This document shows positions 1 to 64,000 of a stretch of DNA of 64,000 nucleotides, one piece after another. The stretch covers positions 6,894,501-6,958,500 of the forward strand of contig NZ_JACHMB010000001.1 in NCBI RefSeq assembly GCF_014204795.1. The letters are read 5' to 3'. Both the position numbers and the translations under genes were made by a program. The first letter of the stretch is position 1. Every line of letters starts with the position of its first letter. Under the pieces are notes generated by a model, which saw only the letters and a list, made by a program, of their open reading frames with translations, was not told the DNA's origin and ran no database searches. The DNA is from Nonomuraea jabiensis (GTDB lineage: Bacteria > Actinomycetota > Actinomycetes > Streptosporangiales > Streptosporangiaceae).

Positions 1-388
1 CGTCCGGCGGCACGTCGCCGTCCTCGCGCTCCATGACGAGGAACGGCGTGCCCAGATGCGCCGGGTCCGGCTCGAACCACAGGGCCCTGGGCGCTGGGAT
101 CCCAGCTTTTTCCCTGGCCAGGCGCATGATCTCGAACTGCGCCCCCAGGTCGTACGAAGGAAATACTGGAACGGCTTCCACAGCAGGTGCGAGCCTGGCT
201 ACGCAGCGCGTTCGGCCCTCGTCCCAGGTGGCGGTGAAGAACAGGGTCTCGCTGGACATGCCGTTCTCGGCGGGCCTGGACACTTCGGACACCGAGGCGC
301 TTCCGCCGACCCTTCCGCGTAACCAGCAGGCCAGGCTGTCGCGCAGCTCCACCAGGTCACGGGTGGAGGTGCGGATCTCTTCTGCCAT
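1..388 (-). CDS. Phosphotransferase (APH/ACAD10-like) family protein, 3' part cut by window edge
   Basis: The ATG is at 386-388 on the minus strand, behind a CAGGAGG ribosome site, and the frame runs open off the window edge, so only the N-terminal 129 codons are visible. The N-terminus (MAEEIRTSTRDLVELRDSL) continues into segments such as SSETLFFTATWD, FEIMRLAREKAGIPAPR and FLVMEREDG. These match the small lobe of aminoglycoside/choline-kinase-like phosphotransferases, where ER(E/D) marks the nucleotide-binding hinge. Actinobacterial members of this branch often accompany acyl-CoA dehydrogenases. A KstR2/TetR-like palindrome lies 50 bp upstream, which fits fatty-acid or sterol catabolism. 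Family is fairly sure; substrate is unknown. Confidence 0.75.
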   Translation of the reverse strand, partial: MAEEIRTSTRDLVELRDSLACWLRGRVGGSASVSEVSRPAENGMSSETLFFTATWDEGRTRCVARLAPAVEAVPVFPSYDLGAQFEIMRLAREKAGIPAPRALWFEPDPAHLGTPFLVMEREDGDVPPD

Positions 389-438
389 GGTCGGCCTCCT
401 GGGTGAACACCCGTCCCGGCTCAGTCGTATATCCCCAA

Positions 439-452
439 CCAAGCGCTTGTCT
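439..452. promoter_or_regulatory. TetR-type palindrome resembling a KstR2 site
   Basis: ACCAAGCGCTTGTC contains the perfect palindrome CAAGCGCTTG. It matches the published mycobacterial KstR2 consensus AnCAAGnnCTTGnT at all but the last base. It lies between the divergent phosphotransferase and NYN genes, and a second perfect palindrome, TGTCTAGAGACA (448-459), overlaps it. A role as operator is inferred. Confidence 0.45.
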
Positions 453-532
453 AGAGACAGGTGGCCGTTACGGTCAGGTACGCGGCAGCCGTACCCTTGT
501 CTGAAAGGGCATGTCACGAAGGGACAAGTGGG

Positions 533-1855
533 ATGAGTTCAGCGGGTGAAGGCCTGTCTCGCCCGCTTCCCGAGCAGGTGCGGCTCAATGTCGTCGATCT
601 GGCGTCCCAGGTCCTCGGGACGATGCCCGCTGCCTCCATACCGCCGCCCCTCCGGGGGATCGCCAAGTTCGAACCCCGCAAACGCGCCAAACTCGGCAGC
701 GCGCCCATCGCGGCGCAGCTCGAGAACGACAAGAAGTTCCGCGAGCTGGTGGCCGAATCGGTGGAGGCCGGCTGGCCCGAACTCGTGGCGTCCCTGGCCG
801 AGGGGAATGTCCCGCCGGCCGCCGACCCCGTGCTCGTGGCCGCGGCCGCCTACCTCACCCGTCCGCCCGGCTGGGCGGAGATGATCGAGGTCGCCCGTAC
901 GGACCTGGTGCAGTCGGCGGTGGCGGCCGAGGGGTCGGAGCGCGAGGAGGTCGTCGCCCGGCTCCGCGAGCAGCTGGCCGCGCAGAAGACCGCCGCCAAG
1001 GAGGAGGCCGACCGGCTGCGCGAGCAGCTCAGGACGGCCCGGGCGGAGAACTCTGACCTGAGGCGCAAGCTCCACGACGCCCGCGAGCGGGCCAAGGCCG
1101 CGGTGCAGCGGGCCGAGGAGATGGAGCACGCGGCGGAGGAGGCCAGGTCGGCCGCCTCGGCCGCGGGCAGCGCGGGGGAGTCCGAGCTGCGGCGGCTGCG
1201 CGAGCGGCTGGCCGACGTGGAGCGGCAGCTGGAGGCCTCCCGCCGGGCCGCCCGCGAGGGCAGGAGCATCGAGGACGCCCGCATCCGGGTGCTGCTCGAC
1301 GCGCTGCAGGACGCCTCGGCTGGGCTGCGCAGGGAGCTCGCCCTGCCCACGATGATCAGCCGGCCCGCCGACTCGGTCGCCGCGGTGACCGGCGAGTCGC
1401 CCGGCGTCCGGGGGGTGCCCGCGCGGGCGCTGGCCGACGACGACCCGCAGCTCCTCGACCAGCTCCTGGCGCTGCCGCAGGTCCACCTGATCATCGACGG
1501 CTACAACGTGACCAAGACCGGCTACGGCACGCTCACCCTGGCCGACCAGCGCACCCGGCTCATGGCCGGGCTCGGCGGGCTGGTGGCGCAGACCAGGGTC
1601 GAGGTGACCGTCGTGTTCGACGGGGCCGAGCTGAACTCCCCGGTGCAGGTCGTGGCGCCGCGCGGGGTGCGGGTGCTGTTCAGCCAGCCGGGGGAGATCG
1701 CCGACGACCTGATCCGCCAGCTCGTACGCGCCGAGCCGCCCGGCCGGGCCATGGCCGTGGTGTCGTCGGACCGCGAGGTGGCCGAGTCCGTCAGGCGGAT
1801 GGGAGCCAGACCCGTTCCGTCTGGCTTGCTGCTGCGCAGGCTGGGCCGGGCCTAG
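533..1855 (+). CDS. NYN-domain protein with long central coiled coil
   Basis: A 440-residue protein. I chose ATG 533 (MSSAGEGLSRPLPEQ), preceded by GAAGGGACAAG, over an upstream in-frame ATG at 461. Residues about 20-120 form a globular N-terminal part. Residues about 135-260 are dense in Glu/Arg/Ala heptads typical of a coiled coil. From about 317 to the end comes a YacP-like NYN domain, with the start motif LIIDGYNV, the acidic VVFDGAE and the VVSSDREV segments of PIN-like metal-dependent RNases. The architecture is common in actinobacteria, usually annotated as an RNA-binding NYN protein. Nuclease activity is inferred from the conserved Asp residues; the RNA target is unknown. Confidence 0.85.
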   Translation: MSSAGEGLSRPLPEQVRLNVVDLASQVLGTMPAASIPPPLRGIAKFEPRKRAKLGSAPIAAQLENDKKFRELVAESVEAGWPELVASLAEGNVPPAADPVLVAAAAYLTRPPGWAEMIEVARTDLVQSAVAAEGSEREEVVARLREQLAAQKTAAKEEADRLREQLRTARAENSDLRRKLHDARERAKAAVQRAEEMEHAAEEARSAASAAGSAGESELRRLRERLADVERQLEASRRAAREGRSIEDARIRVLLDALQDASAGLRRELALPTMISRPADSVAAVTGESPGVRGVPARALADDDPQLLDQLLALPQVHLIIDGYNVTKTGYGTLTLADQRTRLMAGLGGLVAQTRVEVTVVFDGAELNSPVQVVAPRGVRVLFSQPGEIADDLIRQLVRAEPPGRAMAVVSSDREVAESVRRMGARPVPSGLLLRRLGRA

Positions 1856-1931
1856 ATTACGTGCACCCCTTACGGGCGGATTTGCCGCGCCGTGGTAGGG
1901 ATCGGCGTCGTATCACGAATTGAGCGGATTA

Positions 1932-1945
1932 GGTGAGACCTCACC
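1932..1945. promoter_or_regulatory. Inverted repeat before the first NlpC/P60 gene
   Basis: GGTGAGACCTCACC is a perfect 6-bp inverted repeat with a 2-nt centre, about 50 bp upstream of the GTG at 1997. A TATAAT hexamer at 1974-1979 lies between it and the gene, but is too close to the start codon to be placed confidently as the -10. The binding protein is unknown. Confidence 0.3.
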
Positions 1946-1996
1946 CGCCACTTCTGTACTATTTCGCCCCAGATATAATCCCTGGGAGGCGACACA

Positions 1997-2974
1997 GTGA
2001 GGTTTGGCAGGGTGCCGGTGGCCGCGGGTCTCGCGTTCGGGCTGGTCCTGTCCCCTATGGGAGCCGCCGTCGCTGATCCCAGGCCCACCCTCGGGCAGGC
2101 CAAGGCCAAGCTCGACAAGCTCAACGACAAGGCCGACAAGGTCGTCGACCGCTTCAACACGGCCACCGAGCGCTACAAGGCCGCCAAGGGCGCCTACACC
2201 AAGCTGAACGACCGCTACAAGTCCAAGCTGGCGACGGTCGAGGACCTGCGTACCCAGGTGATCGGCATGGCCGTCGACAGCTACAAGCTCGGCACCGACC
2301 TGACCTCCTCCTTGCCCGGCCTGATGAGCGCGGACCGCCCCGACGACTTCCTGATGCGTCTGGCGCTGGCCGGGCAGCTCTCGCGGGAGCGGGCGGAGAA
2401 GCTGGCCGCGTTCGACCGGGAGAACCGCGGGCTGAAGGTCGAGCGGGACAAGGCGGAGGAGGCGCTGGAGGCGGCCGACCGGGAACGGGACGGGGTCGAG
2501 AAGGAGCGATCGGAGATCATGAAGCTGATCTCCGAGCAGAAGAAGCTCCTGAAGAAGCTGGGCGCCTACAACCCCGGCAACCCCAACAGCGTCGGCATCC
2601 AGTACACGGGCCCGGCCTCGGGCAACGCCGCCGCCGTCCTGCGCTTCGCCTATGCCCAGGTGGGCAAGCCGTACGTGTTCGGCGGGACGGGTCCGGGCGG
2701 CTGGGACTGCTCGGGCCTGACCCAGGCGGCGTGGCGCGCCGCGGGCGTGTCGCTGCCGCGCACGACCTGGCAGCAGTGGGCCTGGGGCGCGAGCCGTAAG
2801 GTCTCACTGAGCGCCCTCCAGCCGGGGGACCTCATTTTCAGCTCGAGCTTGGGTCACGTCAGTATCTACGCCGGCGACGGGAAAATCGTTCACGCGCCGC
2901 AGACCGGCGATGTGGTCAAGGTCGTCAAGCTCTCGTCGTACGGCGGCCGCCTCGTCGGTGCCATCCGCCCTTAG
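1997..2974 (+). CDS. Secreted coiled-coil NlpC/P60 peptidoglycan hydrolase (RipA-like)
   Basis: 325 residues from GTG 1997, with GGGAGG at 1984-1989. Residues 1-28 form a signal peptide ending near AAVADP. Residues about 35-190 are a Lys/Glu/Asp-rich coiled coil, as in RipA- and CwlO-type cell-wall hydrolases. A C-terminal C40 peptidase domain (about 205-325) carries Cys238 (WDCSG), His287 (LGHVS) and His299 (IVHAP), the catalytic triad of the family. Such enzymes cut the D-Glu-meso-DAP bond of stem peptides and aid cell separation or spore germination. A second NlpC/P60 gene lies 560 bp downstream with its own regulatory region, so the two look like paralogues under different control. Confidence 0.93.
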   Translation: MRFGRVPVAAGLAFGLVLSPMGAAVADPRPTLGQAKAKLDKLNDKADKVVDRFNTATERYKAAKGAYTKLNDRYKSKLATVEDLRTQVIGMAVDSYKLGTDLTSSLPGLMSADRPDDFLMRLALAGQLSRERAEKLAAFDRENRGLKVERDKAEEALEAADRERDGVEKERSEIMKLISEQKKLLKKLGAYNPGNPNSVGIQYTGPASGNAAAVLRFAYAQVGKPYVFGGTGPGGWDCSGLTQAAWRAAGVSLPRTTWQQWAWGASRKVSLSALQPGDLIFSSSLGHVSIYAGDGKIVHAPQTGDVVKVVKLSSYGGRLVGAIRP

Positions 2975-3056
2975 TCTACTACGCCGCATCGTTGACCGGG
3001 TCCGGTCGCGATCGGCGGGCGGGGTGCCATGGGAACGATCCACAAGCCGCAACAAG

Positions 3057-3072
3057 TGTGACAAACGCGACA
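3057..3072. promoter_or_regulatory. Second, degenerate CRP-like site
   Basis: TGTGACAAACGCGACA keeps the TGTGA half-site and N6 spacing, but its right half is CGACA instead of TCACA. It lies 48 bp, centre to centre, from the perfect site at 3104-3120. It may be a weak cooperative site or chance. Confidence 0.3.
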
Positions 3073-3100
3073 TTTGGGGCCTGACAAACAGGCGCGAAAG

Positions 3101-3124
3101 CAAATGTGAGCAGAGTCACATTTG
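3101..3124. promoter_or_regulatory. Perfect CRP-type palindrome upstream of riboswitch-controlled NlpC/P60 gene
   Basis: CAAATGTGA-GCAGAG-TCACATTTG is a perfect 9-bp inverted repeat containing TGTGA-N6-TCACA, the consensus of E. coli CRP and mycobacterial Rv3676. It lies about 430 bp upstream of the gene start. A promoter could be TTGCCG (3205-3210)/TAGCTT (3229-3234), or one with TATCTG near 3176-3181 as its -10. From memory, the mycobacterial cell-wall gene rpfA also has both a CRP site and a c-di-AMP leader, so the pairing is plausible. Confidence 0.65.
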
Positions 3125-3365
3125 GATAACGGAACCTGGCGTTCCAGCAGGGATTTTCATCCTTACTGACTCCACTATCTGATCTTTACAGGCGGTGTCC
3201 CGCTTTGCCGATCCTTGACCCTTCGGCGTAGCTTCTGGCGACGTCGCGGTGAACAAGCCATGTCCTCCGCGAACCCGCACCGGTCTCATCCGGTGTGAGA
3301 CAGATAAAGATCCGCTGGTCAACCGCCCAAACGTCCCCATATCGACACATCGATCGGGCGGTCGG

Positions 3366-3520
3366 CCTGCCGAATCCGTGCAGCCAGGAGGCACGGAGCC
3401 GGGGACCCAGCGATCCCAGTTCCCCAGGGATCAGGGGTGAATCGGCGCGCACCTCGCGCCGTAGGGCGACTTCCAGGCCCGAATCCGTCAGCTAACCCGG
3501 TAGGCATTCGTGGAAGACAC
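3366..3520 (+). ncRNA. c-di-AMP riboswitch (ydaO/yuaA leader)
   Basis: The leader of the second NlpC/P60 gene carries the conserved blocks of the ydaO class in order: TGCCGAATCCG near 3368, GGGGACCCAG (3401-3410), GGGGTGAATCGG (3434-3445), GTAGGGCGAC (3461-3470), then CCGAATCCGTCAGCTAACC and GGTAGGC (about 3479-3505). These are the two pseudo-symmetric ligand-binding halves known from Bacillus ydaO. In actinobacteria this class mostly precedes cell-wall hydrolases and resuscitation factors, and ligand binding usually turns the gene off. The exact ends are approximate. The ribosome site AAGGAG follows at once (3521-3526). Confidence 0.92.
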
Positions 3521-3531
3521 AAGGAGAAATC

Positions 3532-4110
3532 CTGTCTACCTCTCTGCATAACCCCCGTCTGTCCCGCATTGCCCTGAGTGGCGTAGCGCTCACGATGACC
3601 GTGACGGCCGGAGGTGCGATCCTCCATGCCCCAACGGCTCAGGCGGCGACGACCGAGTCGGCTTCGGCGACCAAGGCGGCCGCAACCGCCGGCACCTCGA
3701 AGACGACCTCGGCCGCGGCGCTGAGGGCGGCCAAAGTGGCCCGTCAGAAGGTGAAGGCCCGCAAGGCCGTCTCCGTGGCCAAAAACCAGGTCGGCGACCC
3801 GTACAGGTACGGAGCCACGGGCCCTGGTTCGTTCGACTGCTCCGGACTCGTCCAGTACGCCTGGAAGAAGGCCGGGGTGAAGCTCCCGCGCGTGGCGGCC
3901 AGCCAGTTCGCCCGCATCAGGAACAAGGTCTCGTGGCGGAACCTGCAGCCCGGCGACCTGATGTTCTTCAGGGGGCTCGGCCATGTGGGCATGTATGTCG
4001 GCAAGGGCAAGATGGTCCACTCGCCTCGGACAGGCGAACGGGTACGCATCGACAAGCTGGGAGGGTGGCGGCGGGCGTCGTTCGTCGGCGCTGTCCGTCC
4101 CGGCATGTGA
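3532..4110 (+). CDS. Secreted NlpC/P60 hydrolase under c-di-AMP riboswitch control
   Basis: 192 residues if translation starts at CTG 3532, five bases after AAGGAG. The first ATG (3595) would remove most of the signal peptide, whereas the CTG start gives a normal one (STSLHNPRLSRIALSG, then a hydrophobic run ending AHP/TAQA near residue 38). After an Ala/Lys-rich linker, the C40 domain (about 85-190) has Cys103 (FDCSG), His151 (LGHVG) and His163 (MVHSP), a complete triad. It is a short relative of the upstream paralogue without the coiled coil. Role: peptidoglycan stem-peptide cleavage outside the membrane, controlled by c-di-AMP and perhaps a CRP-like factor. A terminator follows directly. 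Confidence 0.9.
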   Translation: MSTSLHNPRLSRIALSGVALTMTVTAGGAILHAPTAQAATTESASATKAAATAGTSKTTSAAALRAAKVARQKVKARKAVSVAKNQVGDPYRYGATGPGSFDCSGLVQYAWKKAGVKLPRVAASQFARIRNKVSWRNLQPGDLMFFRGLGHVGMYVGKGKMVHSPRTGERVRIDKLGGWRRASFVGAVRPGM

Positions 4111-4114
4111 AGAA

Positions 4115-4167
4115 GCCCCGCCCGGGTTCTCCCGGGCGGGGCTCTCCGATTTCCTTTTTTGTTTTTT
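4115..4167 (+). terminator. Intrinsic terminator of the NlpC/P60 gene
   Basis: A perfect 12-bp stem, GCCCCGCCCGGG (4115-4126) with CCCGGGCGGGGC (4131-4142), has a TTCT loop and is followed after a few bases by a T-rich tract (4150-4167). It starts four bases after the stop codon. Confidence 0.93.
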
Positions 4168-4170
4168 TAC

Positions 4171-4937
4171 GGCGGAGCACGGGCGGCGCCACCCGCCGTA
4201 CTCCGGCACAGGGCCTCCAGGGAGACGCCCTCTGACCCGCACATGGCCCCCACCGCAACGGCGCCCCCTCAACACAGCAACCCCACACCCACACCGCCGG
4301 TCCCACGCCTCACGGCCCCGCAGCCACCACGACCCACGCTGGCCGGTCCCACGCCTCGGGGCCTCGCAGCCCCACGACCCAGGACCCTCGGTTGGCGGCT
4401 CACGGCCCCACGACCTACGACCCTCGGTCGTCGCCTCACGGGCCCCACGACCACGACACGCGGCCTACAACCGCCCGGCCCACGGCTCACAGCCCCACGC
4501 CCCTCGGCTCATGGCTCACGGCCCGACGGCGCGTCGCTCAGCCCTGCGGCTCACGGCCTCACGGTCTCACGCTCTGGCTCATGCCCCTCCCCCCGGCTCA
4601 TGTCCCTCGGCCCGTGGCTCATGTCCCTCGGCCCGTGGCTCACGTCCCTCGGCCCACGAGCACGCTCCTCGGCCCACGCCCCAGGCCCCAGGCCCCACGC
4701 TCCGCGCCCCACGCCCCGGGACCCACCGCCCTGCGGCTGACGGCCCGCGGCTCGCGGGCCAGGGACTCCCGGCCGATGGCCCAGTGTGCGGTGCTCTGGC
4801 TCGCGGGCGACCCCATGTGGTGCGGATGGACGGCTCGCAAGGGTGCGCGGTCCTTCGCTTGCCCGTCTCCCCTCGTGCTCCCGGTCACGCCGGAGGTGGT
4901 CGAGTTCCGGAGTGCGGGGTCTGGGCTGGGGGGCGGC
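4171..4937. other. Gene-free C-rich repetitive stretch
   Basis: About 770 bases in which the top strand is rich in C and A and poor in T. Words such as GGCTCACGG, CGGCCCACG and CCTCGG recur throughout. Several reading frames stay open at once and give only Pro/Arg/His/Thr-rich low-complexity peptides without motifs, so I see no supported gene. It separates a strong terminator from a leaderless peptidase gene. Confidence 0.6.
4595..4657 (+). repeat. Three tandem 21-bp repeats
   Basis: Units at 4595-4615, 4616-4636 and 4637-4657. The first two are identical (GGCTCATGTCCCTCGGCCCGT) and the third differs at three positions. This is the clearest part of the wider repetitive stretch. Confidence 0.85.
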
Positions 4938-4943
4938 TACGAT
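4938..4943 (+). promoter_or_regulatory. -10 element of a leaderless transcript (TACGAT)
   Basis: TACGAT ends 8 nt before the GTG at 4952 and no Shine-Dalgarno is present, so transcription should begin at or next to the start codon. Confidence 0.55.
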
Positions 4944-4951
4944 CGGGCAGC

Positions 4952-5770
4952 GTGTCAGGGCAGGTGGGTCGGCGGGCTGCGATCGTCTCCGTCCTGCTCA
5001 TCGCCGCCGCCTCCGCCAGCGCCCCCACCGCCGATTCCCCCATCCTTCCCGCCGAAGTCCGCGATCTGTGGGGTGACGGCGAGGTCGTGGTCCGAGGGGT
5101 GCGGGCGGTGGTCGTCGGCCGGCAGGCCGCACCCGGTGAGCTCGGCGACATCGCGCGCAGGGCGGATCGGGCGGGGCGGCGGGTGTCGGCAGTGCTCGGA
5201 AGGTCAGTACGACCGCTCATAGTCGTGCCCTCGTCCGCTGCCGAGGCGGCCGGGCTGGCCGGGGTGGGGCGGGTCGATGGGCTGGCGGCGGTGGCCGATC
5301 GCGGGCGGGTGATCATCGTTCCCGAGTTCTTCGCCAGGCTGAACTCCGTCGGTAAGGACGTCGTACTCGCCCATGAGCTCACCCACGTCGTGGCCGGCAC
5401 CGATCGCCTGCCCCCGTGGCTCTATGAAGGGTTCGCCGACTACGTCGGCTATCGCGACTCCGGGCTCCCCGTGAGGACCGCGGCCGCCGAGCTCGCCGCT
5501 GAGGTGCGGGCCGGGAGGGTGCCGGGGGAATTGCCCGGGCCTGCGGCTTTCGCGGCTGACGGGCGGGACCCCGTCCGGCTTGCGCGGGCGTACCAGGAGG
5601 CTTGGCTGGCGTGTCGCTTCCTCGCTGACCGGTTCGGTGAGAGGACGCTGGTGAGGCTCTACCGTGACGCCCGGCTGGGCGGCGTAGACCGAGCACTCGC
5701 CGCGCTCGGGCTCTCCGTGGCCACGCTGACGGCACGGTGGCGCGACTACGTGCGGGACCAGCTCGCGTGA
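4952..5770 (+). CDS. Exported peptidase MA-like zinc metallopeptidase
   Basis: 272 residues from GTG 4952. The frame is open far upstream, but only this start gives a sensible N-terminus (VSGQVGRRAAIVSVLLIAAA, a signal peptide or anchor) and follows a leaderless -10. The gluzincin motif HELTH begins at His141, and the downstream glutamate helix WLYEGFADYVGY (about 157-168) supplies the third zinc ligand. This is the peptidase-MA arrangement, with a C-terminal helical tail. The enzyme probably acts outside the membrane; its substrate is unknown. The next gene, another metallopeptidase, begins 11 bases later, so the two are likely cotranscribed. Confidence 0.82.
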   Translation: MSGQVGRRAAIVSVLLIAAASASAPTADSPILPAEVRDLWGDGEVVVRGVRAVVVGRQAAPGELGDIARRADRAGRRVSAVLGRSVRPLIVVPSSAAEAAGLAGVGRVDGLAAVADRGRVIIVPEFFARLNSVGKDVVLAHELTHVVAGTDRLPPWLYEGFADYVGYRDSGLPVRTAAAELAAEVRAGRVPGELPGPAAFAADGRDPVRLARAYQEAWLACRFLADRFGERTLVRLYRDARLGGVDRALAALGLSVATLTARWRDYVRDQLA

Positions 5771-5781
5771 GGGGGAGGCAG

Positions 5782-7470
5782 ATGAGCGAACGGCGGAACG
5801 TGGACGACGCGTCGCAAGAGGCGTCGAAGGAGGGTGAGGAGGCCGGAGGAACGGCGCAGGGCCCGGCGGCGGGCTCAGCGGCGGGCCCGGCGGCGGGCCC
5901 AGCGGAGGGCCCAGCGGAGGGCCCGGTGGCGGGCATGGCGGTGGACATGGCGGTGGGCATGGCGGCGGGCCCGGGGGCCGAGCCGCCGGGCGTCGGGGCG
6001 ACGCAGCCGGAGGGGGCGCGGCCGGAGAGGGCGCGGCCGGAGAGGGCGCAGGAGCCCGTACCGGTCCAGGAGGCCGCTTCGGTGGGCGTGGCGGGGACCG
6101 TGAGAGGGGAGAGCGGCGGCCCGGTGGTGTCCGGGGGCGCGGTGTTCGTGGAGGGGGAGAGCGGCGGCGGGAGGCGGGGGCATGGTGAGGGTGTGTCCGT
6201 GAACGGGGGAGGGCCGCCGGAGTCCGACGGCGAGCGGCGGCTGAGGCGGCAGGCGGCGGTGGCGGCCGTGCTGCTCGGCCTGGTGATCGCGGCCGTGGCC
6301 GCCTTCAGCACCCCCTGGCACCTGCTGACCTCCGGACCGCCCGACCCGGCCCGCGACTTCACCGCCGCGCAGATCGCCAGGTCCGAGGCGTTCGACGCGG
6401 CCAGCATCCTGCCCGGCTACCTCTCGCTGGCCCTCACGCTGATCATCGCCGGGCTGCTCGTCGCCACCCCGCTCGGCGTGAAGCTGGTGGCATGGCTCAA
6501 AGGCCCCTGGTGGCTCCGCGTGGTGCTGGGGGTCGTCGTCATCACCCTCTTCACCCAGCTGATCAAGCTGCCGGTCTCCATCTGGGGTGAGACGCTGCTG
6601 CGCGGCTACGGCCTGTCCATCCAGACCTGGGGGTCGTGGGCCAGTGACCGGCTGAAGAACATAGGTGTCGACGCCTTCATGCTCAGCCTGATGCTGCTGG
6701 TGCTCGTGGCGCTGGCCCGCAGGTTCAGGCGCTGGTGGATCCCGGCCGCCGTGGGCGCGTTCGCACTGACGGTGCTGGCGTCGTTCGTCTATCCGGTGGT
6801 GTTCGAGCCGCTGTTCAACGACTTCACGACCATGCAGCAGGGCCAGCTGCGCACCGAGCTCCTGGACATGGCCGAGCGGGACGGCGTGCCGGTCGAGGAC
6901 GTGCTGGTCGCCGACGCCTCCCGCAGGACGACGGCGCTGAACGCCTACGTGTCCGGGTTCGGGGCCACGCGCCGCATCGTCGTCTACGACACGCTGCTCA
7001 GGGCCCCGAAGGCGGAGGTCGAGCTGGTCGTGGCGCACGAGCTGGGCCACGCCAAGACCGACGACGTGCTCTACGGCACGTTCATCGGCGCCCTGGGGGC
7101 CGCGCTGGGCGCGATCCTGCTGTTCTGGGTGTTCGAGCTGGTACGCCGCCGCACCGGCGTCAAGGGCCTGGGCGATCCGCGCGCGGTCGGCGCGGTCATC
7201 GGCCTGATGACCTTCGGCTCACTGCTCATGAGCCCCGCCGAGAACCTGATCAGCCGCCACATCGAGGCCAGGGCCGACCTGCACGCGCTGGACCTCACGC
7301 GCGACCCGGCCACGTTCATAGCGATGCAGAAACGCCTGGCAGTTACCAATATTTCCGACTTGTCGCCGGATGCGGTGGAATATGTGCTCTATGCCTCCCA
7401 TCCTTCCAGCCCCGAGCGCATCGCGATGGCCCGTGCATGGGCCAAGCTGAACGGCGTCCCCGTGCAGTGA
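5782..7470 (+). CDS. Membrane M48 (Ste24/CAAX-like) metallopeptidase with a low-complexity N-terminal tail
   Basis: 562 residues from ATG 5782, with GGGGGAGG just upstream. Residues about 20-145 are an unusual Ala/Gly/Pro/Glu tail of short tandem units (GPAAG, GPAEG, GMAVDMAV, RPERA). The core starts with a membrane helix at about 155-180, followed by further helices, as in Ste24 peptidases. HELGH begins at about His419, and the conserved RHIEARAD segment (Glu about 495) provides the third zinc ligand. The family degrades or processes membrane proteins from the cytoplasmic face. The stop codon lies inside a 12-bp tandem repeat and overlaps the next start, so the genes are translationally coupled. 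Confidence 0.9.
   Translation: MSERRNVDDASQEASKEGEEAGGTAQGPAAGSAAGPAAGPAEGPAEGPVAGMAVDMAVGMAAGPGAEPPGVGATQPEGARPERARPERAQEPVPVQEAASVGVAGTVRGESGGPVVSGGAVFVEGESGGGRRGHGEGVSVNGGGPPESDGERRLRRQAAVAAVLLGLVIAAVAAFSTPWHLLTSGPPDPARDFTAAQIARSEAFDAASILPGYLSLALTLIIAGLLVATPLGVKLVAWLKGPWWLRVVLGVVVITLFTQLIKLPVSIWGETLLRGYGLSIQTWGSWASDRLKNIGVDAFMLSLMLLVLVALARRFRRWWIPAAVGAFALTVLASFVYPVVFEPLFNDFTTMQQGQLRTELLDMAERDGVPVEDVLVADASRRTTALNAYVSGFGATRRIVVYDTLLRAPKAEVELVVAHELGHAKTDDVLYGTFIGALGAALGAILLFWVFELVRRRTGVKGLGDPRAVGAVIGLMTFGSLLMSPAENLISRHIEARADLHALDLTRDPATFIAMQKRLAVTNISDLSPDAVEYVLYASHPSSPERIAMARAWAKLNGVPVQ
5860..6052 (+). repeat. Short in-frame tandem repeats in the M48 gene tail
   Basis: Repeated 12- to 15-bp units built on GGCCCGGCGGCGGGC and GGAGAGGGCGCGGCC encode GPAAGPAEG- and RPERA-type repeats. 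Unit lengths are multiples of three, so gain or loss would alter tail length but keep the frame. Confidence 0.7.
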
Positions 7471-7533
7471 CGCGTGAAGTGACGCGTGCAGTGACGCGTG
7501 CAGTGACACGTGCAGTGACAAGTGCAGTGACAC
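7462..7533 (+). repeat. Six 12-bp tandem repeats spanning the M48 stop and the pimB start
   Basis: Six copies of GTGCAGTGACGC-type units run from 7462 to 7533, with one A variant in copy 2 and changes at the last two bases of some later copies. In the upstream frame each copy contains a TGA stop; in the downstream frame each contains a GTG codon (7467, 7479, 7491, 7503, 7515, 7527). Changes in copy number would therefore keep both the stop and the coupled start. Confidence 0.92.
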
Positions 7534-8648
7534 GCCCAGCGGCCGGCGCCGCGCCCTCGGTGCTCGTCGTCACGAACGACTTCCCGCCCAGGCCGGGCGG
7601 CATCCAGTCGTTCGTGCACGGCCTGGCGCTGCGCACGCCGGGCGTGGTCGTCTACGCGCCCGCCTGGCCGGGCTGCGAGGAGTTCGACGAGCGCCAGCCG
7701 TTCCCGATCGTGCGGCATCCGACACGGCTCATGCTTCCGACCCCGGCCGTCGCCCGCAGGGCGGCGCGGCTGGTGGCCGAGCACGGCGCGCGGACCGTGG
7801 TGTTCGGGGCGGCGGCGCCGCTCGGGCTGCTCGCCCCCCGCCTGCGCCGGGCGGGCGCGCGGCGCGTGGTGATGCTCACCCACGGCCACGAGGCGTCGTG
7901 GGCGAGCGCGCCGGGCTTCCGCGCCGTGCTGCGCAGGATCGGCGAGCACGCCGACGTGGTGACGTACCTGGGCGAGTACACGCGTGGCCGCCTGGTCGCG
8001 GCCGTCCCGCCGGGCAAGCTCGTACGGCTCGCGCCCGGCGTGGACGTCGGCCAGTTCCGTCCCGACGCGCCCAAGGCCGAGCTGGGCCTGGACGGCAGGC
8101 CGGTGGTCGTGTGCGTGTCGCGGCTGGTGCCGAGGAAGGGCCAGGACCAGCTCATCAGGGCCTGGCCCCGGGTGCTGCGGTCGGTGCCGGAGGCGGTGCT
8201 GCTGCTGGTCGGCGGCGGCCCCCATCGCAGGACGCTGGAGCGCCTGGCGGCAGCGTCGTCCGCCGGGCGGGAGTCGATCAGGTTCACCGGCACGGTGCCG
8301 GCCGCGAGCCTGCCCGGCTATTACGCCGCCGCCGACGTGTTCGCGATGCCGTGCCGTACCCGGTGGAAGGGGGTGGACGTGGAGGGGCTCGGGATCGTGT
8401 TCCTGGAGGCGTCCGCCACGGGGCTGCCGGTGGTGGCGGGCGCGTCCGGCGGCGCGCCCGACGCCGTGCGGCCCGGCGAGACGGGGCTGGTCGTGAACGG
8501 CGAGGACCCGGGCGAGGTGGCCCAGGCGATCGTCGAGCTGCTGACCGACCCGGCCAAGGCGCGCAAGATGGGCGCGGGCGGCCGTGACTGGATCGTCCGC
8601 GACTGGGCGTGGGAGCACGTGGCCGCCCGCTTCCGCACTCTCCTCTAG
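7467..8648 (+). CDS. pimB: PimB-like GDP-mannose-dependent mannosyltransferase (GT4)
   Basis: Up to 393 residues from GTG 7467, which overlaps the upstream TGA; five more in-frame GTGs in a 12-bp repeat (to 7527) are alternative starts. Folded sequence begins at PSVLVVTNDFPPRPGG, the GT-B N-terminal motif of PimB/MgtA enzymes. Downstream are THGHE, the donor-domain loop SRLVPRKGQD, and the retaining GT4 EX7E pair Glu306/Glu314 (VEGLGIVFLEAS). PimB adds the second mannose to phosphatidyl-inositol monomannoside at the cytoplasmic face of the membrane. The same family also includes glucuronosyl-diacylglycerol mannosyltransferases, so the acceptor is less sure than the family. Its stop codon interlocks with that of the convergent permease gene. 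Confidence 0.88.
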   Translation: MTREVTRAVTRAVTRAVTSAVTRPAAGAAPSVLVVTNDFPPRPGGIQSFVHGLALRTPGVVVYAPAWPGCEEFDERQPFPIVRHPTRLMLPTPAVARRAARLVAEHGARTVVFGAAAPLGLLAPRLRRAGARRVVMLTHGHEASWASAPGFRAVLRRIGEHADVVTYLGEYTRGRLVAAVPPGKLVRLAPGVDVGQFRPDAPKAELGLDGRPVVVCVSRLVPRKGQDQLIRAWPRVLRSVPEAVLLLVGGGPHRRTLERLAAASSAGRESIRFTGTVPAASLPGYYAAADVFAMPCRTRWKGVDVEGLGIVFLEASATGLPVVAGASGGAPDAVRPGETGLVVNGEDPGEVAQAIVELLTDPAKARKMGAGGRDWIVRDWAWEHVAARFRTLL

Positions 8649-9562
8649 CCTTTGGTGGCCCCCAGCGTCAGACCGGCGACGAACTGCTTGTGCAGGAGCT
8701 GGAAGACGATCAGCGTGGGCAGCGCCACCAGCACCGACCCGGCGGCCAGCAGGTTGTAGTCGGTGAAGAACTGGCCGCGCAGGTTGTTCAGCGCGGAGGT
8801 GACCGGCAGCTTGTCGCCCGACGACATCAGCACCAGCGCCCACAGGAAGTCGTTGTACATCCAGGTGAACTGCAGCGTGGACAGCGCCGCCAGCACCGGA
8901 CGGCACAGCGGGAGCGTCAGCCGCCAGTACCGCTTCCACACCGAGGCCCCGTCCACCAGCGCCGCCTCGGTGATCTCTTCGGGGATCGTGCGCATGAAGT
9001 TCGCCATGACGAACACGCAGAAGCCGAACTGGAAGGCCACGTGGATGAGGATCAGCCCCAGGTAGGAGTCGTAGAGCGACTGCGAGTCCGACAGCCACGC
9101 GGGCAGCGGGACGAGGGTGTAGAGGGTGTAGAGCGGGGTGATGAGGACCTGCGGCGGCAGCAGGTTCCCGGCGGTGAACACGATGAGCAGCGCCCTGCGC
9201 CCGGGAATGCGCAGCCGCGCGATGGCGAAGGCCGTGAACGACGCCAGGAACAGCGTGATCACCACGCCGGGCACGACGATGATCAACGTGTTGAGGTAGT
9301 AGCGGGGCAGCTCTGCCTGGGACCACGCCTGCCCGTAGTAGTCGAGCGTGACGTGCTCGGGCAGCGAGAAGTAGCCCAGGCGGGCGGTCTCCTCGTACGG
9401 GCGCAGCGACGCGTAGACGGCCAGCGCGAGCGGCAGCAGCCACCCGAGGGCCACCAGCGTCAGGAAGGCGTGCAGCAGGATCCGCAGCGGCCGCACCGGA
9501 CGCCGGGACGGCGCGCGCCGCTCCTGGGCCGGGGGAGCGGCGGCCGGGGCCGTGAGCGTCAT
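8645..9562 (-). CDS. Carbohydrate ABC transporter permease (MalG type)
   Basis: 305 residues (MTLTAPAAAPPAQERR). After a cytoplasmic N-terminus there are six predicted membrane helices. The EAA loop reads EEITEAALVDGASVWKRYWRLTLPL (residues about 185-210) and docks the ATPase. It overlaps the MalF-type permease start by four bases and belongs to an operon of binding protein, MalF-like and MalG-like subunits. No ATPase gene is present, so a shared MsiK-type ATPase is probably used, as in other actinomycetes. Its TAG (8645-8647) is offset by one base from the convergent pimB TAG (8646-8648), leaving no space for a terminator. Confidence 0.92.
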   Translation of the reverse strand: MTLTAPAAAPPAQERRAPSRRPVRPLRILLHAFLTLVALGWLLPLALAVYASLRPYEETARLGYFSLPEHVTLDYYGQAWSQAELPRYYLNTLIIVVPGVVITLFLASFTAFAIARLRIPGRRALLIVFTAGNLLPPQVLITPLYTLYTLVPLPAWLSDSQSLYDSYLGLILIHVAFQFGFCVFVMANFMRTIPEEITEAALVDGASVWKRYWRLTLPLCRPVLAALSTLQFTWMYNDFLWALVLMSSGDKLPVTSALNNLRGQFFTDYNLLAAGSVLVALPTLIVFQLLHKQFVAGLTLGATKG

Positions 9563-10431
9563 CGTTCCTCCCTGAACATCTGCGACAGGTAGGTGACGAT
9601 GAACCCCAGCGAGATCACCAGCAGGATCACCGCGATCGCCGAGCCGAACCCGATCCTGCTGGCCTCGCCCACGATGTTCTCGGTGACCAGCACGGACAGC
9701 AGCTCAAGCCCGTTCCTGCCCTTGTTGATGGCGTAGACGATGTCGAAGGCCCGCAGCGCCTCGATCACCGTGATGACCAGCACGATCACGTTGACCGGTC
9801 GCAACGTCGGGAACACCACGCGGAAGAACGCCTGCCGCTCGTCGGCCCCGTCGATGGCCGCCGCCTCCTTCAGCGCCGGATCGACCGCCTTCAGCCCGGC
9901 CAGGTAGATGACCATGACGTAGCCGACGTGCCGCCACCCGGCCGCGACCATGACGACCCAGATGTTGATCGAGCTGTCGCCCAGCCAGTCGACGGTCAGC
10001 CCGGTCACCGCGTTCAGCACGCCGTAGTCGGAGGAGTAGACGAGCTGCGCGATGAAGCCCACGACGGCCAGCGACAGCACGACCGGCATGTAGAGCGCGC
10101 TCTGGTAGACGCGCGACAGCCGCAGCCGCCGGTCCAGCAGCACCGCGCAGAACAGCCCGAACGGCGTCGCGACCAGTCCGAGGAAGCCCAGCCAGAGCAG
10201 GTTGTTGCGGACAGCCGACCAGAACGGCGGATATTCGGCCGCCAGGTCGTGGTAGTTCTGCCCGCCCACCCACTCGATCGGCCCGATGCCGTTCCAGTCG
10301 GTGGCGGAGAGCCCGACGGAGGCCAGCGTGGGCCCCCAGATGAGGCCCACGTTGACGACGATGGCCATCCCCAGCCCGATGACCAGGACGGTCACGTCGC
10401 GGGCGGAGTAGCGGCGGGTTTTGATCGCCAT
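9559..10431 (-). CDS. Carbohydrate ABC transporter permease (MalF type)
   Basis: 290 residues from the ATG at 10429-10431 (MAIKTRRYSARDVTVLV). The open frame extends far upstream, but that part is antisense to the binding-protein gene and has no meaning. Six membrane helices are predicted, with an EAA motif at DPALKEAAAIDGADERQAFF (about 195-214). The start overlaps the upstream stop in TGATG, indicating coupled translation with the binding protein. With its MalG-like partner it forms the membrane channel of a sugar importer; the sugar cannot be read from sequence. Confidence 0.92.
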   Translation of the reverse strand: MAIKTRRYSARDVTVLVIGLGMAIVVNVGLIWGPTLASVGLSATDWNGIGPIEWVGGQNYHDLAAEYPPFWSAVRNNLLWLGFLGLVATPFGLFCAVLLDRRLRLSRVYQSALYMPVVLSLAVVGFIAQLVYSSDYGVLNAVTGLTVDWLGDSSINIWVVMVAAGWRHVGYVMVIYLAGLKAVDPALKEAAAIDGADERQAFFRVVFPTLRPVNVIVLVITVIEALRAFDIVYAINKGRNGLELLSVLVTENIVGEASRIGFGSAIAVILLVISLGFIVTYLSQMFREER

Positions 10432-11717
10432 CAGCGGAAGATGTTGGCCTTCTGCTTCTCGATGCTCGCCAGCAGGGAGTCGATCTCGCCGGGCTTGCTC
10501 ACGAACGACTGCAGCGACGGGATCATCACGGTGGAGGCGAAGTCCGGCCGCGTGTCGCGGTCGAGGAACTGCGCGATGTGGGTGGCCTTCGACACCAGCT
10601 CGGCGCCGCGCTTCTGCAGGGCGCTGTAGCCGGAGGTGTCGGCCTTGGAGCTGGCGGCCAGCGTGCCCGGGTCCAGCTTGGTGGCGATGTTCTGCGAGGA
10701 GGCCTGGGCGAGGTGCTTGAGCAGCGCCTTGGCGCCCTCCACGTTCTTGGCCTTGGCGGAGATCATGTAGCCGTCGATGGGCGCGTCGATCGAGTCGGTC
10801 CCGTACGCGGGGTTGATCTCGGGGAAGGTGAAGAAGTCGATGTCCGCGCGGTCGGCCTCGGGGAACTGCTGGGCGACGAACATCCCCAGGAGGTACATCC
10901 CGGTCTTCTTCTGCGCCAGCGACTGCGCGGCCTCCTGCCAGGTGCGGCCGAGCGCGGCCGGCTGGTGGTACTCCATCAGCCCCCGCCAGGTGTCGAAGAC
11001 CTGCTTGACCTTCGGGTCGGTCCACGACTCCTTGCCGCTCATGAGCGAGACGTGGAAGTCGTAGCCGTTGATCCGCATGTTGAGGATGTCGAACGTGCCC
11101 ATCGCCGGCCAGCCGTCCTTGTCGGCGAACGCGATCGGGATCAGCCCGTCGGCCTTCATCTTTTTGGCCAGCGCGGTGAACTCGTCCAGCGTGGCCGGCG
11201 GCTGGTATCCCTTCTCCTGCCAGACGCTCTTGCGGTAGAAGACCGCCCAGGGGTAGTACGTGGCCGGCACGAAGTACTGCTTGCCGTCGGTCCCGGTCGA
11301 CTGGTCCTTGAACGCCTGCGTGTAGTCGCCGCCGATCTCCCGCCACACGTCCGAGACGTCGGTCGCCAGCCCCTGCGCGGCGAAGAACTGCATCCGGTAG
11401 CCCGCGAACCAGGTGAACACGTCCTCGGGCGTGCCGCGCAGGTAGCGGTTGATGTTCTCCTGGAACGTGTTGTGGTCCACCGTGTTGATCTTGACCGTGG
11501 CCTGTGTGAAGGCCTTGACCTGGGTCTCCAGGGACTTCTTCGGGATCTCGTCGGAGGCGTTGGAGCCGATCGTGACCGTTCCGAGGTTGCCGGCGGACCT
11601 GCCGCCGGTGGGGGCGGGGGAGTCGCCGGAGCCGCAGCCGACGAGGGCGGCGGGCACGCCGAGCGCGGCGGCTCCGAGCAGGAGACTGCGGCGGGAGATC
11701 GGCAGACGTTGGTCCAT
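10431..11717 (-). CDS. Extracellular sugar-binding lipoprotein of ABC importer
   Basis: 428 residues (MDQRLPISRRSLLLGAAALG). The N-terminus combines a twin-arginine motif (SRRSLLLG) with a lipobox ending LVGC near Cys28, so the protein is probably exported folded and lipid-anchored. The rest is a family-1 solute-binding protein with segments such as WYGYR-like FTWFAGYRMQ, WKSVWQEKG-like YRKSVWQEKGY and GKQYFVPATYYPW. It captures the sugar for the two permeases encoded downstream. The divergent DeoR gene 211 bp away is the likely local regulator. A strong -35 TTGACA lies between two direct repeats upstream. Confidence 0.9.
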   Translation of the reverse strand: MDQRLPISRRSLLLGAAALGVPAALVGCGSGDSPAPTGGRSAGNLGTVTIGSNASDEIPKKSLETQVKAFTQATVKINTVDHNTFQENINRYLRGTPEDVFTWFAGYRMQFFAAQGLATDVSDVWREIGGDYTQAFKDQSTGTDGKQYFVPATYYPWAVFYRKSVWQEKGYQPPATLDEFTALAKKMKADGLIPIAFADKDGWPAMGTFDILNMRINGYDFHVSLMSGKESWTDPKVKQVFDTWRGLMEYHQPAALGRTWQEAAQSLAQKKTGMYLLGMFVAQQFPEADRADIDFFTFPEINPAYGTDSIDAPIDGYMISAKAKNVEGAKALLKHLAQASSQNIATKLDPGTLAASSKADTSGYSALQKRGAELVSKATHIAQFLDRDTRPDFASTVMIPSLQSFVSKPGEIDSLLASIEKQKANIFR

Positions 11718-11786
11718 GATGGGTTCCTCCTAGCCGGACCCTTCAAATCCCCCCGACTTCACTCACCTTTATTCAGCGAAAACCCA

Positions 11787-11813
11787 ACATTTCCGATTGT
11801 CAACGCACATTTC
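11787..11813 (-). promoter_or_regulatory. Promoter with flanking direct repeats, candidate DeoR operator
   Basis: On the minus strand a perfect TTGACA (11798-11803) lies between two copies of GAAATGT (11787-11793 and 11807-11813), spaced 20 bp or two helical turns. The element lies between the sugar-transporter operon and the divergent DeoR gene. Repressor binding here would block RNA polymerase; assignment to this DeoR protein is inferred. Confidence 0.45.
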
Positions 11814-11928
11814 TATGACCTTGCCCTGCGGCCACGCCGTGTCATGATGCGATCGAACGGTAGGTGACCTGCGGCAGGCCGCCGCACGCGGCCCGCCGTG
11901 TCGGAACCTGTTGGGATCTGGTGATGCG

Positions 11929-12726
11929 ATGCTCGCCCAGCAGCGTCAGCAGGCGATCGTGGAGCTCGTCAGGCAGAACGGCGGCGTCCGCGTGGTCGAG
12001 CTGGTCCGCGCGTTCGGCGTCTCCGACATCACCATCCGCCGCGACCTGGAGCTGCTGGCCGGGCGCGGCCTGCTGGCCAAGGTGCACGGCGGCGCCACCA
12101 GCGTCGGCTCCACGGACGAGCCGGGCTTCGCGGTCAAATCGGTGCGCCAGGAGGGGGAGAAGCGGGCCATCGCCCGCCGTGCCGCCGCCCTCGTACGGCC
12201 CGGCACCACCGTGGCGCTCTCGGCCGGCACCACCACCTGGACGCTCGCCCGCCGCCTGGCCGCCGTCCCGGCCCTGACCGTCGTGACGAACTCGGTGCGC
12301 GTCGCCGAGGTCTTCCGCCACGCCGGCAGGGGCGACCAGACGGTCGTGCTCACCGGCGGCGTGCGCACCCCGTCGGACGCCCTGGTCGGCCCGGTGGCGG
12401 TGGCCGCGATCCGCCGCCTCAACGTGGACCTGCTGTTCCTCGGCGTGCACGGCATGACCGTCAGGGCCGGCTTCACCACCCCGAACATGATGGAGGCGGA
12501 GACCGACCGCGCCCTGGTGGAGGCGGCGAGCCGGCTCGTCGTGCCCGCCGACCACACCAAGTGGGGCACGGTGGGCATCAGCACCATCGCCGCGCTGCGC
12601 GAGGCGGACGTGCTCGTCAGCGACTCAGGGCTGCCGCAGCCGGCCAGGCAGGCGCTGGCCGGGCACGTGGGCGAGCTCCTCATCGCCGAGGAGCCCGGCC
12701 CGGCCGGTCCCTTCGACGGTGCGTGA
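11929..12726 (+). CDS. DeoR-family transcriptional regulator
   Basis: 265 residues from ATG 11929 (MLAQQRQQAIVELVRQ), the usual DeoR N-terminus; an upstream TTG (11911) is less likely. Residues 6-57 are the winged helix-turn-helix, with VSDITIRRDLELL as recognition helix and the LAKVHGGA signature. Residues about 75-245 form the phospho-sugar sensor domain (GEKRAIARRAA, SAGTTTW, VVTNS, GGVRTPSDALVGP). DeoR proteins usually repress neighbouring sugar genes until a sugar phosphate binds. The divergent ABC importer is the obvious target. It ends four bases before the convergent acyl-CoA synthetase stop. Confidence 0.92.
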   Translation: MLAQQRQQAIVELVRQNGGVRVVELVRAFGVSDITIRRDLELLAGRGLLAKVHGGATSVGSTDEPGFAVKSVRQEGEKRAIARRAAALVRPGTTVALSAGTTTWTLARRLAAVPALTVVTNSVRVAEVFRHAGRGDQTVVLTGGVRTPSDALVGPVAVAAIRRLNVDLLFLGVHGMTVRAGFTTPNMMEAETDRALVEAASRLVVPADHTKWGTVGISTIAALREADVLVSDSGLPQPARQALAGHVGELLIAEEPGPAGPFDGA

Positions 12727-12730
12727 GCCC

Positions 12731-14479
12731 TCAGTGCCTGCCGTCGTAGAGCTCGTCGATCTCCTTGGCGAAGTCGCGCAGGACGAGGTTGCGCTTGACC
12801 TTGAGCGTGGGCGTCAGGTGCCCGCTGTCCTCGGTGATGTCCCGCTCCAGGATCGTGAACTTCTTGACCTGCTCGGCCTTCGACACCAGCAGGTTGGCCC
12901 GGTCCACCGCCTCCTGGACCTGCGCCAGCACCGCCGGGTCCGTACGCAGCGCGGCGGGGGAGGCCCCGTCGGGCAGCGCCTCGGGGTCGAGGGTGATCAG
13001 GGCGGCGACGAAGGGCCGGCCGTCGCCGACGATCATGGCCTGGGAGATCAGCGGGTGGGCGCGCAGCGCGTCCTCGATCGGGCCGGGGGCGACGTTCTTG
13101 CCTGCCGCCGTCACCAGGATCTCCTTCTTGCGGCCGGTGATCCGCAGGTAGCCGTCGGCGTCCAGCTCGCCGATGTCGCCGGTGTGGAACCAGCCCTCGG
13201 CGTCGATCACCTCGGCGGTGGCCTCGTCGTTCTTCCAGTAGCCGGGGAAGACGTTGCGGCCCTTGGCCAGGATCTCCCCGTCGTCGGCGATGCGCAGGCT
13301 CACGCCGGGCAGCGGCTTGCCGACCGTGCCGATCTTGTTGCCGTACGGCATGTTGACCGTGCACGGCCCCGTGGTCTCGGTCAGGCCGTACCCCTCGAAG
13401 ACCTCGATGCCGACGCCCCTGAAGAAGTGGCCGAGGCGCTCGCCCAGGGCGCCGCCGCCGGAGACCGCCGCCGACAGGCGGCCGCCCGTGGCCGCGCGGA
13501 TCTTGGCGTACACCAGCCGGTCGAACAGCAGGTGCTTCAGGCGGAGCCCGAGCGGCGCGCCGGCGGCGGAGGCGCGGCTGGAGGCCGTCGCCACGTCGGC
13601 GGCGCGGGCGAAGATCTTGCCCTTGCCGCCCGAGATGGCCTTCTGCTCGGCGCCGTTGTAGACCTTCTCGAACACGCGGGGCACGCCCAGCAGGAACGTG
13701 GGCTTGAAGTCCTGCAGGTCGGGGGCGACGTTCTTCATGTTGGGAGTGTGCGCGATGACCGCGCCCGCCTCGATCAGCACCACCTGGATGATGCGGGCGA
13801 GGATGTGCGCCAGCGGCAGGAACAGCAGGGCCGCCGGGTCCTTGGTGGCGAACAGCGGCTCCAGCGGGCCGCGCAGCACGTTGCGGGCGGTGAAGAGCAG
13901 GTTGTCGTGGGTGATGCGGCAGCCCTTGGGGCGGCCGGTGGTGCCCGAGGTGTAGACGACCGTGGCGAGGTCGGCGATGCCCACCCGCTCGCGCCGCTCG
14001 GCCACGTCGGCGTCGGAGACCTCACCCGGCTCCAGGGCGCCGTCCACCCGCCAGACCGGCTTCAGCTCGGGCGCGGCCTCCCTGACGGTCTCCTCGTGCT
14101 CGTCCAGCTCGACGAACACGGCTTTCGCCTCGCTGTCGGTCAGGATCCACCTGACCTGCTCGACCGAGGACGTCTCGTAGATCGGCACGGTGACCGCCCC
14201 GACCGTCCAGATGGCGTAGTCGACCAGCGTCCACTCGTAGCGGGTGCGCGACATCAGCGCGACCCGGTCGCCGTGCGAGATCCCCGCCGCGATCAGCCCC
14301 TTGGCCACCTCGACCACCTGGTCGCGGAACTCGGAGGCGGTGACCACGGGCCAGCCCGAGCCGGTCTTGCGGCGCATGATCACGGCGCCCGGCTCCTGCT
14401 CGGCCCGCCTGAACACGGTGTCGGCCAGGCCGGCGGAGGAAGGCACATCGACCAGGACGGGAACGCTGTACTCGCGCAA
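12731..14479 (-). CDS. Long-chain fatty-acid-CoA ligase (AMP-forming, FadD15-like)
   Basis: 582 residues. The start is TTG (14477-14479), eight bases after GAGGAG, and gives MREYSVPVLVDVPSSAGL. The AMP-binding P-loop VVYTSGTTGRPKG lies at about residue 180. The acyl-site motif YGLTET(TGP) and the adenylate motif WFHTGDIGELDADGYL follow, with the C-terminal lysine segment VKRNLVLRDFAKEID. The enzyme activates long-chain fatty acids with ATP and CoA for degradation or lipid synthesis. It is transcribed away from the metallophosphoesterase gene and is probably monocistronic. Confidence 0.94.
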   Translation of the reverse strand: MREYSVPVLVDVPSSAGLADTVFRRAEQEPGAVIMRRKTGSGWPVVTASEFRDQVVEVAKGLIAAGISHGDRVALMSRTRYEWTLVDYAIWTVGAVTVPIYETSSVEQVRWILTDSEAKAVFVELDEHEETVREAAPELKPVWRVDGALEPGEVSDADVAERRERVGIADLATVVYTSGTTGRPKGCRITHDNLLFTARNVLRGPLEPLFATKDPAALLFLPLAHILARIIQVVLIEAGAVIAHTPNMKNVAPDLQDFKPTFLLGVPRVFEKVYNGAEQKAISGGKGKIFARAADVATASSRASAAGAPLGLRLKHLLFDRLVYAKIRAATGGRLSAAVSGGGALGERLGHFFRGVGIEVFEGYGLTETTGPCTVNMPYGNKIGTVGKPLPGVSLRIADDGEILAKGRNVFPGYWKNDEATAEVIDAEGWFHTGDIGELDADGYLRITGRKKEILVTAAGKNVAPGPIEDALRAHPLISQAMIVGDGRPFVAALITLDPEALPDGASPAALRTDPAVLAQVQEAVDRANLLVSKAEQVKKFTILERDITEDSGHLTPTLKVKRNLVLRDFAKEIDELYDGRH

Positions 14480-14570
14480 CGGATCAACTCCTCTTCGGGG
14501 ACCGCCTGGACGTTACCGCGTCAAGTTACGGGCGGGTAGTGTCACAGCTCACGCTAGCAGCCGGCCTCAG

Positions 14571-14576
14571 TAGGAT
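14571..14576 (+). promoter_or_regulatory. -10 element of a leaderless transcript (TAGGAT)
   Basis: TAGGAT is followed by six bases and then the ATG at 14583; there is no Shine-Dalgarno sequence. Confidence 0.6.
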
Positions 14577-14582
14577 TTGCCC

Positions 14583-15350
14583 ATGAGGGTCCATGTCGTC
14601 AGCGATGTCCATGGCAGGGCCGACGCATTGGCCAGGGCGGGCGACGGGGCGGACGCGCTGGTCTGCCTGGGCGACCTGATCCTCTACATCGACTACGACG
14701 ACCACGCGCAGGGCATCTTCCCCGAGCTGTTCGGCGCCGAGCGGGCCGCCGAGTTCATCGCGCTGCGCACGGCCAAGCGGTTCGACGAGGCCAGGGCCAT
14801 GGCGGCGAGCCTGTGGGCCACGCTCGGCGGCGACCCACGCGAGCACATCGAACGCCGCGTGCGCTCCCAATACGAGACCCTCTTCGCCGCCATGCCCACC
14901 CCGACCTACCTCACCTACGGCAACGTGGACCTGCCGCACCTGTGGGCCGACTATCTGCGGCCGGGCCTCCAGGTGCTCGACGGGGAGGTTGCGGAGATCG
15001 GCGGCCTGCGGTTCGGGTTCGTGGGCGGCGGGCTGCAGACGCCCTACCGCACGCCGTACGAGATCAGCGACGAGGAGTACGCGGCCAAGGTCGAGGCGGT
15101 CGGCGAGGTGGACGTGCTGTGCTGTCACATCCCGCCGGCCGTGCCGGAGCTCCTCTACGACGTGGTGGCCAGGCGGTTCGAGCGCGGCAGCGAGGCCACC
15201 TTGGAGGCCATCCGGCGGACCCAGCCGCGCTACGCGCTCTTCGGCCACGTCCACCAACCGCTCTACGCGCGCACCCGCATCGGGCGCACCGAATGCGTGA
15301 ACGTGGGCCACTTCCGGGGAAAGGGCGTGCCTTTCGTCCTCGAATGGTGA
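14583..15350 (+). CDS. Calcineurin-like metallophosphoesterase
   Basis: 255 residues from ATG 14583 (MRVHVVSDVHGRADAL); the leaderless -10 at 14571 supports this start over the TTG six bases upstream. The five metal-binding blocks are all present: DVHG (9-12), GDL (about 32), GNVD (about 117), CHIPP (about 181) and GHVHQP (about 221). An extended insertion between the second and third blocks (YDDHAQGIFPELFG) is not part of the catalytic core. Related proteins hydrolyse phosphodiesters or phosphomonoesters; the substrate is unknown. It heads the block of SRPBCC, ArsA, glucokinase and EEP genes, which each show their own start signals. Confidence 0.85.
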   Translation: MRVHVVSDVHGRADALARAGDGADALVCLGDLILYIDYDDHAQGIFPELFGAERAAEFIALRTAKRFDEARAMAASLWATLGGDPREHIERRVRSQYETLFAAMPTPTYLTYGNVDLPHLWADYLRPGLQVLDGEVAEIGGLRFGFVGGGLQTPYRTPYEISDEEYAAKVEAVGEVDVLCCHIPPAVPELLYDVVARRFERGSEATLEAIRRTQPRYALFGHVHQPLYARTRIGRTECVNVGHFRGKGVPFVLEW

Positions 15351-15405
15351 CCCGGCCTGCGGTGGGCCGCGCCGGGCGATCCACCGCAAGGAGCGGATTC
15401 TGCAT

Positions 15406-15411
15406 TACGGT
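15406..15411 (+). promoter_or_regulatory. -10 element of a leaderless transcript (TACGGT)
   Basis: TACGGT ends six bases before the ATG at 15418, without a ribosome-binding site. Confidence 0.55.
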
Positions 15412-15417
15412 GGTCGC

Positions 15418-15852
15418 ATGGCTGATCGCACCACTTCGAGCACCACCATCAGCGCAGGCCGGCCCGAGGTCATGGCGGTCATCGCCGACTTCCCCTCGTA
15501 CCCCGACTGGGCCGGGCAGGTCAAGAGCGCCGAGGTCCTCACCACCGACGGCCAGGGCAGGCCGGAGACGGTGCGCTTCGTCCTTGACGCCGGGATGATC
15601 AGTGACACCTACACCCTCGGCTACACCTGGCAGGACGACCACGTGAGCTGGCAGGTGGTCGAGCCCGGCAAGATGGTCTCCGACCTGCGGGGGAGTTACC
15701 GGCTCGCCGACACGGGCAGGGGCACGGACGTGACGTACGAGCTCACGGTCGATCTGAGCGTGCCCATGATCGGCATGATCAGGCGCAAGGCCGAGAAGGT
15801 GATCGTGGACACCGCCCTCAAGGGCCTCAAGAAGCGCGTCGAAGGCAGCTGA
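15418..15852 (+). CDS. SRPBCC (polyketide cyclase/START-like) family protein
   Basis: 144 residues. The pattern STTISAGRPEVMAVIADFPSYPDW, then WQVVEPGKMVSDLRGSYRL and a C-terminal amphipathic helix (KAEKVIVDTALKGLKKRVE), is that of helix-grip SRPBCC proteins, which enclose a hydrophobic ligand. The stop overlaps the start region of the ArsA gene (one base between TGA and TTG), so the two are coupled. In actinobacteria this SRPBCC-ArsA pairing is common. The ligand is unknown, and a lipid or membrane-protein role is only inferred. Confidence 0.85.
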   Translation: MADRTTSSTTISAGRPEVMAVIADFPSYPDWAGQVKSAEVLTTDGQGRPETVRFVLDAGMISDTYTLGYTWQDDHVSWQVVEPGKMVSDLRGSYRLADTGRGTDVTYELTVDLSVPMIGMIRRKAEKVIVDTALKGLKKRVEGS

Positions 15853-15853
15853 G

Positions 15854-17014
15854 TTGAGCCCGAGGGTCCTGCTCTTCACCGGGAAGGGCGGCGTCGGCAA
15901 GACCACGGCCGCCGCCGCGACTGCCACGCTCGCCGCCAGGCGCGGGCTCAAGACGCTGATCGTCTCGACCGACACCGCCCACTCGCTGGCCGACGCGCTC
16001 GACGTCGAGCCCGGCGAGATCGCGCCCGGCCTGCATCTCCACCAGGTGGACACGCAGAAGTCGCTGGAGCGCCACTGGGGCGAGCTGCAGCAGTACGCCA
16101 GGGGCGTGCTGAGCGAGCTGGGCCTCGACGAGATCACCTCCGAGGAGATCACCGTGCTGCCCGGCGCCGAGGAGGTCATCGCCCTGCTCGAGCTGCGCGA
16201 GCACGCCCGCGAGGGCCGCTGGGACGTGATCGTCGTCGACTGCGCGCCCACCGCCGAGACGCTGCGGCTGCTGGCCCTGCCCGAGGCGCTCGACTGGCAC
16301 GTCAGCAAGCTCATGCCGGTCGGGCGCAGGCTCGTCAGGCTCGTCTCGCCGTTCGTGCGCAGCGTCGCCCACGTCAGCGCGCCCGGCGAGGAGGTCATGA
16401 GCGCGGGCGAGCGCCTGCACCGCGGCCTCATGGAGGTGCGCGAGCTGCTCACCGGCGACCACGCCTCCGTGCGGCTCGTGCTCACGCCCGAGTCCGTGGT
16501 GCTCGCCGAGGCCAGGCGCACCCTCACCTCGCTCAACCTGTACGGCTACCGCGTCGACGCCGTCATCGCCAACCGCGTCTTCCCCTCCGGCGGCGCCGAC
16601 GAGTGGCGCGCCCAGTGGGCGGCGGCCCAGTCCAGGCTGCTGGCCGAGGCGGAGCAGTCGTTCGCGCCGCTGCCCATCCACGTCGTCCCCTACCTGCCCG
16701 CCGAGCCCGTCGGCATCGAGGCGCTGGCCGAGGTGGGCGAGGCGATGTACGCCGGCTCCGACCCGTTCGCCGCCCACGCCGTCGAGCCGCCGCTGCGGAT
16801 GGACGCCGACGAGCTGCTCCTGGCCCTGCCCGGCGCCGACCGCGACGACGTCGACCTGGCCCGCAAGGGCGACGAGCTGATCGTCACGGCCGGCCCCTAC
16901 CGCAGGATCCTGGCGCTGCCCGCGGCGCTGGCCCGCAGGAAGATCACCGGGGCCGCGCTCCGCGACGGCGTGCTGCGGGTAGGTTTCAGCCCGGGGAGCG
17001 AATCCGCGTCCTGA
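15854..17014 (+). CDS. ArsA/Get3-family ATPase with C-terminal HSP20-like domain
   Basis: 386 residues from TTG 15854 (MSPRVLLFTGKGGVGKTT). The deviant Walker A motif (GKGGVGKTT, 9-17), switch I (DTAHSLADAL) and switch II (DCAPTAETLRLL, about residue 131) identify an ArsA/GET3 ATPase. Residues about 310-380 form a small beta-rich domain typical of the ArsA_HSP20 extension (DELIVTAGPYRRILALP). There are no arsenite-binding cysteine clusters and no ars genes, so arsenic transport is unlikely. A client-targeting role like Get3 is possible. It is coupled to the SRPBCC gene upstream. Confidence 0.9.
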   Translation: MSPRVLLFTGKGGVGKTTAAAATATLAARRGLKTLIVSTDTAHSLADALDVEPGEIAPGLHLHQVDTQKSLERHWGELQQYARGVLSELGLDEITSEEITVLPGAEEVIALLELREHAREGRWDVIVVDCAPTAETLRLLALPEALDWHVSKLMPVGRRLVRLVSPFVRSVAHVSAPGEEVMSAGERLHRGLMEVRELLTGDHASVRLVLTPESVVLAEARRTLTSLNLYGYRVDAVIANRVFPSGGADEWRAQWAAAQSRLLAEAEQSFAPLPIHVVPYLPAEPVGIEALAEVGEAMYAGSDPFAAHAVEPPLRMDADELLLALPGADRDDVDLARKGDELIVTAGPYRRILALPAALARRKITGAALRDGVLRVGFSPGSESAS

Positions 17015-17056
17015 TGAGTTGAGGAGGATGAGCGACCCATACGCATGGAGGGCGAG

Positions 17057-17482
17057 ATGACCGAGAGCAACACCGGCAACGACAGAGACCCGATCGGGAC
17101 CGTCGCCGACGAGGCACGCAAGCTGTTCGACTCGATCCAGGGGCGGGCCACCCGCCAGGTCGGCAGGAGCGTGTTCAACTCGTTCACCGGCGCGGGCGCC
17201 CGCAGGGAGCGCGACGTGTGGGAAGAGGCGGTGTCCGAGCCCCACGACGAGTACATCTGCCGGGCCTGCCCGTGGTGCCGGGCCATCGCGGCGCAGCGCG
17301 AGTCGGGCGCCGACGTGACCGGGCACCTGATGGCCGCGGGCGGGGAGCTGTTCGCCGCGTTCCGCGGCGCGCTGGACGCGCTGAGCAAGCCCGCCCCCCG
17401 CGGGCCGCGCGAGGACACGCCGGACCGCCGCGCCACCCGGCCGGAGCAGGGCGGCGACGTCGAACACATAGATCTGGGATAG
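17057..17482 (+). CDS. DUF5304-like small protein with a CRACPWC motif
   Basis: 141 residues from ATG 17057, which follows GGAGGGCGAG; an in-frame ATG at 17045 is the alternative. The sequence MTESNTGNDRDPIGTVADEA leads into a basic helix and a short Cys motif YICRACPWCRAIAAQ (about 69-83) that could bind metal or form a disulfide. A conserved helix GHLMAAGGELFAAFRGALD follows, and the tail is Pro/Arg-rich. Similar proteins sit between ArsA and glucokinase genes in other actinomycetes as I recall them. No function is known. Confidence 0.75.
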   Translation: MTESNTGNDRDPIGTVADEARKLFDSIQGRATRQVGRSVFNSFTGAGARRERDVWEEAVSEPHDEYICRACPWCRAIAAQRESGADVTGHLMAAGGELFAAFRGALDALSKPAPRGPREDTPDRRATRPEQGGDVEHIDLG

Positions 17483-17497
17483 GGAGAAAAGGGGCCA

Positions 17498-18430
17498 ATG
17501 CTCACGATCGGTGTCGATATCGGCGGGACCAAGGTGGCCGCCGGTGTGGTCGACGACAAAGGCGTGATCGTCGAACACACACTCAGGCCCACCGCCGCCG
17601 ACCGCCCCGACCTGGTGGCCGAGACGGTGGCCGATGTCGTTCGCGAGCTGAGCGCGGGCAGGCAGATCGAGGCCGTCGGGGTCGGCGCGGCGGGGTTCGT
17701 CGACGAGACCCGCTCGATGGTGCGCTTCGCCCCCAACCTCGCCTGGCGCGAGGAGCCGCTGCAGAAGAAGATCAGCGGCCTCGTCGGCCTGCCGGTCGTG
17801 ATCGAGAACGACGCCAACGCCATGGCGTGGGGCGAGAGCAGGTTCGGCGCCGGGCGGGGCCAGTCCTTCGTGGTCTGCATCACGCTCGGCACCGGCATCG
17901 GCGGCGGCCTGGTCGTCGACGGCGCCCTCTACCGCGGCCGGTGGGGCATGGGCGCCGAGTTCGGCCACATGCAGGTGCTCCCCGGCGGGCGCCAGTGCGG
18001 CTGCGGCAACGTCGGCTGCTGGGAGCAGTACGCCAGCGGCCAGGCCCTCGTCAAGGACGCCAGGGAGATCGCCGAGGCCCACCCGGAGCAGGCGAAGATC
18101 CTGCTCGGCCTGGCCGGCGGCAAGATCGAGGGCGAGGAGATCACCGAGGCGGCCCGGCTGGGCGACGAGGCCTCGCTGGCCGCGTTCGCCGGCCTGGCCG
18201 ACTGGCTGGGCCAGGGCATGGCCGATCTGGCCTCCGTCCTCGACCCCGGCTGCTTCATCGTGGGCGGCGGCGTCTCGCGGGCCGCCGACCTGTTCATCGA
18301 CCGGGCCCGCCAGGCCTTCGCGGAGAAGCTCACCGGCCGCGGGCACCGGCCGCTCGCCGAGATCCGGCTGGCCGAGCTGGGCGCCTCCGCGGGGGTGGTG
18401 GGCGCGGCCGACCTGGCCAGGCAGCGCTGA
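17498..18430 (+). CDS. ROK-family glucokinase
   Basis: 310 residues from ATG 17498 with GGGAGAAAAGG upstream. The phosphate-binding motif VDIGGTKVAAGVV (6-18), the catalytic ENDANA (about 106-111), TLGTGIGGG (about 130), and the ROK zinc motif CGCGNVGCWEQYASG (Cys167, 169, 174) are all intact. It phosphorylates cytosolic glucose with ATP or polyphosphate. In streptomycetes the orthologue (GlkA) also mediates carbon catabolite repression; that this copy does so is inferred. Its TGA overlaps a CTG that appears to start the next gene. Confidence 0.93.
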   Translation: MLTIGVDIGGTKVAAGVVDDKGVIVEHTLRPTAADRPDLVAETVADVVRELSAGRQIEAVGVGAAGFVDETRSMVRFAPNLAWREEPLQKKISGLVGLPVVIENDANAMAWGESRFGAGRGQSFVVCITLGTGIGGGLVVDGALYRGRWGMGAEFGHMQVLPGGRQCGCGNVGCWEQYASGQALVKDAREIAEAHPEQAKILLGLAGGKIEGEEITEAARLGDEASLAAFAGLADWLGQGMADLASVLDPGCFIVGGGVSRAADLFIDRARQAFAEKLTGRGHRPLAEIRLAELGASAGVVGAADLARQR

Positions 18431-19122
18431 CGATCAGGGTCGGCACGTACAACGTACGCGGGCTGCGCGACAGCGTGCCCGCGTTGACCAGGGTCATCGC
18501 CGCCATGCGCGCCGACGTGCTGTGCGTGCAGGAGGCGCCCAGGCTCGTCCGCTGGCGGGCCAGGCGCGCCGCCCTGGCCGCCGCGGCGGGCCTGCGCGTG
18601 GCCACACCGGGCCGGATCGGCGGCGTGGCCGTGCTCGCCGGGCCGCGCGCCGCCGTGCTGCACGCCGAGAGCCACGCCCTGCGGGGCTTCCTCGGGCTGG
18701 AACGGCGCGCGCTCGCGCTCGCCGTGGTGGAGATCGGCGGGGCCCGCCTGGCCGTCGGCTCGCTCCATCTCGACCTCAACGGCCCGGCCAGGGTGCACCA
18801 CGCCGCCGAGGCCGTGGCGCTGATGGAGCGCGCGGCCGCCCGGTTCGGTGCGACGATCGTGCTCGGCGGCGACATCAACGAGCAGGCGCACCAGCCCGCC
18901 TGGCGCTACCTTGCCGGACGGCTGGCCGACTGCCACGCCGTGGCGCCCAAGGGCGACGGCCTGACGTTCACCGCGGCCCGGCCTTCCATGCGCATCGACG
19001 CCGTGTTCGCGGCGCGCGAGGCGCGTGTCGTGTCGTGCGGGGGAGTGGACGCCCCGATCGCCGATCTGGCCGGGGCCAGCGACCATCTGCCCGTTGTCGC
19101 AGAGTTGCGAGTTGGGCACTAA
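18427..19122 (+). CDS. Endonuclease/exonuclease/phosphatase (EEP) family protein, apparent CTG start
   Basis: 231 residues if CTG 18427 is the start; it overlaps the glucokinase stop in CTGA, a geometry like ATGA. No ATG, GTG or TTG lies in frame before the essential YNVRG (about 8-12). The next GTG (18476) would delete it. EEP motifs follow: VLCVQEAPR (metal-binding Glu), SLHLDLNGPAR, LGGDINEQAHQPAW and the catalytic SDHLPVVAEL. It is a metal-dependent phosphodiesterase/phosphatase on nucleic acid or lipid head groups; the target is unknown. Confidence 0.82.
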   Translation: MTIRVGTYNVRGLRDSVPALTRVIAAMRADVLCVQEAPRLVRWRARRAALAAAAGLRVATPGRIGGVAVLAGPRAAVLHAESHALRGFLGLERRALALAVVEIGGARLAVGSLHLDLNGPARVHHAAEAVALMERAAARFGATIVLGGDINEQAHQPAWRYLAGRLADCHAVAPKGDGLTFTAARPSMRIDAVFAAREARVVSCGGVDAPIADLAGASDHLPVVAELRVGH

Positions 19123-19147
19123 CGGGCAAGACCGGCCCCCCAGCCCG

Positions 19148-19153
19148 TAGCAT
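19148..19153 (+). promoter_or_regulatory. -10 element of a leaderless transcript (TAGCAT)
   Basis: TAGCAT ends six bases before the ATG at 19160, and no ribosome site precedes it. Confidence 0.6.
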
Positions 19154-19159
19154 TTGCTC

Positions 19160-20308
19160 ATGACCCGTCGCTATCAGCGGCGTGCGCTCTCCTTGATCTT
19201 GGCGACGTCCGTGGCCTTGACGCAGGTCACGCCCGCCGCGCATGCCGAACCCCGCCGCCCCGCCACCATGGAGGCGTGGCAGCAGTCGACAAGCGCGCGC
19301 CTGCAGGCCGACGGTTCACTGTCCGACGTGCTGGCCGTCTCCTCCAACGACGTGTGGGCGGTCGGGCAGCAGGAGATCTGGGACGTCTGGAAGAACCGCG
19401 GCACCATCCGCCACTGGAACGGCAGCGGCTGGTCCGAGGTCGCCATCCGCGACGCCAGCGCCGCGGGAAACCTGCGCGGCCTGGCCGTGGCCGGGCCGTC
19501 CGACGTGTGGGCGGTCGGCGACGGGCACGACGGGCTGCCGTACCTGGCCCACGGCGACGCCGGCGGGTTCGACCGGATCAGGCCGCAGAGCATCCCCAGC
19601 GACGACGACCGCCCCCCCACCCCGATCCTGCGGGCGGGAGACTGGCTGGGCGGCGTGGACGCCAGGCCGGGGCGGGTCGTGGCGGTCGGCAGCCGCGACC
19701 GGCAGGGCCTCATCCTCACCGGCCAGGGCAACTCCTGGACCGTGCAGCAGACCAAGGAGAAGGGCGCGCTCTACGCGGTGGCCGGCGGGTTCGCCGTCGG
19801 CGACACCGGCTCCGAGCCGCTGATCGTGCACTACTCGGGCGGCTCGTGGAAGTCCATGCCGGTGCCCTCGATCCCCGGCGGCTACCTGCGTGACCTGCAG
19901 GTCGACAGCGCCAAGCGGGCGGTGGCCGTCGGCGGCGTCTACCGCGGGCCCGGCGAGGTCTTGCCGCTCGTGCTCACCTGGAACGGCAAGCGCTGGAGCG
20001 AGCAGCCGGTGCCCGTCTCCGACGCCCGCCTCTACGGCGTGACCGGCGACGGCAAGGGCCGCTTCTGGATCACCGGCTACGACCCGGCGCGGGCCGCCGA
20101 GCCGTTCATGCTGCGCTGCGAGAAGGGCGAGTGCGCGACCATCCGCGGCGGGGCCATGCGGGGCCGCAGCAGCGTGCGCCTCCAGGCGGTGGCCTACCTG
20201 CCCGGCAAGGGCACGGTGTGGGCGGTCGGGCACGCGGTCGACACCCGCGACCGCTACACCGACGTGGTCGAGTCGTTCGCGCCCAAGACCACCACCGCCA
20301 AGTCCTAG
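19160..20308 (+). CDS. Secreted beta-propeller-like repeat protein
   Basis: 382 residues from ATG 19160. A signal peptide (MTRRYQRRALSLILATSVAL, cleavage near AHA-EP) is followed by repeats with the signature (S/N)DVWAVG, seen at about residues 60-67 and 113-120, with later forms such as GTVWAVG near 352. Each repeat pairs this with a HWNGSGW- or YSGGSWK-type strand, as in secreted propeller proteins of actinomycetes. It is predicted to be extracellular; no catalytic motif is evident. It is the last plus-strand gene before the convergent membrane protein, with only 10 bases between the stops. Confidence 0.75.
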   Translation: MTRRYQRRALSLILATSVALTQVTPAAHAEPRRPATMEAWQQSTSARLQADGSLSDVLAVSSNDVWAVGQQEIWDVWKNRGTIRHWNGSGWSEVAIRDASAAGNLRGLAVAGPSDVWAVGDGHDGLPYLAHGDAGGFDRIRPQSIPSDDDRPPTPILRAGDWLGGVDARPGRVVAVGSRDRQGLILTGQGNSWTVQQTKEKGALYAVAGGFAVGDTGSEPLIVHYSGGSWKSMPVPSIPGGYLRDLQVDSAKRAVAVGGVYRGPGEVLPLVLTWNGKRWSEQPVPVSDARLYGVTGDGKGRFWITGYDPARAAEPFMLRCEKGECATIRGGAMRGRSSVRLQAVAYLPGKGTVWAVGHAVDTRDRYTDVVESFAPKTTTAKS

Positions 20309-20318
20309 CGGCGCCCCC

Positions 20319-20798
20319 CTACAGCACGGCGCCGTCGTCCCAGCCGGAGTCGTTGGGCGGCCCGTCGCCCATGCGCACCACCAGCGCCACGAACCCGCCG
20401 ATGAACGCCGCCACGGCCGTGAACAGCGCCCAGCCCTCCATGTGCCAGCTCGCCATCGCGGCCACCAGGAGATAGGCGGGGCCGCCGAACAGCGCCACCC
20501 ACGCCAGCTTGGTGGGCAGGTCGAGCTTGGGCAGCGGGGGCGGCGCAGGCGGCTCGAAGTGCCCCTCGTCCTCCTCCTCGTCGTCCGCTGAGTCCTTGTA
20601 GGAGTCCTTGTAGGAGTCGTTGTAGGAGTCCTCGTCGGGCTCGGGCTCCTCCGAGGGTTTCACCACTCGGCGGGTGGGCTCGGCGGGGACGTTCTCGCTG
20701 TCCGGCCATGGCTGGTCGGCCGAGTCGCGCTCGGCGGTGTCGTTGAAGGACGCGACGATCTGCCGCCAGACCTCGTCCTCGTCACTCTGGGGCGTCAC
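20319..20798 (-). CDS. Acidic-tailed two-helix membrane protein
   Basis: 159 residues from a GTG start (20796-20798) with GGAGAGG nine bases upstream. The N-terminal two thirds is strongly acidic and disordered, with the tandem repeat DSYN-DSYK-DSYK-DS and a run DDEEEDEG. A Pro-rich stretch leads to two membrane helices (about 100-120 and 125-147) and a short acidic tail. The hydrophobic core LAWVALFGGPAYLLVAAM resembles a conserved actinobacterial family without a name. The function is unknown, and the topology suggests a cytoplasmic acidic tail. Confidence 0.72.
   Translation of the reverse strand: MTPQSDEDEVWRQIVASFNDTAERDSADQPWPDSENVPAEPTRRVVKPSEEPEPDEDSYNDSYKDSYKDSADDEEEDEGHFEPPAPPPLPKLDLPTKLAWVALFGGPAYLLVAAMASWHMEGWALFTAVAAFIGGFVALVVRMGDGPPNDSGWDDGAVL
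20590..20630 (-). repeat. Three 12-bp tandem repeats encoding DSY(K/N)
   Basis: Units 20590-20601, 20602-20613 and 20614-20625 (GAGTCCTTGTAG, the last with one change), followed by a partial GAGTC. They encode the DSYK/DSYN repeats of the acidic membrane protein. Confidence 0.9.
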
Positions 20799-20844
20799 CT
20801 AGATGGACCTCTCCACAGCGATCGCGACTTCCCCCTGGGTGCGA

Positions 20845-21603
20845 TCAGTCCCTCTGCAAGGGTACCGAGGCATGTGTCCGGATGAAGTCGAGGCTCCCGG
20901 CAAAGATCCTGTCGGCATCGTTGTCAAGCGTCGCAACATGGTAGCTATCGCTTAGCTCCTCGATCGTGGCCTGTGGGACCTTCGCGCGGATGATCGCCAC
21001 ACTCGTCGGCTTGACCACGTGGTCCTCCGTGCTGTGGAAGACCAGCAGTGGTTGCGTCACTTTAGCCAGGTCGGCCTGCACCAGCGACCACAGCGCGGGC
21101 AGCGACGCGGCCGCCTTCACCGGGGTGCGGGTGTAGGCCAGCTCGGACACGCCGGGTTTCTTGACGTCGTTGGCGACGCCCGGCACCGACGGCACGAACC
21201 ACTTGAGCAGCGGAGCGAGCTTGAGCAGCGGCACGTCGTTCGCGATCGACGGGTTGACCGCGATCACGCCGGCGATCGCCGGGCCGTGCACCTCGGCGAG
21301 TCGCAGCGCCAGGCAGCCGCCCAGCGACAGCCCCGCCACGAACACGTCCGGGCAGCGCCCCTGGAGGTCCGCGAACGCCTTCTCCACCTCGGCGTACCAG
21401 TCCTCCCAGCGCGTCCTGTTCATCTCCTGCCACGTGGTGCCGTGTCCCGGCTGGCGGGGCAGCGAGACGCTCACCCCGTGCGCGGCCAGGAACTCCCCCC
21501 AGGGCCGCAGCGACTGTGGCGTGCCGGTGAACCCATGGCAGAGCAGCACACCGATCTGGCCCGCTCGATGGTGGTACGGCTCCGCGCCTGGCATGAGCGG
21601 CAT
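20845..21603 (-). CDS. Alpha/beta hydrolase (carboxylesterase/monoacylglycerol-lipase type)
   Basis: 252 residues from the ATG at 21601-21603 (MPLMPGAEPYHHRAGQIG), placed five bases after GGAGGAG; a longer upstream reading is unsupported. The oxyanion motif LLCHGFTGTPQSL lies at about 20-32, the nucleophile elbow GLSLGG at about 93-98, the acid at STEDHVVKP and the catalytic His at SYHVATLD. This is the Est30/YvaK-like family. It hydrolyses medium-chain esters or acylglycerols in the cytosol. It is divergent from plsC, which suggests but does not prove a lipid-remodelling role. Confidence 0.9.
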   Translation of the reverse strand: MPLMPGAEPYHHRAGQIGVLLCHGFTGTPQSLRPWGEFLAAHGVSVSLPRQPGHGTTWQEMNRTRWEDWYAEVEKAFADLQGRCPDVFVAGLSLGGCLALRLAEVHGPAIAGVIAVNPSIANDVPLLKLAPLLKWFVPSVPGVANDVKKPGVSELAYTRTPVKAAASLPALWSLVQADLAKVTQPLLVFHSTEDHVVKPTSVAIIRAKVPQATIEELSDSYHVATLDNDADRIFAGSLDFIRTHASVPLQRD

Positions 21604-21765
21604 AACAGCTCCTCCATGCAGTTTCATTCCGGGCAGATTCCTCCGGGAACGGCCCGATCGTCGCACGTTCCGGGGTGTTTGTGCGAGAGCTGATGTAGGA
21701 GCATCGTGTTCTAGGTGGGAAGATGACTCTGCTCACACGTAACGCGCTGGAGAAGAGGTGCCGGA

Positions 21766-22470
21766 GTGTTCTACTGGGTGGTCAAGGCCATCTTGGGTCC
21801 GTTCCTCCTCGCCGTCTTCCGGCCGTGGACCGAGGGCGCGGAGAACGTGCCGAAACAGGGGCCCGCGATCCTGGCCGGCAACCACCTGTCGTTCGCCGAC
21901 CACTTCTTCGGCCCGCTGCAGATCCGGCGCAAGGTCATCTCGCTCGGCAAGGCCGACTACTTCACCGGGCGCGGCATCAAGGGCTTCTTCACCCGGCTGT
22001 TCTTCAGCGGCGTCGGCACCGTGCCGATCGACCGCTCCGGCGGCAAGGCGAGCGAGGCGGCGCTCCGCACCGGTCTGCGCATCCTGCGCGAGGGCCACCT
22101 CCTCGGCATCTACCCCGAGGGCACCCGCTCTCCCGACGGCCGCCTCTACAAGGGCAAGACCGGCGTGGCCAGGCTCGCCCTGGAGTCGCGGGCGCCGGTG
22201 ATCCCGTGGGCCGTGATCAACACCTACGAGATGATGCCGCCGGGGCGGCCGCTGCCCAAGCTCGGGATCCGGCCGGGCGTCAAGTTCGGCAAGCCGCTCG
22301 ACTTCTCCCGCTACTACGGGATGGAGGACGACCGGCTGGTGCTGCGCGCCGTGACCGACGAGATCATGTACGCCCTGATGGAGCTGTCCGGGCAGGAATA
22401 CGTCGACAAGTACGCCGCGAGCGCCAAGGTCGAGCTGGAGCGCGCCGCGCGCGCCGCCGCCAAGGGGTGA
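21766..22470 (+). CDS. plsC: 1-acyl-glycerol-3-phosphate acyltransferase (PlsC family)
   Basis: 234 residues from GTG 21766 (MFYWVVKAILGPFLLAVF). Block I NHLSFAD (His about 43, Asp about 48), block II (GKADYFTGRG), block III YPEGTRS (about 123-129) and block IV VIPWAVI match PlsC acyltransferases. The first 20 residues are hydrophobic and may anchor the enzyme. It adds the sn-2 acyl chain in phosphatidic acid synthesis, though actinomycetes have many paralogues with other acceptors. It ends two bases before the convergent MarR stop. Confidence 0.9.
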   Translation: MFYWVVKAILGPFLLAVFRPWTEGAENVPKQGPAILAGNHLSFADHFFGPLQIRRKVISLGKADYFTGRGIKGFFTRLFFSGVGTVPIDRSGGKASEAALRTGLRILREGHLLGIYPEGTRSPDGRLYKGKTGVARLALESRAPVIPWAVINTYEMMPPGRPLPKLGIRPGVKFGKPLDFSRYYGMEDDRLVLRAVTDEIMYALMELSGQEYVDKYAASAKVELERAARAAAKG

Positions 22471-22472
22471 GG

Positions 22473-22934
22473 TCACCCCGAGGCGCGTAAGACCGCCTCG
22501 GTCTTCCGCATGGCCCTGGTCATCGTGCGCAGCTCCTCGCGGCTGATCCGGTCGATCAGGTACGCGCGCACGACCTCCAGGTGACCCGGCGCCACCCGTT
22601 CCAGGCAGCGCACGCCCGCCTCGGTGAGCACCGCCAGCACCCCGCGCTCGTCGCCGGGGCAGGTGGCGCGTTCCACCAGGCCCGCCTTCTCGAGCTGGGT
22701 GATCTGGTACGTCAGCGCGCTCTTCGACACCACGACGCCCTTGGCCAGCTCGGTCATGCGCATCTGACGGCCCGGCGTCTCCGACAGCAAAGTCAGGATT
22801 TCGTACTGCGGATGGGTCAGCCCGGCCGCGGCCTTGAGCTGCTCCTCGATCCGCCGTTCGAGCAGGTGGGCGGTGGACAGGAAGGCGCGCCACGCCGCCA
22901 TCTCCGTCGCGTCAAGCCATCGGGGGTCCGTCAC
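22473..22934 (-). CDS. MarR-family transcriptional regulator
   Basis: 153 residues from GTG 22934 (MTDPRWLDATEMAAWRAF), with a leaderless -10 TAGACT six bases upstream. The winged helix (about 48-110) has LTHPQYEILTLLSETPG, the recognition helix VVSKSALTYQITQLEKAGLV and the wing CPGDERGVLAVLTEAG. N- and C-terminal helices form the dimer interface. Two inverted-repeat operators in the intergenic region cover both its own promoter and that of the divergent doxX gene, so it probably represses both until a phenolic or redox signal binds. The inducer is unknown. Confidence 0.92.
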   Translation of the reverse strand: MTDPRWLDATEMAAWRAFLSTAHLLERRIEEQLKAAAGLTHPQYEILTLLSETPGRQMRMTELAKGVVVSKSALTYQITQLEKAGLVERATCPGDERGVLAVLTEAGVRCLERVAPGHLEVVRAYLIDRISREELRTMTRAMRKTEAVLRASG

Positions 22935-22940
22935 CGGTTC

Positions 22941-22946
22941 AGTCTA
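22941..22946 (-). promoter_or_regulatory. -10 element of the leaderless marR transcript (TAGACT)
   Basis: On the minus strand TAGACT is followed by six bases and the GTG at 22934. The operator at 22952-22965 lies immediately upstream. Confidence 0.55.
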
Positions 22947-22951
22947 CTGTC

Positions 22952-22998
22952 GTTCAGATTTGAACAATCGATGCTAGGGTTGTCGTTCAAATCTGAAC
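22952..22998. promoter_or_regulatory. Paired palindromic MarR operators between marR and doxX
   Basis: GTTCAGATTTGAAC (22952-22965) and GTTCAAATCTGAAC (22985-22998) are exact reverse complements, and each is a palindrome with 5-bp arms. They are spaced 33 bp, about three helical turns. The first abuts the marR -10 (22941-22946). The second covers the likely start site of doxX, whose -10 TAGGGT is at 22975-22980. Confidence 0.85.
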
Positions 22999-23016
22999 CA
23001 CCACAAAGGAGATCGC

Positions 23017-23445
23017 ATGATCGGCCAGGCGCGCCCCGTCGTCCTGCTGCTCGCGAGGATCGCCATCGGCGTGATCTTCCTCGTCCACGGCTACCAGAAG
23101 TTCGCGACCATGGGCATCGCGGGCACGACCAAGTTCTTCGAGTCCGCGGGCATTCCGCTGGCCTCCGTGGCCGCTCCCGCCGTCGCCGTGCTGGAGGTGG
23201 CCGGCGGGCTCGCGCTGATCCTGGGGGCCGCGCTGCCGATCGCGGGCACGCTGCTGGCCCTCGACATGGTGGGCGCCATCGTGTTCGTGCACGGCGCGAG
23301 CGGCTTCAGCGCCGGCGAGGGCGGCTACGAGTTCGTCCTGGCGCTGGCCGCGGCCAGCCTGGCCATCGGCTTCACGGGCGGGGGCGCGCTGGCCCTGGAC
23401 AACGTCCTGGCCCGCCGCCGCAGCCCCGAGTCGGCGCTCGCCTGA
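23017..23445 (+). CDS. DoxX-family membrane protein
   Basis: 142 residues with four membrane helices. The first carries the DoxX signature LLLARIAIGVIFLVHGYQKF; the acidic/aromatic segments and C-terminal AASLAIGFTGGGALALD are typical. ATG 23017 follows AAAGGAG. DoxX proteins are quinone-linked or thiol-stress membrane proteins; several are induced with MarR-type regulators under electrophile or oxidative stress. Divergence from marR and the shared operators make it the prime MarR target. A bidirectional terminator follows. Confidence 0.9.
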   Translation: MIGQARPVVLLLARIAIGVIFLVHGYQKFATMGIAGTTKFFESAGIPLASVAAPAVAVLEVAGGLALILGAALPIAGTLLALDMVGAIVFVHGASGFSAGEGGYEFVLALAAASLAIGFTGGGALALDNVLARRRSPESALA

Positions 23446-23458
23446 CGGCCTCTTCTCC

Positions 23459-23488
23459 GGGACCCCCGCGCGCGTGCGCGGGGGTCCC
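23459..23488. terminator. Bidirectional terminator between doxX and mmuM
   Basis: A perfect 13-bp stem, GGGACCCCCGCGC (23459-23471) with GCGCGGGGGTCCC (23476-23488), has a 4-nt loop and lies between convergent genes. Confidence 0.85.
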
Positions 23489-23496
23489 GCCGCGTT

Positions 23497-24363
23497 TCAG
23501 GAGAGGTGGGCGCGGATCTGCGCGATGTGCTCGGGCGTCGTACGGCAGCACCCGCCGATCAGCGACGCGCCCGCCAGCTGCCACTCCTTGGCCGCCTGCC
23601 CGAACTCCACCGGGTCGGCCAGCCCCAGCCACCGGCGGTGCCCGGCGTCCCACGTCTCGCCCGAGTTGGGGTAGACCACCACGGGCAGCCCGCCCGCCAG
23701 GCACGAGATCAGCCCGGGGATGTGTCGCGGCGCGGTGCAGTTGGCCCCGACGGCCACCACCTGCGGGTTTCCGCCGAACAGCGCGGCCGCCTCGGTGATC
23801 GGCGTGCCGTCGTTGAGCCGCTCGCCGTCACGGCAGGAGAAGCTCACCCACGCCTTCACCCCGGGCGTGCGGGCCAGCAGCCTGGCCAGCACCCGGGCCT
23901 CGGGATAGGACGGGATCGTCTCGCAGGCCAGCAGGTCGGCCCCGGCCGAGGCGAGGATCTCCCAGCGCGGCAGGTGCCAGTCGAACAGGCCGTCCTCGTC
24001 GAGGTCGTAGTCGCCGGTGTACTCGGCGCCGTTGGCCAGGAAGGCGCCGTACGGGCCGATCGAGGCCGCCACCAGCCCGTGCCCGGCCTCGTCGCGTGCC
24101 TGCGCGGCCAGCTCGACCGACAGCCTGATCAGCCGCTCGGCCGCCGCCACGTCCAGGCCGCGCCGGACGAACCCGGCGATCGTGGCCTGATAGCTGGCGG
24201 TCGTGGCCACGTCGGCCCCCGCGGCGAAGTAGTCGGCATGGGCGCGCCGGATCAGCTCGGGCCGCTCCAGCAGCAGCCGCGCCGACCAGAGCTCGTCGCC
24301 GAGGTCGGCGCCGAGCCGTTCGAGCTGGGTGGACAGGCCGCCGTCCAGGACAAGTGCAGTCAC
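23497..24363 (-). CDS. mmuM: Homocysteine S-methyltransferase
   Basis: 288 residues from GTG 24363 (MTALVLDGGLSTQLERLG). The LDGG(L)STQLE opening, GANCTAP (about 216-222, first zinc Cys) and the C-terminal GGCCRTTPEHI (about 272, second and third zinc Cys) are the zinc thiolate motifs of MmuM/BHMT-like enzymes. It makes methionine from homocysteine using S-methylmethionine or SAM. A -10 TACGCT lies six bases before the GTG, so it has its own leaderless promoter despite lying 27 bp after the otsB stop. Confidence 0.93.
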   Translation of the reverse strand: MTALVLDGGLSTQLERLGADLGDELWSARLLLERPELIRRAHADYFAAGADVATTASYQATIAGFVRRGLDVAAAERLIRLSVELAAQARDEAGHGLVAASIGPYGAFLANGAEYTGDYDLDEDGLFDWHLPRWEILASAGADLLACETIPSYPEARVLARLLARTPGVKAWVSFSCRDGERLNDGTPITEAAALFGGNPQVVAVGANCTAPRHIPGLISCLAGGLPVVVYPNSGETWDAGHRRWLGLADPVEFGQAAKEWQLAGASLIGGCCRTTPEHIAQIRAHLS

Positions 24364-24390
24364 CCCACCAGCGTACGGGCCCGCGGCCGC

Positions 24391-25230
24391 CTACCGGTGG
24401 CGTGAACCCGCGCCCACCGCCGGAGGCCGCCCGGGGAAGGCGCTGATCACGTGGTCGAGCAGGGCCGGCGTGTCCTCGGGCGAGGCCACCGTGAAGTCCG
24501 CCACGCGGGCCAGCTCGTCGCCCGTCTCGGTGTTTGCCACCGCGACCCGGACGCCCATGAAGGCCGGGTCCCGCTCCTCCCTGCCGCGCAGCGCGTCGAA
24601 CGCCCGGCCGTCGGAGAGGTCGTCGCCGAAGTACCAGGCGCGGGTCAGCGTCTCGATCTCGCGGGCGACGACCGTGCCCTTGTCGCGCTCGACGGGCGGC
24701 CTGAGCTCGACGACCATGCGCCCGTACTGCTCCCGCAGCCCCAGCTCGGCCGCCTTGCGGGACGACCACCGCTCGACCGCGCCGCGCAGCGCGGGGGCCG
24801 AGCGGTAGTGCAGCGCCACGATCAGCGCCTTGTCCTCGATGAGGATCTCGCGCGGCAGGTCGCGGGCGGCCTCCTCGGCCACCCGCCGCATGACTGGGGC
24901 CCACAGCTCGGCCTCGGCGTCCGTGCGCACGCGGCCGTCCTCGACGGTCTGCATGCCGTACAGGCCGAACAGGCGCAGCTGGGGAGCGCCCGAGAAGCGG
25001 TCGCGCAGGTACGCGGCCGGGCGGGCGGACACGATCGCGACCTTGCTCACGAGCCTGGCCAGCACCTGCAGCCTGGCCACCGCGCCGGCCACGGGGAACA
25101 CCGCGCCGGGGTCGCGCATGATGGGGGCGAGGGTGCCGTCGTAGTCGAAGAAGAAGCCGGATCCGGCGCTCTCCGAGACGGTGGCGGACACTGCTTCGGC
25201 GAAGCGGAGCGGGGCGCGAGAGGTCGCCAT
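24391..25230 (-). CDS. otsB: Trehalose-6-phosphate phosphatase
   Basis: 279 residues from the ATG at 25228-25230 (MATSRAPLRFAEAVSATV). A -10 TATCGT eight bases upstream supports this start over a longer frame. The HAD motif I is FFFDYDGTLAPI (about 26-37), followed by KVAIVSARPAAYL (motif II), the lysine region KGTVVAREIE and motif IV WYFGDDLSDGRAF. It removes phosphate from trehalose-6-P in the OtsAB pathway. No otsA is nearby, so the synthase must be elsewhere. Confidence 0.92.
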   Translation of the reverse strand: MATSRAPLRFAEAVSATVSESAGSGFFFDYDGTLAPIMRDPGAVFPVAGAVARLQVLARLVSKVAIVSARPAAYLRDRFSGAPQLRLFGLYGMQTVEDGRVRTDAEAELWAPVMRRVAEEAARDLPREILIEDKALIVALHYRSAPALRGAVERWSSRKAAELGLREQYGRMVVELRPPVERDKGTVVAREIETLTRAWYFGDDLSDGRAFDALRGREERDPAFMGVRVAVANTETGDELARVADFTVASPEDTPALLDHVISAFPGRPPAVGAGSRHR

Positions 25231-25318
25231 GCTCACCGACGATAGAACAGCGCGACCGGGTCGGACAGACGCCTTCCCGTGAATTTCCCGGCCCTTGCCC
25301 GCCACCCGCCGTTCATGA

Positions 25319-25993
25319 TCACGACGCCTCGTCCGGGGCCGGGAGGGCGGCCAGGCGGGAGAGGGCGCGCGGGTCCAGCACGACCACCTCGCCGGCCCTG
25401 ATCTCGATCATGCCCCGCCGCTCGAACCCGCGCAGGGCCCGGTTGACGCTCACCCTGGTCGCGCCGATCTCGGCCCCGAGGCCGGCCTGTCCCGCGTGGA
25501 GCGGCACCCGGCCCGTGGCGCAGCGCCGTACCAGCCAGGTGGCCACGCGGGAGGGCACGTCGCGCACCGCCGCGTCGGTGAGCCGCTCGTCGAGGTCCCG
25601 TACGGTGGCGGCCAGCGTCCGCAGCAGCCGGGCCGCGACGGAGGGTTCGGCGGCGAGGAGTTCCAGCACCGCCGAGCGCGGCAGGTAGGCCACCTCCACC
25701 GCCGTCATGGCCGTCCGCGTCGCCCGGTGCGGGCCGTCCACGAGGAGGGCCGTCTTGTCGAACGCCACGGGCGCCTCCTCCACGGCGAGCACCACCTCCT
25801 TGCCCTCGGCGCTCACCCGCCCGGCCTTGACCCGCCCGTCGAGCAGCACGATCAGGTGCTCCGCCGGGTCGCCCTCGGTGCACAGCACCTGCCCGGCCGG
25901 GTAGCGCCGGCGCCGCGACAGCGCCGCGAGCGCGCCCAGCCGCCCGTCGCCGAGCCCGCCGAACATCGGCAGGTCGGCCAGCGTGTACGTCAT
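25319..25993 (-). CDS. Crp/Fnr-family transcriptional regulator
   Basis: 224 residues from the ATG at 25991-25993 (MTYTLADLPMFGGLGDG). Residues about 15-120 form a cyclic-nucleotide-binding-type beta-roll (GQVLCTEGDPAEHLIVLLDG). The phosphate-binding cassette is degenerate (FDKTALLVDGPHRATRTAMT instead of GEIGL..RSA), so cAMP binding is doubtful. The C-terminal winged helix has LGAEIGATRVSVNRALRGFERRG. A TGTAT-N6-ATACA palindrome covers its own start codon, which suggests autoregulation. It is not obviously the protein that would read the TGTGA-N6-TCACA site at 3104. Confidence 0.9.
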   Translation of the reverse strand: MTYTLADLPMFGGLGDGRLGALAALSRRRRYPAGQVLCTEGDPAEHLIVLLDGRVKAGRVSAEGKEVVLAVEEAPVAFDKTALLVDGPHRATRTAMTAVEVAYLPRSAVLELLAAEPSVAARLLRTLAATVRDLDERLTDAAVRDVPSRVATWLVRRCATGRVPLHAGQAGLGAEIGATRVSVNRALRGFERRGMIEIRAGEVVVLDPRALSRLAALPAPDEAS

Positions 25994-26008
25994 GTATCCC
26001 GATATACA
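25993..26008. promoter_or_regulatory. Crp/Fnr-type palindrome at the regulator's own start
   Basis: TGTAT-CCCGAT-ATACA is a perfect 5-bp inverted repeat with the N6 spacing typical of Crp/Fnr sites. It overlaps the start codon and start site of the Crp/Fnr gene and lies 58 bp upstream of the divergent YciI gene, so it could control both. Confidence 0.55.
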
Positions 26009-26052
26009 CCAGCCCGGTGCCCGGCGATGCTGACCGCCGGCCCCGGGGCCCC

Positions 26053-26058
26053 TAGCGT
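26053..26058 (+). promoter_or_regulatory. -10 element of a leaderless transcript (TAGCGT)
   Basis: TAGCGT ends seven bases before the ATG at 26066; no Shine-Dalgarno is seen. Confidence 0.55.
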
Positions 26059-26065
26059 GCCGGGC

Positions 26066-26329
26066 ATGGCGAGATACGTACTCCACCTGGCCTTCGACGG
26101 CGACCCCGGCCGCCTCGCGGCGCGTCCCGCGCACCGCGAACACCTGCGGCGGCTCAAGGACCAGGGACGGCTGGTGACCGCCGGGCCCTGGGCGGACGAT
26201 TCGGGGGCGCTGCACGTGTACGAGGTGGCGGACGAGGCCGAGCTGCGCGGCATCCTCCGGGAGGATCCGTACACGGCGGTGAACGGTTACGAGGTCGTCC
26301 TCATGAAGCAGTGGACCCCGATCCTGTGA
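26066..26329 (+). CDS. YciI-family protein
   Basis: 87 residues from ATG 26066 (MARYVLHLAFDGDPGRLAAR). The family pattern is present: an early RPAHREHLRRLKDQGRL with a conserved His, then TAGPWADDSGALHVYEVAD with the conserved Asp, and DPYTAVNGYEVVLMKQW. YciI-like proteins have a ferredoxin-like fold with a putative His-Asp active site. Most have no known role; one branch acts as dehydrochlorinase-type enzymes. The N-terminal FDGDP resembles the putative-stress variants. It is followed by a very strong terminator. Confidence 0.88.
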   Translation: MARYVLHLAFDGDPGRLAARPAHREHLRRLKDQGRLVTAGPWADDSGALHVYEVADEAELRGILREDPYTAVNGYEVVLMKQWTPIL

Positions 26330-26337
26330 CCCCTGTG

Positions 26338-26371
26338 GCTCCCCGGGGGCCCGGCCGGGCCCCCGGGGAGC
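26338..26371. terminator. Perfect 34-bp palindrome, bidirectional terminator
   Basis: GCTCCCCGGGGGCCCGG (26338-26354) is followed directly by its exact reverse complement (26355-26371). The palindrome lies between the convergent YciI and VIT/vWA genes, five bases before the latter's stop. Confidence 0.85.
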
Positions 26372-26375
26372 ACGC

Positions 26376-28733
26376 CTACGAGCGCTTCCAGAAGGGCCCG
26401 CGGCGCGGGCCGCCGGACCCGCCCGGGCCGGAGCCGCCCACGAGGGCCGTGAGGACCTCCACCGCCCGGTCGTGCAGGGTCTGGGCGTCGCCGCCCGGTC
26501 GCTCGGCGGCCTCCAGCTCGCGGGCCAGCGCCTCCAGCTCCGCGTTGCCCCCGAGGTAGGCCGCCAGCGCCGCCAGCCGCGAGCCCAGGTCCGCCAGGTA
26601 GAGCAGGTCGGCCATGGGCAGCGCCTTCAGCCGGTCGAGCTCGGCCACCAGCTGCGGCCTGACCGAGTCCAGCGGGTGGGCGGCGGGGCGCGGCGCGAAC
26701 TTCGGCGCCCACCCGCCGGCGCGCCTGCCTCCACCGGGCATGCTCGGCGCGGCGGGGGCCGGCCCCGCGAACCCCCCTCCGCCCCCTGCCGGTCCGCCGG
26801 TCAGGAAGTCCGGCGCCGTGTCGGCGGGACCGAGACCGGGGTCCGGCATCCGCATCCGCGGGGCGGCCGGCGGGGCGGCCATCACCGCCGCCTGGGCCAT
26901 GAAGCCCATCCTCGGCGGGTTCTGCGGCATTTCCCATCCGCTCGGCGGCTCGACCGGCTGGATGACCCGGTGCTCCGGCCCTCCGTCGGCGACCTGCCTG
27001 GTGTCGACCGCCACGTACGCGGTGAAGCGGCACAGCACGCCGTACTCCAGTGACGTCCGCACGATCCTCGGCTCCAGGTCGTGCTCGCCCATGGCGTACC
27101 GGTCCTCCAGCTCCCGCAGGTGCGCGCGGGCCCACACCGCCTGGATGGCCGGATTGTCCACCGTCACGCCCGTGACCTGCTCCTCCCACGGCCCTCCGGC
27201 CGCCAGGCCGCGCACGGTCAGCGAGGAGCCCCCGCGGTGGCGCCCGTAGACGCGCAGCGGCACGCCCGGGAAGATCGACCCGAGATGGGTGACGGTGTCC
27301 GGCTCGAGCTCGAGCCCCTTGAGGGAGAGGTCGGTCACCAGGGGAGCGCCGATCCTGCGGTGGATCTGCTCCATGGCCGCGTCCAGCCGGTCCTCCGACT
27401 CGACCAGCTCGCACCGGCCCGCGCCGAGCCCGGCCAGGCGGCCGAGGAAGCCGGCGTTCACGGCGCGGTCGATGCCGACCGTGTGCACGCGCATCGCCGA
27501 CAGGGCGCCGCCCGCCTGCTCCAGGATCTGGTCCTCGTTGCCCACCTGGCCGTCGGTGACCAGGACCACGACCCGTTCGCGTTCGTTCCGGCCACCCAGC
27601 AGGGCGACGGCCCGGCGCAGCGGCTCCAGCAGCTCGGTGCCGCCGCGGGCGTCCACCCGGGCGAGGTGCTCGACGGCGCGGTAGCGGTTGCGGTCGGACG
27701 CCTCCACCAGGCCCTCGAACGCCTCCTCCACCACCGAGTCGAACGTCAGCACCGCGAACCTGTCCTGGGCCGTCAGCGTGTCGACGATCCGGGCGGCGGC
27801 CCTCCTCGCGGCGACCATCTTCCAGCCGCCCATGCTGCCGGAACGGTCGAGCACCAGCACCAGGTCGCGCGGCGTGCGCGCGGACTGGAGCGGCGGCGGG
27901 ACGACGGTGAGCGCGAACGTCCCCCCTTGCCCGGGCGGGCCGTCGAGCTGCAGGGACGTGGACGCGTCGAACGACAGCCGCAGGATGAAGTCGCGGTCGA
28001 GCCGCTCGCCGGGGCGTAGGCGTACCGTGTGGCCCTCCTCCTCCACCACGTGCAGGCTGGAGGCCAGCTCGCGCAGCTCCAGCCCGGCCGCGTCCACGGT
28101 CGCGCTCAGCGACAGGCGCACCGGGTCGGGGAAGCCGGGCAGCAGGACAGGCGGGCTGATCCTGGACGCGTCCGGCACCGCGTCGGTGTCCGGCGCCACG
28201 CCGTCGCCCGCCGAGGGTCCGTCGACGGGGCTGCCCGGGATGTAGCGCGGGGCCACGACCAGCGGGAAGCGGAACGTGGCCGCCCCGTCCTCGTACGGCA
28301 GGGGCTGGCTCATGGTCAGCCGGACCGAGACGCGCTCGCCGGGCAGGATGTTGCCCACCCGGATCGTGAACACGTCGGGCCGGTCCTCCTCGGCGATCGC
28401 CGCCCGCCTGCCCTCGCGCAACGCCTGGTCGTAGTCGGCCCGGGCCTGGGCGCGCTCCTTCAGCACGCCCTCGATCACCCGGTCGTCGGCCTCCATCCTG
28501 AACCCGGTGACGGCCGCCCGGTCGGGCAGCGGGAAGACGTAGGTGGCCTCCAGGGTGACGTCGAACGGATTCCTGAACCCCTGCGTCACCTCGACCCCGG
28601 CGATGAGGCCGGAGAGGTCGGCGTTCACGTCCACGCTCTCGAGCGGCAGGTTGCCGCGCTCGGTCCGCAGCGCGCCGAACCCGGCGTCCGGCACCGGCAG
28701 GCACCGTGCGGGCTCCAGCGAAGTGATCTTCAT
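26376..28733 (-). CDS. VIT and von Willebrand factor A domain protein
   Basis: 785 residues (MKITSLEPARCLPVPDAG). Residues about 10-150 form a VIT domain (ATYVFPLPDRAAVTGFRM, with the DVFTIRVGNILPGERV strand). A vWA domain begins near 290 (LVLVLDRSGSMGGWKM, an intact DxSxS MIDAS), with VLVTDGQVGNED later. The C-terminal third has a Gly/Pro/Met-rich linker (about 590-680) and a helical end. There is no signal peptide, so it is probably cytosolic. The start overlaps the MerR stop by four bases, so the pair is one translation unit. Similar proteins act as metal-dependent protein-interaction scaffolds; the partner is unknown. Confidence 0.88.
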   Translation of the reverse strand: MKITSLEPARCLPVPDAGFGALRTERGNLPLESVDVNADLSGLIAGVEVTQGFRNPFDVTLEATYVFPLPDRAAVTGFRMEADDRVIEGVLKERAQARADYDQALREGRRAAIAEEDRPDVFTIRVGNILPGERVSVRLTMSQPLPYEDGAATFRFPLVVAPRYIPGSPVDGPSAGDGVAPDTDAVPDASRISPPVLLPGFPDPVRLSLSATVDAAGLELRELASSLHVVEEEGHTVRLRPGERLDRDFILRLSFDASTSLQLDGPPGQGGTFALTVVPPPLQSARTPRDLVLVLDRSGSMGGWKMVAARRAAARIVDTLTAQDRFAVLTFDSVVEEAFEGLVEASDRNRYRAVEHLARVDARGGTELLEPLRRAVALLGGRNERERVVVLVTDGQVGNEDQILEQAGGALSAMRVHTVGIDRAVNAGFLGRLAGLGAGRCELVESEDRLDAAMEQIHRRIGAPLVTDLSLKGLELEPDTVTHLGSIFPGVPLRVYGRHRGGSSLTVRGLAAGGPWEEQVTGVTVDNPAIQAVWARAHLRELEDRYAMGEHDLEPRIVRTSLEYGVLCRFTAYVAVDTRQVADGGPEHRVIQPVEPPSGWEMPQNPPRMGFMAQAAVMAAPPAAPRMRMPDPGLGPADTAPDFLTGGPAGGGGGFAGPAPAAPSMPGGGRRAGGWAPKFAPRPAAHPLDSVRPQLVAELDRLKALPMADLLYLADLGSRLAALAAYLGGNAELEALARELEAAERPGGDAQTLHDRAVEVLTALVGGSGPGGSGGPRRGPFWKRS

Positions 28734-30034
28734 ATCAGCTCCTTTTCCTCGAGCACCGCGAGCAACGGCCCTGCCGCCGCCAGCACCGCCTGAACGTCCT
28801 CCTCGGACGGGACCCGGCCCGCATCCAGCACCAGCCGCACCCCGTCCCCCAACCTGACCCCCACAACAACCGCCCCACCCGGGCCCCCCGGCCCGCTCCC
28901 GCGCACGCCACCACGACCGCCCTCAGCCACCCCGCTTGGCGCGGTCTCAGGGACGCCGCTCGGGACCCTCTCCGGGACCCCGCCCGGCGCGGGCGAACGC
29001 GCCCTGCCCGGCGCGTCGGGCGTGCTCGGCCTGCTGTGGAGCTCGTCGGCCGGCTCGGTCGGCTGATCGGCCGCTTCTGGAGCCCGCCCGCTGCCCTTCC
29101 CCGGCCGCTCGGCCCAGAACCGCCCCCGCGTGGGCTCCCGATCGCCGCGCACGCCACCCTGCCGATCACGCCCGGCTCCGGCCGTGCCCAGCACCTCATC
29201 ACCCCGGGCGCGCACGTCGGCACCCGCGGGCACGTCGCCACCCACGCGGGCATCCCCGCCCGCGCGCTCATCGCCACCGCCCCGCGCGCCACCGGCCTGC
29301 GCGTCATCGCCCCGCGCATCGCCGGCCCGCGCACCGCCGGCCCGCTCATCGCCACCGGCCCGCGCACCGCCGGCCCGCTCATCGCCACCGGCCTGCGCGC
29401 CACCGGCCCGCGCGCCATCGCCTCGCGTACCGCCGGCCCGCGCATCGCCACCGGCCCGCGGCGCGTCGCGCTCGGACGTCCTGCGCTCAGCCGCGCCCCT
29501 GCCCGGGCGGGCGCCGTTTCCCGGGTGTGCGTCGTCGGGGGCCTCGCTTGGGTCGATGCCCCTCCGGTCGCGCCTGGCGCCGGTCACAGGGGAAGTGCCC
29601 ACACGCGGCGTTCCCGATGCCGCATCCGGTATCCCCGGCGTCCCGTTCGAGGTCGTCCCGGACGCCGGAGCCAGGCCCGCGGCGGTTTCCAGCATGCGGT
29701 CCGTGGCGCCCGCCAGGGCCGTCTGGATCTCGGCGATCGAGTGCCCGGCGGCCTGCAGCCGTTTCACGGCCACGAGTTGCAGCAGGTGCCGCCGGCCGTA
29801 CTGGGCGATGCGGCCGCGCCTGGTCAGCGGCGGGTCCACCAGCCCGATCGTCGTATACCACCTGATCAGCCGCTCGCCGGGCACATCGCGGACCCGGCCG
29901 TTGAGGGCCGGTGCGCCGTCCGAGCCCGCGCGCAGCGCCAGCGCCGCGCGCTCGGCCAGCTCGCCGATGGTCCAACCGACCGGCCCTCCGATGGGCCCAC
30001 CGATGGGCCCACCAAGGGGCCCCTTGTCGCTCAT
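28730..30034 (-). CDS. MerR-family regulator with a long repetitive linker
   Basis: 434 residues from the ATG at 30032-30034. After a Gly/Pro repeat (GGPIGGPIGGPVG), residues about 20-110 form a MerR-like helix-turn-helix (TIGELAERA, RLIRWYTTIGLVDPP, QYGRRHLLQLVAVKRLQ, HSIAEIQTAL). Residues about 150-375 are low-complexity Ala/Gly/Arg/Asp, built from units such as AGGDERAGGAR. The last 45 residues fold again (VGVRLGDGVRLVLDAGRV). It overlaps the VIT/vWA gene by four bases. Palindromes upstream suggest it regulates itself, this operon and perhaps the divergent dps. The linker length is probably variable between strains. Confidence 0.85.
   Translation of the reverse strand: MSDKGPLGGPIGGPIGGPVGWTIGELAERAALALRAGSDGAPALNGRVRDVPGERLIRWYTTIGLVDPPLTRRGRIAQYGRRHLLQLVAVKRLQAAGHSIAEIQTALAGATDRMLETAAGLAPASGTTSNGTPGIPDAASGTPRVGTSPVTGARRDRRGIDPSEAPDDAHPGNGARPGRGAAERRTSERDAPRAGGDARAGGTRGDGARAGGAQAGGDERAGGARAGGDERAGGARAGDARGDDAQAGGARGGGDERAGGDARVGGDVPAGADVRARGDEVLGTAGAGRDRQGGVRGDREPTRGRFWAERPGKGSGRAPEAADQPTEPADELHSRPSTPDAPGRARSPAPGGVPERVPSGVPETAPSGVAEGGRGGVRGSGPGGPGGAVVVGVRLGDGVRLVLDAGRVPSEEDVQAVLAAAGPLLAVLEEKELI
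29322..29387 (-). repeat. 33-bp direct duplication in the MerR linker
   Basis: Two exact 33-bp copies (29322-29354 and 29355-29387) lie within a longer run of related 15- to 18-bp words (29205-29475). They encode the 11-residue unit of the Ala/Gly/Arg/Asp linker and keep the frame. Confidence 0.85.
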
Positions 30035-30040
30035 GCCTCC

Positions 30041-30069
30041 ACAGTGACACTGTCATTATTACACTGTCA
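30041..30069. promoter_or_regulatory. Palindrome and direct repeats between merR and dps
   Basis: ACAGTGACACTGT (30041-30053) is a perfect palindrome around a central A. ACACTGTCA occurs twice (30047-30055 and 30061-30069), 14 bp apart. On the minus strand the second copy contains TTGACA, a likely -35 for merR. A MerR autoregulatory operator is inferred. Confidence 0.55.
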
Positions 30070-30143
30070 ACAATGCGGAAGAATGGCCGCCGCCATGTCG
30101 TTCTAAATAGGGAAAAAGTCCGATCGACGGGGAGGAATAGGAC

Positions 30144-30611
30144 ATGGCCATGATCACCGGCCCACTCTCGGGTGATGCCAAGGACACCGTCGCGGAAGCC
30201 CTGCAGGGCGCCCTGGTCGACCTCATCGACCTCTCGCTGGTCGCCAAGCAGGCGCACTGGAACCTCATCGGCCCGCACTTCCGCCCGATCCACCTCCAGC
30301 TCGACGAGCTCACCGATCTCGCCCGGACCCACATGGACACCATCGCCGAACGCGCCGTCGCCCTGGGGATCAACCCGGACGGGCGTTCCGCCACGGTCGC
30401 CAGGTCCACGAAGCTCCAGCAACCCGAGTCCGGCTGGATCGAGGACGGCAAGGTCGTGGCGACGATCACCGACGTGCTGCAGGGCGTCAGCAGGCGGATG
30501 CACGAGCGCGTACGGGCCACCGACGAGCCCGACCCGGTCACCCAGGACCTGCTCATCGCGGTGGCGCAGGAGATCGACAAGCAGCACTGGATGTTCCAGG
30601 CCCAGGCCTGA
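30144..30611 (+). CDS. Dps-family ferritin-like protein
   Basis: 155 residues from ATG 30144 with GGGGAGGA upstream. The ferroxidase residues of Dps are present: KQAHWNLIGPHF (His about 38) and FRPIHLQLDELTDLA (His about 50, Asp about 54, then the Glu region). WMFQAQA ends the protein without a long DNA-binding tail. Dps dodecamers oxidise and store iron with peroxide and protect DNA in starvation. It is divergent from the merR-VIT/vWA operon, which may share its regulatory region. A clear terminator follows. Confidence 0.92.
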   Translation: MAMITGPLSGDAKDTVAEALQGALVDLIDLSLVAKQAHWNLIGPHFRPIHLQLDELTDLARTHMDTIAERAVALGINPDGRSATVARSTKLQQPESGWIEDGKVVATITDVLQGVSRRMHERVRATDEPDPVTQDLLIAVAQEIDKQHWMFQAQA

Positions 30612-30620
30612 CCCGCCGGC

Positions 30621-30656
30621 AAGCCCGGGAGCCCGTACGGACGGGATCCCGGGCTT
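30621..30656 (+). terminator. Terminator after dps
   Basis: AAGCCCGGGA (30621-30630) pairs with TCCCGGGCTT (30647-30656), with an inner CCCGT/ACGGG pairing. It begins nine bases after the dps stop. Confidence 0.85.
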
Positions 30657-30839
30657 TGTCATGCCGCGAGCGAGACGCCGACGCTTGACGGAGAAGCGCA
30701 GGTCGGCGGCTCGCAGGCGTGAGTTAGCCGGATGATCGCGCGGTGGGGGTCCGGGGTTTGCGCAGAGTTTGATGTCGCGAGTCCCTGCCATTCATGTCGG
30801 TGCGGTCGACTAGCGTGGCACCTAGAGGGAGGCCCCACG

Positions 30840-31862
30840 ATGTCCCACAAGACTCTCCTCCGCACGGGCCCGCTCTTGCCGGGCGGCATCAGTCCGTACG
30901 GACCGCTCGGCCTGCCGGGCCCCGACGGGCTCGCGCTGCCTTCGGGCTTCACCGGCAGGGTGGTGGCCCGCTCGGGCCACAAGGTCGCCGGGCTGACCTG
31001 GCACGCGGCCCCCGACGGCGGCGCCTGCTTCCCCGACGGCGCCGGCTGGATCTACGTGTCCAACTCCGAGCTGCCCCTGCTCGGCGGCGCGTCGGCGCTG
31101 CGCTTCCGCGCCGACGGCACCATCGGCGACGCCTACCGCATCCTGTCGGGCACCGACCTCAACTGCGCCGGCGGCGCCACGCCGTGGCACACCTGGCTGT
31201 CGTGCGAGCTGGGCCACCGCGGCCGCGTCTTCGAGTGCGACCCGTACGGCGCCCGCGCCGCCCGCCCCCGCCTGGCCATGGGCCGCTTCAAGCACGAGGC
31301 CGCCGCCTGCGACCCCGAGCGGCGCGTCGTCTACATGACCGAGGACGAGCCCGACGGCTGCTTCTACCGGTTCCGGCCGAGCGACTGGGGCGACCTGACG
31401 GAGGGCACGCTGGAGGTGCTGTGCTCCTCGGGTCACTGGCAGGTGGTGCCCTCGCCGGCGGCGCTGCGCACGGAGGCCCGCCACCAGGTCGAGGACGCCC
31501 GCCACTTCGACGGCGGCGACGGCTGCCACTACGCGGGCGGGGTGTGCTACTTCACGACCAAGGGCGACACGGGCCTGTGGGCCTACGACGCGCAGACCTC
31601 CGCGCTCGAGCGGCTGTGCGAGGGCGTGCGCGCCATCACCGCCGCCCCCTCCGGCGACCTGTACGTGGCCAGGGAGACGACGGAGATCGACGTCATCACC
31701 CCCGACCGCGCGGTCACGCCGTTCCTCAGGCTGGAGGGGCACGCCGGGGCGGAGCTGACCGGGCTGGCGTTCTCGCCGGAGGGCGAGCGGCTCTACTTCT
31801 CGGCCCGGCGCGGCCGCACCGAGGGTCACACCTTCGAGGTGGCCGGCCCCTTCCGCGGCTGA
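30840..31862 (+). CDS. PhoX/DUF839-family protein (alkaline-phosphatase PhoX-like)
   Basis: 340 residues from ATG 30840, with AGAGGGAGG nearby. The long upstream frame is not supported. The sequence has the PhoX beta-propeller signature: WIYVSNSELPLLGGASALRF, GGATPWHTWLSCEL (the metal-binding Glu segment) and MGRFKHEAAACDPERR (metal/phosphate pocket), then MTEDEPDGCFYRF. PhoX enzymes bind Ca and Fe and remove phosphate from organic phosphates. Unlike secreted PhoX there is no Tat or Sec signal peptide and it is shorter, so it may be a cytosolic relative with a different role. Confidence 0.82.
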   Translation: MSHKTLLRTGPLLPGGISPYGPLGLPGPDGLALPSGFTGRVVARSGHKVAGLTWHAAPDGGACFPDGAGWIYVSNSELPLLGGASALRFRADGTIGDAYRILSGTDLNCAGGATPWHTWLSCELGHRGRVFECDPYGARAARPRLAMGRFKHEAAACDPERRVVYMTEDEPDGCFYRFRPSDWGDLTEGTLEVLCSSGHWQVVPSPAALRTEARHQVEDARHFDGGDGCHYAGGVCYFTTKGDTGLWAYDAQTSALERLCEGVRAITAAPSGDLYVARETTEIDVITPDRAVTPFLRLEGHAGAELTGLAFSPEGERLYFSARRGRTEGHTFEVAGPFRG

Positions 31863-31866
31863 CCGC

Positions 31867-32460
31867 TCACGTCAGGTAGCGGACCAGGGCGAGCTTCAGC
31901 TCCGCCACCAGCTCCGCGCTGCGCTCCGGCGTCGCGGTGGTGACCAGCGGCATCACCGCCTTCACCATGGCCACGGCCATCGTCCCCATGAGCGCGGCGC
32001 GCTCCTGCGCCAGGCCGGGGGAGCGGCGGCGGAGCATGGCCGCGACCTGCCGGGCGATGTCGTCGTGCAGCCGCTTCGAGGCCGAGGCCAGCTGGTCGCC
32101 CGTCGCCGACCCGTACAGGAGCGACCAGTACGCCGGTGACGTGCTCTTGAACCTGACGCTCTCGTCCACGACCTGCCCCACCAGCGCCTCCAGTGGCACC
32201 TCCGGGGTGACGGCGGCCAGCCGGGCGGCCCAGAACTCCTGCCGGTCGTCGGTGTAGCGGGCCACGAGCCCGTCGAGGATCTCCTCCTTGTTGCGGAAGA
32301 ACTGGTAGAGCGACCCGGGCGACATCCCCGCCCGCGTGGCGACGTGGTTCGTCGTCATGTCCGGGTATCCGACCTCGGCGATCACCGACTCTGCGGCGTC
32401 GAGGATCTCCGCCATGCGCTTCAGGCCGCGCGCCTGCCGGCGGACCGTGCGTTCAGGCAT
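31867..32460 (-). CDS. TetR-family regulator of the mmpL-like transporter
   Basis: 197 residues from the ATG at 32458-32460 (MPERTVRRQARGLKRMAE), four bases after GAGGAG; a longer start at 32478 is less likely. The TetR N-terminal helix-turn-helix spans about 15-60 (ILDAAESVIAEVGYPDMTT, VATRAGMSPGSLYQFFRNKEE). The C-terminal domain is a helical ligand pocket. It is divergent from the MMPL transporter, with a perfect AAATGC-GA-GCATTT palindrome inside the transporter promoter, so it most likely represses that exporter until its ligand binds. Confidence 0.92.
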   Translation of the reverse strand: MPERTVRRQARGLKRMAEILDAAESVIAEVGYPDMTTNHVATRAGMSPGSLYQFFRNKEEILDGLVARYTDDRQEFWAARLAAVTPEVPLEALVGQVVDESVRFKSTSPAYWSLLYGSATGDQLASASKRLHDDIARQVAAMLRRRSPGLAQERAALMGTMAVAMVKAVMPLVTTATPERSAELVAELKLALVRYLT

Positions 32461-32471
32461 GGGTCTCCTCG

Positions 32472-32501
32472 TTGACAAATGCGAGCATTTACTTGTATTC
32501 C
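32472..32501 (+). promoter_or_regulatory. Transporter promoter with embedded TetR palindrome
   Basis: TTGACA (32472-32477) and TATTCC (32496-32501) are spaced 18 bp, and the perfect palindrome AAATGCGAGCATTT (32477-32490) lies between them. A repressor bound here would block polymerase. Confidence 0.6.
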
Positions 32502-32557
32502 TGGTTCAGAGAGCAAACACGAGTAGTTTACCGAGTTTTGAGGCGGGGGCACCTTAC

Positions 32558-34741
32558 ATGGCGCTGAACACGCGGCTACGGCCGGTCCACACGAAGCCGG
32601 GCGGGCCGCCGCTGCGCAGGCTGGGATTCCTGCTCGTCCGGCGCCGCCGGGCCGTGCTCGCCCTGGCCCTGGTCGTGCTCGCCGTCGCCGCGGCGCTGGC
32701 GGCCGGGGCGGTGCCGCGGCTGTCGCTGGCCAGGTTCGAGGCTCCGGGGTCGGAGTCGGACCGGGCGCAGGCCGAGCTGGTACGGCGGTTCGGGACGGGC
32801 AGCCCCGACATGATCTTCCTGGTGACCGCGAAGGCCGGCACCGTGGACGATCCCGCGGTCGAGGCCGAGGGCAGGGCGCTGACCGCGCGGATCGGCGGGC
32901 AGGAGGGGGTCGCCGAGTCCGCCTCGTACTGGACCCGCGGCAGGCCCGCCACCATGCGCAGCGAGGACGGCAGGCACGCGCTGATCGTGGTGCGCATCCC
33001 CGGGGACGCCGACCACGTGCGCGGGCAGGTGCTGCCCCGGCTCGTGCCCGCGATCACGCAGGGCACCGGCCTGCTCCAGGTGCGGGCCGGGGGAGGGGAG
33101 GAGGTCTTCAGGGAGACCGTGCCGCTGTCCCGGCAGGACTTCGTACGGGCCGAGCTGGTCATCTTCCCGCTGGCCTTCGCGCTGCTCTGGCTCTACCAGC
33201 GGCGCGCCATGGCGGCCCTGGTGCCGATCCTGGCCGGGGTGTTCGCGATGGTGATCGGGCTGGCGCTGCTGCGCGTGCCCCTGGCCTTCACCGGGATCTC
33301 CACGTTCGCCCTCAACCTGACCCTCGCGATGGGGCTCGGGCTCGGCATCGACTACTGCCTGTTCGTCATCCAGCGCTTCCGCGAGGAGACGCGGCGCGGC
33401 GCGGACCGGGCGAGGGCGGTGGCCGGGGCCGTGGAGCACGCGGGGCGGACGGTGCTGTTCAGCGGGCTCACCGTGGCCTCGTCCCTCGCCGTGCTGTTCG
33501 CGCTGCCGTTCGACTTCCTGAGATCCTTCGCGTACGCGGGCATCGCCGTCGTCGCCGGCGGGCTCTTCGCGGCGGTGATCGTGCTGCCCGCCGTGCTGGC
33601 CTCGATCGGGGGCACCGTGCTCCCCAAGCGGGACCGGCCGGAGCGGGAGGCGGGGTTCTGGCACGCGCTGGCCGTCCGGGTGATGCGGCGGCCGCTGGTG
33701 TTCGGCGGGCTGGCCACGGCGGTGCTGCTGCTGCTCGCCTCGCCGTTCCTGGGGCTGCGGTTCGGCGTGGCCGACGACCGCATCCTGCCCCCGGAGGCGT
33801 CGTCCCGGCAGACGCAGGAGATCATCCGGCAGTCCTTCCCGGCGGAGGAGACCGACGCCATCCAGATAATCCCCAAAAATCAGACGTCAGGCGATATTTC
33901 GCAGTATGCGGTGGCGCTGTCCCGGCTCCCCGGGGTCGCCCAGGTCGACTCCGCCGCCGGCTCGTTCGCGAACGGGAACCGGGTGGGCGACGGCGCCCCC
34001 GAGAGGTTCCGCCGCGGGTCGATCTGGGACACCTGGCTGTCCGTGGTCCCGTCCGCCGAGGCGCTGGCCGGCGACCCGGTGCGGCTGGTGGAGTCCGTAC
34101 GCGCCGTCGAGCCGCCCTTCGAGGTCCTCGTCGGCGGCTACCCGGCCGAGCTGGCCGACTACCGCTCCTCCGTCGTCGACCGGCTCCCCCTGGTGCTGGC
34201 GCTCATGCTCGGCGTGACGTTCCTGGTGCTCTTCGGGATGACCAGGAGCCTGGTCATCCCGCTCAAGGCGTCCCTGCTGAACCTGCTCAGCATGGGCGTC
34301 ATGTTCGGCGCCATCGTCTGGGTCTTCCAGGACGGCAACCTCGCCGGCCTCCTCGGCTTCACCCCGACGGGCACGCTCGACCCCAGCATCCCGATCCTGA
34401 TGCTCTGCGTCGCCTACGGCCTGTCGATGGACTACGAGGTCTTCCTGCTCTCCCGCATCAAGGAGGAGTACGACAGGACCGGCGACACCGAGCAGGCCGT
34501 GGCCACCGGCCTGCAGCGGGGCGCGCCGCTGATCACGGCCGCCGGCGGCATCCTGGCGCTCACGTTCGCCGCCTACGCCACGGCGCAGGTGATGTTCGTG
34601 CAGATGCTGGGCGTCGGCATGGCGGTGGCCGTGCTGGTCGACGCGACAGTGATCAGGGCGGTGCTGGTGCCGAGCCTGATGCGCCTGGCGGGCCCGCTCA
34701 ACTGGTGGCCTAGAGGTCGCGTGACCACATCTGCTCGGTGA
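32558..34741 (+). CDS. MMPL/RND-superfamily transporter
   Basis: 727 residues from ATG 32558 (MALNTRLRPVHTKPG), with GGCGGGGGC upstream. It has the RND layout: one N-terminal helix (about 35-55), a large extracellular loop, five helices (about 195-350), a second loop, and six more. The proton-relay region LAMGLGLGIDYCLFVIQRFREE and its pseudo-repeat LCVAYGLSMDYEVFLLSRIKEEY are both intact (GxxxDY pairs). MMPL proteins export lipids or drugs; the divergent TetR implies induction by substrate. Its 3' end overlaps the convergent MarR-GNAT gene by 32 bases. Confidence 0.93.
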   Translation: MALNTRLRPVHTKPGGPPLRRLGFLLVRRRRAVLALALVVLAVAAALAAGAVPRLSLARFEAPGSESDRAQAELVRRFGTGSPDMIFLVTAKAGTVDDPAVEAEGRALTARIGGQEGVAESASYWTRGRPATMRSEDGRHALIVVRIPGDADHVRGQVLPRLVPAITQGTGLLQVRAGGGEEVFRETVPLSRQDFVRAELVIFPLAFALLWLYQRRAMAALVPILAGVFAMVIGLALLRVPLAFTGISTFALNLTLAMGLGLGIDYCLFVIQRFREETRRGADRARAVAGAVEHAGRTVLFSGLTVASSLAVLFALPFDFLRSFAYAGIAVVAGGLFAAVIVLPAVLASIGGTVLPKRDRPEREAGFWHALAVRVMRRPLVFGGLATAVLLLLASPFLGLRFGVADDRILPPEASSRQTQEIIRQSFPAEETDAIQIIPKNQTSGDISQYAVALSRLPGVAQVDSAAGSFANGNRVGDGAPERFRRGSIWDTWLSVVPSAEALAGDPVRLVESVRAVEPPFEVLVGGYPAELADYRSSVVDRLPLVLALMLGVTFLVLFGMTRSLVIPLKASLLNLLSMGVMFGAIVWVFQDGNLAGLLGFTPTGTLDPSIPILMLCVAYGLSMDYEVFLLSRIKEEYDRTGDTEQAVATGLQRGAPLITAAGGILALTFAAYATAQVMFVQMLGVGMAVAVLVDATVIRAVLVPSLMRLAGPLNWWPRGRVTTSAR

Positions 34742-35621
34742 CCTCGACCCCGTTCTCCACGCCCTTCTCCTCCGACTCCAGCTCGAACCCGGCCCCCTGG
34801 TAGATCCGCCGCGCGCTCACCAGGCAGTCGCGGGTCCACAGCGTGATCCGCTTGTACCCCTCGGCCCGCGCGTGCCGCAGGCACTCCTCCACGAGCCGCC
34901 GCCCGAGCCCCAGCCCTCTGGCGGACGGCTCCACCAGCAGCATCCGCAGCTTGGCCGTCGTCTCGTCCTGCCGCACGCAGAACACGCAGCCGGCCCGCTC
35001 CCCGCCCACCTCGGCGATCCACCCGGCGTCCCGGGAGAAGTCCAGGTCGCCGACGATCCTGGCGACGAGCTGCTCGAACTCCGTGCCCCAGCCGTACTCG
35101 CGGCTGTAGAGGTCGCCGTGCCGGTAGACGACCCAGCCCAGGTCGCCGGGGCGCGGGGGCCTGATCACGTACGGCTGCCCGGCGCCGCCGTCGCCGAGCA
35201 GCTCCCTGATCGTGGCCATGCCGGCCACCAGCCGCCCCTGGCTCTCGTCCGGCAGCCCGGACAGCAGCCGCTCGATCTCCTCGGCCGAGCGCCTGTCGAG
35301 GTCCCCGAACGTCCGCTCGCCCGCGGAGGTGAGCCGTACGAGCTGCTTGCGGGCGTCGGAGGAGGACCGCTCGCGCGAGATCAGCCCGTCGGTCTCGAAG
35401 CGCGCCAGGATGCGGCTGAGGTAGCCCGCGTCCAGGTCCAGCAGGGAGCGCAGCGCCCCGGTCTCCATCGGCGCGGCGTGCGCCAGCTCGAACAGCACCC
35501 TCACCTCGGTCAGCGAGTACGGCGAGTCGAGCATGCCCGCCTGCAGCACGCCGATCACTTTCGTATAGAACCGGTTGAAGGCCCTGACCTCAGAGACCCT
35601 TGCCTCTGTCAACGAACTCAT
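34710..35621 (-). CDS. MarR-GNAT fusion: regulator with acetyltransferase domain
   Basis: 303 residues from the ATG at 35619-35621 (MSSLTEARVSEVRAF); a TTG four codons upstream is an alternative. Residues about 1-145 are a MarR winged helix (LTEVRVLFELAH, DLDAGYLSRILARFETDGLI, SSSDARKQLVRLTSAG). Residues about 150-303 are a GNAT acetyltransferase (KLRMLLVEPSARGLGLGRRLVEEC, the acetyl-CoA Q/RxxGxG/A region, then YQGAGFELE). The fusion is known in several actinobacteria, but its substrate is not. It is divergent from a lactonase gene 31 bp away, which is the likely regulated partner. Confidence 0.9.
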   Translation of the reverse strand: MSSLTEARVSEVRAFNRFYTKVIGVLQAGMLDSPYSLTEVRVLFELAHAAPMETGALRSLLDLDAGYLSRILARFETDGLISRERSSSDARKQLVRLTSAGERTFGDLDRRSAEEIERLLSGLPDESQGRLVAGMATIRELLGDGGAGQPYVIRPPRPGDLGWVVYRHGDLYSREYGWGTEFEQLVARIVGDLDFSRDAGWIAEVGGERAGCVFCVRQDETTAKLRMLLVEPSARGLGLGRRLVEECLRHARAEGYKRITLWTRDCLVSARRIYQGAGFELESEEKGVENGVEVTEQMWSRDL

Positions 35622-35652
35622 TGCTACAGTCAACCATGAGAGGATCCCGGTT

Positions 35653-36555
35653 GTGAAGCGCGTCTACATAGGCGGATACGGCCCCGGCATCGTCACGGTC
35701 GGCGGCGGGCTCACCAGAGTGGCCTCGCCCTCGTTCCTGGCCGCCCACCCCACCCTGCCGGTGCTGTACGCGGCGGGCGAGCTCGAACGCGGCTGGCTCA
35801 CCGCGTTCCAGGTGGGCGAGACCCTCGACGTGCTGGACGAGCGGCCGAGCGAAGGCTCGCTGCCCTGCCATGTCGCCGTGGACCCGACCGGCAGCGTGCT
35901 CGCGGCGGCCAACTACGGCGACGGCGTCGCGGTCGTCTACCGCCTCGACGAGCGCGGCGCGTTCGAGGGCGAGCCGATCGTGCTGCGCCACCAGGGCTCG
36001 GGCCCGGACCCGGAGCGCCAGGAGGGCCCGCACGCCCACGAGGCCGTCTTCCACGATGGGATCCTGCACGTCTCCGACCTCGGCACCGACGAGATCCGCC
36101 GCTACCGCTACGACGGCACCGCGCTGGAGCCGATCAAGCTGGAGCCCGGCACGGGCCCGCGCCACTTCGCCTTCTCCGGATCGCGCCTGTACGTGGCGGG
36201 CGAGCTGACCGGCACCGTCACCCTCATCGAGGACGGGCGGCACACGGTCGTCCCCGCCTCTCGCGCAGATGGCAAGAACGCCCCCTCCCACCTCCAGCTC
36301 GCCGACGACCTCGTGTACGTCGCCAACCGCGGCCCCAACACCGTCACGGTGCTGCGCGCCGCCGACCTGTCGCACGTGGCGGAGGTGCCGGCGGGCGGCG
36401 ACTGGCCCAGGCACTTCGCCGTAGACGGGACCACCATGTACGTGGCCGACCAGCACTCCGACACCGTCGCCGCGTTCCGGCTCAAGGACGGCGTGCCCGA
36501 GCCCGCGGGGGAGTCGTACGAGGTCGAAAGCCCGGCCTGCGTGCTGATCATGTAA
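35653..36555 (+). CDS. Lactonase-family seven-bladed propeller (6-phosphogluconolactonase-like)
   Basis: 300 residues from GTG 35653 with GAGAGG upstream; the longer frame from 35575 lies in the divergent regulator. It has repeated propeller blades with motifs such as HPTLPVLYAAGE, LPCHVAVDPTGSVLAAANYGDG, GPHAHEAVFHDG and GTGPRHFAFSGSRLYVAGEL. These match the YbhE/Pgl lactonase family, including the PHAH and GPRHF segments. Probable lactone hydrolysis in sugar acid metabolism; the substrate is not certain. No signal peptide, so it is cytosolic. Confidence 0.9.
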   Translation: MKRVYIGGYGPGIVTVGGGLTRVASPSFLAAHPTLPVLYAAGELERGWLTAFQVGETLDVLDERPSEGSLPCHVAVDPTGSVLAAANYGDGVAVVYRLDERGAFEGEPIVLRHQGSGPDPERQEGPHAHEAVFHDGILHVSDLGTDEIRRYRYDGTALEPIKLEPGTGPRHFAFSGSRLYVAGELTGTVTLIEDGRHTVVPASRADGKNAPSHLQLADDLVYVANRGPNTVTVLRAADLSHVAEVPAGGDWPRHFAVDGTTMYVADQHSDTVAAFRLKDGVPEPAGESYEVESPACVLIM

Positions 36556-36607
36556 GGAGTTCGCCAAGTCACGGCTCACCGGGTCGTTCGGTCATGACCA
36601 TGGACGG

Positions 36608-37969
36608 GTGCGAAAGATCCTCGTCATGCTGTCGTCGCTGGTCGTCGTCGCCGGGTGCGGCGGCTCGCCCCCGGCTCCCGCCCCGGTCCCGGTCCAGCGC
36701 CCGGACCGGCGCCCGGATCAGGTCAGGACGCCTCCGCCCGCCGCGGAGGTGCAGGAGTCGTGGCACCTCACCCGGCGCGGCGCGGAGCACGAGATCGAGG
36801 GCTACGCCGACCGGGTGAGCGTCCTGCCGGGCGAGCGCTTCGGGCTGCGGGTCTCGACGACCGCTCCGCGCTTCTCGGCGCGCGCCTTCCGCATGGGGGC
36901 GAACCCGGTCAAGGTGTGGGAGTCGCCCGCCGTCCAGGGCGTACGGCAGCCGCCGATGCGGCTCGTGGACGGCACGGTGAGCGCGGCCCACTGGCGGCCC
37001 TCGCTCACCGTGGACACCGCGGGCTGGCCCGAGGGCGCGTACCTGATCAGGCTCGACGCCTCGACCGGCGCCCAGCGGTACGTCCCGATCACCGTGCGCT
37101 CGGCCTCCACCGCCGGCCGGGTGGTGCTGGTGAACGCGGTCACCACCTGGCAGGCGTACAACCGGTGGGGCGGCCGCAGCCTCTACACGGGCCCGCGCGG
37201 GTACGCCGACCGCTCCCGCGCCGTGACCTTCGACCGCCCGTACGACGATGTCGGCGCCCGGCTCTTCCTGGACTTCGAGAAGGACGCGCTGGCCGTGGCC
37301 GAGCAGAGCCACGTGCCGCTGGCGTACCTGACGAACCTGGACCTCAAGCCCGGCGTGCTCGACGGCGCCCGCGCGGTGGTGTCGCTGGGGCACGACGAGT
37401 ACTGGTCGCCCGGCATGCGCGCGGTCGTCACCAAGGCCAGGGACGCCGGCACGAACCTGGCCTTCCTCGGCGCCAACGCCGTCTACTGGCGGATCGCGAT
37501 GCACGACCGGACGCTCGCCTGCGACAAGGAGCGGCTCTGCCGGCTGTGGCGGGACTCCAGGCCGGAGAGCACGCTGGTGGGGCAGATGTACGACTGCTTC
37601 CCGGCGGAGGGCGCCTACCGGGTGACGCGGCCGCACCACTGGATCTTCGCCGGGACCAAGGGGAGGCGCTTCCCCGGGATGGTCGGCGTGGAGTCCGACA
37701 AGGTGTCGCGCGGGTCGCCGGGGAACGTCCAGGTGCTGGCGGAGTCGCCGTACTCCTGCGGGGGTGGGCGGGCGACGCACTCCGACAGCACCTACTACGT
37801 GGCGCCCAGCGGGGCGGGGGTGTTCGCGTCGGGGACGATGCGCTGGGTGTGCGCGTTGCGGGGGAAACGTTGCGGCCACGGCGTCTCCGACCGCGCCGCG
37901 GCCTTCACCCGCCGCGCGACCACCAACCTCCTGACCCGCTTCGCCCAGGGGCCCGCCGGCGCTCATTAG
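36608..37969 (+). CDS. Lipoprotein with N,N-dimethylformamidase-beta-like domain
   Basis: 453 residues from GTG 36608 (MRKILVMLSSLVVVAGCG), a signal peptide with lipobox VAGC (Cys17). A Pro-rich linker (about 20-48) is followed by an N-terminal beta domain with a WHL and GYADRVSVLPGE segment. The main domain has VTTWQAYNRWGGRSLYTG, FDRPYDDVG, VSLGHDEYWSPGMR, AFLGANAVYWR and SDSTYYVAPSGAGVFASGT. These match the dimethylformamidase large-subunit-like family, whose Glu/Tyr iron-site region (HDEYW) is kept. The natural substrate is unknown. It is predicted to be anchored outside the cell. Confidence 0.82.
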   Translation: MRKILVMLSSLVVVAGCGGSPPAPAPVPVQRPDRRPDQVRTPPPAAEVQESWHLTRRGAEHEIEGYADRVSVLPGERFGLRVSTTAPRFSARAFRMGANPVKVWESPAVQGVRQPPMRLVDGTVSAAHWRPSLTVDTAGWPEGAYLIRLDASTGAQRYVPITVRSASTAGRVVLVNAVTTWQAYNRWGGRSLYTGPRGYADRSRAVTFDRPYDDVGARLFLDFEKDALAVAEQSHVPLAYLTNLDLKPGVLDGARAVVSLGHDEYWSPGMRAVVTKARDAGTNLAFLGANAVYWRIAMHDRTLACDKERLCRLWRDSRPESTLVGQMYDCFPAEGAYRVTRPHHWIFAGTKGRRFPGMVGVESDKVSRGSPGNVQVLAESPYSCGGGRATHSDSTYYVAPSGAGVFASGTMRWVCALRGKRCGHGVSDRAAAFTRRATTNLLTRFAQGPAGAH

Positions 37970-37993
37970 CGCGCCGGTTTCCGGGCGGCCCGG

Positions 37994-38719
37994 TCAGGAC
38001 GTGGTCTCCCGCAGGATCTCGCCGAGCGTCCGGATGATCTCGCGCTCGGCGGGCTCCTTGGTCACGCCCAGCTCGGCCAGCGCCCGGGCCACCGGCTCGT
38101 CGTCCAGCGACAGCACGCCCAGCAGCAGGTGCTCGGTCCCGACGAACGGGTGGCCCAGCCGCAGCGCCTCCCGCAACGTCAGCTCCAGCGCCTTCTTGCT
38201 CTGCGCCGCGAACGCCACCGCCTCGGTCGCGGGCTCGCCGCCCGGCCCGAGCGCCGCCCTGGCGGCCTCCGCGACCGCCTCCGGCGAGGCGCCGAGCGTC
38301 ACCATGGCCCTGGCCGCGAGCCCGTCCGGCTCGCTCAGCAGCCCCAGCACCAGGTGCCCCACCTCGATGTGGCCGTGCCCCCCGTCCTGGGCCTCCTTCT
38401 GCGCCCGTACGACGACGCGGCGGGCCCGGTCGGTGTAGCGGGCGTAGGCCCGCAGGTCCGCGGCCAGGGAACCCCCGTCCTTGGGCACGAACCGCTTCTG
38501 TACGGCCTGCTTGCTGACCCCCATGCTGCGCCCGATGTCGGTCCAGGACGCCCCGGACCGCCTGGCCTGGTCCACGAAGTGCCCGATCAGATGGTCGGCC
38601 ACCTCGCCGATGTGCTCACCCAGCGACACGGCGTCGGCCAGCTCTTGCAGCGGGTCGCCGTCCGGGTGGCGGTTCTTGATCGCGGTGATGAGGTCATCGA
38701 GACGAACGATTCTGTCCAT
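37994..38719 (-). CDS. HTH protein with double Clp-N domain, probably autoregulated
   Basis: 241 residues from the ATG at 38717-38719. Residues about 45-80 contain a helix-turn-helix (SGASWTDIGRSMGVSKQAVQKRF). Residues about 85-235 hold a Clp_N double repeat (GHIEVGHLVLGLLSEPDGLA and GHPFVGTEHLLLGVLSLDDE), the protein-substrate/adaptor-binding module of ClpA/ClpC, without any ATPase. This suggests a DNA-binding protein that interacts with Clp clients or adaptors. Two identical-arm palindromes overlap its start, so it is likely its own repressor. The target set is unknown. Confidence 0.85.
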   Translation of the reverse strand: MDRIVRLDDLITAIKNRHPDGDPLQELADAVSLGEHIGEVADHLIGHFVDQARRSGASWTDIGRSMGVSKQAVQKRFVPKDGGSLAADLRAYARYTDRARRVVVRAQKEAQDGGHGHIEVGHLVLGLLSEPDGLAARAMVTLGASPEAVAEAARAALGPGGEPATEAVAFAAQSKKALELTLREALRLGHPFVGTEHLLLGVLSLDDEPVARALAELGVTKEPAEREIIRTLGEILRETTS

Positions 38720-38721
38720 GC

Positions 38722-38766
38722 GTCAACCATAGGTTGACGATCCCTCTCCGTCAACCTTGGGTTGAC
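38722..38766. promoter_or_regulatory. Two palindromic operators before the Clp-N gene
   Basis: GTCAACC-ATA-GGTTGAC (38722-38738) and GTCAACC-TTG-GGTTGAC (38750-38766) are perfect 7-bp inverted repeats spaced 28 bp centre to centre. The first begins three bases from the ATG. They also contain TTGAC, so they overlap any -35. Confidence 0.85.
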
Positions 38767-38778
38767 GATCTGGCGCCG

Positions 38779-39543
38779 TCAGGCGGCTTCCAGAACGAAG
38801 AACAGGAAGCCCAGGAACCTCGTGCCGGTGATCTCGCGGAACTCCTCGGGGAACAGTTCGCGGGCTTCCGGCACGAACGGCGGTTCGCTGATGACGCTGA
38901 TGCGGAAGCCGGCCGCCGTGAAGGCCTCGGTCATCGCGTGCAGCGGCCGGTCCCAGAAGCTCATCCGGGCGGTCTGCCCGCCCATGGTCCATTCTTCGAT
39001 CCGGTTACGGGTGCCGAAGTAGCCGGGCTTTTCTCCGGCCCTGTGACGCGTGAGGGGGATCACGAAGGGATGGTCGACCGAGACGAGGAGCCGCCCGCCA
39101 GGCCTCAGCACGCGTCGCAGCTCGGCCAGGGTCGGTCCCCAGTCCTCCAGGTAGTGCAGCACCAGGGACGCGATGACGTCGTCGAACGCGCCGTCGGGGA
39201 AGGGCAGCGGGTCGGCGAGGTCGGCGACCCGCAGATCCGCGTCGTCGCCCAGCCGCCGCCGGGCCAGCTCCAGCATCCCGGCGCTCGCGTCGATTCCGGT
39301 CACGACGGCGCCGCGATCGCGCAGCGCGGCGAACAGGGGACCCGAGCCGCAGCCGGCGTCGAGGATCCGCCGGCCGGTCACGTCCCCGGCGAGTTCCAGC
39401 ATCGCGGGCCGCTCGTAGTACGCGTTCGGGAGGCTCTTCTCGTTCTCGGCCGCGTACCCCTCGGCGATCATGTCGTAGGCGTTGAGCGGGGAGGGGTCTG
39501 CGGTCTCAACGTGATCTTCAGGCACGGTAGGCATGCGGGCCAT
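38779..39543 (-). CDS. SAM-dependent class I methyltransferase
   Basis: 254 residues if it starts at the ATG at 39541-39543 (MARMPTVPEDH); a GTG at 39564 and an ATG at 39534 are alternatives, and no start has a clear ribosome site. Motif I is ILDAGCGSGPLFAAL (about 61-75), motif II VVTGIDASAGML, and the post-motifs DLRVADLADPLPFPDGAFDDVIASLVLHY and VLRPGGRLLVSVDHPF. This is the UbiE/SmtA-like small-molecule methyltransferase group. Its substrate is unknown. The stop lies 13 bp from the Clp-N operator pair, so it is cotranscribed toward that region. Confidence 0.87.
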   Translation of the reverse strand: MARMPTVPEDHVETADPSPLNAYDMIAEGYAAENEKSLPNAYYERPAMLELAGDVTGRRILDAGCGSGPLFAALRDRGAVVTGIDASAGMLELARRRLGDDADLRVADLADPLPFPDGAFDDVIASLVLHYLEDWGPTLAELRRVLRPGGRLLVSVDHPFVIPLTRHRAGEKPGYFGTRNRIEEWTMGGQTARMSFWDRPLHAMTEAFTAAGFRISVISEPPFVPEARELFPEEFREITGTRFLGFLFFVLEAA

Positions 39544-39593
39544 TCTGGCCCAGAACTCGCCCACCCAAGCGCTCGGTCACATCTGCCTGCGCG

Positions 39594-40538
39594 TCAGGGA
39601 GTGAAGGCCCGGCGGTAGGCGGTGGGCGTGGTGGCGAAGGCCCGGTGGAAGTGCGCCCGCAGGTTGGTGGCGGTGCCCAGCCCGGTACGCCGGGCGACCT
39701 CGTCGATGGTGATGTCGCCGTCCTCCAGCAGCGTGCAGGCGGCACGCAGCCGCTGCTGGATCAGCCAGGCCCGCGGGCTCATGCCGAACCTGGTCCGGAA
39801 GTTGCGGTGCAGGGTGCGGGTGGACTGCATGCCTCGGCGGGCCAGGTCGGCGACGCTGATCGGCAGGTGCAGGTTGGCGCTCGCCCAGGCGGTGACCCCG
39901 GCCAGCTCCGCGTCCTCGACGGACTCGCCGGACGGGATGAACTGCGCCTGGCCCCCGGCCCGGTGCAGCGGTGTGACCATGTGCCTGGCCCGTTGGACGG
40001 CGGCCGACTGGCCGTGGTCCCGGCCGATCAGGTAGAGGCACAGATCCAGGCCGGCGGCCAGCCCCGCGCTGGTCAGCACCTGCCCCTCGTCGATGTACAG
40101 GGCATTCGCGTCGACCTTCACCAGCGGGTGCTCGCGGGCCAGCGCGGCGGCGTGCACCCAGTGGGTCGTCGCGCGCCGGCCGTCCAGCAGGCCCGCCTGC
40201 GCCAGCGCGAACGCGCCGGTGCAGATCGATGCGATGCGGGCCCCGCGGCGATAGGCGAGAGCGAGGGCGTCGAGCGCCCGCTCCGGAGCGCGCCCGCGGG
40301 CGAACCCGGGCACGATGACGGTGTCGGCGGCGCCGAGAGCGTCGAGGCCGGCCTCGACGGTCAGCCCGAGGCCCGGGGTGGTGGTGGGCACCGGGCCGCT
40401 GTCCAGCGAGCAGACGGTGACCGCGTAGCGGCCCTGCCCCTCGTGCCCGAACGCGTGCGTCGCGATCGTCAGGTCGAAGGCCACGACCGACGGCAGGGCG
40501 AGTACGGCGACGCGACGCGTGGCGGGTTCCTTACGCAT
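39594..40538 (-). CDS. GlxA-family AraC-type regulator with DJ-1/PfpI domain
   Basis: 314 residues from the ATG at 40536-40538 (MRKEPATRRVAVLALPS). Residues about 8-190 form a DJ-1/PfpI-like domain with the nucleophile elbow ASICTGAFALAQAG (Cys about 105). Residues about 215-310 contain two AraC helix-turn-helices (ISVADLARRGMQSTRTLHRNF and ITIDEVARRTGLGTATNLRAHF). GlxA-type regulators activate metabolic genes in response to small molecules; the ligand is unknown. It is divergent from a stand-alone DJ-1/PfpI gene across a perfect palindrome. Confidence 0.92.
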   Translation of the reverse strand: MRKEPATRRVAVLALPSVVAFDLTIATHAFGHEGQGRYAVTVCSLDSGPVPTTTPGLGLTVEAGLDALGAADTVIVPGFARGRAPERALDALALAYRRGARIASICTGAFALAQAGLLDGRRATTHWVHAAALAREHPLVKVDANALYIDEGQVLTSAGLAAGLDLCLYLIGRDHGQSAAVQRARHMVTPLHRAGGQAQFIPSGESVEDAELAGVTAWASANLHLPISVADLARRGMQSTRTLHRNFRTRFGMSPRAWLIQQRLRAACTLLEDGDITIDEVARRTGLGTATNLRAHFHRAFATTPTAYRRAFTP

Positions 40539-40540
40539 GA

Positions 40541-40554
40541 TGGCAAGCTTGCCA
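40541..40554. promoter_or_regulatory. Palindrome between glxA-like regulator and DJ-1 gene
   Basis: TGGCAAGCTTGCCA is a perfect 14-bp palindrome located three bases upstream of the regulator's ATG. It lies 36 bp before the DJ-1 gene, so it could control both. Confidence 0.5.
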
Positions 40555-40590
40555 CTCACCGGGAGGGCGGCGCGGCGAGATCCTGGCAGC

Positions 40591-41178
40591 GTGCGAATCG
40601 AGATCGTGGTCTTCGACGGCTTCGACGAACTGGACGTGTTCGGGCCGTTCGAGGTGTTGTCCATGGCCGGGCTCACCGTCGAGCTGGTCGCCGCCGAGCG
40701 GCCCGGCCCCGTGACCAGCATGCGCTCCGTCAGGCTCGAGGTGCCCACCGTGCTGGGGCGGGCCGACGGGGTGATCGTTCCGGGCGGCGGATGGCTGAAC
40801 CGGGCCCCGGCGGGCGCCTGGGCGGAGACGCGGCGCGGCGTGCTGCCGTCCCGGCTCGCGGCGGTGGCGCCGTCGACCCGCTGGATGGCCTCGGTGTGCA
40901 CCGGCGGGCTGCTGCTCGCCGCCGCCGGCCTGCTGGCCGATCGGCAGGCGACCACCAACCACAACGCGTACGAGGAACTGCGGTCCTACGGCGTGGACGT
41001 CGTCGAGGAGCGCGTCGTGGACGCCGGCGACCGCCTCACCGCCGGAGCGCTGAGCGCCGGGCTGGACCTGGGCCTGTGGATCACCGAACGAGAGCTGGGC
41101 ACCGCGACCGCCGACCGCGTCGCCACCTCCATCGGGTACGCGCGGACGGCCCGGGTCTTCCACGCGCGAGGACGGTGA
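40591..41178 (+). CDS. DJ-1/PfpI family protein
   Basis: 195 residues from GTG 40591 (MRIEIVVFDGFDELDVFG). The opening FDGFDELDVFGPFEVLS and the nucleophile region MASVCTGGLLLAAAGLL (Cys about 109, with the following His region ATTNHNAYEEL) are those of the isonitrile hydratase/ThiJ group. The enzyme may add water to isonitriles or remove aldehyde adducts. The Glu preceding the Cys pocket is less conserved. It is divergent from a GlxA-type regulator containing a similar domain, the probable activator. Confidence 0.88.
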   Translation: MRIEIVVFDGFDELDVFGPFEVLSMAGLTVELVAAERPGPVTSMRSVRLEVPTVLGRADGVIVPGGGWLNRAPAGAWAETRRGVLPSRLAAVAPSTRWMASVCTGGLLLAAAGLLADRQATTNHNAYEELRSYGVDVVEERVVDAGDRLTAGALSAGLDLGLWITERELGTATADRVATSIGYARTARVFHARGR

Positions 41179-41218
41179 CGAACCGCACCGCCACCGCACC
41201 GGCCCGGCGAGCGCCGTC

Positions 41219-42676
41219 CTATCGGCGGGAGGCCAGCTCGACGGCGGCCCGCCAGCGCTCGTAGGCGGCGTCGTCCCGCGGGCCGGGCTCGAAGCGGCGT
41301 TCGAGCTGCCACGTGTGGCGCAGCTCGGCCCGCGAGGCCCACACCCCCGCCCCCAGCCCGGCCAGGAAGGCGGCGCCGAGGGCCGTGGTCTCCTGGATCG
41401 CCGGGCGCTCCACCGCCGCCCCGAGCTGGTCGGCCTGGAGCTGCATGAGCAGGTCGTTCGAGCTGGCCCCGCCGTCGGCCTTGAGCACCGGTACGGCGCC
41501 CCCGGTCATCACCTCCACCACGTCCCGCACCTCGAACGCGATCGCCTCCAGCGTGGCCCTCACCAGGTGAGCGCGCGTCGTGCCCCGCGTGATGCCGGTG
41601 ATCAGCCCGCGCGCGCCGGGGTCCCAGTGCGGCGCCCCGAGCCCCGTCAGGGCCGGTACGAACACCACGCCCCCGCTGTCGGGCACCGTGCGCGCCACGG
41701 CCTCCGACTCCGGCGCCGTGCCGATCAGCCCCAGCCCGTCGCGCAGCCACTGCACGGCGGCCCCGGTCACGAAGATCGACCCCTCCAGCGCGAACGTGCG
41801 CTCGCCCGACGGCGTCTGCCAGGCCACCGTGGTCAGCAGCCCCGTGTCGGAACGGACGATCTCCCCGCCGAGGTTGGCCAGCACGAACGAGCCCGTGCCG
41901 TAGGTGCACTTGACGTCCCCCACGTCGAAGCACGTCTGCCCGAACAGCGCCGCCTGCTGGTCGCCGGCCACCCCGCTGATCGGCAGCTCCAGCCCGAGGA
42001 AGGCGGACGGCTCCGTGAGCCCCAGCGGCCCGTAGTTGGGCACGATCTCGGGCAGGGCCTCCACGGGCACCCCGAACAGCTCGCACAGCTCCGGCTCCCA
42101 GCCGCCGGAGGCGAGGCCGTACAGGAGGGTGCGCGAGGCGTTGGACGGGTCGGTCACGTGCCGCGCGCCCGCCGTGAGCCTGGCGATGAGGTAGGAGTCC
42201 ACCGTCCCTACGGCGATGTTCCCGGACCGGACGCCCGCCCACGTGCTCTCGTCGTGCTCGGCGAGCCAGGTCAGCTTCGTCGCGGTGAAGTACGGGTCGA
42301 GCCGCAGCCCGGTCAGCTCCGACACGCGCGGCTCGTGGCCCGCCTCGCGCAGCCGGTCGCAGATGCCGGCCGTGCGGCGGTCCTGCCACACGATGGCCCG
42401 GCACGGCGCGGCCAGCGTGCGCCGGTCCCAGAGCACGGCGGTCTCGCGCTGGTTGGTGATCCCGACGCAGGACGGGGAGACGGAGGCCCCGCTCAGCGCG
42501 GTGCCGCACGCGGAGAGCGTGGCCTGCCAGATGTCTTCGGGATTGTGCTCCACCCATCCGGGGGAAGGAAAGTGCTGTGCGAACTCTTCGTAGCCCTTGG
42601 ACTCGATTTGTCCGTTTTCAGTGACTACGAGAGCAGTCACACCTGTCGTCCCGGCGTCAATGGCCAACACACTCAC
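41219..42676 (-). CDS. glpK: Glycerol kinase
   Basis: 485 residues from the GTG at 42674-42676 (MSVLAIDAGTTGVTALVV); the upstream open frame is antisense to pfkA. The FGGY motifs are clear: the ATP phosphate loop DAGTTG, the glycerol site NQRETAVLWDR, WQDRRT and the C-terminal YGTGSFVLAN, GGVVFVPALTGLGAPHW and KADGGASSNDLLMQLQAD segments. It makes glycerol-3-phosphate. It is divergent from pfkA across a single DasR-like dre palindrome, which ties it to amino-sugar/carbon control. Confidence 0.94.
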   Translation of the reverse strand: MSVLAIDAGTTGVTALVVTENGQIESKGYEEFAQHFPSPGWVEHNPEDIWQATLSACGTALSGASVSPSCVGITNQRETAVLWDRRTLAAPCRAIVWQDRRTAGICDRLREAGHEPRVSELTGLRLDPYFTATKLTWLAEHDESTWAGVRSGNIAVGTVDSYLIARLTAGARHVTDPSNASRTLLYGLASGGWEPELCELFGVPVEALPEIVPNYGPLGLTEPSAFLGLELPISGVAGDQQAALFGQTCFDVGDVKCTYGTGSFVLANLGGEIVRSDTGLLTTVAWQTPSGERTFALEGSIFVTGAAVQWLRDGLGLIGTAPESEAVARTVPDSGGVVFVPALTGLGAPHWDPGARGLITGITRGTTRAHLVRATLEAIAFEVRDVVEVMTGGAVPVLKADGGASSNDLLMQLQADQLGAAVERPAIQETTALGAAFLAGLGAGVWASRAELRHTWQLERRFEPGPRDDAAYERWRAAVELASRR

Positions 42677-42709
42677 GAAATATCCCCGCAATCTGGGCAG
42701 CCTGGCGTT

Positions 42710-42721
42710 TGGTCTAGACCA
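42710..42721. promoter_or_regulatory. DasR-like dre palindrome between glpK and pfkA
   Basis: TGGTCTAGACCA is the exact 12-bp core of the streptomycete DasR response element (consensus ACTGGTCTAGACCAGT). The flanks here, TT before and CT after, match at part of the outer positions. It lies 34 bp from the glpK start and 67 bp from the pfkA start. Confidence 0.75.
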
Positions 42722-42787
42722 CTGCCCGCGACGACGGGCACAATGCGAGTCTGACATCAAGGTGACCCCCATCGGGAGGAACCCGCC

Positions 42788-43813
42788 ATGCGTATTGGAG
42801 TGCTGACCGGGGGCGGCGACTGCCCCGGCCTCAACGCCGTGATCAGGGCAGTGGTGCGTAAGGGGGTGAGCGTCTACGGTCACGAGTTCGTCGGATTCCG
42901 TGACGGCTGGCGCGGCCCCCTTGAAGGCGACACGATGCCGCTCGACATCCAGGCCGTGCGGGGCATCCTGCCGCGCGGCGGAACGATACTGGGTTCCTCC
43001 CGCACCAACCCCATCAAGATCGAGGGCGGGGTCGACCGGATCAAGGAGAACCTCGCCGCCACCGGCGTCGACGCCTTGATCGCCATCGGCGGCGAAGACA
43101 CGCTGGGCGTCGCCAAGCAGCTCTACGACCGCCACGTCAACGTGGTGGGCGTGCCCAAGACCATCGACAACGACCTGTCGGGCACCGACTACACCTTCGG
43201 CTTCGACACCGCCGTCAACATCGCGACCGAGGCCATCGACCGCCTCCACACCACCGCCGAGTCCCACCACCGGGCCCTCATCTGCGAGGTCATGGGCCGC
43301 CACGCGGGCTGGATCGCGCTGCACGCGGGCATGGCGGGCGGCGCGAACGTCATCCTCATCCCGGAGCGGCCGTTCGACATCGACCGGGTCTGCGAATACG
43401 TCGAGTCCCGCTTCCGCACCCGCTACTCGCCGATCATCGTGGTCGCCGAGGGCGCCCACCCGATCGAGGGCCAGATGGAGCTGCAGACGGGCGAGCTCGA
43501 CGCGTTCGGGCACGTACGGCTGGGCGGCATCGGCGAGATGCTGGCCAAGGAGATCGAGAAGCGCACCGGCAAGGAGGCCCGCACCACGGTGCTCGGCCAC
43601 ATCCAGCGCGGCGGCACCCCGACGGCCTACGACCGGGTGCTGGCCACCAGGTTCGGGCTGCAGGCCATCGACGCCGCCCACGAGGGCGACTACGGCAAGA
43701 TGGTCGCCCTGCGCGGCACCGAGATCGTCCGCGTCGGGCTCGACGAGGCCACGGCCGAGCTGAAGACCGTGCCGGTCTCGCGCTACTCCGAGGCGGAGGT
43801 GTTCTTCGGCTGA
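42788..43813 (+). CDS. pfkA: 6-phosphofructokinase (group III, GGED type)
   Basis: 341 residues from ATG 42788 with GGGAGGA upstream. It has the family motifs GVLTGGGDCPGLNA (4-17), IAIGGEDTLGVA (about 98-109), the catalytic PKTIDNDLSGTDYTFGFDTA (about 124), EVMGRHAGWIA and GHIQRGGTPTAYDR. GGED in place of GGDGS marks the mixed ATP/PPi-type group; the second determinant PKTIDND is present. It phosphorylates fructose-6-phosphate. The gene is divergent from glpK and ends in a complex hairpin region. Confidence 0.94.
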   Translation: MRIGVLTGGGDCPGLNAVIRAVVRKGVSVYGHEFVGFRDGWRGPLEGDTMPLDIQAVRGILPRGGTILGSSRTNPIKIEGGVDRIKENLAATGVDALIAIGGEDTLGVAKQLYDRHVNVVGVPKTIDNDLSGTDYTFGFDTAVNIATEAIDRLHTTAESHHRALICEVMGRHAGWIALHAGMAGGANVILIPERPFDIDRVCEYVESRFRTRYSPIIVVAEGAHPIEGQMELQTGELDAFGHVRLGGIGEMLAKEIEKRTGKEARTTVLGHIQRGGTPTAYDRVLATRFGLQAIDAAHEGDYGKMVALRGTEIVRVGLDEATAELKTVPVSRYSEAEVFFG

Positions 43814-43837
43814 GTGAAAGCCGCTTGCAAGCGCGCG

Positions 43838-43938
43838 GCCGTACCTTCTGAACCAGCGGGGTCGCTCCTCGACCCCGCCTCAGGGTACGGCTTGCGCCGC
43901 GGCGAGTCGGCGGCCCACCACGCGTCGCAAGCCGTACC
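43838..43938. terminator. Competing hairpins between convergent pfkA and MHYT genes
   Basis: GCGGGGTCG (43856-43864) pairs with CGACCCCGC (43870-43878) in a perfect 9-bp hairpin. GCCGTACC (43838-43845) can close it with GGTACGGC (43884-43891). But GGTACGGCTTGCG (43884-43896) also pairs perfectly over 13 bp with CGCAAGCCGTACC (43926-43938), which would exclude that outer closure. Confidence 0.65.
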
Positions 43939-43949
43939 TGGGAGATAGC

Positions 43950-44774
43950 TCAACCGCGGGGCGTGCCGAAGAGATCCACTTCCGGCACGCCCTCGTCGTC
44001 CCCGCGCAGCCGCGCCCGGTATTCCGCCTCGCCGCGCAGCTCCTTCTCCGAAGGGGAGAGGATGACGGCCAGCAGCAGCCCGACGGTGATCACACTGATG
44101 CCGACGATCAGCGGCAGCAGCAGGTCGACGGCCTTGACGCCGGGCACGGGCACCATGTCGGAGTGCACGGCCACCGACATCGAGTACATCCCCGTGTAGT
44201 GCATGCCCGAGACCGCCACCCCCATGACCAGCGCGGCACCGCCGATCTTGAGGGCGCCGCTGACCCGCACCGTGAACCACAGCGCCACCGTCGCCGCCGC
44301 CACCGCGATCAGGACGGACACGGCGACGACCGCCGGGTCGTAGGAGACGAGGGCCGACATGTTCATCGCGTACATGCCGAGGTAGTGCATGGCGGCCACG
44401 CCGCAGCCGGTCAGGACGCCGCCGCCGAGCAGGTAGGCCGGCCGCTCGCCGCCGCAGGAGACCAGGAACAGGCCCATCCCCACGACGACGACCGCGATGA
44501 ACGCGGACAGGGCGGTGAGCGGCACGTCGTAGCGGATCACCGAGCCGGTCACGGAGAAGCCGAGCATGGCGATGAAGTGCATCGTCCAGATGCCTGTGCC
44601 GCCGATCGCGAAAGCGGCCCCCACCAGCCAGAACTTACCCTCGCGCCCGCCGGCGAGGCGGGCTCTCGAGGTCAGCAGCAGGCCCAGCATGGAGCCCACG
44701 CTGGACATGACGTACGCCAGCACGGGCGTTAACAGCCCAAAGGAAAAATGATCGATCGGCGACACGACCCCCAC
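43950..44774 (-). CDS. MHYT-domain membrane protein (second of tandem pair)
   Basis: 274 residues from GTG 44774 (a GTG at 44765 is also possible). About seven membrane helices contain three MHYT signatures: TMHFIAMLGF (about 64), AAMHYLGMYAM (about 127) and SGMHYTGMYSM (about 190). These His/Met clusters are thought to bind copper and sense oxygen, CO or NO. The C-terminal tail (SPSEKELRGEAEYRARL) is cytoplasmic and has no GGDEF/EAL domain. It is 45% or more alike by eye to the upstream paralogue, so the pair arose by tandem duplication. Confidence 0.9.
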   Translation of the reverse strand: MGVVSPIDHFSFGLLTPVLAYVMSSVGSMLGLLLTSRARLAGGREGKFWLVGAAFAIGGTGIWTMHFIAMLGFSVTGSVIRYDVPLTALSAFIAVVVVGMGLFLVSCGGERPAYLLGGGVLTGCGVAAMHYLGMYAMNMSALVSYDPAVVAVSVLIAVAAATVALWFTVRVSGALKIGGAALVMGVAVSGMHYTGMYSMSVAVHSDMVPVPGVKAVDLLLPLIVGISVITVGLLLAVILSPSEKELRGEAEYRARLRGDDEGVPEVDLFGTPRG

Positions 44775-44834
44775 CCCAACCCCTTACGCACCGATAAGGG
44801 AGTATGAACAGGGAGTCGCTGTCTGCGCAACTAT

Positions 44835-45707
44835 CTATCTTCTGCGGCCCTGCATGGCCTGGCGGCGCTGCTGCGGCCGCGGCATCGGCACCGGCGGCGC
44901 GGGGTAGGTGAGCTGCTCCTGCTGGGTGGTACGCCGGCGCAACTCCAGCTTGGCGACCAGCTCGGCGTCCTCGTGCAGCTCCTCCTCCGAGGGTGAGAGG
45001 ATCACCATGAGCAGCATGGTCAGCGTGATCAGGCTGATCACGGTCATAAGGGGCACGAGGAAGTCGAGCGCGTCGGCGCCCGCGACCACGCCGGGCTCGG
45101 GGTCGACCGTGACGTGCATCGCGTAGATGCCGGTGTAGTGCATGCCCGAAACCGCCACGCCCATGACCAGGGCGGCGAGGGTGATCCAGATGGGCTTCTT
45201 GACGCGCAGCGTGAACCACAGCGCCACCGTCGCGGCCACGACGGCGATGACGACGGAGGCGGCCACGGTGAGGCGGTCGTAGGAGACGTGGGCGGACATG
45301 TTCATCGCGTACATGCCCAGGTAGTGCATGGAGGCCACGCCGAGCCCGGTGAGCAGGCCGCCGCCGAGGAGCGCCAGGATCCGGCCGCCACCGTACGAGA
45401 CCAGCAGCAGGCCGGTGCCCACCACCACGATGGCCACCAGCGCGGAGGCGACGGTGAGCCACACGTCGTACTTGATCTGGGTGCCCTCCACCTCGAAGCC
45501 CATCATGGCGATGAAGTGCATGACCCAGATGCCGGTGCCGCCGATCGAGATGGCCGCGCCCAGCAGCCAGCGCACCCGGGAACCGCCGCGCGAGGCGTGC
45601 GCCTGAGCGGTGAGCCGCAGTCCCAGCATCGACCCGATGCAGGACATCACGTAGGCGAGCACGGGGGTCAGCAGGCCGTAGGTGAAATGATTCACAGCGG
45701 AGGTCAT
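44835..45707 (-). CDS. MHYT-domain membrane protein (first of tandem pair)
   Basis: 290 residues from ATG 45707 (MTSAVNHFTYGLLTPVLA), with AAGGAA upstream. Three MHYT signatures, VMHFIAMMGF, ASMHYLGMYAM and SGMHYTGIYAM, lie in about seven helices. SPSEEELHEDAELVAKLE and a basic Pro-rich tail (MPRPQQRRQAMQGRRR) follow. It is separated by 60 bp from the downstream paralogue and likely cotranscribed with it. It is divergent from the MacS/MacR two-component genes, which makes a link between His/Met sensing and that system plausible but unproven. Confidence 0.9.
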   Translation of the reverse strand: MTSAVNHFTYGLLTPVLAYVMSCIGSMLGLRLTAQAHASRGGSRVRWLLGAAISIGGTGIWVMHFIAMMGFEVEGTQIKYDVWLTVASALVAIVVVGTGLLLVSYGGGRILALLGGGLLTGLGVASMHYLGMYAMNMSAHVSYDRLTVAASVVIAVVAATVALWFTLRVKKPIWITLAALVMGVAVSGMHYTGIYAMHVTVDPEPGVVAGADALDFLVPLMTVISLITLTMLLMVILSPSEEELHEDAELVAKLELRRRTTQQEQLTYPAPPVPMPRPQQRRQAMQGRRR

Positions 45708-45820
45708 CTATCGGTTCCTTGGTAATTAGGGGTTCCCGGATTGTGCCATACCGGGATGTCCTATTCGCATAGATACCACCACTATCTGTCAACCTCTCTG
45801 TCGGAACATGAGAAGGACTC

Positions 45821-47014
45821 ATGGCTATCGAGGGCCCGTTCTGGCGCGCGATCGCGGTCTTCCGGGTGGCGTCGCTGGTGTACGCGGCCGCGCTGATGGC
45901 CCAGCACCGCGGCTACGAGCAGCCCGTGCTCGGCTGGCTGGTGATCGGGGTGATGGCGCTGTGGACGGCGGCGGCGACGTTCGCCTACTCGCGCGAGTCG
46001 GCCCGCCGGTGGCCGCTGCTGGTGATCGACCTGCTGGTCGCCCTGGCCTGCCTGCTGGTCTCTCCGTATGTCGAGGGCGCCGGTCAAGGCGCGGAGGGCA
46101 CCATGCCCGTCCCCGCGACGTGGATAGCCGCTCCCGTGCTGGCCTGGGCCGTGCACGGGGGCAGGCGGCTGGGCGCGGTGGCGGCGGCCGTCGTCGCGGC
46201 CGGCGACCTGTGGCTGCGCGTCCGCACCGGCCAGGCGCCCGTGCTGATCAACGGCGCGGTCCTGCTCTTCCTGGCGGGCGTCGTGGTCGGCCACGTGGCC
46301 CGGCTGGCCAGGCAGGCCGGGGAGCGCATGCAACGGGCCATCGAGATGGAGGCCGCCCAGCGCGAGCGCGACCGGCTGGCCCGTGACATCCACGACTCGG
46401 TGCTCCAGGTTCTGGCCCTGGTCCAGCGGCGCGGCCGGCAGATCGGCGGCGAGGCGGCGGAGCTGGGGCGGCTGGCCGGCGAGCAGGAGGCCGTGCTGCG
46501 CCAGCTCGTCGCCCCCGCCTCCGCCGCCGTTCCCGTGGGCTCCGCCGACCTGCGTACCCTCCTCCTGGCGCACGCCTCGCCCCAGGTGACGGTCTCCACG
46601 CCCGCCACGCCGCTGATCCTGCCCGCGCCGGTGGCCGCGGAGACGGCCGCCGCCGTCCGCGCGGCGCTGGACAACGTACGGGACCACTGCGGGCCGGACG
46701 CCCGCGCCTGGATCTTCGCCGAGTCGTCGGACGGCGCGATCACGGTGACGGTGCGGGACGAGGGGCCGGGCATCGCCGAGGGCCGCCTGGCCGAGGCCGC
46801 CGCGGCCGGCCGCCTGGGCGTCGCCCAGTCCATCCGCGGCCGGATCGCCGACCTCGGCGGCACGGTCGCCTTCGCCACCGGCGTGGGGGAGGGCACGGAG
46901 GTCGAGATCAGCGTGCCCCTTTCCGGCCCCACCTCCGGCCCCCTTTCCGGTCCCGCCTCCGGCCCCGCCTCGGGGTCGCCGCGGTCGCGGGGCGGGCAGC
47001 GGACGCGCGGTTAG
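45821..47014 (+). CDS. macS: MacS-family sensor histidine kinase
   Basis: 397 residues from ATG 45821 with GAGAAGGA upstream. The N-terminal half has five or six short membrane helices (about 10-165) and no extracellular sensor domain. A dimerisation/phosphoacceptor helix follows with ERDRLARDIHDSVLQVLALVQ (His about 189), the HisKA_3 box. The HATPase_c domain (about 270-370) has the N box ALDNVRDHC and G box DEGPGIAEG. The tail is an SGPx repeat. It pairs with the LuxR-type regulator that follows. The MacS name rests on recalled similarity to streptomycete MacS. Confidence 0.88.
   Translation: MAIEGPFWRAIAVFRVASLVYAAALMAQHRGYEQPVLGWLVIGVMALWTAAATFAYSRESARRWPLLVIDLLVALACLLVSPYVEGAGQGAEGTMPVPATWIAAPVLAWAVHGGRRLGAVAAAVVAAGDLWLRVRTGQAPVLINGAVLLFLAGVVVGHVARLARQAGERMQRAIEMEAAQRERDRLARDIHDSVLQVLALVQRRGRQIGGEAAELGRLAGEQEAVLRQLVAPASAAVPVGSADLRTLLLAHASPQVTVSTPATPLILPAPVAAETAAAVRAALDNVRDHCGPDARAWIFAESSDGAITVTVRDEGPGIAEGRLAEAAAAGRLGVAQSIRGRIADLGGTVAFATGVGEGTEVEISVPLSGPTSGPLSGPASGPASGSPRSRGGQRTRG
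46922..46969 (+). repeat. Four 12-bp repeats encoding SGPx at the macS 3' end
   Basis: TCCGGCCCCACC-type units repeat every 12 bp and encode SGPT-SGPL-SGPA-SGPA. The unit keeps frame. Confidence 0.85.
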
Positions 47015-47017
47015 AGT
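47012..47017 (+). promoter_or_regulatory. Possible leaderless -10 (TAGAGT) overlapping the macS stop
   Basis: TAGAGT begins with the macS stop codon and ends six bases before the macR ATG (47024), which could allow regulator expression apart from the kinase. Confidence 0.4.
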
Positions 47018-47023
47018 TGCGGC

Positions 47024-47665
47024 ATGGTGCGGGTGATGGTGGTGGACGACCATCCGATGTGGCGGGACGGCGTCGCCAGGGATCTCGCCGAGGCCGGATA
47101 CGAGGTCGTCGCCACCGTGGGGGAGGGGCGGCAGGCGGTGCGGGCGGCCGGGGCGGCCCGGCCGGACGTCGTGGTGCTCGATCTGCGGTTACCGGATATG
47201 TCGGGCGCGGAGGTGGCCGCCAGGCTGGCCGCGGTGGAGCCGCCGCCCAAGGTGCTGGTGTTGTCGGCCAGCGCCGAGCAGGACGACGTGCTGGAGGCGG
47301 TCAAGGCCGGCGCATCCGGATATTTGGTGAAATCGGCCAGCCGGGAGGAGTTCCTCGACGCCGTACGCCGCACCGCCGACGGCGACGCCGTGTTCACCCC
47401 GGGCCTGGCCGGGCTCGTGCTCGGCGAATACCGGCGGCTGGCCGCGCAGCCGGCGCCCGCCGAGGGGCCCCGGCTGACCGAACGCGAGACCGAGGTGCTC
47501 AGGCTGGTCGCCAAGGGCCTGTCCTACCGGCAGATCGCTGGGCGGCTCGTGCTCTCCCACCGCACGGTGCAGAACCACGTCCAGAACGCGCTGCGCAAGC
47601 TCCAGCTCCACAGCCGGGTGGAGCTGGTCCGATATGCGATCGAGCACGGGCTGGACGCGGACTAA
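47024..47665 (+). CDS. macR: NarL/LuxR-family response regulator (MacR-like)
   Basis: 213 residues from ATG 47024. Receiver domain (3-118): VVDDHPMWRDGV with acidic Asp8/9, the phosphoacceptor in VVVLDLRLPDMSG (Asp about 52), LVLSASAEQDDVLEAVKAGASGYLVKSAS. A LuxR helix-turn-helix (about 148-205) has LTERETEVLRLVAKGLSYRQIAGRLVLSHRTVQNHV. It is paired with the MacS-like kinase nine bases upstream. In streptomycetes MacR binds TGAGTAC-N2-GTACTCA and controls membrane proteins; the two half-sites exist in this window only in the opposite arrangement at 49402. Confidence 0.9.
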   Translation: MVRVMVVDDHPMWRDGVARDLAEAGYEVVATVGEGRQAVRAAGAARPDVVVLDLRLPDMSGAEVAARLAAVEPPPKVLVLSASAEQDDVLEAVKAGASGYLVKSASREEFLDAVRRTADGDAVFTPGLAGLVLGEYRRLAAQPAPAEGPRLTERETEVLRLVAKGLSYRQIAGRLVLSHRTVQNHVQNALRKLQLHSRVELVRYAIEHGLDAD

Positions 47666-47728
47666 ACTCGATGGGGCGCGGCGTTGGCTTCGACGCGTGC
47701 CTTTCCCCGTCTTCCCGGAGGTTCCACC

Positions 47729-48928
47729 ATGACGATGTCCGCCCTGGGCGAGCCGTGCGTTCTGCTCAAGCTGGGCGAGATCGTCCTGAAAGGCAAGAAC
47801 CGCGAGCTGTTCGAACGCCGCCTGATCAGCAACATCCGTGACGCGCTCCGGTCGCTCGACCTCAAGCTCGACGTGCGCAAGCGGCATGGCGTGATCGCGA
47901 TCTTCCTGCCCCAGGGCGCCACGGCCGAGCAGGCGCAGGCCGTGGCCCAGCGGGTCGCCGACGTTCCCGGGCTGGTCTGGATCCACCGGGCCTGGCGGGT
48001 CGCCAAGGACCCCGACGCCGTGCTGAAGGCCGGTCTCGAGCTGGTCGGCGAGAGCGAGGAGGCCAAGCGGGGCGCCCGCTTCGCCGTCCGTTCCCGCCGC
48101 CGCGACAAGCGCTTCCCCCTGCGCTCCAACGAGCTCGACCGCCTCGTGGGCGGCGCGATCAACGACGAGTACGGCCTGCCGGTCGACCTGAAGAACCCCG
48201 AGCTGACGGTGTCCATCGAGGTCGACAGGGACGAGGTGTTCGTCTTCACCGGCGGCATCCCCGGTCAGGGCGGCCTGCCGGTCGGCAGCAGCGGCCGGGC
48301 CCTGGTGCTCATGTCGGGCGGCATCGACTCGCCGGTGGCGGCGTACCGGATGATGCGGCGCGGCCTGCACGTCGACTTCCTGCACTTCTCCGGCATCCCG
48401 TTCACCACCTCCGAGTCGATCTACAAGGCGTACGCGCTGGTCAAGAAACTCGACCGGTTCCAGGGCAGGTCGCGGCTGTGGGTGGTGCCGTTCGGCAAGG
48501 CGCAGCAGTCGATCCGCACCTCCGGCCAGGACCGCCTGGCCGTGATCGCGCAGCGGCGGCTCATGCTCAAGACGGCCGAGGAGGTCGCCCACCGCATCCA
48601 CGCCGCCGCGCTGGTCACCGGCGACGCGCTCGGCCAGGTCTCCTCCCAGACCCTGGCCAACATCACCGCCCAGGACAACGCGGTGGACCTGCCGATCCTG
48701 CGGCCGCTGGTGGGCTGGGACAAGACCGAGATCATGGCCGAGGCGCGGCGCATCGGCACGCTGGAGATCTCCGAGCTGCCCGACGAGGACTGCTGCACGC
48801 TGCTGGCGCCCAAGCGGGCCGAGACCCGGGCCAAGATCGAGGACCTCAAGCAGATCGAGAAGCGGCTCGACGCCGAGGAGCTGTGCGTCCAGCTCGCCGA
48901 CTCGATCCAGGAGTACACCCTCGACTAG
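47729..48928 (+). CDS. thiI: tRNA 4-thiouridine synthase
   Basis: 399 residues from ATG 47729 (MTMSALGEPCVLLKLGEI) with CCGGAGG upstream. An N-terminal ferredoxin-like/THUMP region (about 10-170: KLGEIVLKGKNRELFERRL) precedes the PP-loop ATPase (LMSGGIDSPVAAYRMM, about 190). The conserved FLHFSGIPFTTSES, TGDALGQVSSQTL and ISELPDEDCCTLLAPKRAET follow. There is no C-terminal rhodanese domain, unlike E. coli ThiI, so sulfur transfer needs a separate donor, as in Gram-positive bacteria. It makes s4U8 in tRNA. It is cut off downstream by a strong hairpin. Confidence 0.94.
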   Translation: MTMSALGEPCVLLKLGEIVLKGKNRELFERRLISNIRDALRSLDLKLDVRKRHGVIAIFLPQGATAEQAQAVAQRVADVPGLVWIHRAWRVAKDPDAVLKAGLELVGESEEAKRGARFAVRSRRRDKRFPLRSNELDRLVGGAINDEYGLPVDLKNPELTVSIEVDRDEVFVFTGGIPGQGGLPVGSSGRALVLMSGGIDSPVAAYRMMRRGLHVDFLHFSGIPFTTSESIYKAYALVKKLDRFQGRSRLWVVPFGKAQQSIRTSGQDRLAVIAQRRLMLKTAEEVAHRIHAAALVTGDALGQVSSQTLANITAQDNAVDLPILRPLVGWDKTEIMAEARRIGTLEISELPDEDCCTLLAPKRAETRAKIEDLKQIEKRLDAEELCVQLADSIQEYTLD

Positions 48929-48952
48929 CGCCCTCCGGATCGGGGCTGACCC

Positions 48953-48988
48953 GCGGCATCGTCGCGCCCCCGGGAGCGACGATGCCGC
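48953..48988 (+). terminator. Terminator after thiI
   Basis: GCGGCATCGTCGC (48953-48965) pairs perfectly over 13 bp with GCGACGATGCCGC (48976-48988), with a 10-nt loop, about 25 bases after the stop. Confidence 0.85.
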
Positions 48989-49069
48989 TCCCGAGGCGCA
49001 GGCGCGGGGCGGTAGCGGTGCGCCCCTCTCTCCCGCCGCGGGAGGGACGGGACGTGAGGCGGGACGGGG

Positions 49070-49357
49070 TCAGGTGCTGACCTTGAAGGGGTCGTGTTCG
49101 GTCAGCAGTTTGTCCAGCCGTGCCTGGTCGACGCGCTTGCTGACCTCCGACTGCTCCTGCCGGTCCCGTACGACCTTGCACAGCGTGACCGTCGAGGTGA
49201 CGACGTACAGCAGGCCGAGCCCGAGGAACGCCCTGACCCACCCCTCGACGGGCAGGTAGACCAGGGCGATCACCACGGAGGACAGCGAGACGGCGAACGA
49301 CAGGATCGCCTGGGCGTAGAACGCGGTGGTCTGCGTGGGTTGGATGGGCTTCGTCAT
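49070..49357 (-). CDS. YiaA/YiaB-family inner membrane protein
   Basis: 95 residues from the ATG at 49355-49357 (MTKPIQPTQTTAFYAQAIL). Two membrane helices (about 12-35 and 40-62) match the YiaA/B family, with FYAQAILSFAVSLSSVVIAL and VRAFLGLGLLYVVTSTVTLCKVVRDRQE. The C-terminal tail is charged. Members are small stress-linked membrane proteins of unknown function. A 7-bp inverted repeat, GTACTCA-N9-TGAGTAC, lies 45 bp upstream and may be a control site. Confidence 0.85.
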   Translation of the reverse strand: MTKPIQPTQTTAFYAQAILSFAVSLSSVVIALVYLPVEGWVRAFLGLGLLYVVTSTVTLCKVVRDRQEQSEVSKRVDQARLDKLLTEHDPFKVST

Positions 49358-49401
49358 GCGGTCATCGTCGCGCCGCGCGACAGCCCGCCGCATGGGGTCA
49401 C

Positions 49402-49424
49402 GTACTCAAGTTACTTCTGAGTAC
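49402..49424. promoter_or_regulatory. GTACTCA/TGAGTAC inverted repeat upstream of YiaA/B
   Basis: GTACTCA (49402-49408) and TGAGTAC (49418-49424) are exact inverted repeats with a 9-nt spacer. The half-sites equal those of the streptomycete MacR box, but in the opposite order. Confidence 0.4.
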
Positions 49425-49461
49425 GGCCGGCCGCTCGGCTCGTGGCGGCGGCCGGCCGTAC
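49421..49461 (-). terminator. Terminator after DAHP synthase
   Basis: GTACGGCCGGCCG (49421-49433) pairs perfectly with CGGCCGGCCGTAC (49449-49461), with a 15-nt loop. It is about 40 bases after the aroF stop on the minus strand. Confidence 0.75.
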
Positions 49462-49501
49462 GCGTGGGATCGCTCGTGGCAGGCAGGGATATCGCATCAG
49501 G

Positions 49502-50533
49502 TCAGACGGCGACCGCCACCGCGGCGGACTTGCCGAGCAGTGCCGGGAAGTCGTTCATGACCTGGGCCAGCTCGCCCAGGTCGGCGTCGACCAGGGCCTG
49601 CGGGCCGTCGCAGAGCGCCTGCTCGGGCTGCGGGTGCACGTCGATGATCACGCCGTCCGCGCCCACCGCGATGGCCGCGCGGGTCAGCGGCAGCACCAGG
49701 TCGCGCCGCCCGCCCGAGTGGGACGGGTCGATGATCACCGGCAGGTGCGACAGGCGCTGCGCCACCGGCACGGCCGAGACGTCGAGCGTGTTGCGGGTCG
49801 CCGTCTCGAACGTCCGGACGCCCCGCTCGCACAGGACGATGTCGAGGTTGCCGCGCTGGGCGATGTACTCGGCGGCCATGAGCCACTCCTCGATCGTGGC
49901 GGTCATGCCGCGCTTGAGCATCACCGGCTTCCCCGCCGCCCCGACCGCCTGCAGCAGCGCGAAGTTCTGCATGTTGCGGGTGCCGACCTGCAGCATGTCG
50001 GCGTAGGAGGCCACCAGTTCGACGTCCTGGGCGTTCACGACCTCGGTCACGATCGGCAGCCCGGTCTCCTCGCGCACGTCGGCCAGGATGCGCAGGCCCT
50101 GCTCGCCCAGCCCCTGGAAGGCGTACGGCGACGTACGCGGCTTGAAGGCCCCGCCGCGCAGCAGCACCGCCCCGGCCGCCTGCGCCATCCTGGCCGCGTC
50201 CAGCGTCTGCTGGTGCGTCTCCACCGCGCACGGCCCCGCGATCAGCGTCACGGTGTCGGGGCCGATCGGCACGCCGCCCACGTGGACCGTGGAGCGTTCC
50301 GGGTGGTTCTCCCTGCTGACCAGCTTGTACGGGGTGGACACGCGCATGACGTCGCGCACCCCGCCCATGCCGCGCAACGCGACTGGGTCGAGCTGCGTCA
50401 CGTCGCCGACCAGGCCGACGATCGTCCGTTTCACGCCCTTGCTGACGAAAGCCTCCACCCCGGCCGCCTGGACGACCGACACGATCGCCGAAAGATCATC
50501 CGCGGTGGCCTCGGGGCCCATCACGATCACCAT
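49502..50533 (-). CDS. aroF: 3-deoxy-7-phosphoheptulonate (DAHP) synthase, AroG/KdsA-related
   Basis: 343 residues from the ATG at 50531-50533 (MVIVMGPEATADDLSA), eight bases after AAGGAG. Residues about 1-70 form a ferredoxin-like regulatory domain (VKRTIVGLVGDVTQL). The barrel follows: TLIAGPCAVETHQQ (about 96), LLRGGAFKPRTSPYAFQGLG, QVGTRNMQNFALLQAVG, MLKRGMTATIEEWL and IIDPSHSGGRR (about 262). This is the class I-beta enzyme. It catalyses the first step of the aromatic pathway from PEP and erythrose-4-phosphate. It is preceded by a leader peptide and attenuator, so control is probably by charged aromatic tRNA. Confidence 0.94.
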   Translation of the reverse strand: MVIVMGPEATADDLSAIVSVVQAAGVEAFVSKGVKRTIVGLVGDVTQLDPVALRGMGGVRDVMRVSTPYKLVSRENHPERSTVHVGGVPIGPDTVTLIAGPCAVETHQQTLDAARMAQAAGAVLLRGGAFKPRTSPYAFQGLGEQGLRILADVREETGLPIVTEVVNAQDVELVASYADMLQVGTRNMQNFALLQAVGAAGKPVMLKRGMTATIEEWLMAAEYIAQRGNLDIVLCERGVRTFETATRNTLDVSAVPVAQRLSHLPVIIDPSHSGGRRDLVLPLTRAAIAVGADGVIIDVHPQPEQALCDGPQALVDADLGELAQVMNDFPALLGKSAAVAVAV

Positions 50534-50561
50534 CTGTACAACTCCTTTGTCCGGAAACACA

Positions 50562-50650
50562 GAAGGCCCCGGGTCCTGTCGGACCCGGGGCCTTCGTTCG
50601 CCTGTCTGCTAGCGCAGCGTCAGATGGCGAACGGACTCGGGTCCGTCGCC
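50562..50650 (-). promoter_or_regulatory. Transcription attenuator of DAHP synthase
   Basis: On the minus strand a terminator hairpin is formed by GAAGGCCCCGGGTCC with its complement (50562-50595, TGTC/GACA loop), followed by TTCTGTGTTT. Segment 3, GGCGAACG (50595-50602), can instead pair with segment 2, CGTTCGCC (50626-50633). Segment 2 can also pair with segment 1, GGCGACGGAC (50641-50650), directly downstream of the Phe-Trp-Tyr codons. This is the classic 1:2, 2:3, 3:4 arrangement of a trp-like attenuator. Confidence 0.85.
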
Positions 50651-50677
50651 ATACCAAAACAGGGACGCGTTGCGCAT
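50609..50677 (-). CDS. Aromatic leader peptide of the DAHP synthase attenuator
   Basis: 22 residues, MRNASLFWYGDGPESVRHLT plus LR, with the consecutive codons for Phe7-Trp8-Tyr9 just before hairpin segment 1. The ATG is at 50675-50677 and the TAG at 50609-50611. There is no Shine-Dalgarno. A -10 TATCCT (50686-50691) ends eight bases upstream, so the leader peptide is likely translated from a leaderless transcript. Stalling at any of the three aromatic codons should uncover segment 2, form the antiterminator and let transcription enter aroF. Three different aromatic residues in a row would make one sensor for all end products. It was found by reading the upstream region; translation is inferred. 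Confidence 0.85.
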   Translation of the reverse strand: MRNASLFWYGDGPESVRHLTLR

Positions 50678-50685
50678 AGGCCGTA

Positions 50686-50691
50686 AGGATA
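50686..50691 (-). promoter_or_regulatory. -10 element of the leader-peptide transcript (TATCCT)
   Basis: On the minus strand TATCCT is followed by TACGGCCT and the leader-peptide ATG (50677). Confidence 0.6.
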
Positions 50692-50727
50692 GCGCACCGA
50701 ACCCGCCCGCGAAGCATCATCGATCCG

Positions 50728-51369
50728 ATGGCAGGATGGCCCCAGACCACGAGTCAGGTGAGGGGAGTGATCGTGGAGGAGTCGCGCCTGCCTCCAGGCC
50801 AGTACGTGCCGCGCGGCCGACCCGTGATCCACTACGGCAGGGTGCCCCGGTTCAAACCGGAGAGCTGGGACTTCCGGGTCTTCGGCGCCACCGCGTCCGG
50901 GGCGGAGCACCATTTCTCCTGGAGCGAGTTCGAGAGGCTGCCGCGCGCCACCCGCATCGCGGACTTCCACTGCGTGACCAAGTTCTCGCTCATGGCCAAC
51001 GAGTGGTCCGGCGTGACCCCCGCCACGATCATGGCGGCCGCCCCGCCCGCTCCCGGCGTGCGCCACGTGATGATCTGGGCCGAGTACGGCTACAGCGCCA
51101 ACCTGCGCATGGCCGACTTCACGGCCCCCGACACGCTGTTCGCCATGGAGCTCGACGAGAAGCCGCTCAGCCCCGACCGGGGCTTCCCGCTGCGGATCGT
51201 CGTGCCCCACCTGTACGCGTGGAAGAGCGTCAAGTGGGTGCGCGGCATCGAATACCTCCTCGAAGACCGCCGGGGCTTCTGGGAGGAGCGCGGCTACCAC
51301 AACGTCGCCGACCCCTGGCGCGAGCAGCGCTACTCCTACCAGGAAGAACCCGGCGAGGGACCCCCTTAG
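50728..51369 (+). CDS. Sulfite-oxidase-like molybdopterin oxidoreductase
   Basis: 213 residues from ATG 50728; a GTG at 50758 or 50767, nearer an AGGGGAG, are alternatives. It has the SUOX-type molybdopterin-binding core: WDFRVFGATASG, RIADFHCVTKFSLMANEWSGV with the conserved molybdenum-ligand Cys (about 84), HVMIWAEYGYSANL and FPLRIVVPHLYAWKSVKWVRGIEYL. No signal peptide is visible, so it is cytosolic, and neither heme nor dimerisation domains are present. The family reduces or oxidises S- or N-oxides such as methionine sulfoxide. The electron partner is unknown. Confidence 0.88.
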   Translation: MAGWPQTTSQVRGVIVEESRLPPGQYVPRGRPVIHYGRVPRFKPESWDFRVFGATASGAEHHFSWSEFERLPRATRIADFHCVTKFSLMANEWSGVTPATIMAAAPPAPGVRHVMIWAEYGYSANLRMADFTAPDTLFAMELDEKPLSPDRGFPLRIVVPHLYAWKSVKWVRGIEYLLEDRRGFWEERGYHNVADPWREQRYSYQEEPGEGPP

Positions 51370-51410
51370 ACTTCACTCCTGGTTTTCCCCCGGACACGCT
51401 CTGTTTTGGC

Positions 51411-51416
51411 TACGGT
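51411..51416 (+). promoter_or_regulatory. -10 element of a leaderless transcript (TACGGT)
   Basis: TACGGT ends seven bases before the GTG at 51424; no ribosome site precedes it. Confidence 0.55.
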
Positions 51417-51423
51417 TTTCCCC

Positions 51424-52581
<1,158 letters not shown>

Positions 52582-52647
52582 TCAATTCATTACGGTGGGC
52601 TGGCGTGTCGCTTGTGACCTTTGCTTTCATACGGCAGCGTGGAGGAC

Positions 52648-53388
52648 ATGCTGAGAGTCCTGGCCGTCGACGACGAGGTGCCCGCTCTGGAGGAGCTCGC
52701 TTACCTGCTGCGCCAGGACGAACGGATCGAGCACGTCGCGACCGCCGCCGACGGCGTCACGGCGCTGCAGGACATGGTGCAGATGATCGGCGGGGGCGAG
52801 CGGCTCGACGGGGTGTTCCTCGACATCCGGATGCCCGGGCTCGACGGGCTCGACCTGGCCCGGCTGGTCGGCGGCTTCCCCAGCCCGCCCCGGCTGGTGT
52901 TCGTGACGGCGCACGAGGAGTGCGCGGTGCAGGCGTTCGAGCTGGAGGCCGTCGACTACCTGCTCAAGCCGGTCAGGGCCGAGCGCCTGGCCGAGGCCGT
53001 GCGCCGGCTGGAGGCCACCTCCCTGCCCGCGCCCGAGCCCGGCCAGGACGAGGTGATCCCCGTCGAGCTGGGCGGGCGCACCCGGTTCGTGCCGCAGCAG
53101 GCGGTCTGGTTCGCCGAGGCCAAGGGCGACTACGTGCGGCTGCACACCGCCGACGGCAGCTACCTCGTGCGCATGTCGCTGGCCGCGCTGGAGCGGCGCT
53201 GGTCGGACGCCGGGTTCATCCGCATCCACCGCAGCACGCTGGTCTCCGGGCGGCACGTCAGCGAGCTGCGCTTCGAGGGCGGGCGGGTGACGCTCACCGT
53301 CGGCACCGAGACGCTGCAGGTCAGCAGGCGGCACAGCCGGCAGGTGCGCGAGCAGCTCGTACGCCACCACCGGGGCGTGTTCTCATGA
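52648..53388 (+). CDS. LytTR-family response regulator
   Basis: 246 residues from ATG 52648 with GGAGGA upstream; GTG 52639 is an alternative. Receiver: LAVDDEVPALEEL, phosphoacceptor in GVFLDIRMPGLDG (Asp about 59), FVTAHEECAVQAFELEAVDYLLKPV. LytTR DNA-binding domain: about 135-240 (VWFAEAKGDYVRLHTADGSYLVR, ERRWSDAGFIRIHRSTLV). Its stop overlaps the next start in ATGA. It controls, presumably, the small membrane protein and sodium symporter that follow in the same operon. Confidence 0.93.
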   Translation: MLRVLAVDDEVPALEELAYLLRQDERIEHVATAADGVTALQDMVQMIGGGERLDGVFLDIRMPGLDGLDLARLVGGFPSPPRLVFVTAHEECAVQAFELEAVDYLLKPVRAERLAEAVRRLEATSLPAPEPGQDEVIPVELGGRTRFVPQQAVWFAEAKGDYVRLHTADGSYLVRMSLAALERRWSDAGFIRIHRSTLVSGRHVSELRFEGGRVTLTVGTETLQVSRRHSRQVREQLVRHHRGVFS

Positions 53389-53678
53389 CGGCGGAGCGGC
53401 GGGTGATCGTCTCCCGCAGGCCGGTCGCGCTCGGGCGCTCCCGCGACCGGTTCGACCCCGACGACGGCGGGCCCGACGTGCCGGCGATCGTGGGGCGGCA
53501 GTTACGGCAGGCGCTGCTGACCGTGGGCGCCGTGGCCGCGCTGCTGGCGGGCGTCCCGGTGATCGCCGTGTGGGTGCCCGCTCCCTGGGCCTGGTTCGCG
53601 CTCTCGCTGGCCGTGCAGGGGGCCTGGGTCGTGCTGGCCGTGCTGCAGCTGAGGCGCGCGGAGCGGCTGGAAAGGTGA
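53385..53678 (+). CDS. Small two-helix membrane protein (symporter partner)
   Basis: 97 residues from ATG 53385, overlapping the LytTR stop by four bases. After a basic, partly disordered N-terminus (MTAERRVIVSRRPVALGRSR) there are two membrane helices (about 42-63 and 68-88: LLTVGAVAALLAGVPVIAVWVP and WFALSLAVQGAWVVLAVLQL) and a short ARG/GLU tail (RRAERLER). Position and size match DUF485-type subunits that travel with SSS symporters. It probably forms a complex with the symporter encoded next; that is an inference from context. Confidence 0.82.
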   Translation: MTAERRVIVSRRPVALGRSRDRFDPDDGGPDVPAIVGRQLRQALLTVGAVAALLAGVPVIAVWVPAPWAWFALSLAVQGAWVVLAVLQLRRAERLER

Positions 53679-53745
53679 ACGGGCTGCGGCTGGGGCGGGC
53701 GGGGCGGCTGGAGAGATGAGCGGGCTGCGGCTGGGGCGGGCGGCG
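53664..53745 (+). repeat. 41-bp tandem duplication before the symporter gene
   Basis: Two copies (53664-53704 and 53705-53745) differ at a few bases. The first contains the end of the small membrane protein gene; the second repeats its last codons and stop (RLE-R-stop) between that gene and the symporter start. Confidence 0.85.
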
Positions 53746-53747
53746 AG

Positions 53748-55238
53748 ATGACCGTCGCGGTGCTGACCGGGATCGCCTTCGTGCTGGTTCTGGGCGTCAT
53801 GGTGGGCTCCGCGCGACCGCGCCGCGCCAGCGGCGTCTCGGACTTCCACGTGGCGGCCAGGGCCGTTCCGCCGTGGTGGAACGGCGCCGCCATCGCCTCC
53901 GAGGTCACCTCGGGCGCGGCCTGCCTGGGCCTGGCCGGGCTCATCGCCACCCGGGGCGGGCCGATGGTGTGGTACCCGCTGGGGGCCACGGCCGGGTTCG
54001 TCGTCATCCTCGCCCTGGTCGTCGCCCCCTTGCGGCGCTCGGGGACGTACACGCTGGCCGACTTCGCCGAGTGGCGGCTGAGATCGGTCAGGCTGCGGCG
54101 CCCCGCCACGTTCCTCGTCCTGGTGATCGGGCTGGCGTTCATGGTCGCGCAGCTCCACGCGGCCGGGGCGGTGGTGCGGCTGCTGACCGGGCTCCCGCCG
54201 TGGCTCGGGTGGGCGGCCATCGCCTCGGCGGCGCTGGTCGTGGCCTGCGCGGGCGGGCTGGGGAGCGTGACGAGCGTGCAGGCGGCGCAGTTCTGGCTGA
54301 AGCTGGCCGTGTTCGCCGGGGTGGGGGCGGTGTGCTGGTGGGCGGCGGGGGCGCGGTCCGTCACCTGGTTCCAGGGGGCGTACCGGGCCGCCGAGCCGGG
54401 GCTGGCGGGGGTGGGCGACCCGTCGCTGCCCGGCGTGCTGACCGTGCTGGTGGCCTGCGCGCTGGGCACGATGGGGCTGCCGCACGTGATCGTCCGGGTC
54501 TACACCAACAGCGACGGGCGCGAGGCCAGGCGGTCGATCGTGGCGACGCAGGTCATGCTGGCGGTGTTCTGCGTCGTGCCGCCGCTGTACGGGCTCATGG
54601 GGCACGGGCACCCGCACCATGGCCCCCCGGACGAGATCGTGCTCCTGCTGCCCGCCAGGCTGCTCCCAGGACCCGTGGGCGACGCGCTCACCGGGGCGCT
54701 GGCCGCCGGGGCCTTCGCCGCCTTCCTGGCCACCACGACGGGCGTGCTGGTGGCGGTCGGGGGAGCGGTGTCGGCGTGCCTGGCCCGGGCCGGGGTCCGC
54801 GCCTTCCGCGCGGCCGTGTGCCTGGTGGCGCTGGCCGCGCTCGCCCTGACGGCGCTCACCGGGCCGCAGGTGTCGGTGGCGCTCGTCCTGCTCGGCTTCA
54901 GCCTCTCGGCGGCCACGCTCTGCCCGCTGCTGGTGCTCGGGATCTGGTGGCGGCGGCTGACGGACGCGGGGGTGGCGGCCGGGTTCGCGCTCGGCGGGGG
55001 CGTGACGGCGGTGCTGGTGGTCGAGGAGCAGGCGGGCGTGAAAATGGGCGTGCTCACGTCCAACCCCGCGCCGGTGGCGGTGCCGGTCGCGTTTGCCGCG
55101 ATGGTGATGATTTCCCTGGTCACACCGGGTCGGTTGCCGCGCGGGGTGGGGCGGATGATGGCCAGGATGCACCTGCCGGAGCACCTCGCGGGCCCGGGGG
55201 ACTACCGCTCGTCGCAGCACGGCGACCGCTCATCGTAA
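53748..55238 (+). CDS. Sodium/solute symporter (SSS family)
   Basis: 496 residues from ATG 53748 (MTVAVLTGIAFVLVLGVM). About thirteen membrane helices are predicted. The SSS segments include DFHVAARAVPPWWNGAAIASE, the helix-1 region SYATLADFAEWRL-like TYTLADFAEWRL, and the sodium-site helix ALGTMGLPHVIVRVYTNSDGREA, typical of ActP-like acetate or monocarboxylate carriers. It is the last gene of the LytS-LytTR-small-protein operon. The substrate is probably a small organic acid. The tail (HLAGPGDYRSSQHGDRSS) is cytoplasmic. Confidence 0.92.
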   Translation: MTVAVLTGIAFVLVLGVMVGSARPRRASGVSDFHVAARAVPPWWNGAAIASEVTSGAACLGLAGLIATRGGPMVWYPLGATAGFVVILALVVAPLRRSGTYTLADFAEWRLRSVRLRRPATFLVLVIGLAFMVAQLHAAGAVVRLLTGLPPWLGWAAIASAALVVACAGGLGSVTSVQAAQFWLKLAVFAGVGAVCWWAAGARSVTWFQGAYRAAEPGLAGVGDPSLPGVLTVLVACALGTMGLPHVIVRVYTNSDGREARRSIVATQVMLAVFCVVPPLYGLMGHGHPHHGPPDEIVLLLPARLLPGPVGDALTGALAAGAFAAFLATTTGVLVAVGGAVSACLARAGVRAFRAAVCLVALAALALTALTGPQVSVALVLLGFSLSAATLCPLLVLGIWWRRLTDAGVAAGFALGGGVTAVLVVEEQAGVKMGVLTSNPAPVAVPVAFAAMVMISLVTPGRLPRGVGRMMARMHLPEHLAGPGDYRSSQHGDRSS

Positions 55239-55254
55239 CACCACTCTCCGTATA

Positions 55255-55475
55255 GCGATGACTACGGACCGTTCAACGAGCTGTCCGAAAACAGGGTATC
55301 GCCCGCAAGATCGCGACCGTAGTGTTTCGGCAACGGAAAGCCACTCCGGCGCATCGGGGGGGACGAGCCGGGGGGCTCACAACAGGCCTGATGCGCCGGC
55401 TTCACCGGTGACCGCGCAGGTCACCACGGCTGCCGGGCCCCCATCCGGGGGTGGGGCCCGCCACGCCGGTCACGT
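55255..55475. ncRNA. Candidate structured RNA or regulatory region
   Basis: No gene is seen in this interval, but it can fold extensively. ACTACGG (55261-55267) pairs with CCGTAGT (55317-55323). CCGGCGCATC (55346-55355) pairs perfectly with GATGCGCCGG (55390-55399) around an inner GAGCC-GGGG-GGCTC hairpin. GGTGACC-GCGCA-GGTCACC and GGGCCCC/GGGGCCC hairpins follow. The minus strand carries two runs of six or seven C. The strand and the function are not established. Confidence 0.4.
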
Positions 55476-55562
55476 GAAGGGGCGCCTGCTGAGGCCCTCA
55501 GCCGGCCCCGCGATTCGGCCCTTCGGGGGCGGCCGGATCGCGCGAGCAGGCGCCCCTTTCAC
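55474..55562. terminator. Long terminator stem between SSS and endonuclease IV
   Basis: GTGAAGGGGCGCCTGCT (55474-55490) pairs with AGCAGGCGCCCCTTTCAC (55545-55562), with one bulged base, around an inner GC-rich hairpin. It lies between convergent genes. Confidence 0.75.
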
Positions 55563-55577
55563 GACGAGGCGGCCGGG

Positions 55578-56417
55578 TCAGGAGTCGCGCAGCTTCTTCA
55601 GCAGGGCGATGTCCTCGGCGTGCTTGGGCGCCTTGCCCGGCGTCTCGATGCAGATCGGCACCCCCGCCACGGCCGGGTGGCGCAGGAGCTCGGCGAACGG
55701 CTGCGCGCCGATGTGGCCGGCCCCGATGTTCTCGTGCCGGTCCTTCTTGGCGCCGCACACGTCCTTGGAGTCGTTGGCGTGGATCAGCTTGAGCCGCCCG
55801 GGGGCGATCTCGTGCAGGGCGTCGAACGTCTCCTTCACCCCGCCCGGCGCCGCGAGGTCGTGGCCGGCGGCGAAGGCGTGGCAGGTGTCGAGGCAGATGC
55901 CGGCGCGCGGATGCCAGTCGAGCGCGGCCAGGTAGGGCTCGATGTCCTGGACGGTGGCGCAGAGCATGGCGCCCTGCCCCGCCATCGGCTCCAGCAGCAG
56001 GTCGGGCCCGCCGTCGGGGATCTCCTCCAGCAGCGGCAGCAGATTCTCCCGCACCTGGCGCAGCGCGTCGTCACGCGACTGGGTGACCGCCGAGCCCGTG
56101 TGCACCACGACCCCCTTGGCGCCGATCTCGGCGCCGCGCCGCAGCGTGTGGCGCACCAGGGCGATGGAGTTGGCCAGGGTCTCCGGGCTGGGCGAGCCGA
56201 AGTTGGCGAGATAGGGCACGTGGACGAACGCCTCGACGCCGGACTCGGCCAGCTTGGCGTCCTCCTCGGGCTTGCCCTCGGCGAGCGCCCAGGCGCGCGG
56301 GTTGGTCACGAAGACCTGGATCATCTCGGCGCCGATCTCGGCCATGTATTTCAGGCCGCCCGTCGCGAGGCCGCCCGCGACGAGCACGTGCCCGCCGATC
56401 AGGGATGTTGGGGTCAT
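55578..56417 (-). CDS. nfo: Deoxyribonuclease IV (endonuclease IV)
   Basis: 279 residues from the ATG at 56415-56417 (MTPTSLIGGHVLVAGGLA). The Nfo TIM-barrel metal motifs are in order: IGGHV, EAFVHVPYLANF, VVVHTGSAV, LLLEPMAGQG, GICLDTCHAFAAGHDL, LIHANDSKD and the C-terminal ENIGAGHIG and ICIETPGK. It nicks DNA 5' to abasic sites with trinuclear zinc and repairs oxidised 3' ends. It is convergent with the preceding non-coding block and opens away from the purine catabolism cluster. Confidence 0.94.
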   Translation of the reverse strand: MTPTSLIGGHVLVAGGLATGGLKYMAEIGAEMIQVFVTNPRAWALAEGKPEEDAKLAESGVEAFVHVPYLANFGSPSPETLANSIALVRHTLRRGAEIGAKGVVVHTGSAVTQSRDDALRQVRENLLPLLEEIPDGGPDLLLEPMAGQGAMLCATVQDIEPYLAALDWHPRAGICLDTCHAFAAGHDLAAPGGVKETFDALHEIAPGRLKLIHANDSKDVCGAKKDRHENIGAGHIGAQPFAELLRHPAVAGVPICIETPGKAPKHAEDIALLKKLRDS

Positions 56418-56582
56418 GATGGGTCTCAGTGTAGGCGTACGCCCCGACATCCCGGCGCGGCGCGGACCGGGCGCGTCGGGCCGCCGGTTGGACGATGACA
56501 CGAAAAGTCCTGACCGCGGGGGCGGCCGGTTGGGAGTTCTCGTGGATGGACCGGGCACGAAGCGGGTGTGTGTACTTCTGAC

Positions 56583-57083
56583 ATGCCCGACACGCTGAGC
56601 GACTTCAACGCCAGGCCCCCGGCCGGCGCCGAGGAGGAGCTGCTGACCTGCTGCGCCTCGCGCGCCTTCGCCGCCAAGGTGGCGGCGCTGCGGCCGTACG
56701 ACGATCTCGACGAGCTCGCCGCGACCGCCGAGGCGGCCGTCCGGGACCTGCGGTGGGACGACGTGCTGGAGGCGCTGCGGGCGCACCCGAGGATCGGGGA
56801 GCGGGCGGCGGGCGACGGCAGGGAGGCGTCGTGGTCGCGCCAGGAGCAGTCAGGGGTCGAGGACGAGGTGCGCGCGGCGCTGGCCGCGGGCAACAAGGCG
56901 TACGAGGACCGGTTCGGGCACGTCTACCTGGTCTGCGCCACCGGGCTCACCGGGACCGAGCTGCTGGCCAGGCTGCGCGAGCGGCTGGGCAACGACGAGG
57001 AGAGCGAGCGGGCGGCCGTGCGGGGCGAGCTGGCCGCGATCACCGCGCTGCGGCTGCGCAAGCTCATGAAGGAGGGGACATGA
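56583..57083 (+). CDS. uraD: OHCU decarboxylase
   Basis: 166 residues from ATG 56583 (MPDTLSDFNARPPAGAEE); a GTG five codons upstream is less likely. The signature ALRAHPRIGERAAG (His about 71) and SRQEQSGVEDEVRAAL are the UraD core, followed by YEDRFGHVYLVCATGLTG. It converts 2-oxo-4-hydroxy-4-carboxy-5-ureidoimidazoline to S-allantoin, the last step of urate breakdown. Its stop overlaps the uraH start in ATGA, so translation is coupled. It is the first gene of the urate cluster. Confidence 0.94.
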   Translation: MPDTLSDFNARPPAGAEEELLTCCASRAFAAKVAALRPYDDLDELAATAEAAVRDLRWDDVLEALRAHPRIGERAAGDGREASWSRQEQSGVEDEVRAALAAGNKAYEDRFGHVYLVCATGLTGTELLARLRERLGNDEESERAAVRGELAAITALRLRKLMKEGT

Positions 57084-57379
57084 GCTTCTCGACGCACGTG
57101 CTGAACGCGGTCACCGGGCTGCCCGCGCGGGGCGTCCACGTCCGCCTGGAGCACGAGGGCCGGGTGGTGGCCGAGGGGCGCACCGACGACGACGGGCGCA
57201 TCAAGGGCTGGAACCCGGGCGCCGGCGTCCACCGGGTCGTCTTCGACACCGGGGCCTACCTGGAGGAGACGTTCTACCCCGAGGTCGTCGTCACCTTCAC
57301 GGTCGCCGACCCCGAACGGCACTACCACGTGCCCCTGCTGCTCAGCCCGTACGCCTACTCCACCTACCGAGGGAGCTAG
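57080..57379 (+). CDS. uraH: 5-hydroxyisourate hydrolase
   Basis: 99 residues from ATG 57080, following GGAGGGG and overlapping uraD. MSFSTHVLNAVTGLPARGV has the catalytic His of the transthyretin-like fold (His about 6), WNPGAGVHRVVFDTGAY the Arg/His strand, HYHVPLLLSPYAYSTYRGS the C-terminal YRGS signature. It hydrolyses 5-hydroxyisourate to OHCU, the step between urate oxidase and UraD. It ends immediately before the uox start. Confidence 0.95.
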   Translation: MSFSTHVLNAVTGLPARGVHVRLEHEGRVVAEGRTDDDGRIKGWNPGAGVHRVVFDTGAYLEETFYPEVVVTFTVADPERHYHVPLLLSPYAYSTYRGS

Positions 57380-58255
57380 ATGTCCATCAGGCTCGGACCC
57401 AACCGCTACGGCAAGGCGGAGACCAGGCTCGTCCGCGTGGTCAAGGACGGCCCCGTCCACCACGTCAAGGACCTCAACGTCAGCACCTCCCTCTCCGGAG
57501 ACATGGAGGCCGTCCACCTGACCGGCGACAACGCCGCCGTCCTGCCCACCGACACGCAGAAGAACACCGCGTACGCGCTGGCGAAGAAGCACGGCGTCGG
57601 CCAGATCGAGGAGTTCGCCCTCCTGCTGGCCAGGCACTTCGTGGACACGCAGCCGACCGTCCACCACGCCAGGGTCGAGATCGACGAGTACGCGTGGACC
57701 CGCCGCGGGCCGCACTCGTTCGTCCGCGACGGCGGCGAGGTGCGCACGTGCGTCGTCCACTGCGACCGGGACGGCCGCTCCACCGTGGTGTCCGGGCTCA
57801 AGGACCTCGTGCTGATGAACACGACCGGCTCGGAGTTCCACGGCTACATCGTGGACGAGTACACCACGCTGCCGCCCACCACCGACCGCGTCCTGGCCAC
57901 CGCCGTCGCGGCGCGCTGGCGGCACGCGGGGGACACGCCCGCGTACGGCAAGTCGTACGAGCAGGTGCGGCAGTGCCTGCTGGACGCGTTCGCGGACACC
58001 CACAGCCTGTCGCTCCAGCAGACCCTCTACGCCATGGGCGAGCGCGCCCTGAACACCTGTCCCGAGATCTGCGAGATCCGGCTCGCGATGCCGAACAGGC
58101 ACCACTTCGCCGTGGACCTGTCGCCGTTCGGCCTGGACAACGACAACGAGGTCTTCCACGCCGCCGACCGCCCTTACGGCCTGATCGAGGGCAGCGTGCT
58201 GCGGGATGACGCACCCGGCGCCGGATTCGCCTGGGAGCAGGAGACGAGTAGCTGA
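57380..58255 (+). CDS. uox: Urate oxidase
   Basis: 291 residues from ATG 57380, directly after the uraH stop (MSIRLGPNRYGKAETRLV). It has the T-fold uricase motifs: the catalytic Lys region GPNRYGKAETR, LPTDTQKNTAYALAKKHG (Thr/Asp about 55-58), TTGSEFHGYIVDEYTTLPPTTDRVLAT and the substrate clamp with the conserved Arg/Gln, LAMPNRHHFAVDLSPFG. The cofactor-free enzyme oxidises urate to 5-hydroxyisourate and H2O2. It is followed, one base later, by the XDH FAD subunit, so the operon goes from xanthine to allantoin. Confidence 0.95.
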   Translation: MSIRLGPNRYGKAETRLVRVVKDGPVHHVKDLNVSTSLSGDMEAVHLTGDNAAVLPTDTQKNTAYALAKKHGVGQIEEFALLLARHFVDTQPTVHHARVEIDEYAWTRRGPHSFVRDGGEVRTCVVHCDRDGRSTVVSGLKDLVLMNTTGSEFHGYIVDEYTTLPPTTDRVLATAVAARWRHAGDTPAYGKSYEQVRQCLLDAFADTHSLSLQQTLYAMGERALNTCPEICEIRLAMPNRHHFAVDLSPFGLDNDNEVFHAADRPYGLIEGSVLRDDAPGAGFAWEQETSS

Positions 58256-58256
58256 C

Positions 58257-59117
58257 ATGGACTTCTTGCGACCCACGACGTGGGACGAGGCGCTGGCCGC
58301 CAAGGCGGACCGGCCCGACGCGGTGCCCATCCAGGGCGGCACCGACGTCATGGTGGAGATCAACATGGACGTGCGCAGGCCCGCGGCCCTGCTCGACCTC
58401 AACCAGGTGGCCGAGCTGCGGGAGTGGGCCATGGTGGGCGGCATGTGCCGGGTGGGGGCCGCGGTGCCGTACGCGCGGATCATCGAGGAGCTGGCCGGGC
58501 CGCTGCCGGGGCTCGCCCAGGCCGCGCGAACGGTCGGTTCGCCGCAGATCCGCAACCGCGGCTCCGTCGGCGGCAACCTCGGCGCGGCCTCGCCCGCCGG
58601 CGACAGCCACCCGCCGCTGCTGGCGGCCGGGGCGGTGGTCGAGGCGGAGTCGCGCGAGCGCGGCGTCAGGATGATCCCGGCGGACGAGTTCTACCTGGGG
58701 GTCAAGCGCAGCGCGCTGGAGCCGGACGAGCTGATCAGGGCCGTCCACGTCAGGCCCGCGACCGGGCCCCAATACTTCTCCAAGGTCGGCACGCGCAACG
58801 CCATGGTGATCGCGGTGTGCTCGTTCGCGATCGCGCTGCATCCCGGCGAGCGGCGGGTCGGCACGGGGATCGGCTCCGCGGCGCCCACGCCGCGCCGGGC
58901 GCTGGAGGCGGAGGAGCTGCTGGCCCGCGAGCTGGACTGGACGGCGCCGCTCGATCCGGCGCTGACCAGGCGATTCGGCGAGCTGTGCGCGGCGGCCGCG
59001 GCGCCGATCGACGACGTACGGGGCAAGGCCGCCTACCGGGTGCACGCCATCGGCGTGATGGCCCGCCGCACGCTGGCCTGGGCCTGGAACGACCATCTGG
59101 GAAAGAGGGCCGCCTGA
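58257..59117 (+). CDS. Xanthine dehydrogenase family FAD-binding subunit
   Basis: 286 residues from ATG 58257 (MDFLRPTTWDEALAAKAD). The PCMH-type FAD domain has IQGGTDVMVEINMD (about 25-38), TVGSPQIRNRGSVGGNLGAASPAGDSHP (about 95-122), the classic FAD-pocket strings, and the C-terminal CO-dehydrogenase flavoprotein domain (GIGSAAPTPRRALEAEELL, AYRVHAIGVMARRTL). It passes electrons between the FeS subunit and NAD. It starts one base after the uox stop and overlaps the FeS subunit start by one base. The large molybdopterin subunit is not encoded beside it. Confidence 0.92.
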   Translation: MDFLRPTTWDEALAAKADRPDAVPIQGGTDVMVEINMDVRRPAALLDLNQVAELREWAMVGGMCRVGAAVPYARIIEELAGPLPGLAQAARTVGSPQIRNRGSVGGNLGAASPAGDSHPPLLAAGAVVEAESRERGVRMIPADEFYLGVKRSALEPDELIRAVHVRPATGPQYFSKVGTRNAMVIAVCSFAIALHPGERRVGTGIGSAAPTPRRALEAEELLARELDWTAPLDPALTRRFGELCAAAAAPIDDVRGKAAYRVHAIGVMARRTLAWAWNDHLGKRAA

Positions 59118-59590
59118 TGCGCGTCACCTTCACCGTCAACGGCCGGGAAGAGATCGCCGACGACGTCTGGGAAGGCGAGAGCCTCCTGTACGTGCTGCGC
59201 GAGCGCGTCGGGCTCCCCGGCTCCAAGAACGCCTGCGAGCAGGGCGAATGCGGCTCCTGCACGGTCTATCTTGACGGCGTGCCGGTCTGCGCCTGCCTGG
59301 TCGCCGCCGGGCAGGCCGAGGGGCGCCAGGTGCGCACCGTCGAGGGGCTGGCCGAGGGGGACCGGCTGGATCCGGTCCAGGAGGCGTTCGTGGAGTGCGG
59401 GGCCGTGCAGTGCGGGTTCTGCACGCCGGGGCTGCTGGTGCAGGCGCACGACCTGATCGCGCGGGTGGAGCGGCCCTCCGACGCGGAGATCAGGGAGGCG
59501 CTGGCCGGGAACCTGTGCCGGTGCACGGGCTACGAGAAGATCATCGAAGCCGTACGGCTGGCGGCTTCGCGGAAGGCGGCCGCCGAGTGA
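59117..59590 (+). CDS. Xanthine dehydrogenase family 2Fe-2S subunit
   Basis: 157 residues from ATG 59117, overlapping the FAD gene by one base. The plant-type ferredoxin cluster is GSKNACEQGECGSCTVYLDGVPVCAC (Cys about 40, 45, 48, 60). The second cluster uses CGFCTPGLLV (about 100) and LAGNLCRCTGYEKI (about 133-137). Both are complete. It transfers electrons from a molybdenum cofactor subunit to FAD, but the cofactor subunit is missing from this cluster. Its stop overlaps the deaminase start in GTGA. Confidence 0.94.
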   Translation: MRVTFTVNGREEIADDVWEGESLLYVLRERVGLPGSKNACEQGECGSCTVYLDGVPVCACLVAAGQAEGRQVRTVEGLAEGDRLDPVQEAFVECGAVQCGFCTPGLLVQAHDLIARVERPSDAEIREALAGNLCRCTGYEKIIEAVRLAASRKAAAE

Positions 59591-60972
59591 GCCTGCTCAT
59601 CGAGAACGTCCACATCGCCCCGGTCGCCGGCCCCGAGATCAAATCCGGATATATCAGGATCGAGGGGGACCGGATCGCGGAGCTCGGCCCCGGCCCCGCG
59701 CCCGCCGCGGCCGGCGACTCGAACAGGATCGACGGCACCGGCTGCCTGGCCACCCCCGGCCTGGTCAACACCCACCACCACCTCTACCAGTGGGCCTCGC
59801 AGGGCCTGGCCCAGGACGCGACGCTGTTCGAGTGGCTGGTCGCGCTCTACCAGGTGTGGGCCGCCATGGACGCCGAAGTGGTCAACGGCGCGGCCACGGC
59901 GGGCCTCGGCTGGCTGGCGCTGTCGGGCTGCACCACCTCCAGCGACCACCACTACATCTTCCCCAAGGGCAGGGGCGACCTGTTCGCGGCCGAGATCGAG
60001 GCCGCCCGCGAGGTGGGCATCCGCTTCCATCCCGCCCGCGGCTCGATGGACCGGGGCGAGTCGCAGGGCGGCCTGCCGCCGGACGTCGTGGTCGAGGAGC
60101 TGGAGGAGATCCTGGCCGCCACGTCGGAGGCCGTGGACGCCTACCACGACCCGTCCTTCTCCTCGATGTTGCGGATCGCGGTCGCGCCGTGCTCGCCGTT
60201 CTCCTCCAGCGCCGAGCTGATGACCCAGTCCGCCGCCCTGGCCAGGGCCAAGGGCGTACGCCTGCACACGCACGTCGCCGAGACCTCCGACGAGGACGAG
60301 CACTGCCTGGCCCAGTTCGGGCTGCGGCCCGTGGACTACATGGAGAAGCTGGGCTGGCTGGGGCCCGACGTGTGGTTCGCGCACTCCGTGCACCTGAGCG
60401 ACGACGACATCGGCAAGCTCGCCGCCACCGGCACGGGCTCGGCGCACTGCCCCTCCTCGAACGGCCGGCTCGGCGCCGGCATCGCCCGCGTCTCCGAGAT
60501 GCTGCGCCGCGGCGCGAACGTGGGCCTCGGCGTGGACGGCAGCGCCTCCTCCGAGCTGACGCCGCTCGTGGGGGAGCTGCGGCAGGCCCTGCTGTTCCAG
60601 CGCGCCAGGTACGGCCCCCAGGCGCTCACGGCCCGCCAGGCCCTCGAGATCGCCACGCTCGGCGGGGCCCGCAACCTCGGCCGCGAGAACGAGCTCGGCA
60701 CCCTCGAACCCGGCAAGCTGGCCGACCTGGCCCTGTGGCGCGTCGACGGCCCCTTCACCTCGGCGGTGGCCGACCCGGTCTGCGCGCTCGTCTTCGGCCC
60801 CCCGCCGCCGCTGGCGCGGGTGCTGGTCGGCGGCCGGGTCGTGGTCGAGGACGGCGAGCTGCGGACCGTCCCCCAGGACGCCGCCGGGCGCGCGGGCGCC
60901 GAGGCCCACCGCCGGCTGATGCGGCTGGCGGACGAACGCGGCCTCACCGCGGCCAAGGAGCTCCACCATTGA
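59587..60972 (+). CDS. 8-oxoguanine deaminase-like amidohydrolase
   Basis: 461 residues from GTG 59587 (MSLLIENVHIAPVAGPEI). The metal-dependent hydrolase motifs are LATPGLVNTHHHLYQWAS (His about 66-68), VRLHTHVAETSDEDEH, WFAHSVHLSD and GLGVDGSASSE (Asp about 318). The first strand and the HTHVAETSDEDEH block match 8-oxoguanine deaminases of the atrazine-chlorohydrolase family, rather than guanine deaminase. It makes urate from 8-oxoguanine. It lies in place of the XDH molybdenum subunit, and is coupled to the FeS gene. Confidence 0.87.
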   Translation: MSLLIENVHIAPVAGPEIKSGYIRIEGDRIAELGPGPAPAAAGDSNRIDGTGCLATPGLVNTHHHLYQWASQGLAQDATLFEWLVALYQVWAAMDAEVVNGAATAGLGWLALSGCTTSSDHHYIFPKGRGDLFAAEIEAAREVGIRFHPARGSMDRGESQGGLPPDVVVEELEEILAATSEAVDAYHDPSFSSMLRIAVAPCSPFSSSAELMTQSAALARAKGVRLHTHVAETSDEDEHCLAQFGLRPVDYMEKLGWLGPDVWFAHSVHLSDDDIGKLAATGTGSAHCPSSNGRLGAGIARVSEMLRRGANVGLGVDGSASSELTPLVGELRQALLFQRARYGPQALTARQALEIATLGGARNLGRENELGTLEPGKLADLALWRVDGPFTSAVADPVCALVFGPPPPLARVLVGGRVVVEDGELRTVPQDAAGRAGAEAHRRLMRLADERGLTAAKELHH

Positions 60973-61020
60973 CCGGGAGACTAGGGTGGGAACGTCCCGA
61001 ACGAGCAGGAAGGCGGTCCC

Positions 61021-61233
61021 GTGCCCGAGGAACTCCCCGACGAGCGGCTGGCGCAGCTCAAGAGCACTTTCGCGTCGATCGACACCGACGGCGACGGCTA
61101 CATCAGCGAGGCCGAGCTGAAGCGGCACTTCCCGGGCCTCCCGGCGGAGGCGCTGGGGGCGATGAGCCAGGCCGCCGACTCCGACCAGGACGGCCGCTAC
61201 TCGCTGGAGGAGTTCATCCGCACGGTCTCCTGA
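61021..61233 (+). CDS. Two-EF-hand calcium-binding protein
   Basis: 70 residues from GTG 61021 (MPEELPDERLAQLKSTFA). The two EF-hand loops are DTDGDGYISEAE (about 21-32) and DSDQDGRYSLEE (about 56-67), both with acidic residues at positions 1, 3, 5 and 12. It is a calmodulin-like single-domain protein without a signal peptide, so it probably acts in the cytosol. It lies between the deaminase and the terminator shared with the convergent ppk2. Its partner is unknown. Confidence 0.92.
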   Translation: MPEELPDERLAQLKSTFASIDTDGDGYISEAELKRHFPGLPAEALGAMSQAADSDQDGRYSLEEFIRTVS

Positions 61234-61249
61234 CCTTCCCGGGCCACCT

Positions 61250-61280
61250 GGCGCGGCCGCGCCGGACAGCCGGCCGCGCC
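61250..61280. terminator. Bidirectional terminator between EF-hand gene and ppk2
   Basis: GGCGCGGCC (61250-61258) pairs perfectly with GGCCGCGCC (61272-61280), with a 13-nt loop, between convergent genes. Confidence 0.75.
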
Positions 61281-61289
61281 GCCCCCCGG

Positions 61290-62243
61290 TCAGGCCGGCG
61301 GGCCGGTGTGGTCCTCCTCGAAGATGTCGGCGGCCGACCGGACGATGAGCGGGTCCGGGGTGCCGACCACCTCCTCGTCCTTGTTGTCGTAGTCGAACAG
61401 GCTCAGCACGTGGCGCATGGCCTCCACCCGGCCGCGCTTCTTGTCGTTGCTCTTGATGACCGTCCAGGGCGCCTCGGCGATGTCGGTGTGGAGGAACATC
61501 TCCTCCTTGGCGACGGTGTAGTCGTCCCACTTGTCGAGCGAGGCCAGGTCCATCGGCGACAGCTTCCACTGCCTCACGGGGTCGACCTGGCGGATGATGA
61601 AGCGGGTGCGCTGCTCGGATCGCGTCACCGAGAACCAGAGCTTGATCAGATGGATGCCGTCGCGTACCAGGGCCTGCTCGAACTGTGGCGCCTGCTGCAT
61701 GAACTCGCGGCACTGGTCCTTGGTGCAGAAGCCCATCACGCGCTCGACCCCGGCCCGGTTGTACCAGGAGCGGTCGAACAGGACGATCTCCCCGGCGGCG
61801 GGCAGGTGGGCGATGTAGCGCTGGAAGTACCACTGGGTGCGCTCGCGCTCCGACGGCTTCTCCAGCGCGACCACCGTGGCGCCGCGGGGGTTGAGATGCT
61901 CCATGAAACGCTTGATGGTGCCGCCCTTGCCGGCCGCGTCCCGGCCCTCGAACAGGATGACCAGCCGCTCCCCGTTCGCCTTGACCCAGTACTGCAGCTT
62001 GAGCAGCTCGATCTGCAGCAGCCGCTTGACGCGGTCGTACTCCTGCCGCTCCATCCGCTCGGCATACGGATAGTGCTCGCGCCAGGTGTCGACCCGGCTG
62101 CCGTCAGGCTGCAGCAGCACAGGGTCGTCATCGTCGCTGTCGTCCACGATCAGGCCCGGTGTCGAATCCAGCAGGCGAACCTGCTCCGCCTCCGGAACGG
62201 CAATCCGCTTCACGCCCACCGCCTCGTCGTCTTCGCCTCGCAT
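61290..62243 (-). CDS. ppk2: Polyphosphate kinase 2 family protein
   Basis: 317 residues from the ATG at 62241-62243 (MRGEDDEAVGVKRIAVPE). After an acidic N-terminus (DDSDDDDPVLLQ) the PPK2 core has Walker A FEGRDAAGKGGTIKRF (about 97-112), Walker B FDRSWYNRAGVERVMGFC (about 162-179) and the lid KLWFSVTRSEQRTRF (about 209-223), then WTVIKSNDKKRGRVEAM. This is the class I polyphosphate-driven nucleoside-diphosphate kinase type. It makes GTP or ATP from polyphosphate. It is transcribed opposite to the flanking ureide genes, so it may be an insert. Confidence 0.93.
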   Translation of the reverse strand: MRGEDDEAVGVKRIAVPEAEQVRLLDSTPGLIVDDSDDDDPVLLQPDGSRVDTWREHYPYAERMERQEYDRVKRLLQIELLKLQYWVKANGERLVILFEGRDAAGKGGTIKRFMEHLNPRGATVVALEKPSERERTQWYFQRYIAHLPAAGEIVLFDRSWYNRAGVERVMGFCTKDQCREFMQQAPQFEQALVRDGIHLIKLWFSVTRSEQRTRFIIRQVDPVRQWKLSPMDLASLDKWDDYTVAKEEMFLHTDIAEAPWTVIKSNDKKRGRVEAMRHVLSLFDYDNKDEEVVGTPDPLIVRSAADIFEEDHTGPPA

Positions 62244-62366
62244 CAGCCTCCCGTACCCACCGAGCCATCAGGGGAACGGTTCGGGGCGATCAGGTGAATG
62301 ACGTACAGCGTCACCAGCGGTGCACCGGTGTGGTTCCTTGGAGACACCGATGTCAGGATGATGAGT

Positions 62367-62405
62367 CACGCCTTCCTGCCCGCTCGCACCGGGCAGGAAG
62401 GCGTG
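62367..62405. terminator. Perfect 16-bp hairpin upstream of glycerate kinase
   Basis: CACGCCTTCCTGCCCG (62367-62382) pairs perfectly with CGGGCAGGAAGGCGTG (62390-62405). It lies upstream of the glycerate-kinase promoter, between divergent genes, and follows no visible coding sequence. Confidence 0.7.
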
Positions 62406-62408
62406 TCA

Positions 62409-62434
62409 GAACATTGTTCACCATCCTGTAGGGG
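62409..62434 (+). promoter_or_regulatory. Leaderless glycerate-kinase promoter with palindrome
   Basis: GAACATTGTTC (62409-62419) is a perfect 11-bp palindrome. It lies just before TAGGGG (62429-62434), the likely -10, which ends six bases before GTG 62441. A repressor bound here would block the promoter. Confidence 0.5.
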
Positions 62435-62440
62435 TTCGTA

Positions 62441-63595
62441 GTGGTTCAGCAGGTTCTGGTCGCCCCCGACAAGTTCAAGGGGTCGCTGACGGCGGCCGAG
62501 GTGGCCGCCCGGGTCTCGGCCGGGCTCGGCGTGCCCACGGTGGAGCTGCCGGTGGCCGACGGCGGCGACGGCACCGTGGACGCGGCCGTGGCCGGCGGGT
62601 TCAGCCGGGTCACGATCGAGGTCACCGGGCCCACCGGCGAGCGGATCTCCGCCTCGTACGCCTGGCAGGACACCGGCGCGACGGCGGTGGTGGAGCTGGC
62701 GGAGGCGTCGGGGCTGCGCCGCCTCCCCGGCGGGCACGAGCCGCTGACCGCCACCAGCCACGGCACGGGCGAGCTGATCGCGGACGCCGTGCGCAGGGGC
62801 GCCAAGCGCGTGGTCCTGGGGCTGGGCGGGAGCGCCTGCACCGACGGGGGAGCGGGCATGGCGCAGGCGCTCGGCGCGCGCCTGCTGGACGCCGACGGCG
62901 AGGACCTCCCCCGGGGCGGGGCCGCGCTGAAGGGGCTCGCCCGGATCGACCTGTCGGGGTTCGTGGACGTCTCCGGCGTGGAGTTCGTGGTGGCCAGCGA
63001 CGTGGACAACCCGCTCCTCGGCCCGCACGGCGCCGCTGCCGTCTACGGGCCCCAGAAGGGCGCCACCCCGGACGACGTCAGGACGCTGGAGGCCGGCCTG
63101 GCCCGGCTGGCCGCCGTCGCCACTGCCACCCACGGGCTGATGGGCGCCGTCGAGCACGACGACACGCCGCGCGCGATGGGCGTGGCGGGCGCGCCCGGAG
63201 CGGGGGCGGCCGGCGGGGTGGGCTTCGCCGCGCTGGCGTTCCTGCACGCCGAGATCCGGCCCGGCATCGGCTACCTGCTCGACCTGCTCGGGTTCGGCGA
63301 GCTGGTCAAGGACGCGCGGCTGGTGATCACGGGCGAGGGGTCGCTGGACGAGCAGTCCCTGCGCGGCAAGGCGCCCGTCGGGGTGGCGCGGGCCGCGGCC
63401 GAGGCGGGCGTCCCCGTGGTGGCCGTCTGCGGGCGCCGCACGCTCACCGACGACGAGCTGCGGGCCGCCGGCATCGAGGCCGCCTACGCCCTCACCGACC
63501 TCGAACCTGACCCCGAGCGCTGCATGGCCGAGGCCGGGCCCCTGCTCGAACGGCTGGCCGCGCGGCTGGCCGCCGTCCATCTCCAAGGGGAGTAG
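62441..63595 (+). CDS. Glycerate kinase (GlxK/GarK family)
   Basis: 384 residues from GTG 62441 (MVQQVLVAPDKFKGSLTA). It has the GlxK motifs VAPDKFKGSLTAAEVA (7-22), PVADGGDGTVDA, LGLGGSACTDGGAGMAQALGA (about 125-145), VASDVDNPLLGPHGAAAVYGPQKGA and LVITGEGSLDEQSLRGKAP. It phosphorylates D-glycerate at O-2 to feed glycolysis. In allantoin breakdown, glyoxylate is converted via tartronate semialdehyde to glycerate, so this gene fits beside allantoinase. Its stop is directly followed by the allB ATG. Confidence 0.93.
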   Translation: MVQQVLVAPDKFKGSLTAAEVAARVSAGLGVPTVELPVADGGDGTVDAAVAGGFSRVTIEVTGPTGERISASYAWQDTGATAVVELAEASGLRRLPGGHEPLTATSHGTGELIADAVRRGAKRVVLGLGGSACTDGGAGMAQALGARLLDADGEDLPRGGAALKGLARIDLSGFVDVSGVEFVVASDVDNPLLGPHGAAAVYGPQKGATPDDVRTLEAGLARLAAVATATHGLMGAVEHDDTPRAMGVAGAPGAGAAGGVGFAALAFLHAEIRPGIGYLLDLLGFGELVKDARLVITGEGSLDEQSLRGKAPVGVARAAAEAGVPVVAVCGRRTLTDDELRAAGIEAAYALTDLEPDPERCMAEAGPLLERLAARLAAVHLQGE

Positions 63596-64000
63596 ATGAT
63601 CGATCTGGTGATCCGATCCCGCCGTACCGTCACCCCCGAGGGGGAGCGGGCGGCGGCGGTGGCCGTGCGGGGCGAGAAGATCGCGGGCCTGTACGACTAC
63701 GCCGCCCCGCTCGACGCCGCCGAGGACATCGACCTGCGCGACCTGGCCCTGCTCCCCGGCCTGGTCGACACCCACGTGCACGTCAACGAGCCGGGGCGGA
63801 CGCACTGGGAGGGGTTCGCCTCGGCGACCAGGGCGGCCGCCGCCGGAGGCGTCACCACGATCCTCGACATGCCGCTCAACTCCCTGCCGCCCACCGTGAA
63901 CGTGGCCGCCTTCGAGGCCAAGCTGCGGGCCGCCGAGGGGCAGTGCCACGTGGACGTGGGCTTCTGGGGCGGGGCCGTGCCGGGCAACGTCAAGGACCTC
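63596..64000 (+). CDS. allB: Allantoinase (3' part beyond window)
   Basis: The visible part is 135 codons from ATG 63596 ([18 protein letters not shown]), running open to the window end. It has the cyclic amidohydrolase motif [23 protein letters not shown] (about 54-76; metal ligands His about 60 and 62) and [21 protein letters not shown], which match AllB closely. It opens the allantoin ring to allantoate. It starts directly after the glycerate-kinase stop, so the two form one translational unit. It continues the pathway whose earlier steps (uraD, uraH, uox) are encoded 5 kb upstream. Confidence 0.93.

Follow-up and report, generated by a model that had tools for sequence, protein, structure and literature searches.

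A CRP-type palindrome upstream of a c-di-AMP riboswitch in the probable control region of an NlpC/P60 peptidase gene with a likely CTG start in Nonomuraea jabiensis

The window analyzed here is a 64,000-nucleotide stretch of the Nonomuraea jabiensis genome, at positions 6,894,501–6,958,500 of a single contig of 13,173,116 bases. Close to its beginning it carries two NlpC/P60 genes in tandem, the second of which is preceded by a long and conserved upstream region. The features of this locus are as follows.

1997–2974, plus strand: upstream NlpC/P60 paralogue with a GTG start (Pfam NLPC_P60, 78.6 bits)
3048–3071, no strand assigned: three imperfect 9-bp direct repeats (units CGCAAC, TGTGAC, CGCGAC), a possible MtrA-type site
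3101–3124, no strand assigned: CRP-type palindrome with 9-bp arms, core TGTGA-N6-TCACA at 3105–3120, conserved in 68/68 loci
3115–3131, plus strand: GTCACA-N5-ATAACG, a weak candidate for a further MtrA-type direct repeat, sharing sequence with the right arm of the palindrome
3203–3238, plus strand: conserved promoter candidate CTTTGCC-N19-TAGCTTCTGG, spacing kept in 59/68 loci
3243–3272, plus strand: conserved hairpin with the loop around CAAGCCATG, close to where the transcript is inferred to begin (by eye, from folded segments)
3358–3521, plus strand: c-di-AMP riboswitch aptamer of the ydaO/yuaA class (RF00379, 80.4 bits)
3470–3475, plus strand: pseudoknot loop strand CUUCCA, CTTCC invariant in 60 aligned loci
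3493–3495, plus strand: TAA within the aptamer motif GCTAAC, a stop in the CTG frame, which opens 36 nt before the CTG
3511–3516, plus strand: pseudoknot tail strand UGGAAG, GGAAG invariant in 60 aligned loci
3522–3526, plus strand: Shine-Dalgarno AGGAG, separated by 5 nt from the pseudoknot strand on one side and by 5 nt from the CTG on the other
3532–4110, plus strand: NlpC/P60 peptidase gene with a very probable CTG start, 192 codons and TGA (Pfam NLPC_P60)
4116–4168, plus strand: GC-rich hairpin followed by T runs, a probable intrinsic terminator after the gene, identified in the sequence by eye

A sequence-only reading of this DNA had described a perfect TGTGA-N6-TCACA site in 9-bp arms, followed by a complete ydaO-class leader and a cell-wall hydrolase gene, and an upstream paralogue devoid of both elements. 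All of these descriptions hold. The palindrome reads CAAATGTGA-GCAGAG-TCACATTTG, its arms being exactly complementary in a 9-6-9 arrangement. The leader matches RF00379 in full length (model positions 1–134, E 4.2e-17, the score being well over the gathering score of 38), and this is the only Rfam match in the window at gathering score. The product of the second gene scores 88.3 bits with NLPC_P60, against a cutoff of 23, and its signal-peptide-like N-terminus suggests that it is secreted. For the paralogue at 1997 there is no RF00379 match, and 1850–2010 contains no palindrome even when three mismatches are allowed. Many relatives have a further match to this query beside the target gene (by eye, uncounted). 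The gene is followed by the terminator-like hairpin, which lies outside the region scanned for terminators (2960–3620), and by a low-complexity stretch rich in CTCACGGCCCACG-like sequence at about 4200–4740 (by eye).

Orthologous loci were taken by protein similarity, as the best matches of two protein searches with additional picks, 72 in all. They comprise the loci of the top 30 matches in 59 genomes, 22 new loci among the top 30 matches in 200 genomes of the family, and 20 places picked from the 200-genome listing for extra genera. Four loci (L090–L093), weak protein matches without the aptamer motif, were dropped. The analyzed set thus consists of 68 aptamer-bearing loci (L022–L089) with 23 genus labels; as related genomes are not independent, these represent fewer than 68 events.

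Judged inside the window alone, the palindrome is not beyond chance. It is the only perfect TGTGA-N6-TCACA there, but allowing one mismatch gives two sites where 0.62 would be expected, a count reached by 13 of 100 shuffles; moreover, when the sequence is left free, nine perfect 9-6-9 inverted repeats are found in the window, the palindrome among them. The whole genome has 13 perfect TGTGA-N6-TCACA sites, versus none for a reversed control pattern. Among the orthologous loci we searched the slot 250–450 nt upstream of the aptamer 3' motif. The palindrome was present with at most one mismatch in 68/68 loci (53 perfect, 15 with one mismatch), the null being 0.9% of Markov-shuffled 200-nt slots (∼187/20400, fraction 0.0092). 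In a few loci the automatic pick was the neighbouring repeat array; separate listings place the palindrome there too, with one mismatch. This conservation raises the palindrome above chance. TGTGA is complete in 67/68 loci, while in the right arm TCA is kept in 67/68, the following C in 59/68, and the final A in 64/68. The two-fold symmetric TGTGA-N6-TCACA expected of a CRP operator is found at 3101–3124, and on these sequence data the palindrome is likely a functional CRP target.

Outside the family, the motif could be anchored in 40/69 loci (29 were dropped), and 4/40 had a palindrome with one mismatch, against the null of 0.9%; at least six of the 40 (L190, L191, L194, L196, L211, and L252) are visibly mis-anchored. 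These four c-di-AMP leaders with a one-mismatch CRP-type palindrome upstream, from other families of the class, are L208, L219, L236, and L245. A distribution of the CRP site and riboswitch stacking wider than the family is no more than suggested by these data.

The sequence-only reading, sound in outline and partly supported by our results, did not include the probable MtrA-type repeats upstream of the palindrome and the CTG start. The TGTGAC-type units of the array, repeated with the period of 9 bp, read GTCACA-NNN on the opposite strand; the mycobacterial MtrA repeat is given as GTCACAgcg (PMC13189361). Upstream of the palindrome, two units with at most 2/12 mismatches are found in 51/68 loci (null 2.0%), and three units with at most 2/18 mismatches in 26/68 (null 0/6800). 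The triple-repeat pattern is not specific, as with up to two mismatches it has 146 matches genome-wide (11 for the control); the array in the window differs from the pattern by three mismatches and hence is outside that listing. The second direct repeat begins in the right arm of the palindrome, where RTCACA-N5-RTAAC is present in 40/68 loci, and resembles the Streptomyces MtrA motif reported as GtnAcC-n5-GTnAcn (PMC13189361). The repeats are assigned to MtrA by resemblance, for example, to GTCACAgcg, and we are somewhat inclined to expect that MtrA binds here.

Two other readings of the palindrome have to be considered. It could be a functionless chance occurrence of TGTGA-N6-TCACA, as the lack of enrichment within the window would allow; against this, it is kept in all 68 loci and 23 genera though much of the flanking sequence diverges, and the genome-wide count far exceeds that of the reversed control. 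We reject this reading because of the conservation across the loci, and its probability is close to nil. Alternatively, the palindrome and the repeats could form one array for MtrA or another response regulator, with no role for CRP. The repeats upstream and in the right arm agree with such an array, as does the MtrA gene of this genome (L105, 393 bits versus the cutoff of 300), and C. glutamicum nlpC is reportedly repressed by MtrA (PMC9960051). However, the inverted-repeat symmetry fits a CRP dimer and not a direct repeat, the 6-bp spacing, which the search pattern prescribes, holds throughout, and 17/68 loci have no repeats at the two-mismatch threshold whereas the palindrome is present in all 68. 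We consider an array without CRP unlikely. Still, given the TGTGAC repeats and the GTCACA arm, MtrA could explain a part of the conservation.

No sigma-70 consensus promoter was found in 2960–3620, where shuffles average 0.3, and this candidate was dropped in favour of a conserved block. The block, CTTTGCC-N18/19-TANCTTC, has this spacing in 59/68 loci, and we read it as the promoter, which would place the transcription start near 3241. The center of the palindrome is then near −128, where a CRP activator would not ordinarily sit. At this distance (∼128 bp) from the best promoter candidate, CRP could either activate or repress, activation being only slightly favoured. Between the palindrome and the promoter candidate lies a GATCTTTA block (3181–3190), conserved in many loci (by eye); this block and other conserved stretches there may be an operator of another factor. 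The hairpin with the CAAGCCATG loop sits between the promoter candidate and the aptamer. A leader peptide starting at an ATG near 3270 was considered and dropped, as a 1-nt indel among the relatives shifts its frame (by eye).

A loop-tail pseudoknot belongs to the ydaO class. In the leader alignment, which covers 60/68 loci since eight were left out to thin near-duplicates, CTTCC of the loop strand and GGAAG of the tail strand, which lies just past the aptamer, do not vary. In 24 diverse aptamers (77 loci were tried), the mean longest helix between the loop and the tail was 5.12 bp, a value reached in 0/1000 tail shuffles (mean 4.48, largest 5.08), with helices of 4 bp or less in 7/24 aptamers. 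The riboswitch is predicted, with little doubt, to answer c-di-AMP.

The aptamer core GGUAGGC ends at 3505, leaving 16 nt to the Shine-Dalgarno sequence at 3522. The c-di-AMP dependent termination named first in the earlier proposed test is the less favoured mode: a Rho-independent terminator as the expression platform was rejected, as none was found in 2960–3620, weak evidence in itself since shuffles average only 0.4. The minimum-free-energy folds of the leader were no better than those of shuffles (z −1.05 and z −0.83). The fold of the leader in the window allows GGUAGGC to pair with GUCUACC, which lies immediately past the start; this anti-P1 helix breaks in several relatives (by eye), and we make no claim on it. 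From the missing terminator and the Shine-Dalgarno sequence 5 nt from the pseudoknot strand we infer translational shut-off by c-di-AMP, and hold mainly translational control to be rather probable.

The ORF list, which allowed ATG, GTG, and TTG, sets the start of the gene at ATG 3595 and misses CTG 3532. Yet this CTG is invariant in 68/68 loci, and in 68/68 AGGAG or AGGAT precedes it at a distance of exactly 5 nt. An upstream stop limits the frame, which opens 36 nt before the CTG in 65 loci and 9 nt before it in three; in all 68, this stretch is free of ATG, GTG, and TTG. Downstream, the position of the nearest canonical start in frame differs among the loci, ranging between codons 5 and 38, and in the window the first in-frame ATG is codon 22. 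By their pattern of differences, codons 2–20 vary in a coding fashion: 30 same-genus loci (L048 and L051 were left out for indels, and L069 is absent) show 33, 35, and 107 minor alleles at the first, second, and third codon position, respectively, and codons 7–12 encode NPRLSR in 30/30 of these loci, with synonymous changes. In paralogues, the same place is taken by CTG in eight, GTG in three, and TTG in two of 13 loci of the L007 group, and by CTG in five and TTG in three of eight loci of another group (both by eye). The invariant CTG, the spacing to the Shine-Dalgarno sequence, the coding-type variation, and the starts of the paralogues together indicate that translation very probably starts at CTG 3532.

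Both conclusions on the leader have a competitor. The riboswitch may work by transcription termination, as reported for rpfA of S. coelicolor (PMC10117811), and that riboswitch, too, is said to have no canonical terminator (PMC9960051). On the other hand, the scan of 2960–3620 gave no terminator-like site, merely 16 nt separate the aptamer core from the Shine-Dalgarno sequence, and in the closest parallel, C. glutamicum nlpC, control is reportedly at translation (PMC9960051), so that termination is the less probable mode, though a possible one. As for the start, CTG is a rare start codon, and the conserved triplet could belong to an RNA element, conceivable from the GGUAGGC/GUCUACC pairing just past it, with translation beginning at a downstream ATG, GTG, or TTG. 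This is improbable, in view of the coding-type variation in codons 2–20 and the constant NPRLSR, which lies upstream of the ATG at codon 22, the presence of CTG, TTG, or GTG at the same place in paralogues, and the constant 5-nt Shine-Dalgarno spacing in 68/68 loci.

With CTG as the start, one may ask why it is kept. As a tentative suggestion, less likely than not, the CTG could itself contribute to the switch: being a weak start next to a Shine-Dalgarno sequence that follows the pseudoknot by 5 nt, it would make initiation unusually easy to block, and selection would have kept the CTG in 23 genera and would also employ it, besides TTG and GTG, in the two further groups of riboswitch-controlled NlpC/P60 genes. 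If true, a riboswitch platform would here be linked with a non-canonical start codon under conservation. Literature searches on CUG starts listed nothing on such a conserved CTG. The CTG start would also correct the gene start where software picks a downstream ATG or GTG, and it offers a clean test of start-codon strength as part of a translational riboswitch.

Candidate regulators for these elements are encoded in the genome. The best solved relative of the CRP candidate, L095, is 3d0s (residues 4–226, E 8.1e-88, 296.6 bits), which we take to be the CRP of M. tuberculosis. With the NCBIfam CRP model NF008732, L095 scores 105.3, below the cutoff of 266. The HTH_Crp_2 model has 32 matches in the genome, L095 being one of them, so another protein of the CRP/FNR family could be the binder. 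The window itself contains a gene of a CRP/FNR-family regulator (25319–26215, minus strand, HTH_Crp_2 54.7 bits). DisA is encoded by L104 (516.5 bits, cutoff 201), and the Guanylate_cyc domain has five matches, all over the cutoff, that are putative cyclases. In addition, a nucleotide-cyclase domain and a CRP-family HTH match are ∼0.5 kb apart at G000:C1:2376629-2377876 (L296 and L094), possibly a dedicated signalling pair.

The proposal that two nucleotide messengers jointly set the level of this enzyme stands in part. In its favour, the two elements are conserved together, and a CRP homologue, cyclase-domain genes, and DisA are encoded; the action of CRP at initiation is unproven, and the best promoter candidate is far from the palindrome. 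In the mechanism that we propose, cAMP-bound CRP, most likely the L095 protein, would bind at 3101–3124 and tune transcription; it would probably activate, either at long range or by opposing MtrA. DisA would make c-di-AMP, which at high levels would close the aptamer and the pseudoknot. The closed structure would bar the 30S ribosome from the Shine-Dalgarno sequence and the weak CTG, resulting in less enzyme, while at low c-di-AMP the ribosome site would be open. Overall, we consider it probable that these elements act in this way as stacked controls on a single gene, that of a secreted NlpC/P60 cell-wall peptidase.

A similar arrangement is reported for cg2402/nlpC of C. glutamicum, an NlpC/P60 gene with sites of GlxR, MtrA, and EsrR and a c-di-AMP riboswitch, which is of the ydaO type, has no canonical terminator, and most likely acts on translation (PMC9960051). 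By that account, the two loci share an NlpC/P60 gene, a site of a cAMP-dependent regulator (GlxR in C. glutamicum), a c-di-AMP riboswitch, and the lack of a detected terminator; the likeness is one of reported features. An MtrA site is reported for cg2402/nlpC; here a candidate MtrA site is proposed from the resemblance of the repeats. Moreover, cg2402/nlpC is said to head a seven-gene operon and to have an EsrR site, whereas the Nonomuraea gene is directly followed by the terminator-like hairpin and has the CTG start.

The primary papers on the rpfA leader of S. coelicolor are reportedly St-Onge et al. 2015 and St-Onge and Elliot 2017. According to later sources, rpfA is under Crp (PMC5693915) and its leader contains a c-di-AMP riboswitch, with transcription termination reported (PMC10117811). 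Thus, as far as these accounts go, rpfA resembles the Nonomuraea gene in Crp regulation and in a leader c-di-AMP riboswitch on a gene of a cell-wall hydrolase, and differs in that its enzyme is a resuscitation-promoting factor and not an NlpC/P60 protein, and in the reported termination. The pairing of a CRP site with a c-di-AMP riboswitch is, therefore, already published in kind (rpfA, cg2402) and is not new; the Nonomuraea case is a further, broadly conserved example, distinguished by the CTG start. Known from single genes of Corynebacterium and Streptomyces, the stacking of a CRP-type site, a possible MtrA site, and a c-di-AMP riboswitch on cell-wall hydrolase genes has also been long conserved in the family of Nonomuraea, which suggests that cAMP, envelope-stress, and c-di-AMP signals have been repeatedly combined on peptidoglycan cutting.

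The genome has eight c-di-AMP riboswitches. Pfam finds a cell-wall hydrolase domain in six of the eight genes (NlpC/P60 in three, CHAP in one, and glycosyl hydrolase 25 in two) and gives no match for the other two. The seven riboswitches other than the one studied here are of the same aptamer class, with a hydrolase domain in 5/7 genes and no Pfam match in 2/7; none of the seven has the palindrome, with up to two mismatches, within 700 nt upstream. For one of the paralogues, L007, and its 12 nearest same-genus counterparts, the palindrome was found in 0/13 loci, two of which have less than 310 nt of upstream sequence. These paralogue groups (L007, L276–L295) were assigned by similarity and leader sequence, without a tree. 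In the genera g43 and g86, a second riboswitch-bearing NlpC/P60 gene is preceded by the palindrome in 8/8 loci (six perfect, two with one mismatch), so the stacking arose or persisted on more than one NlpC/P60 gene.
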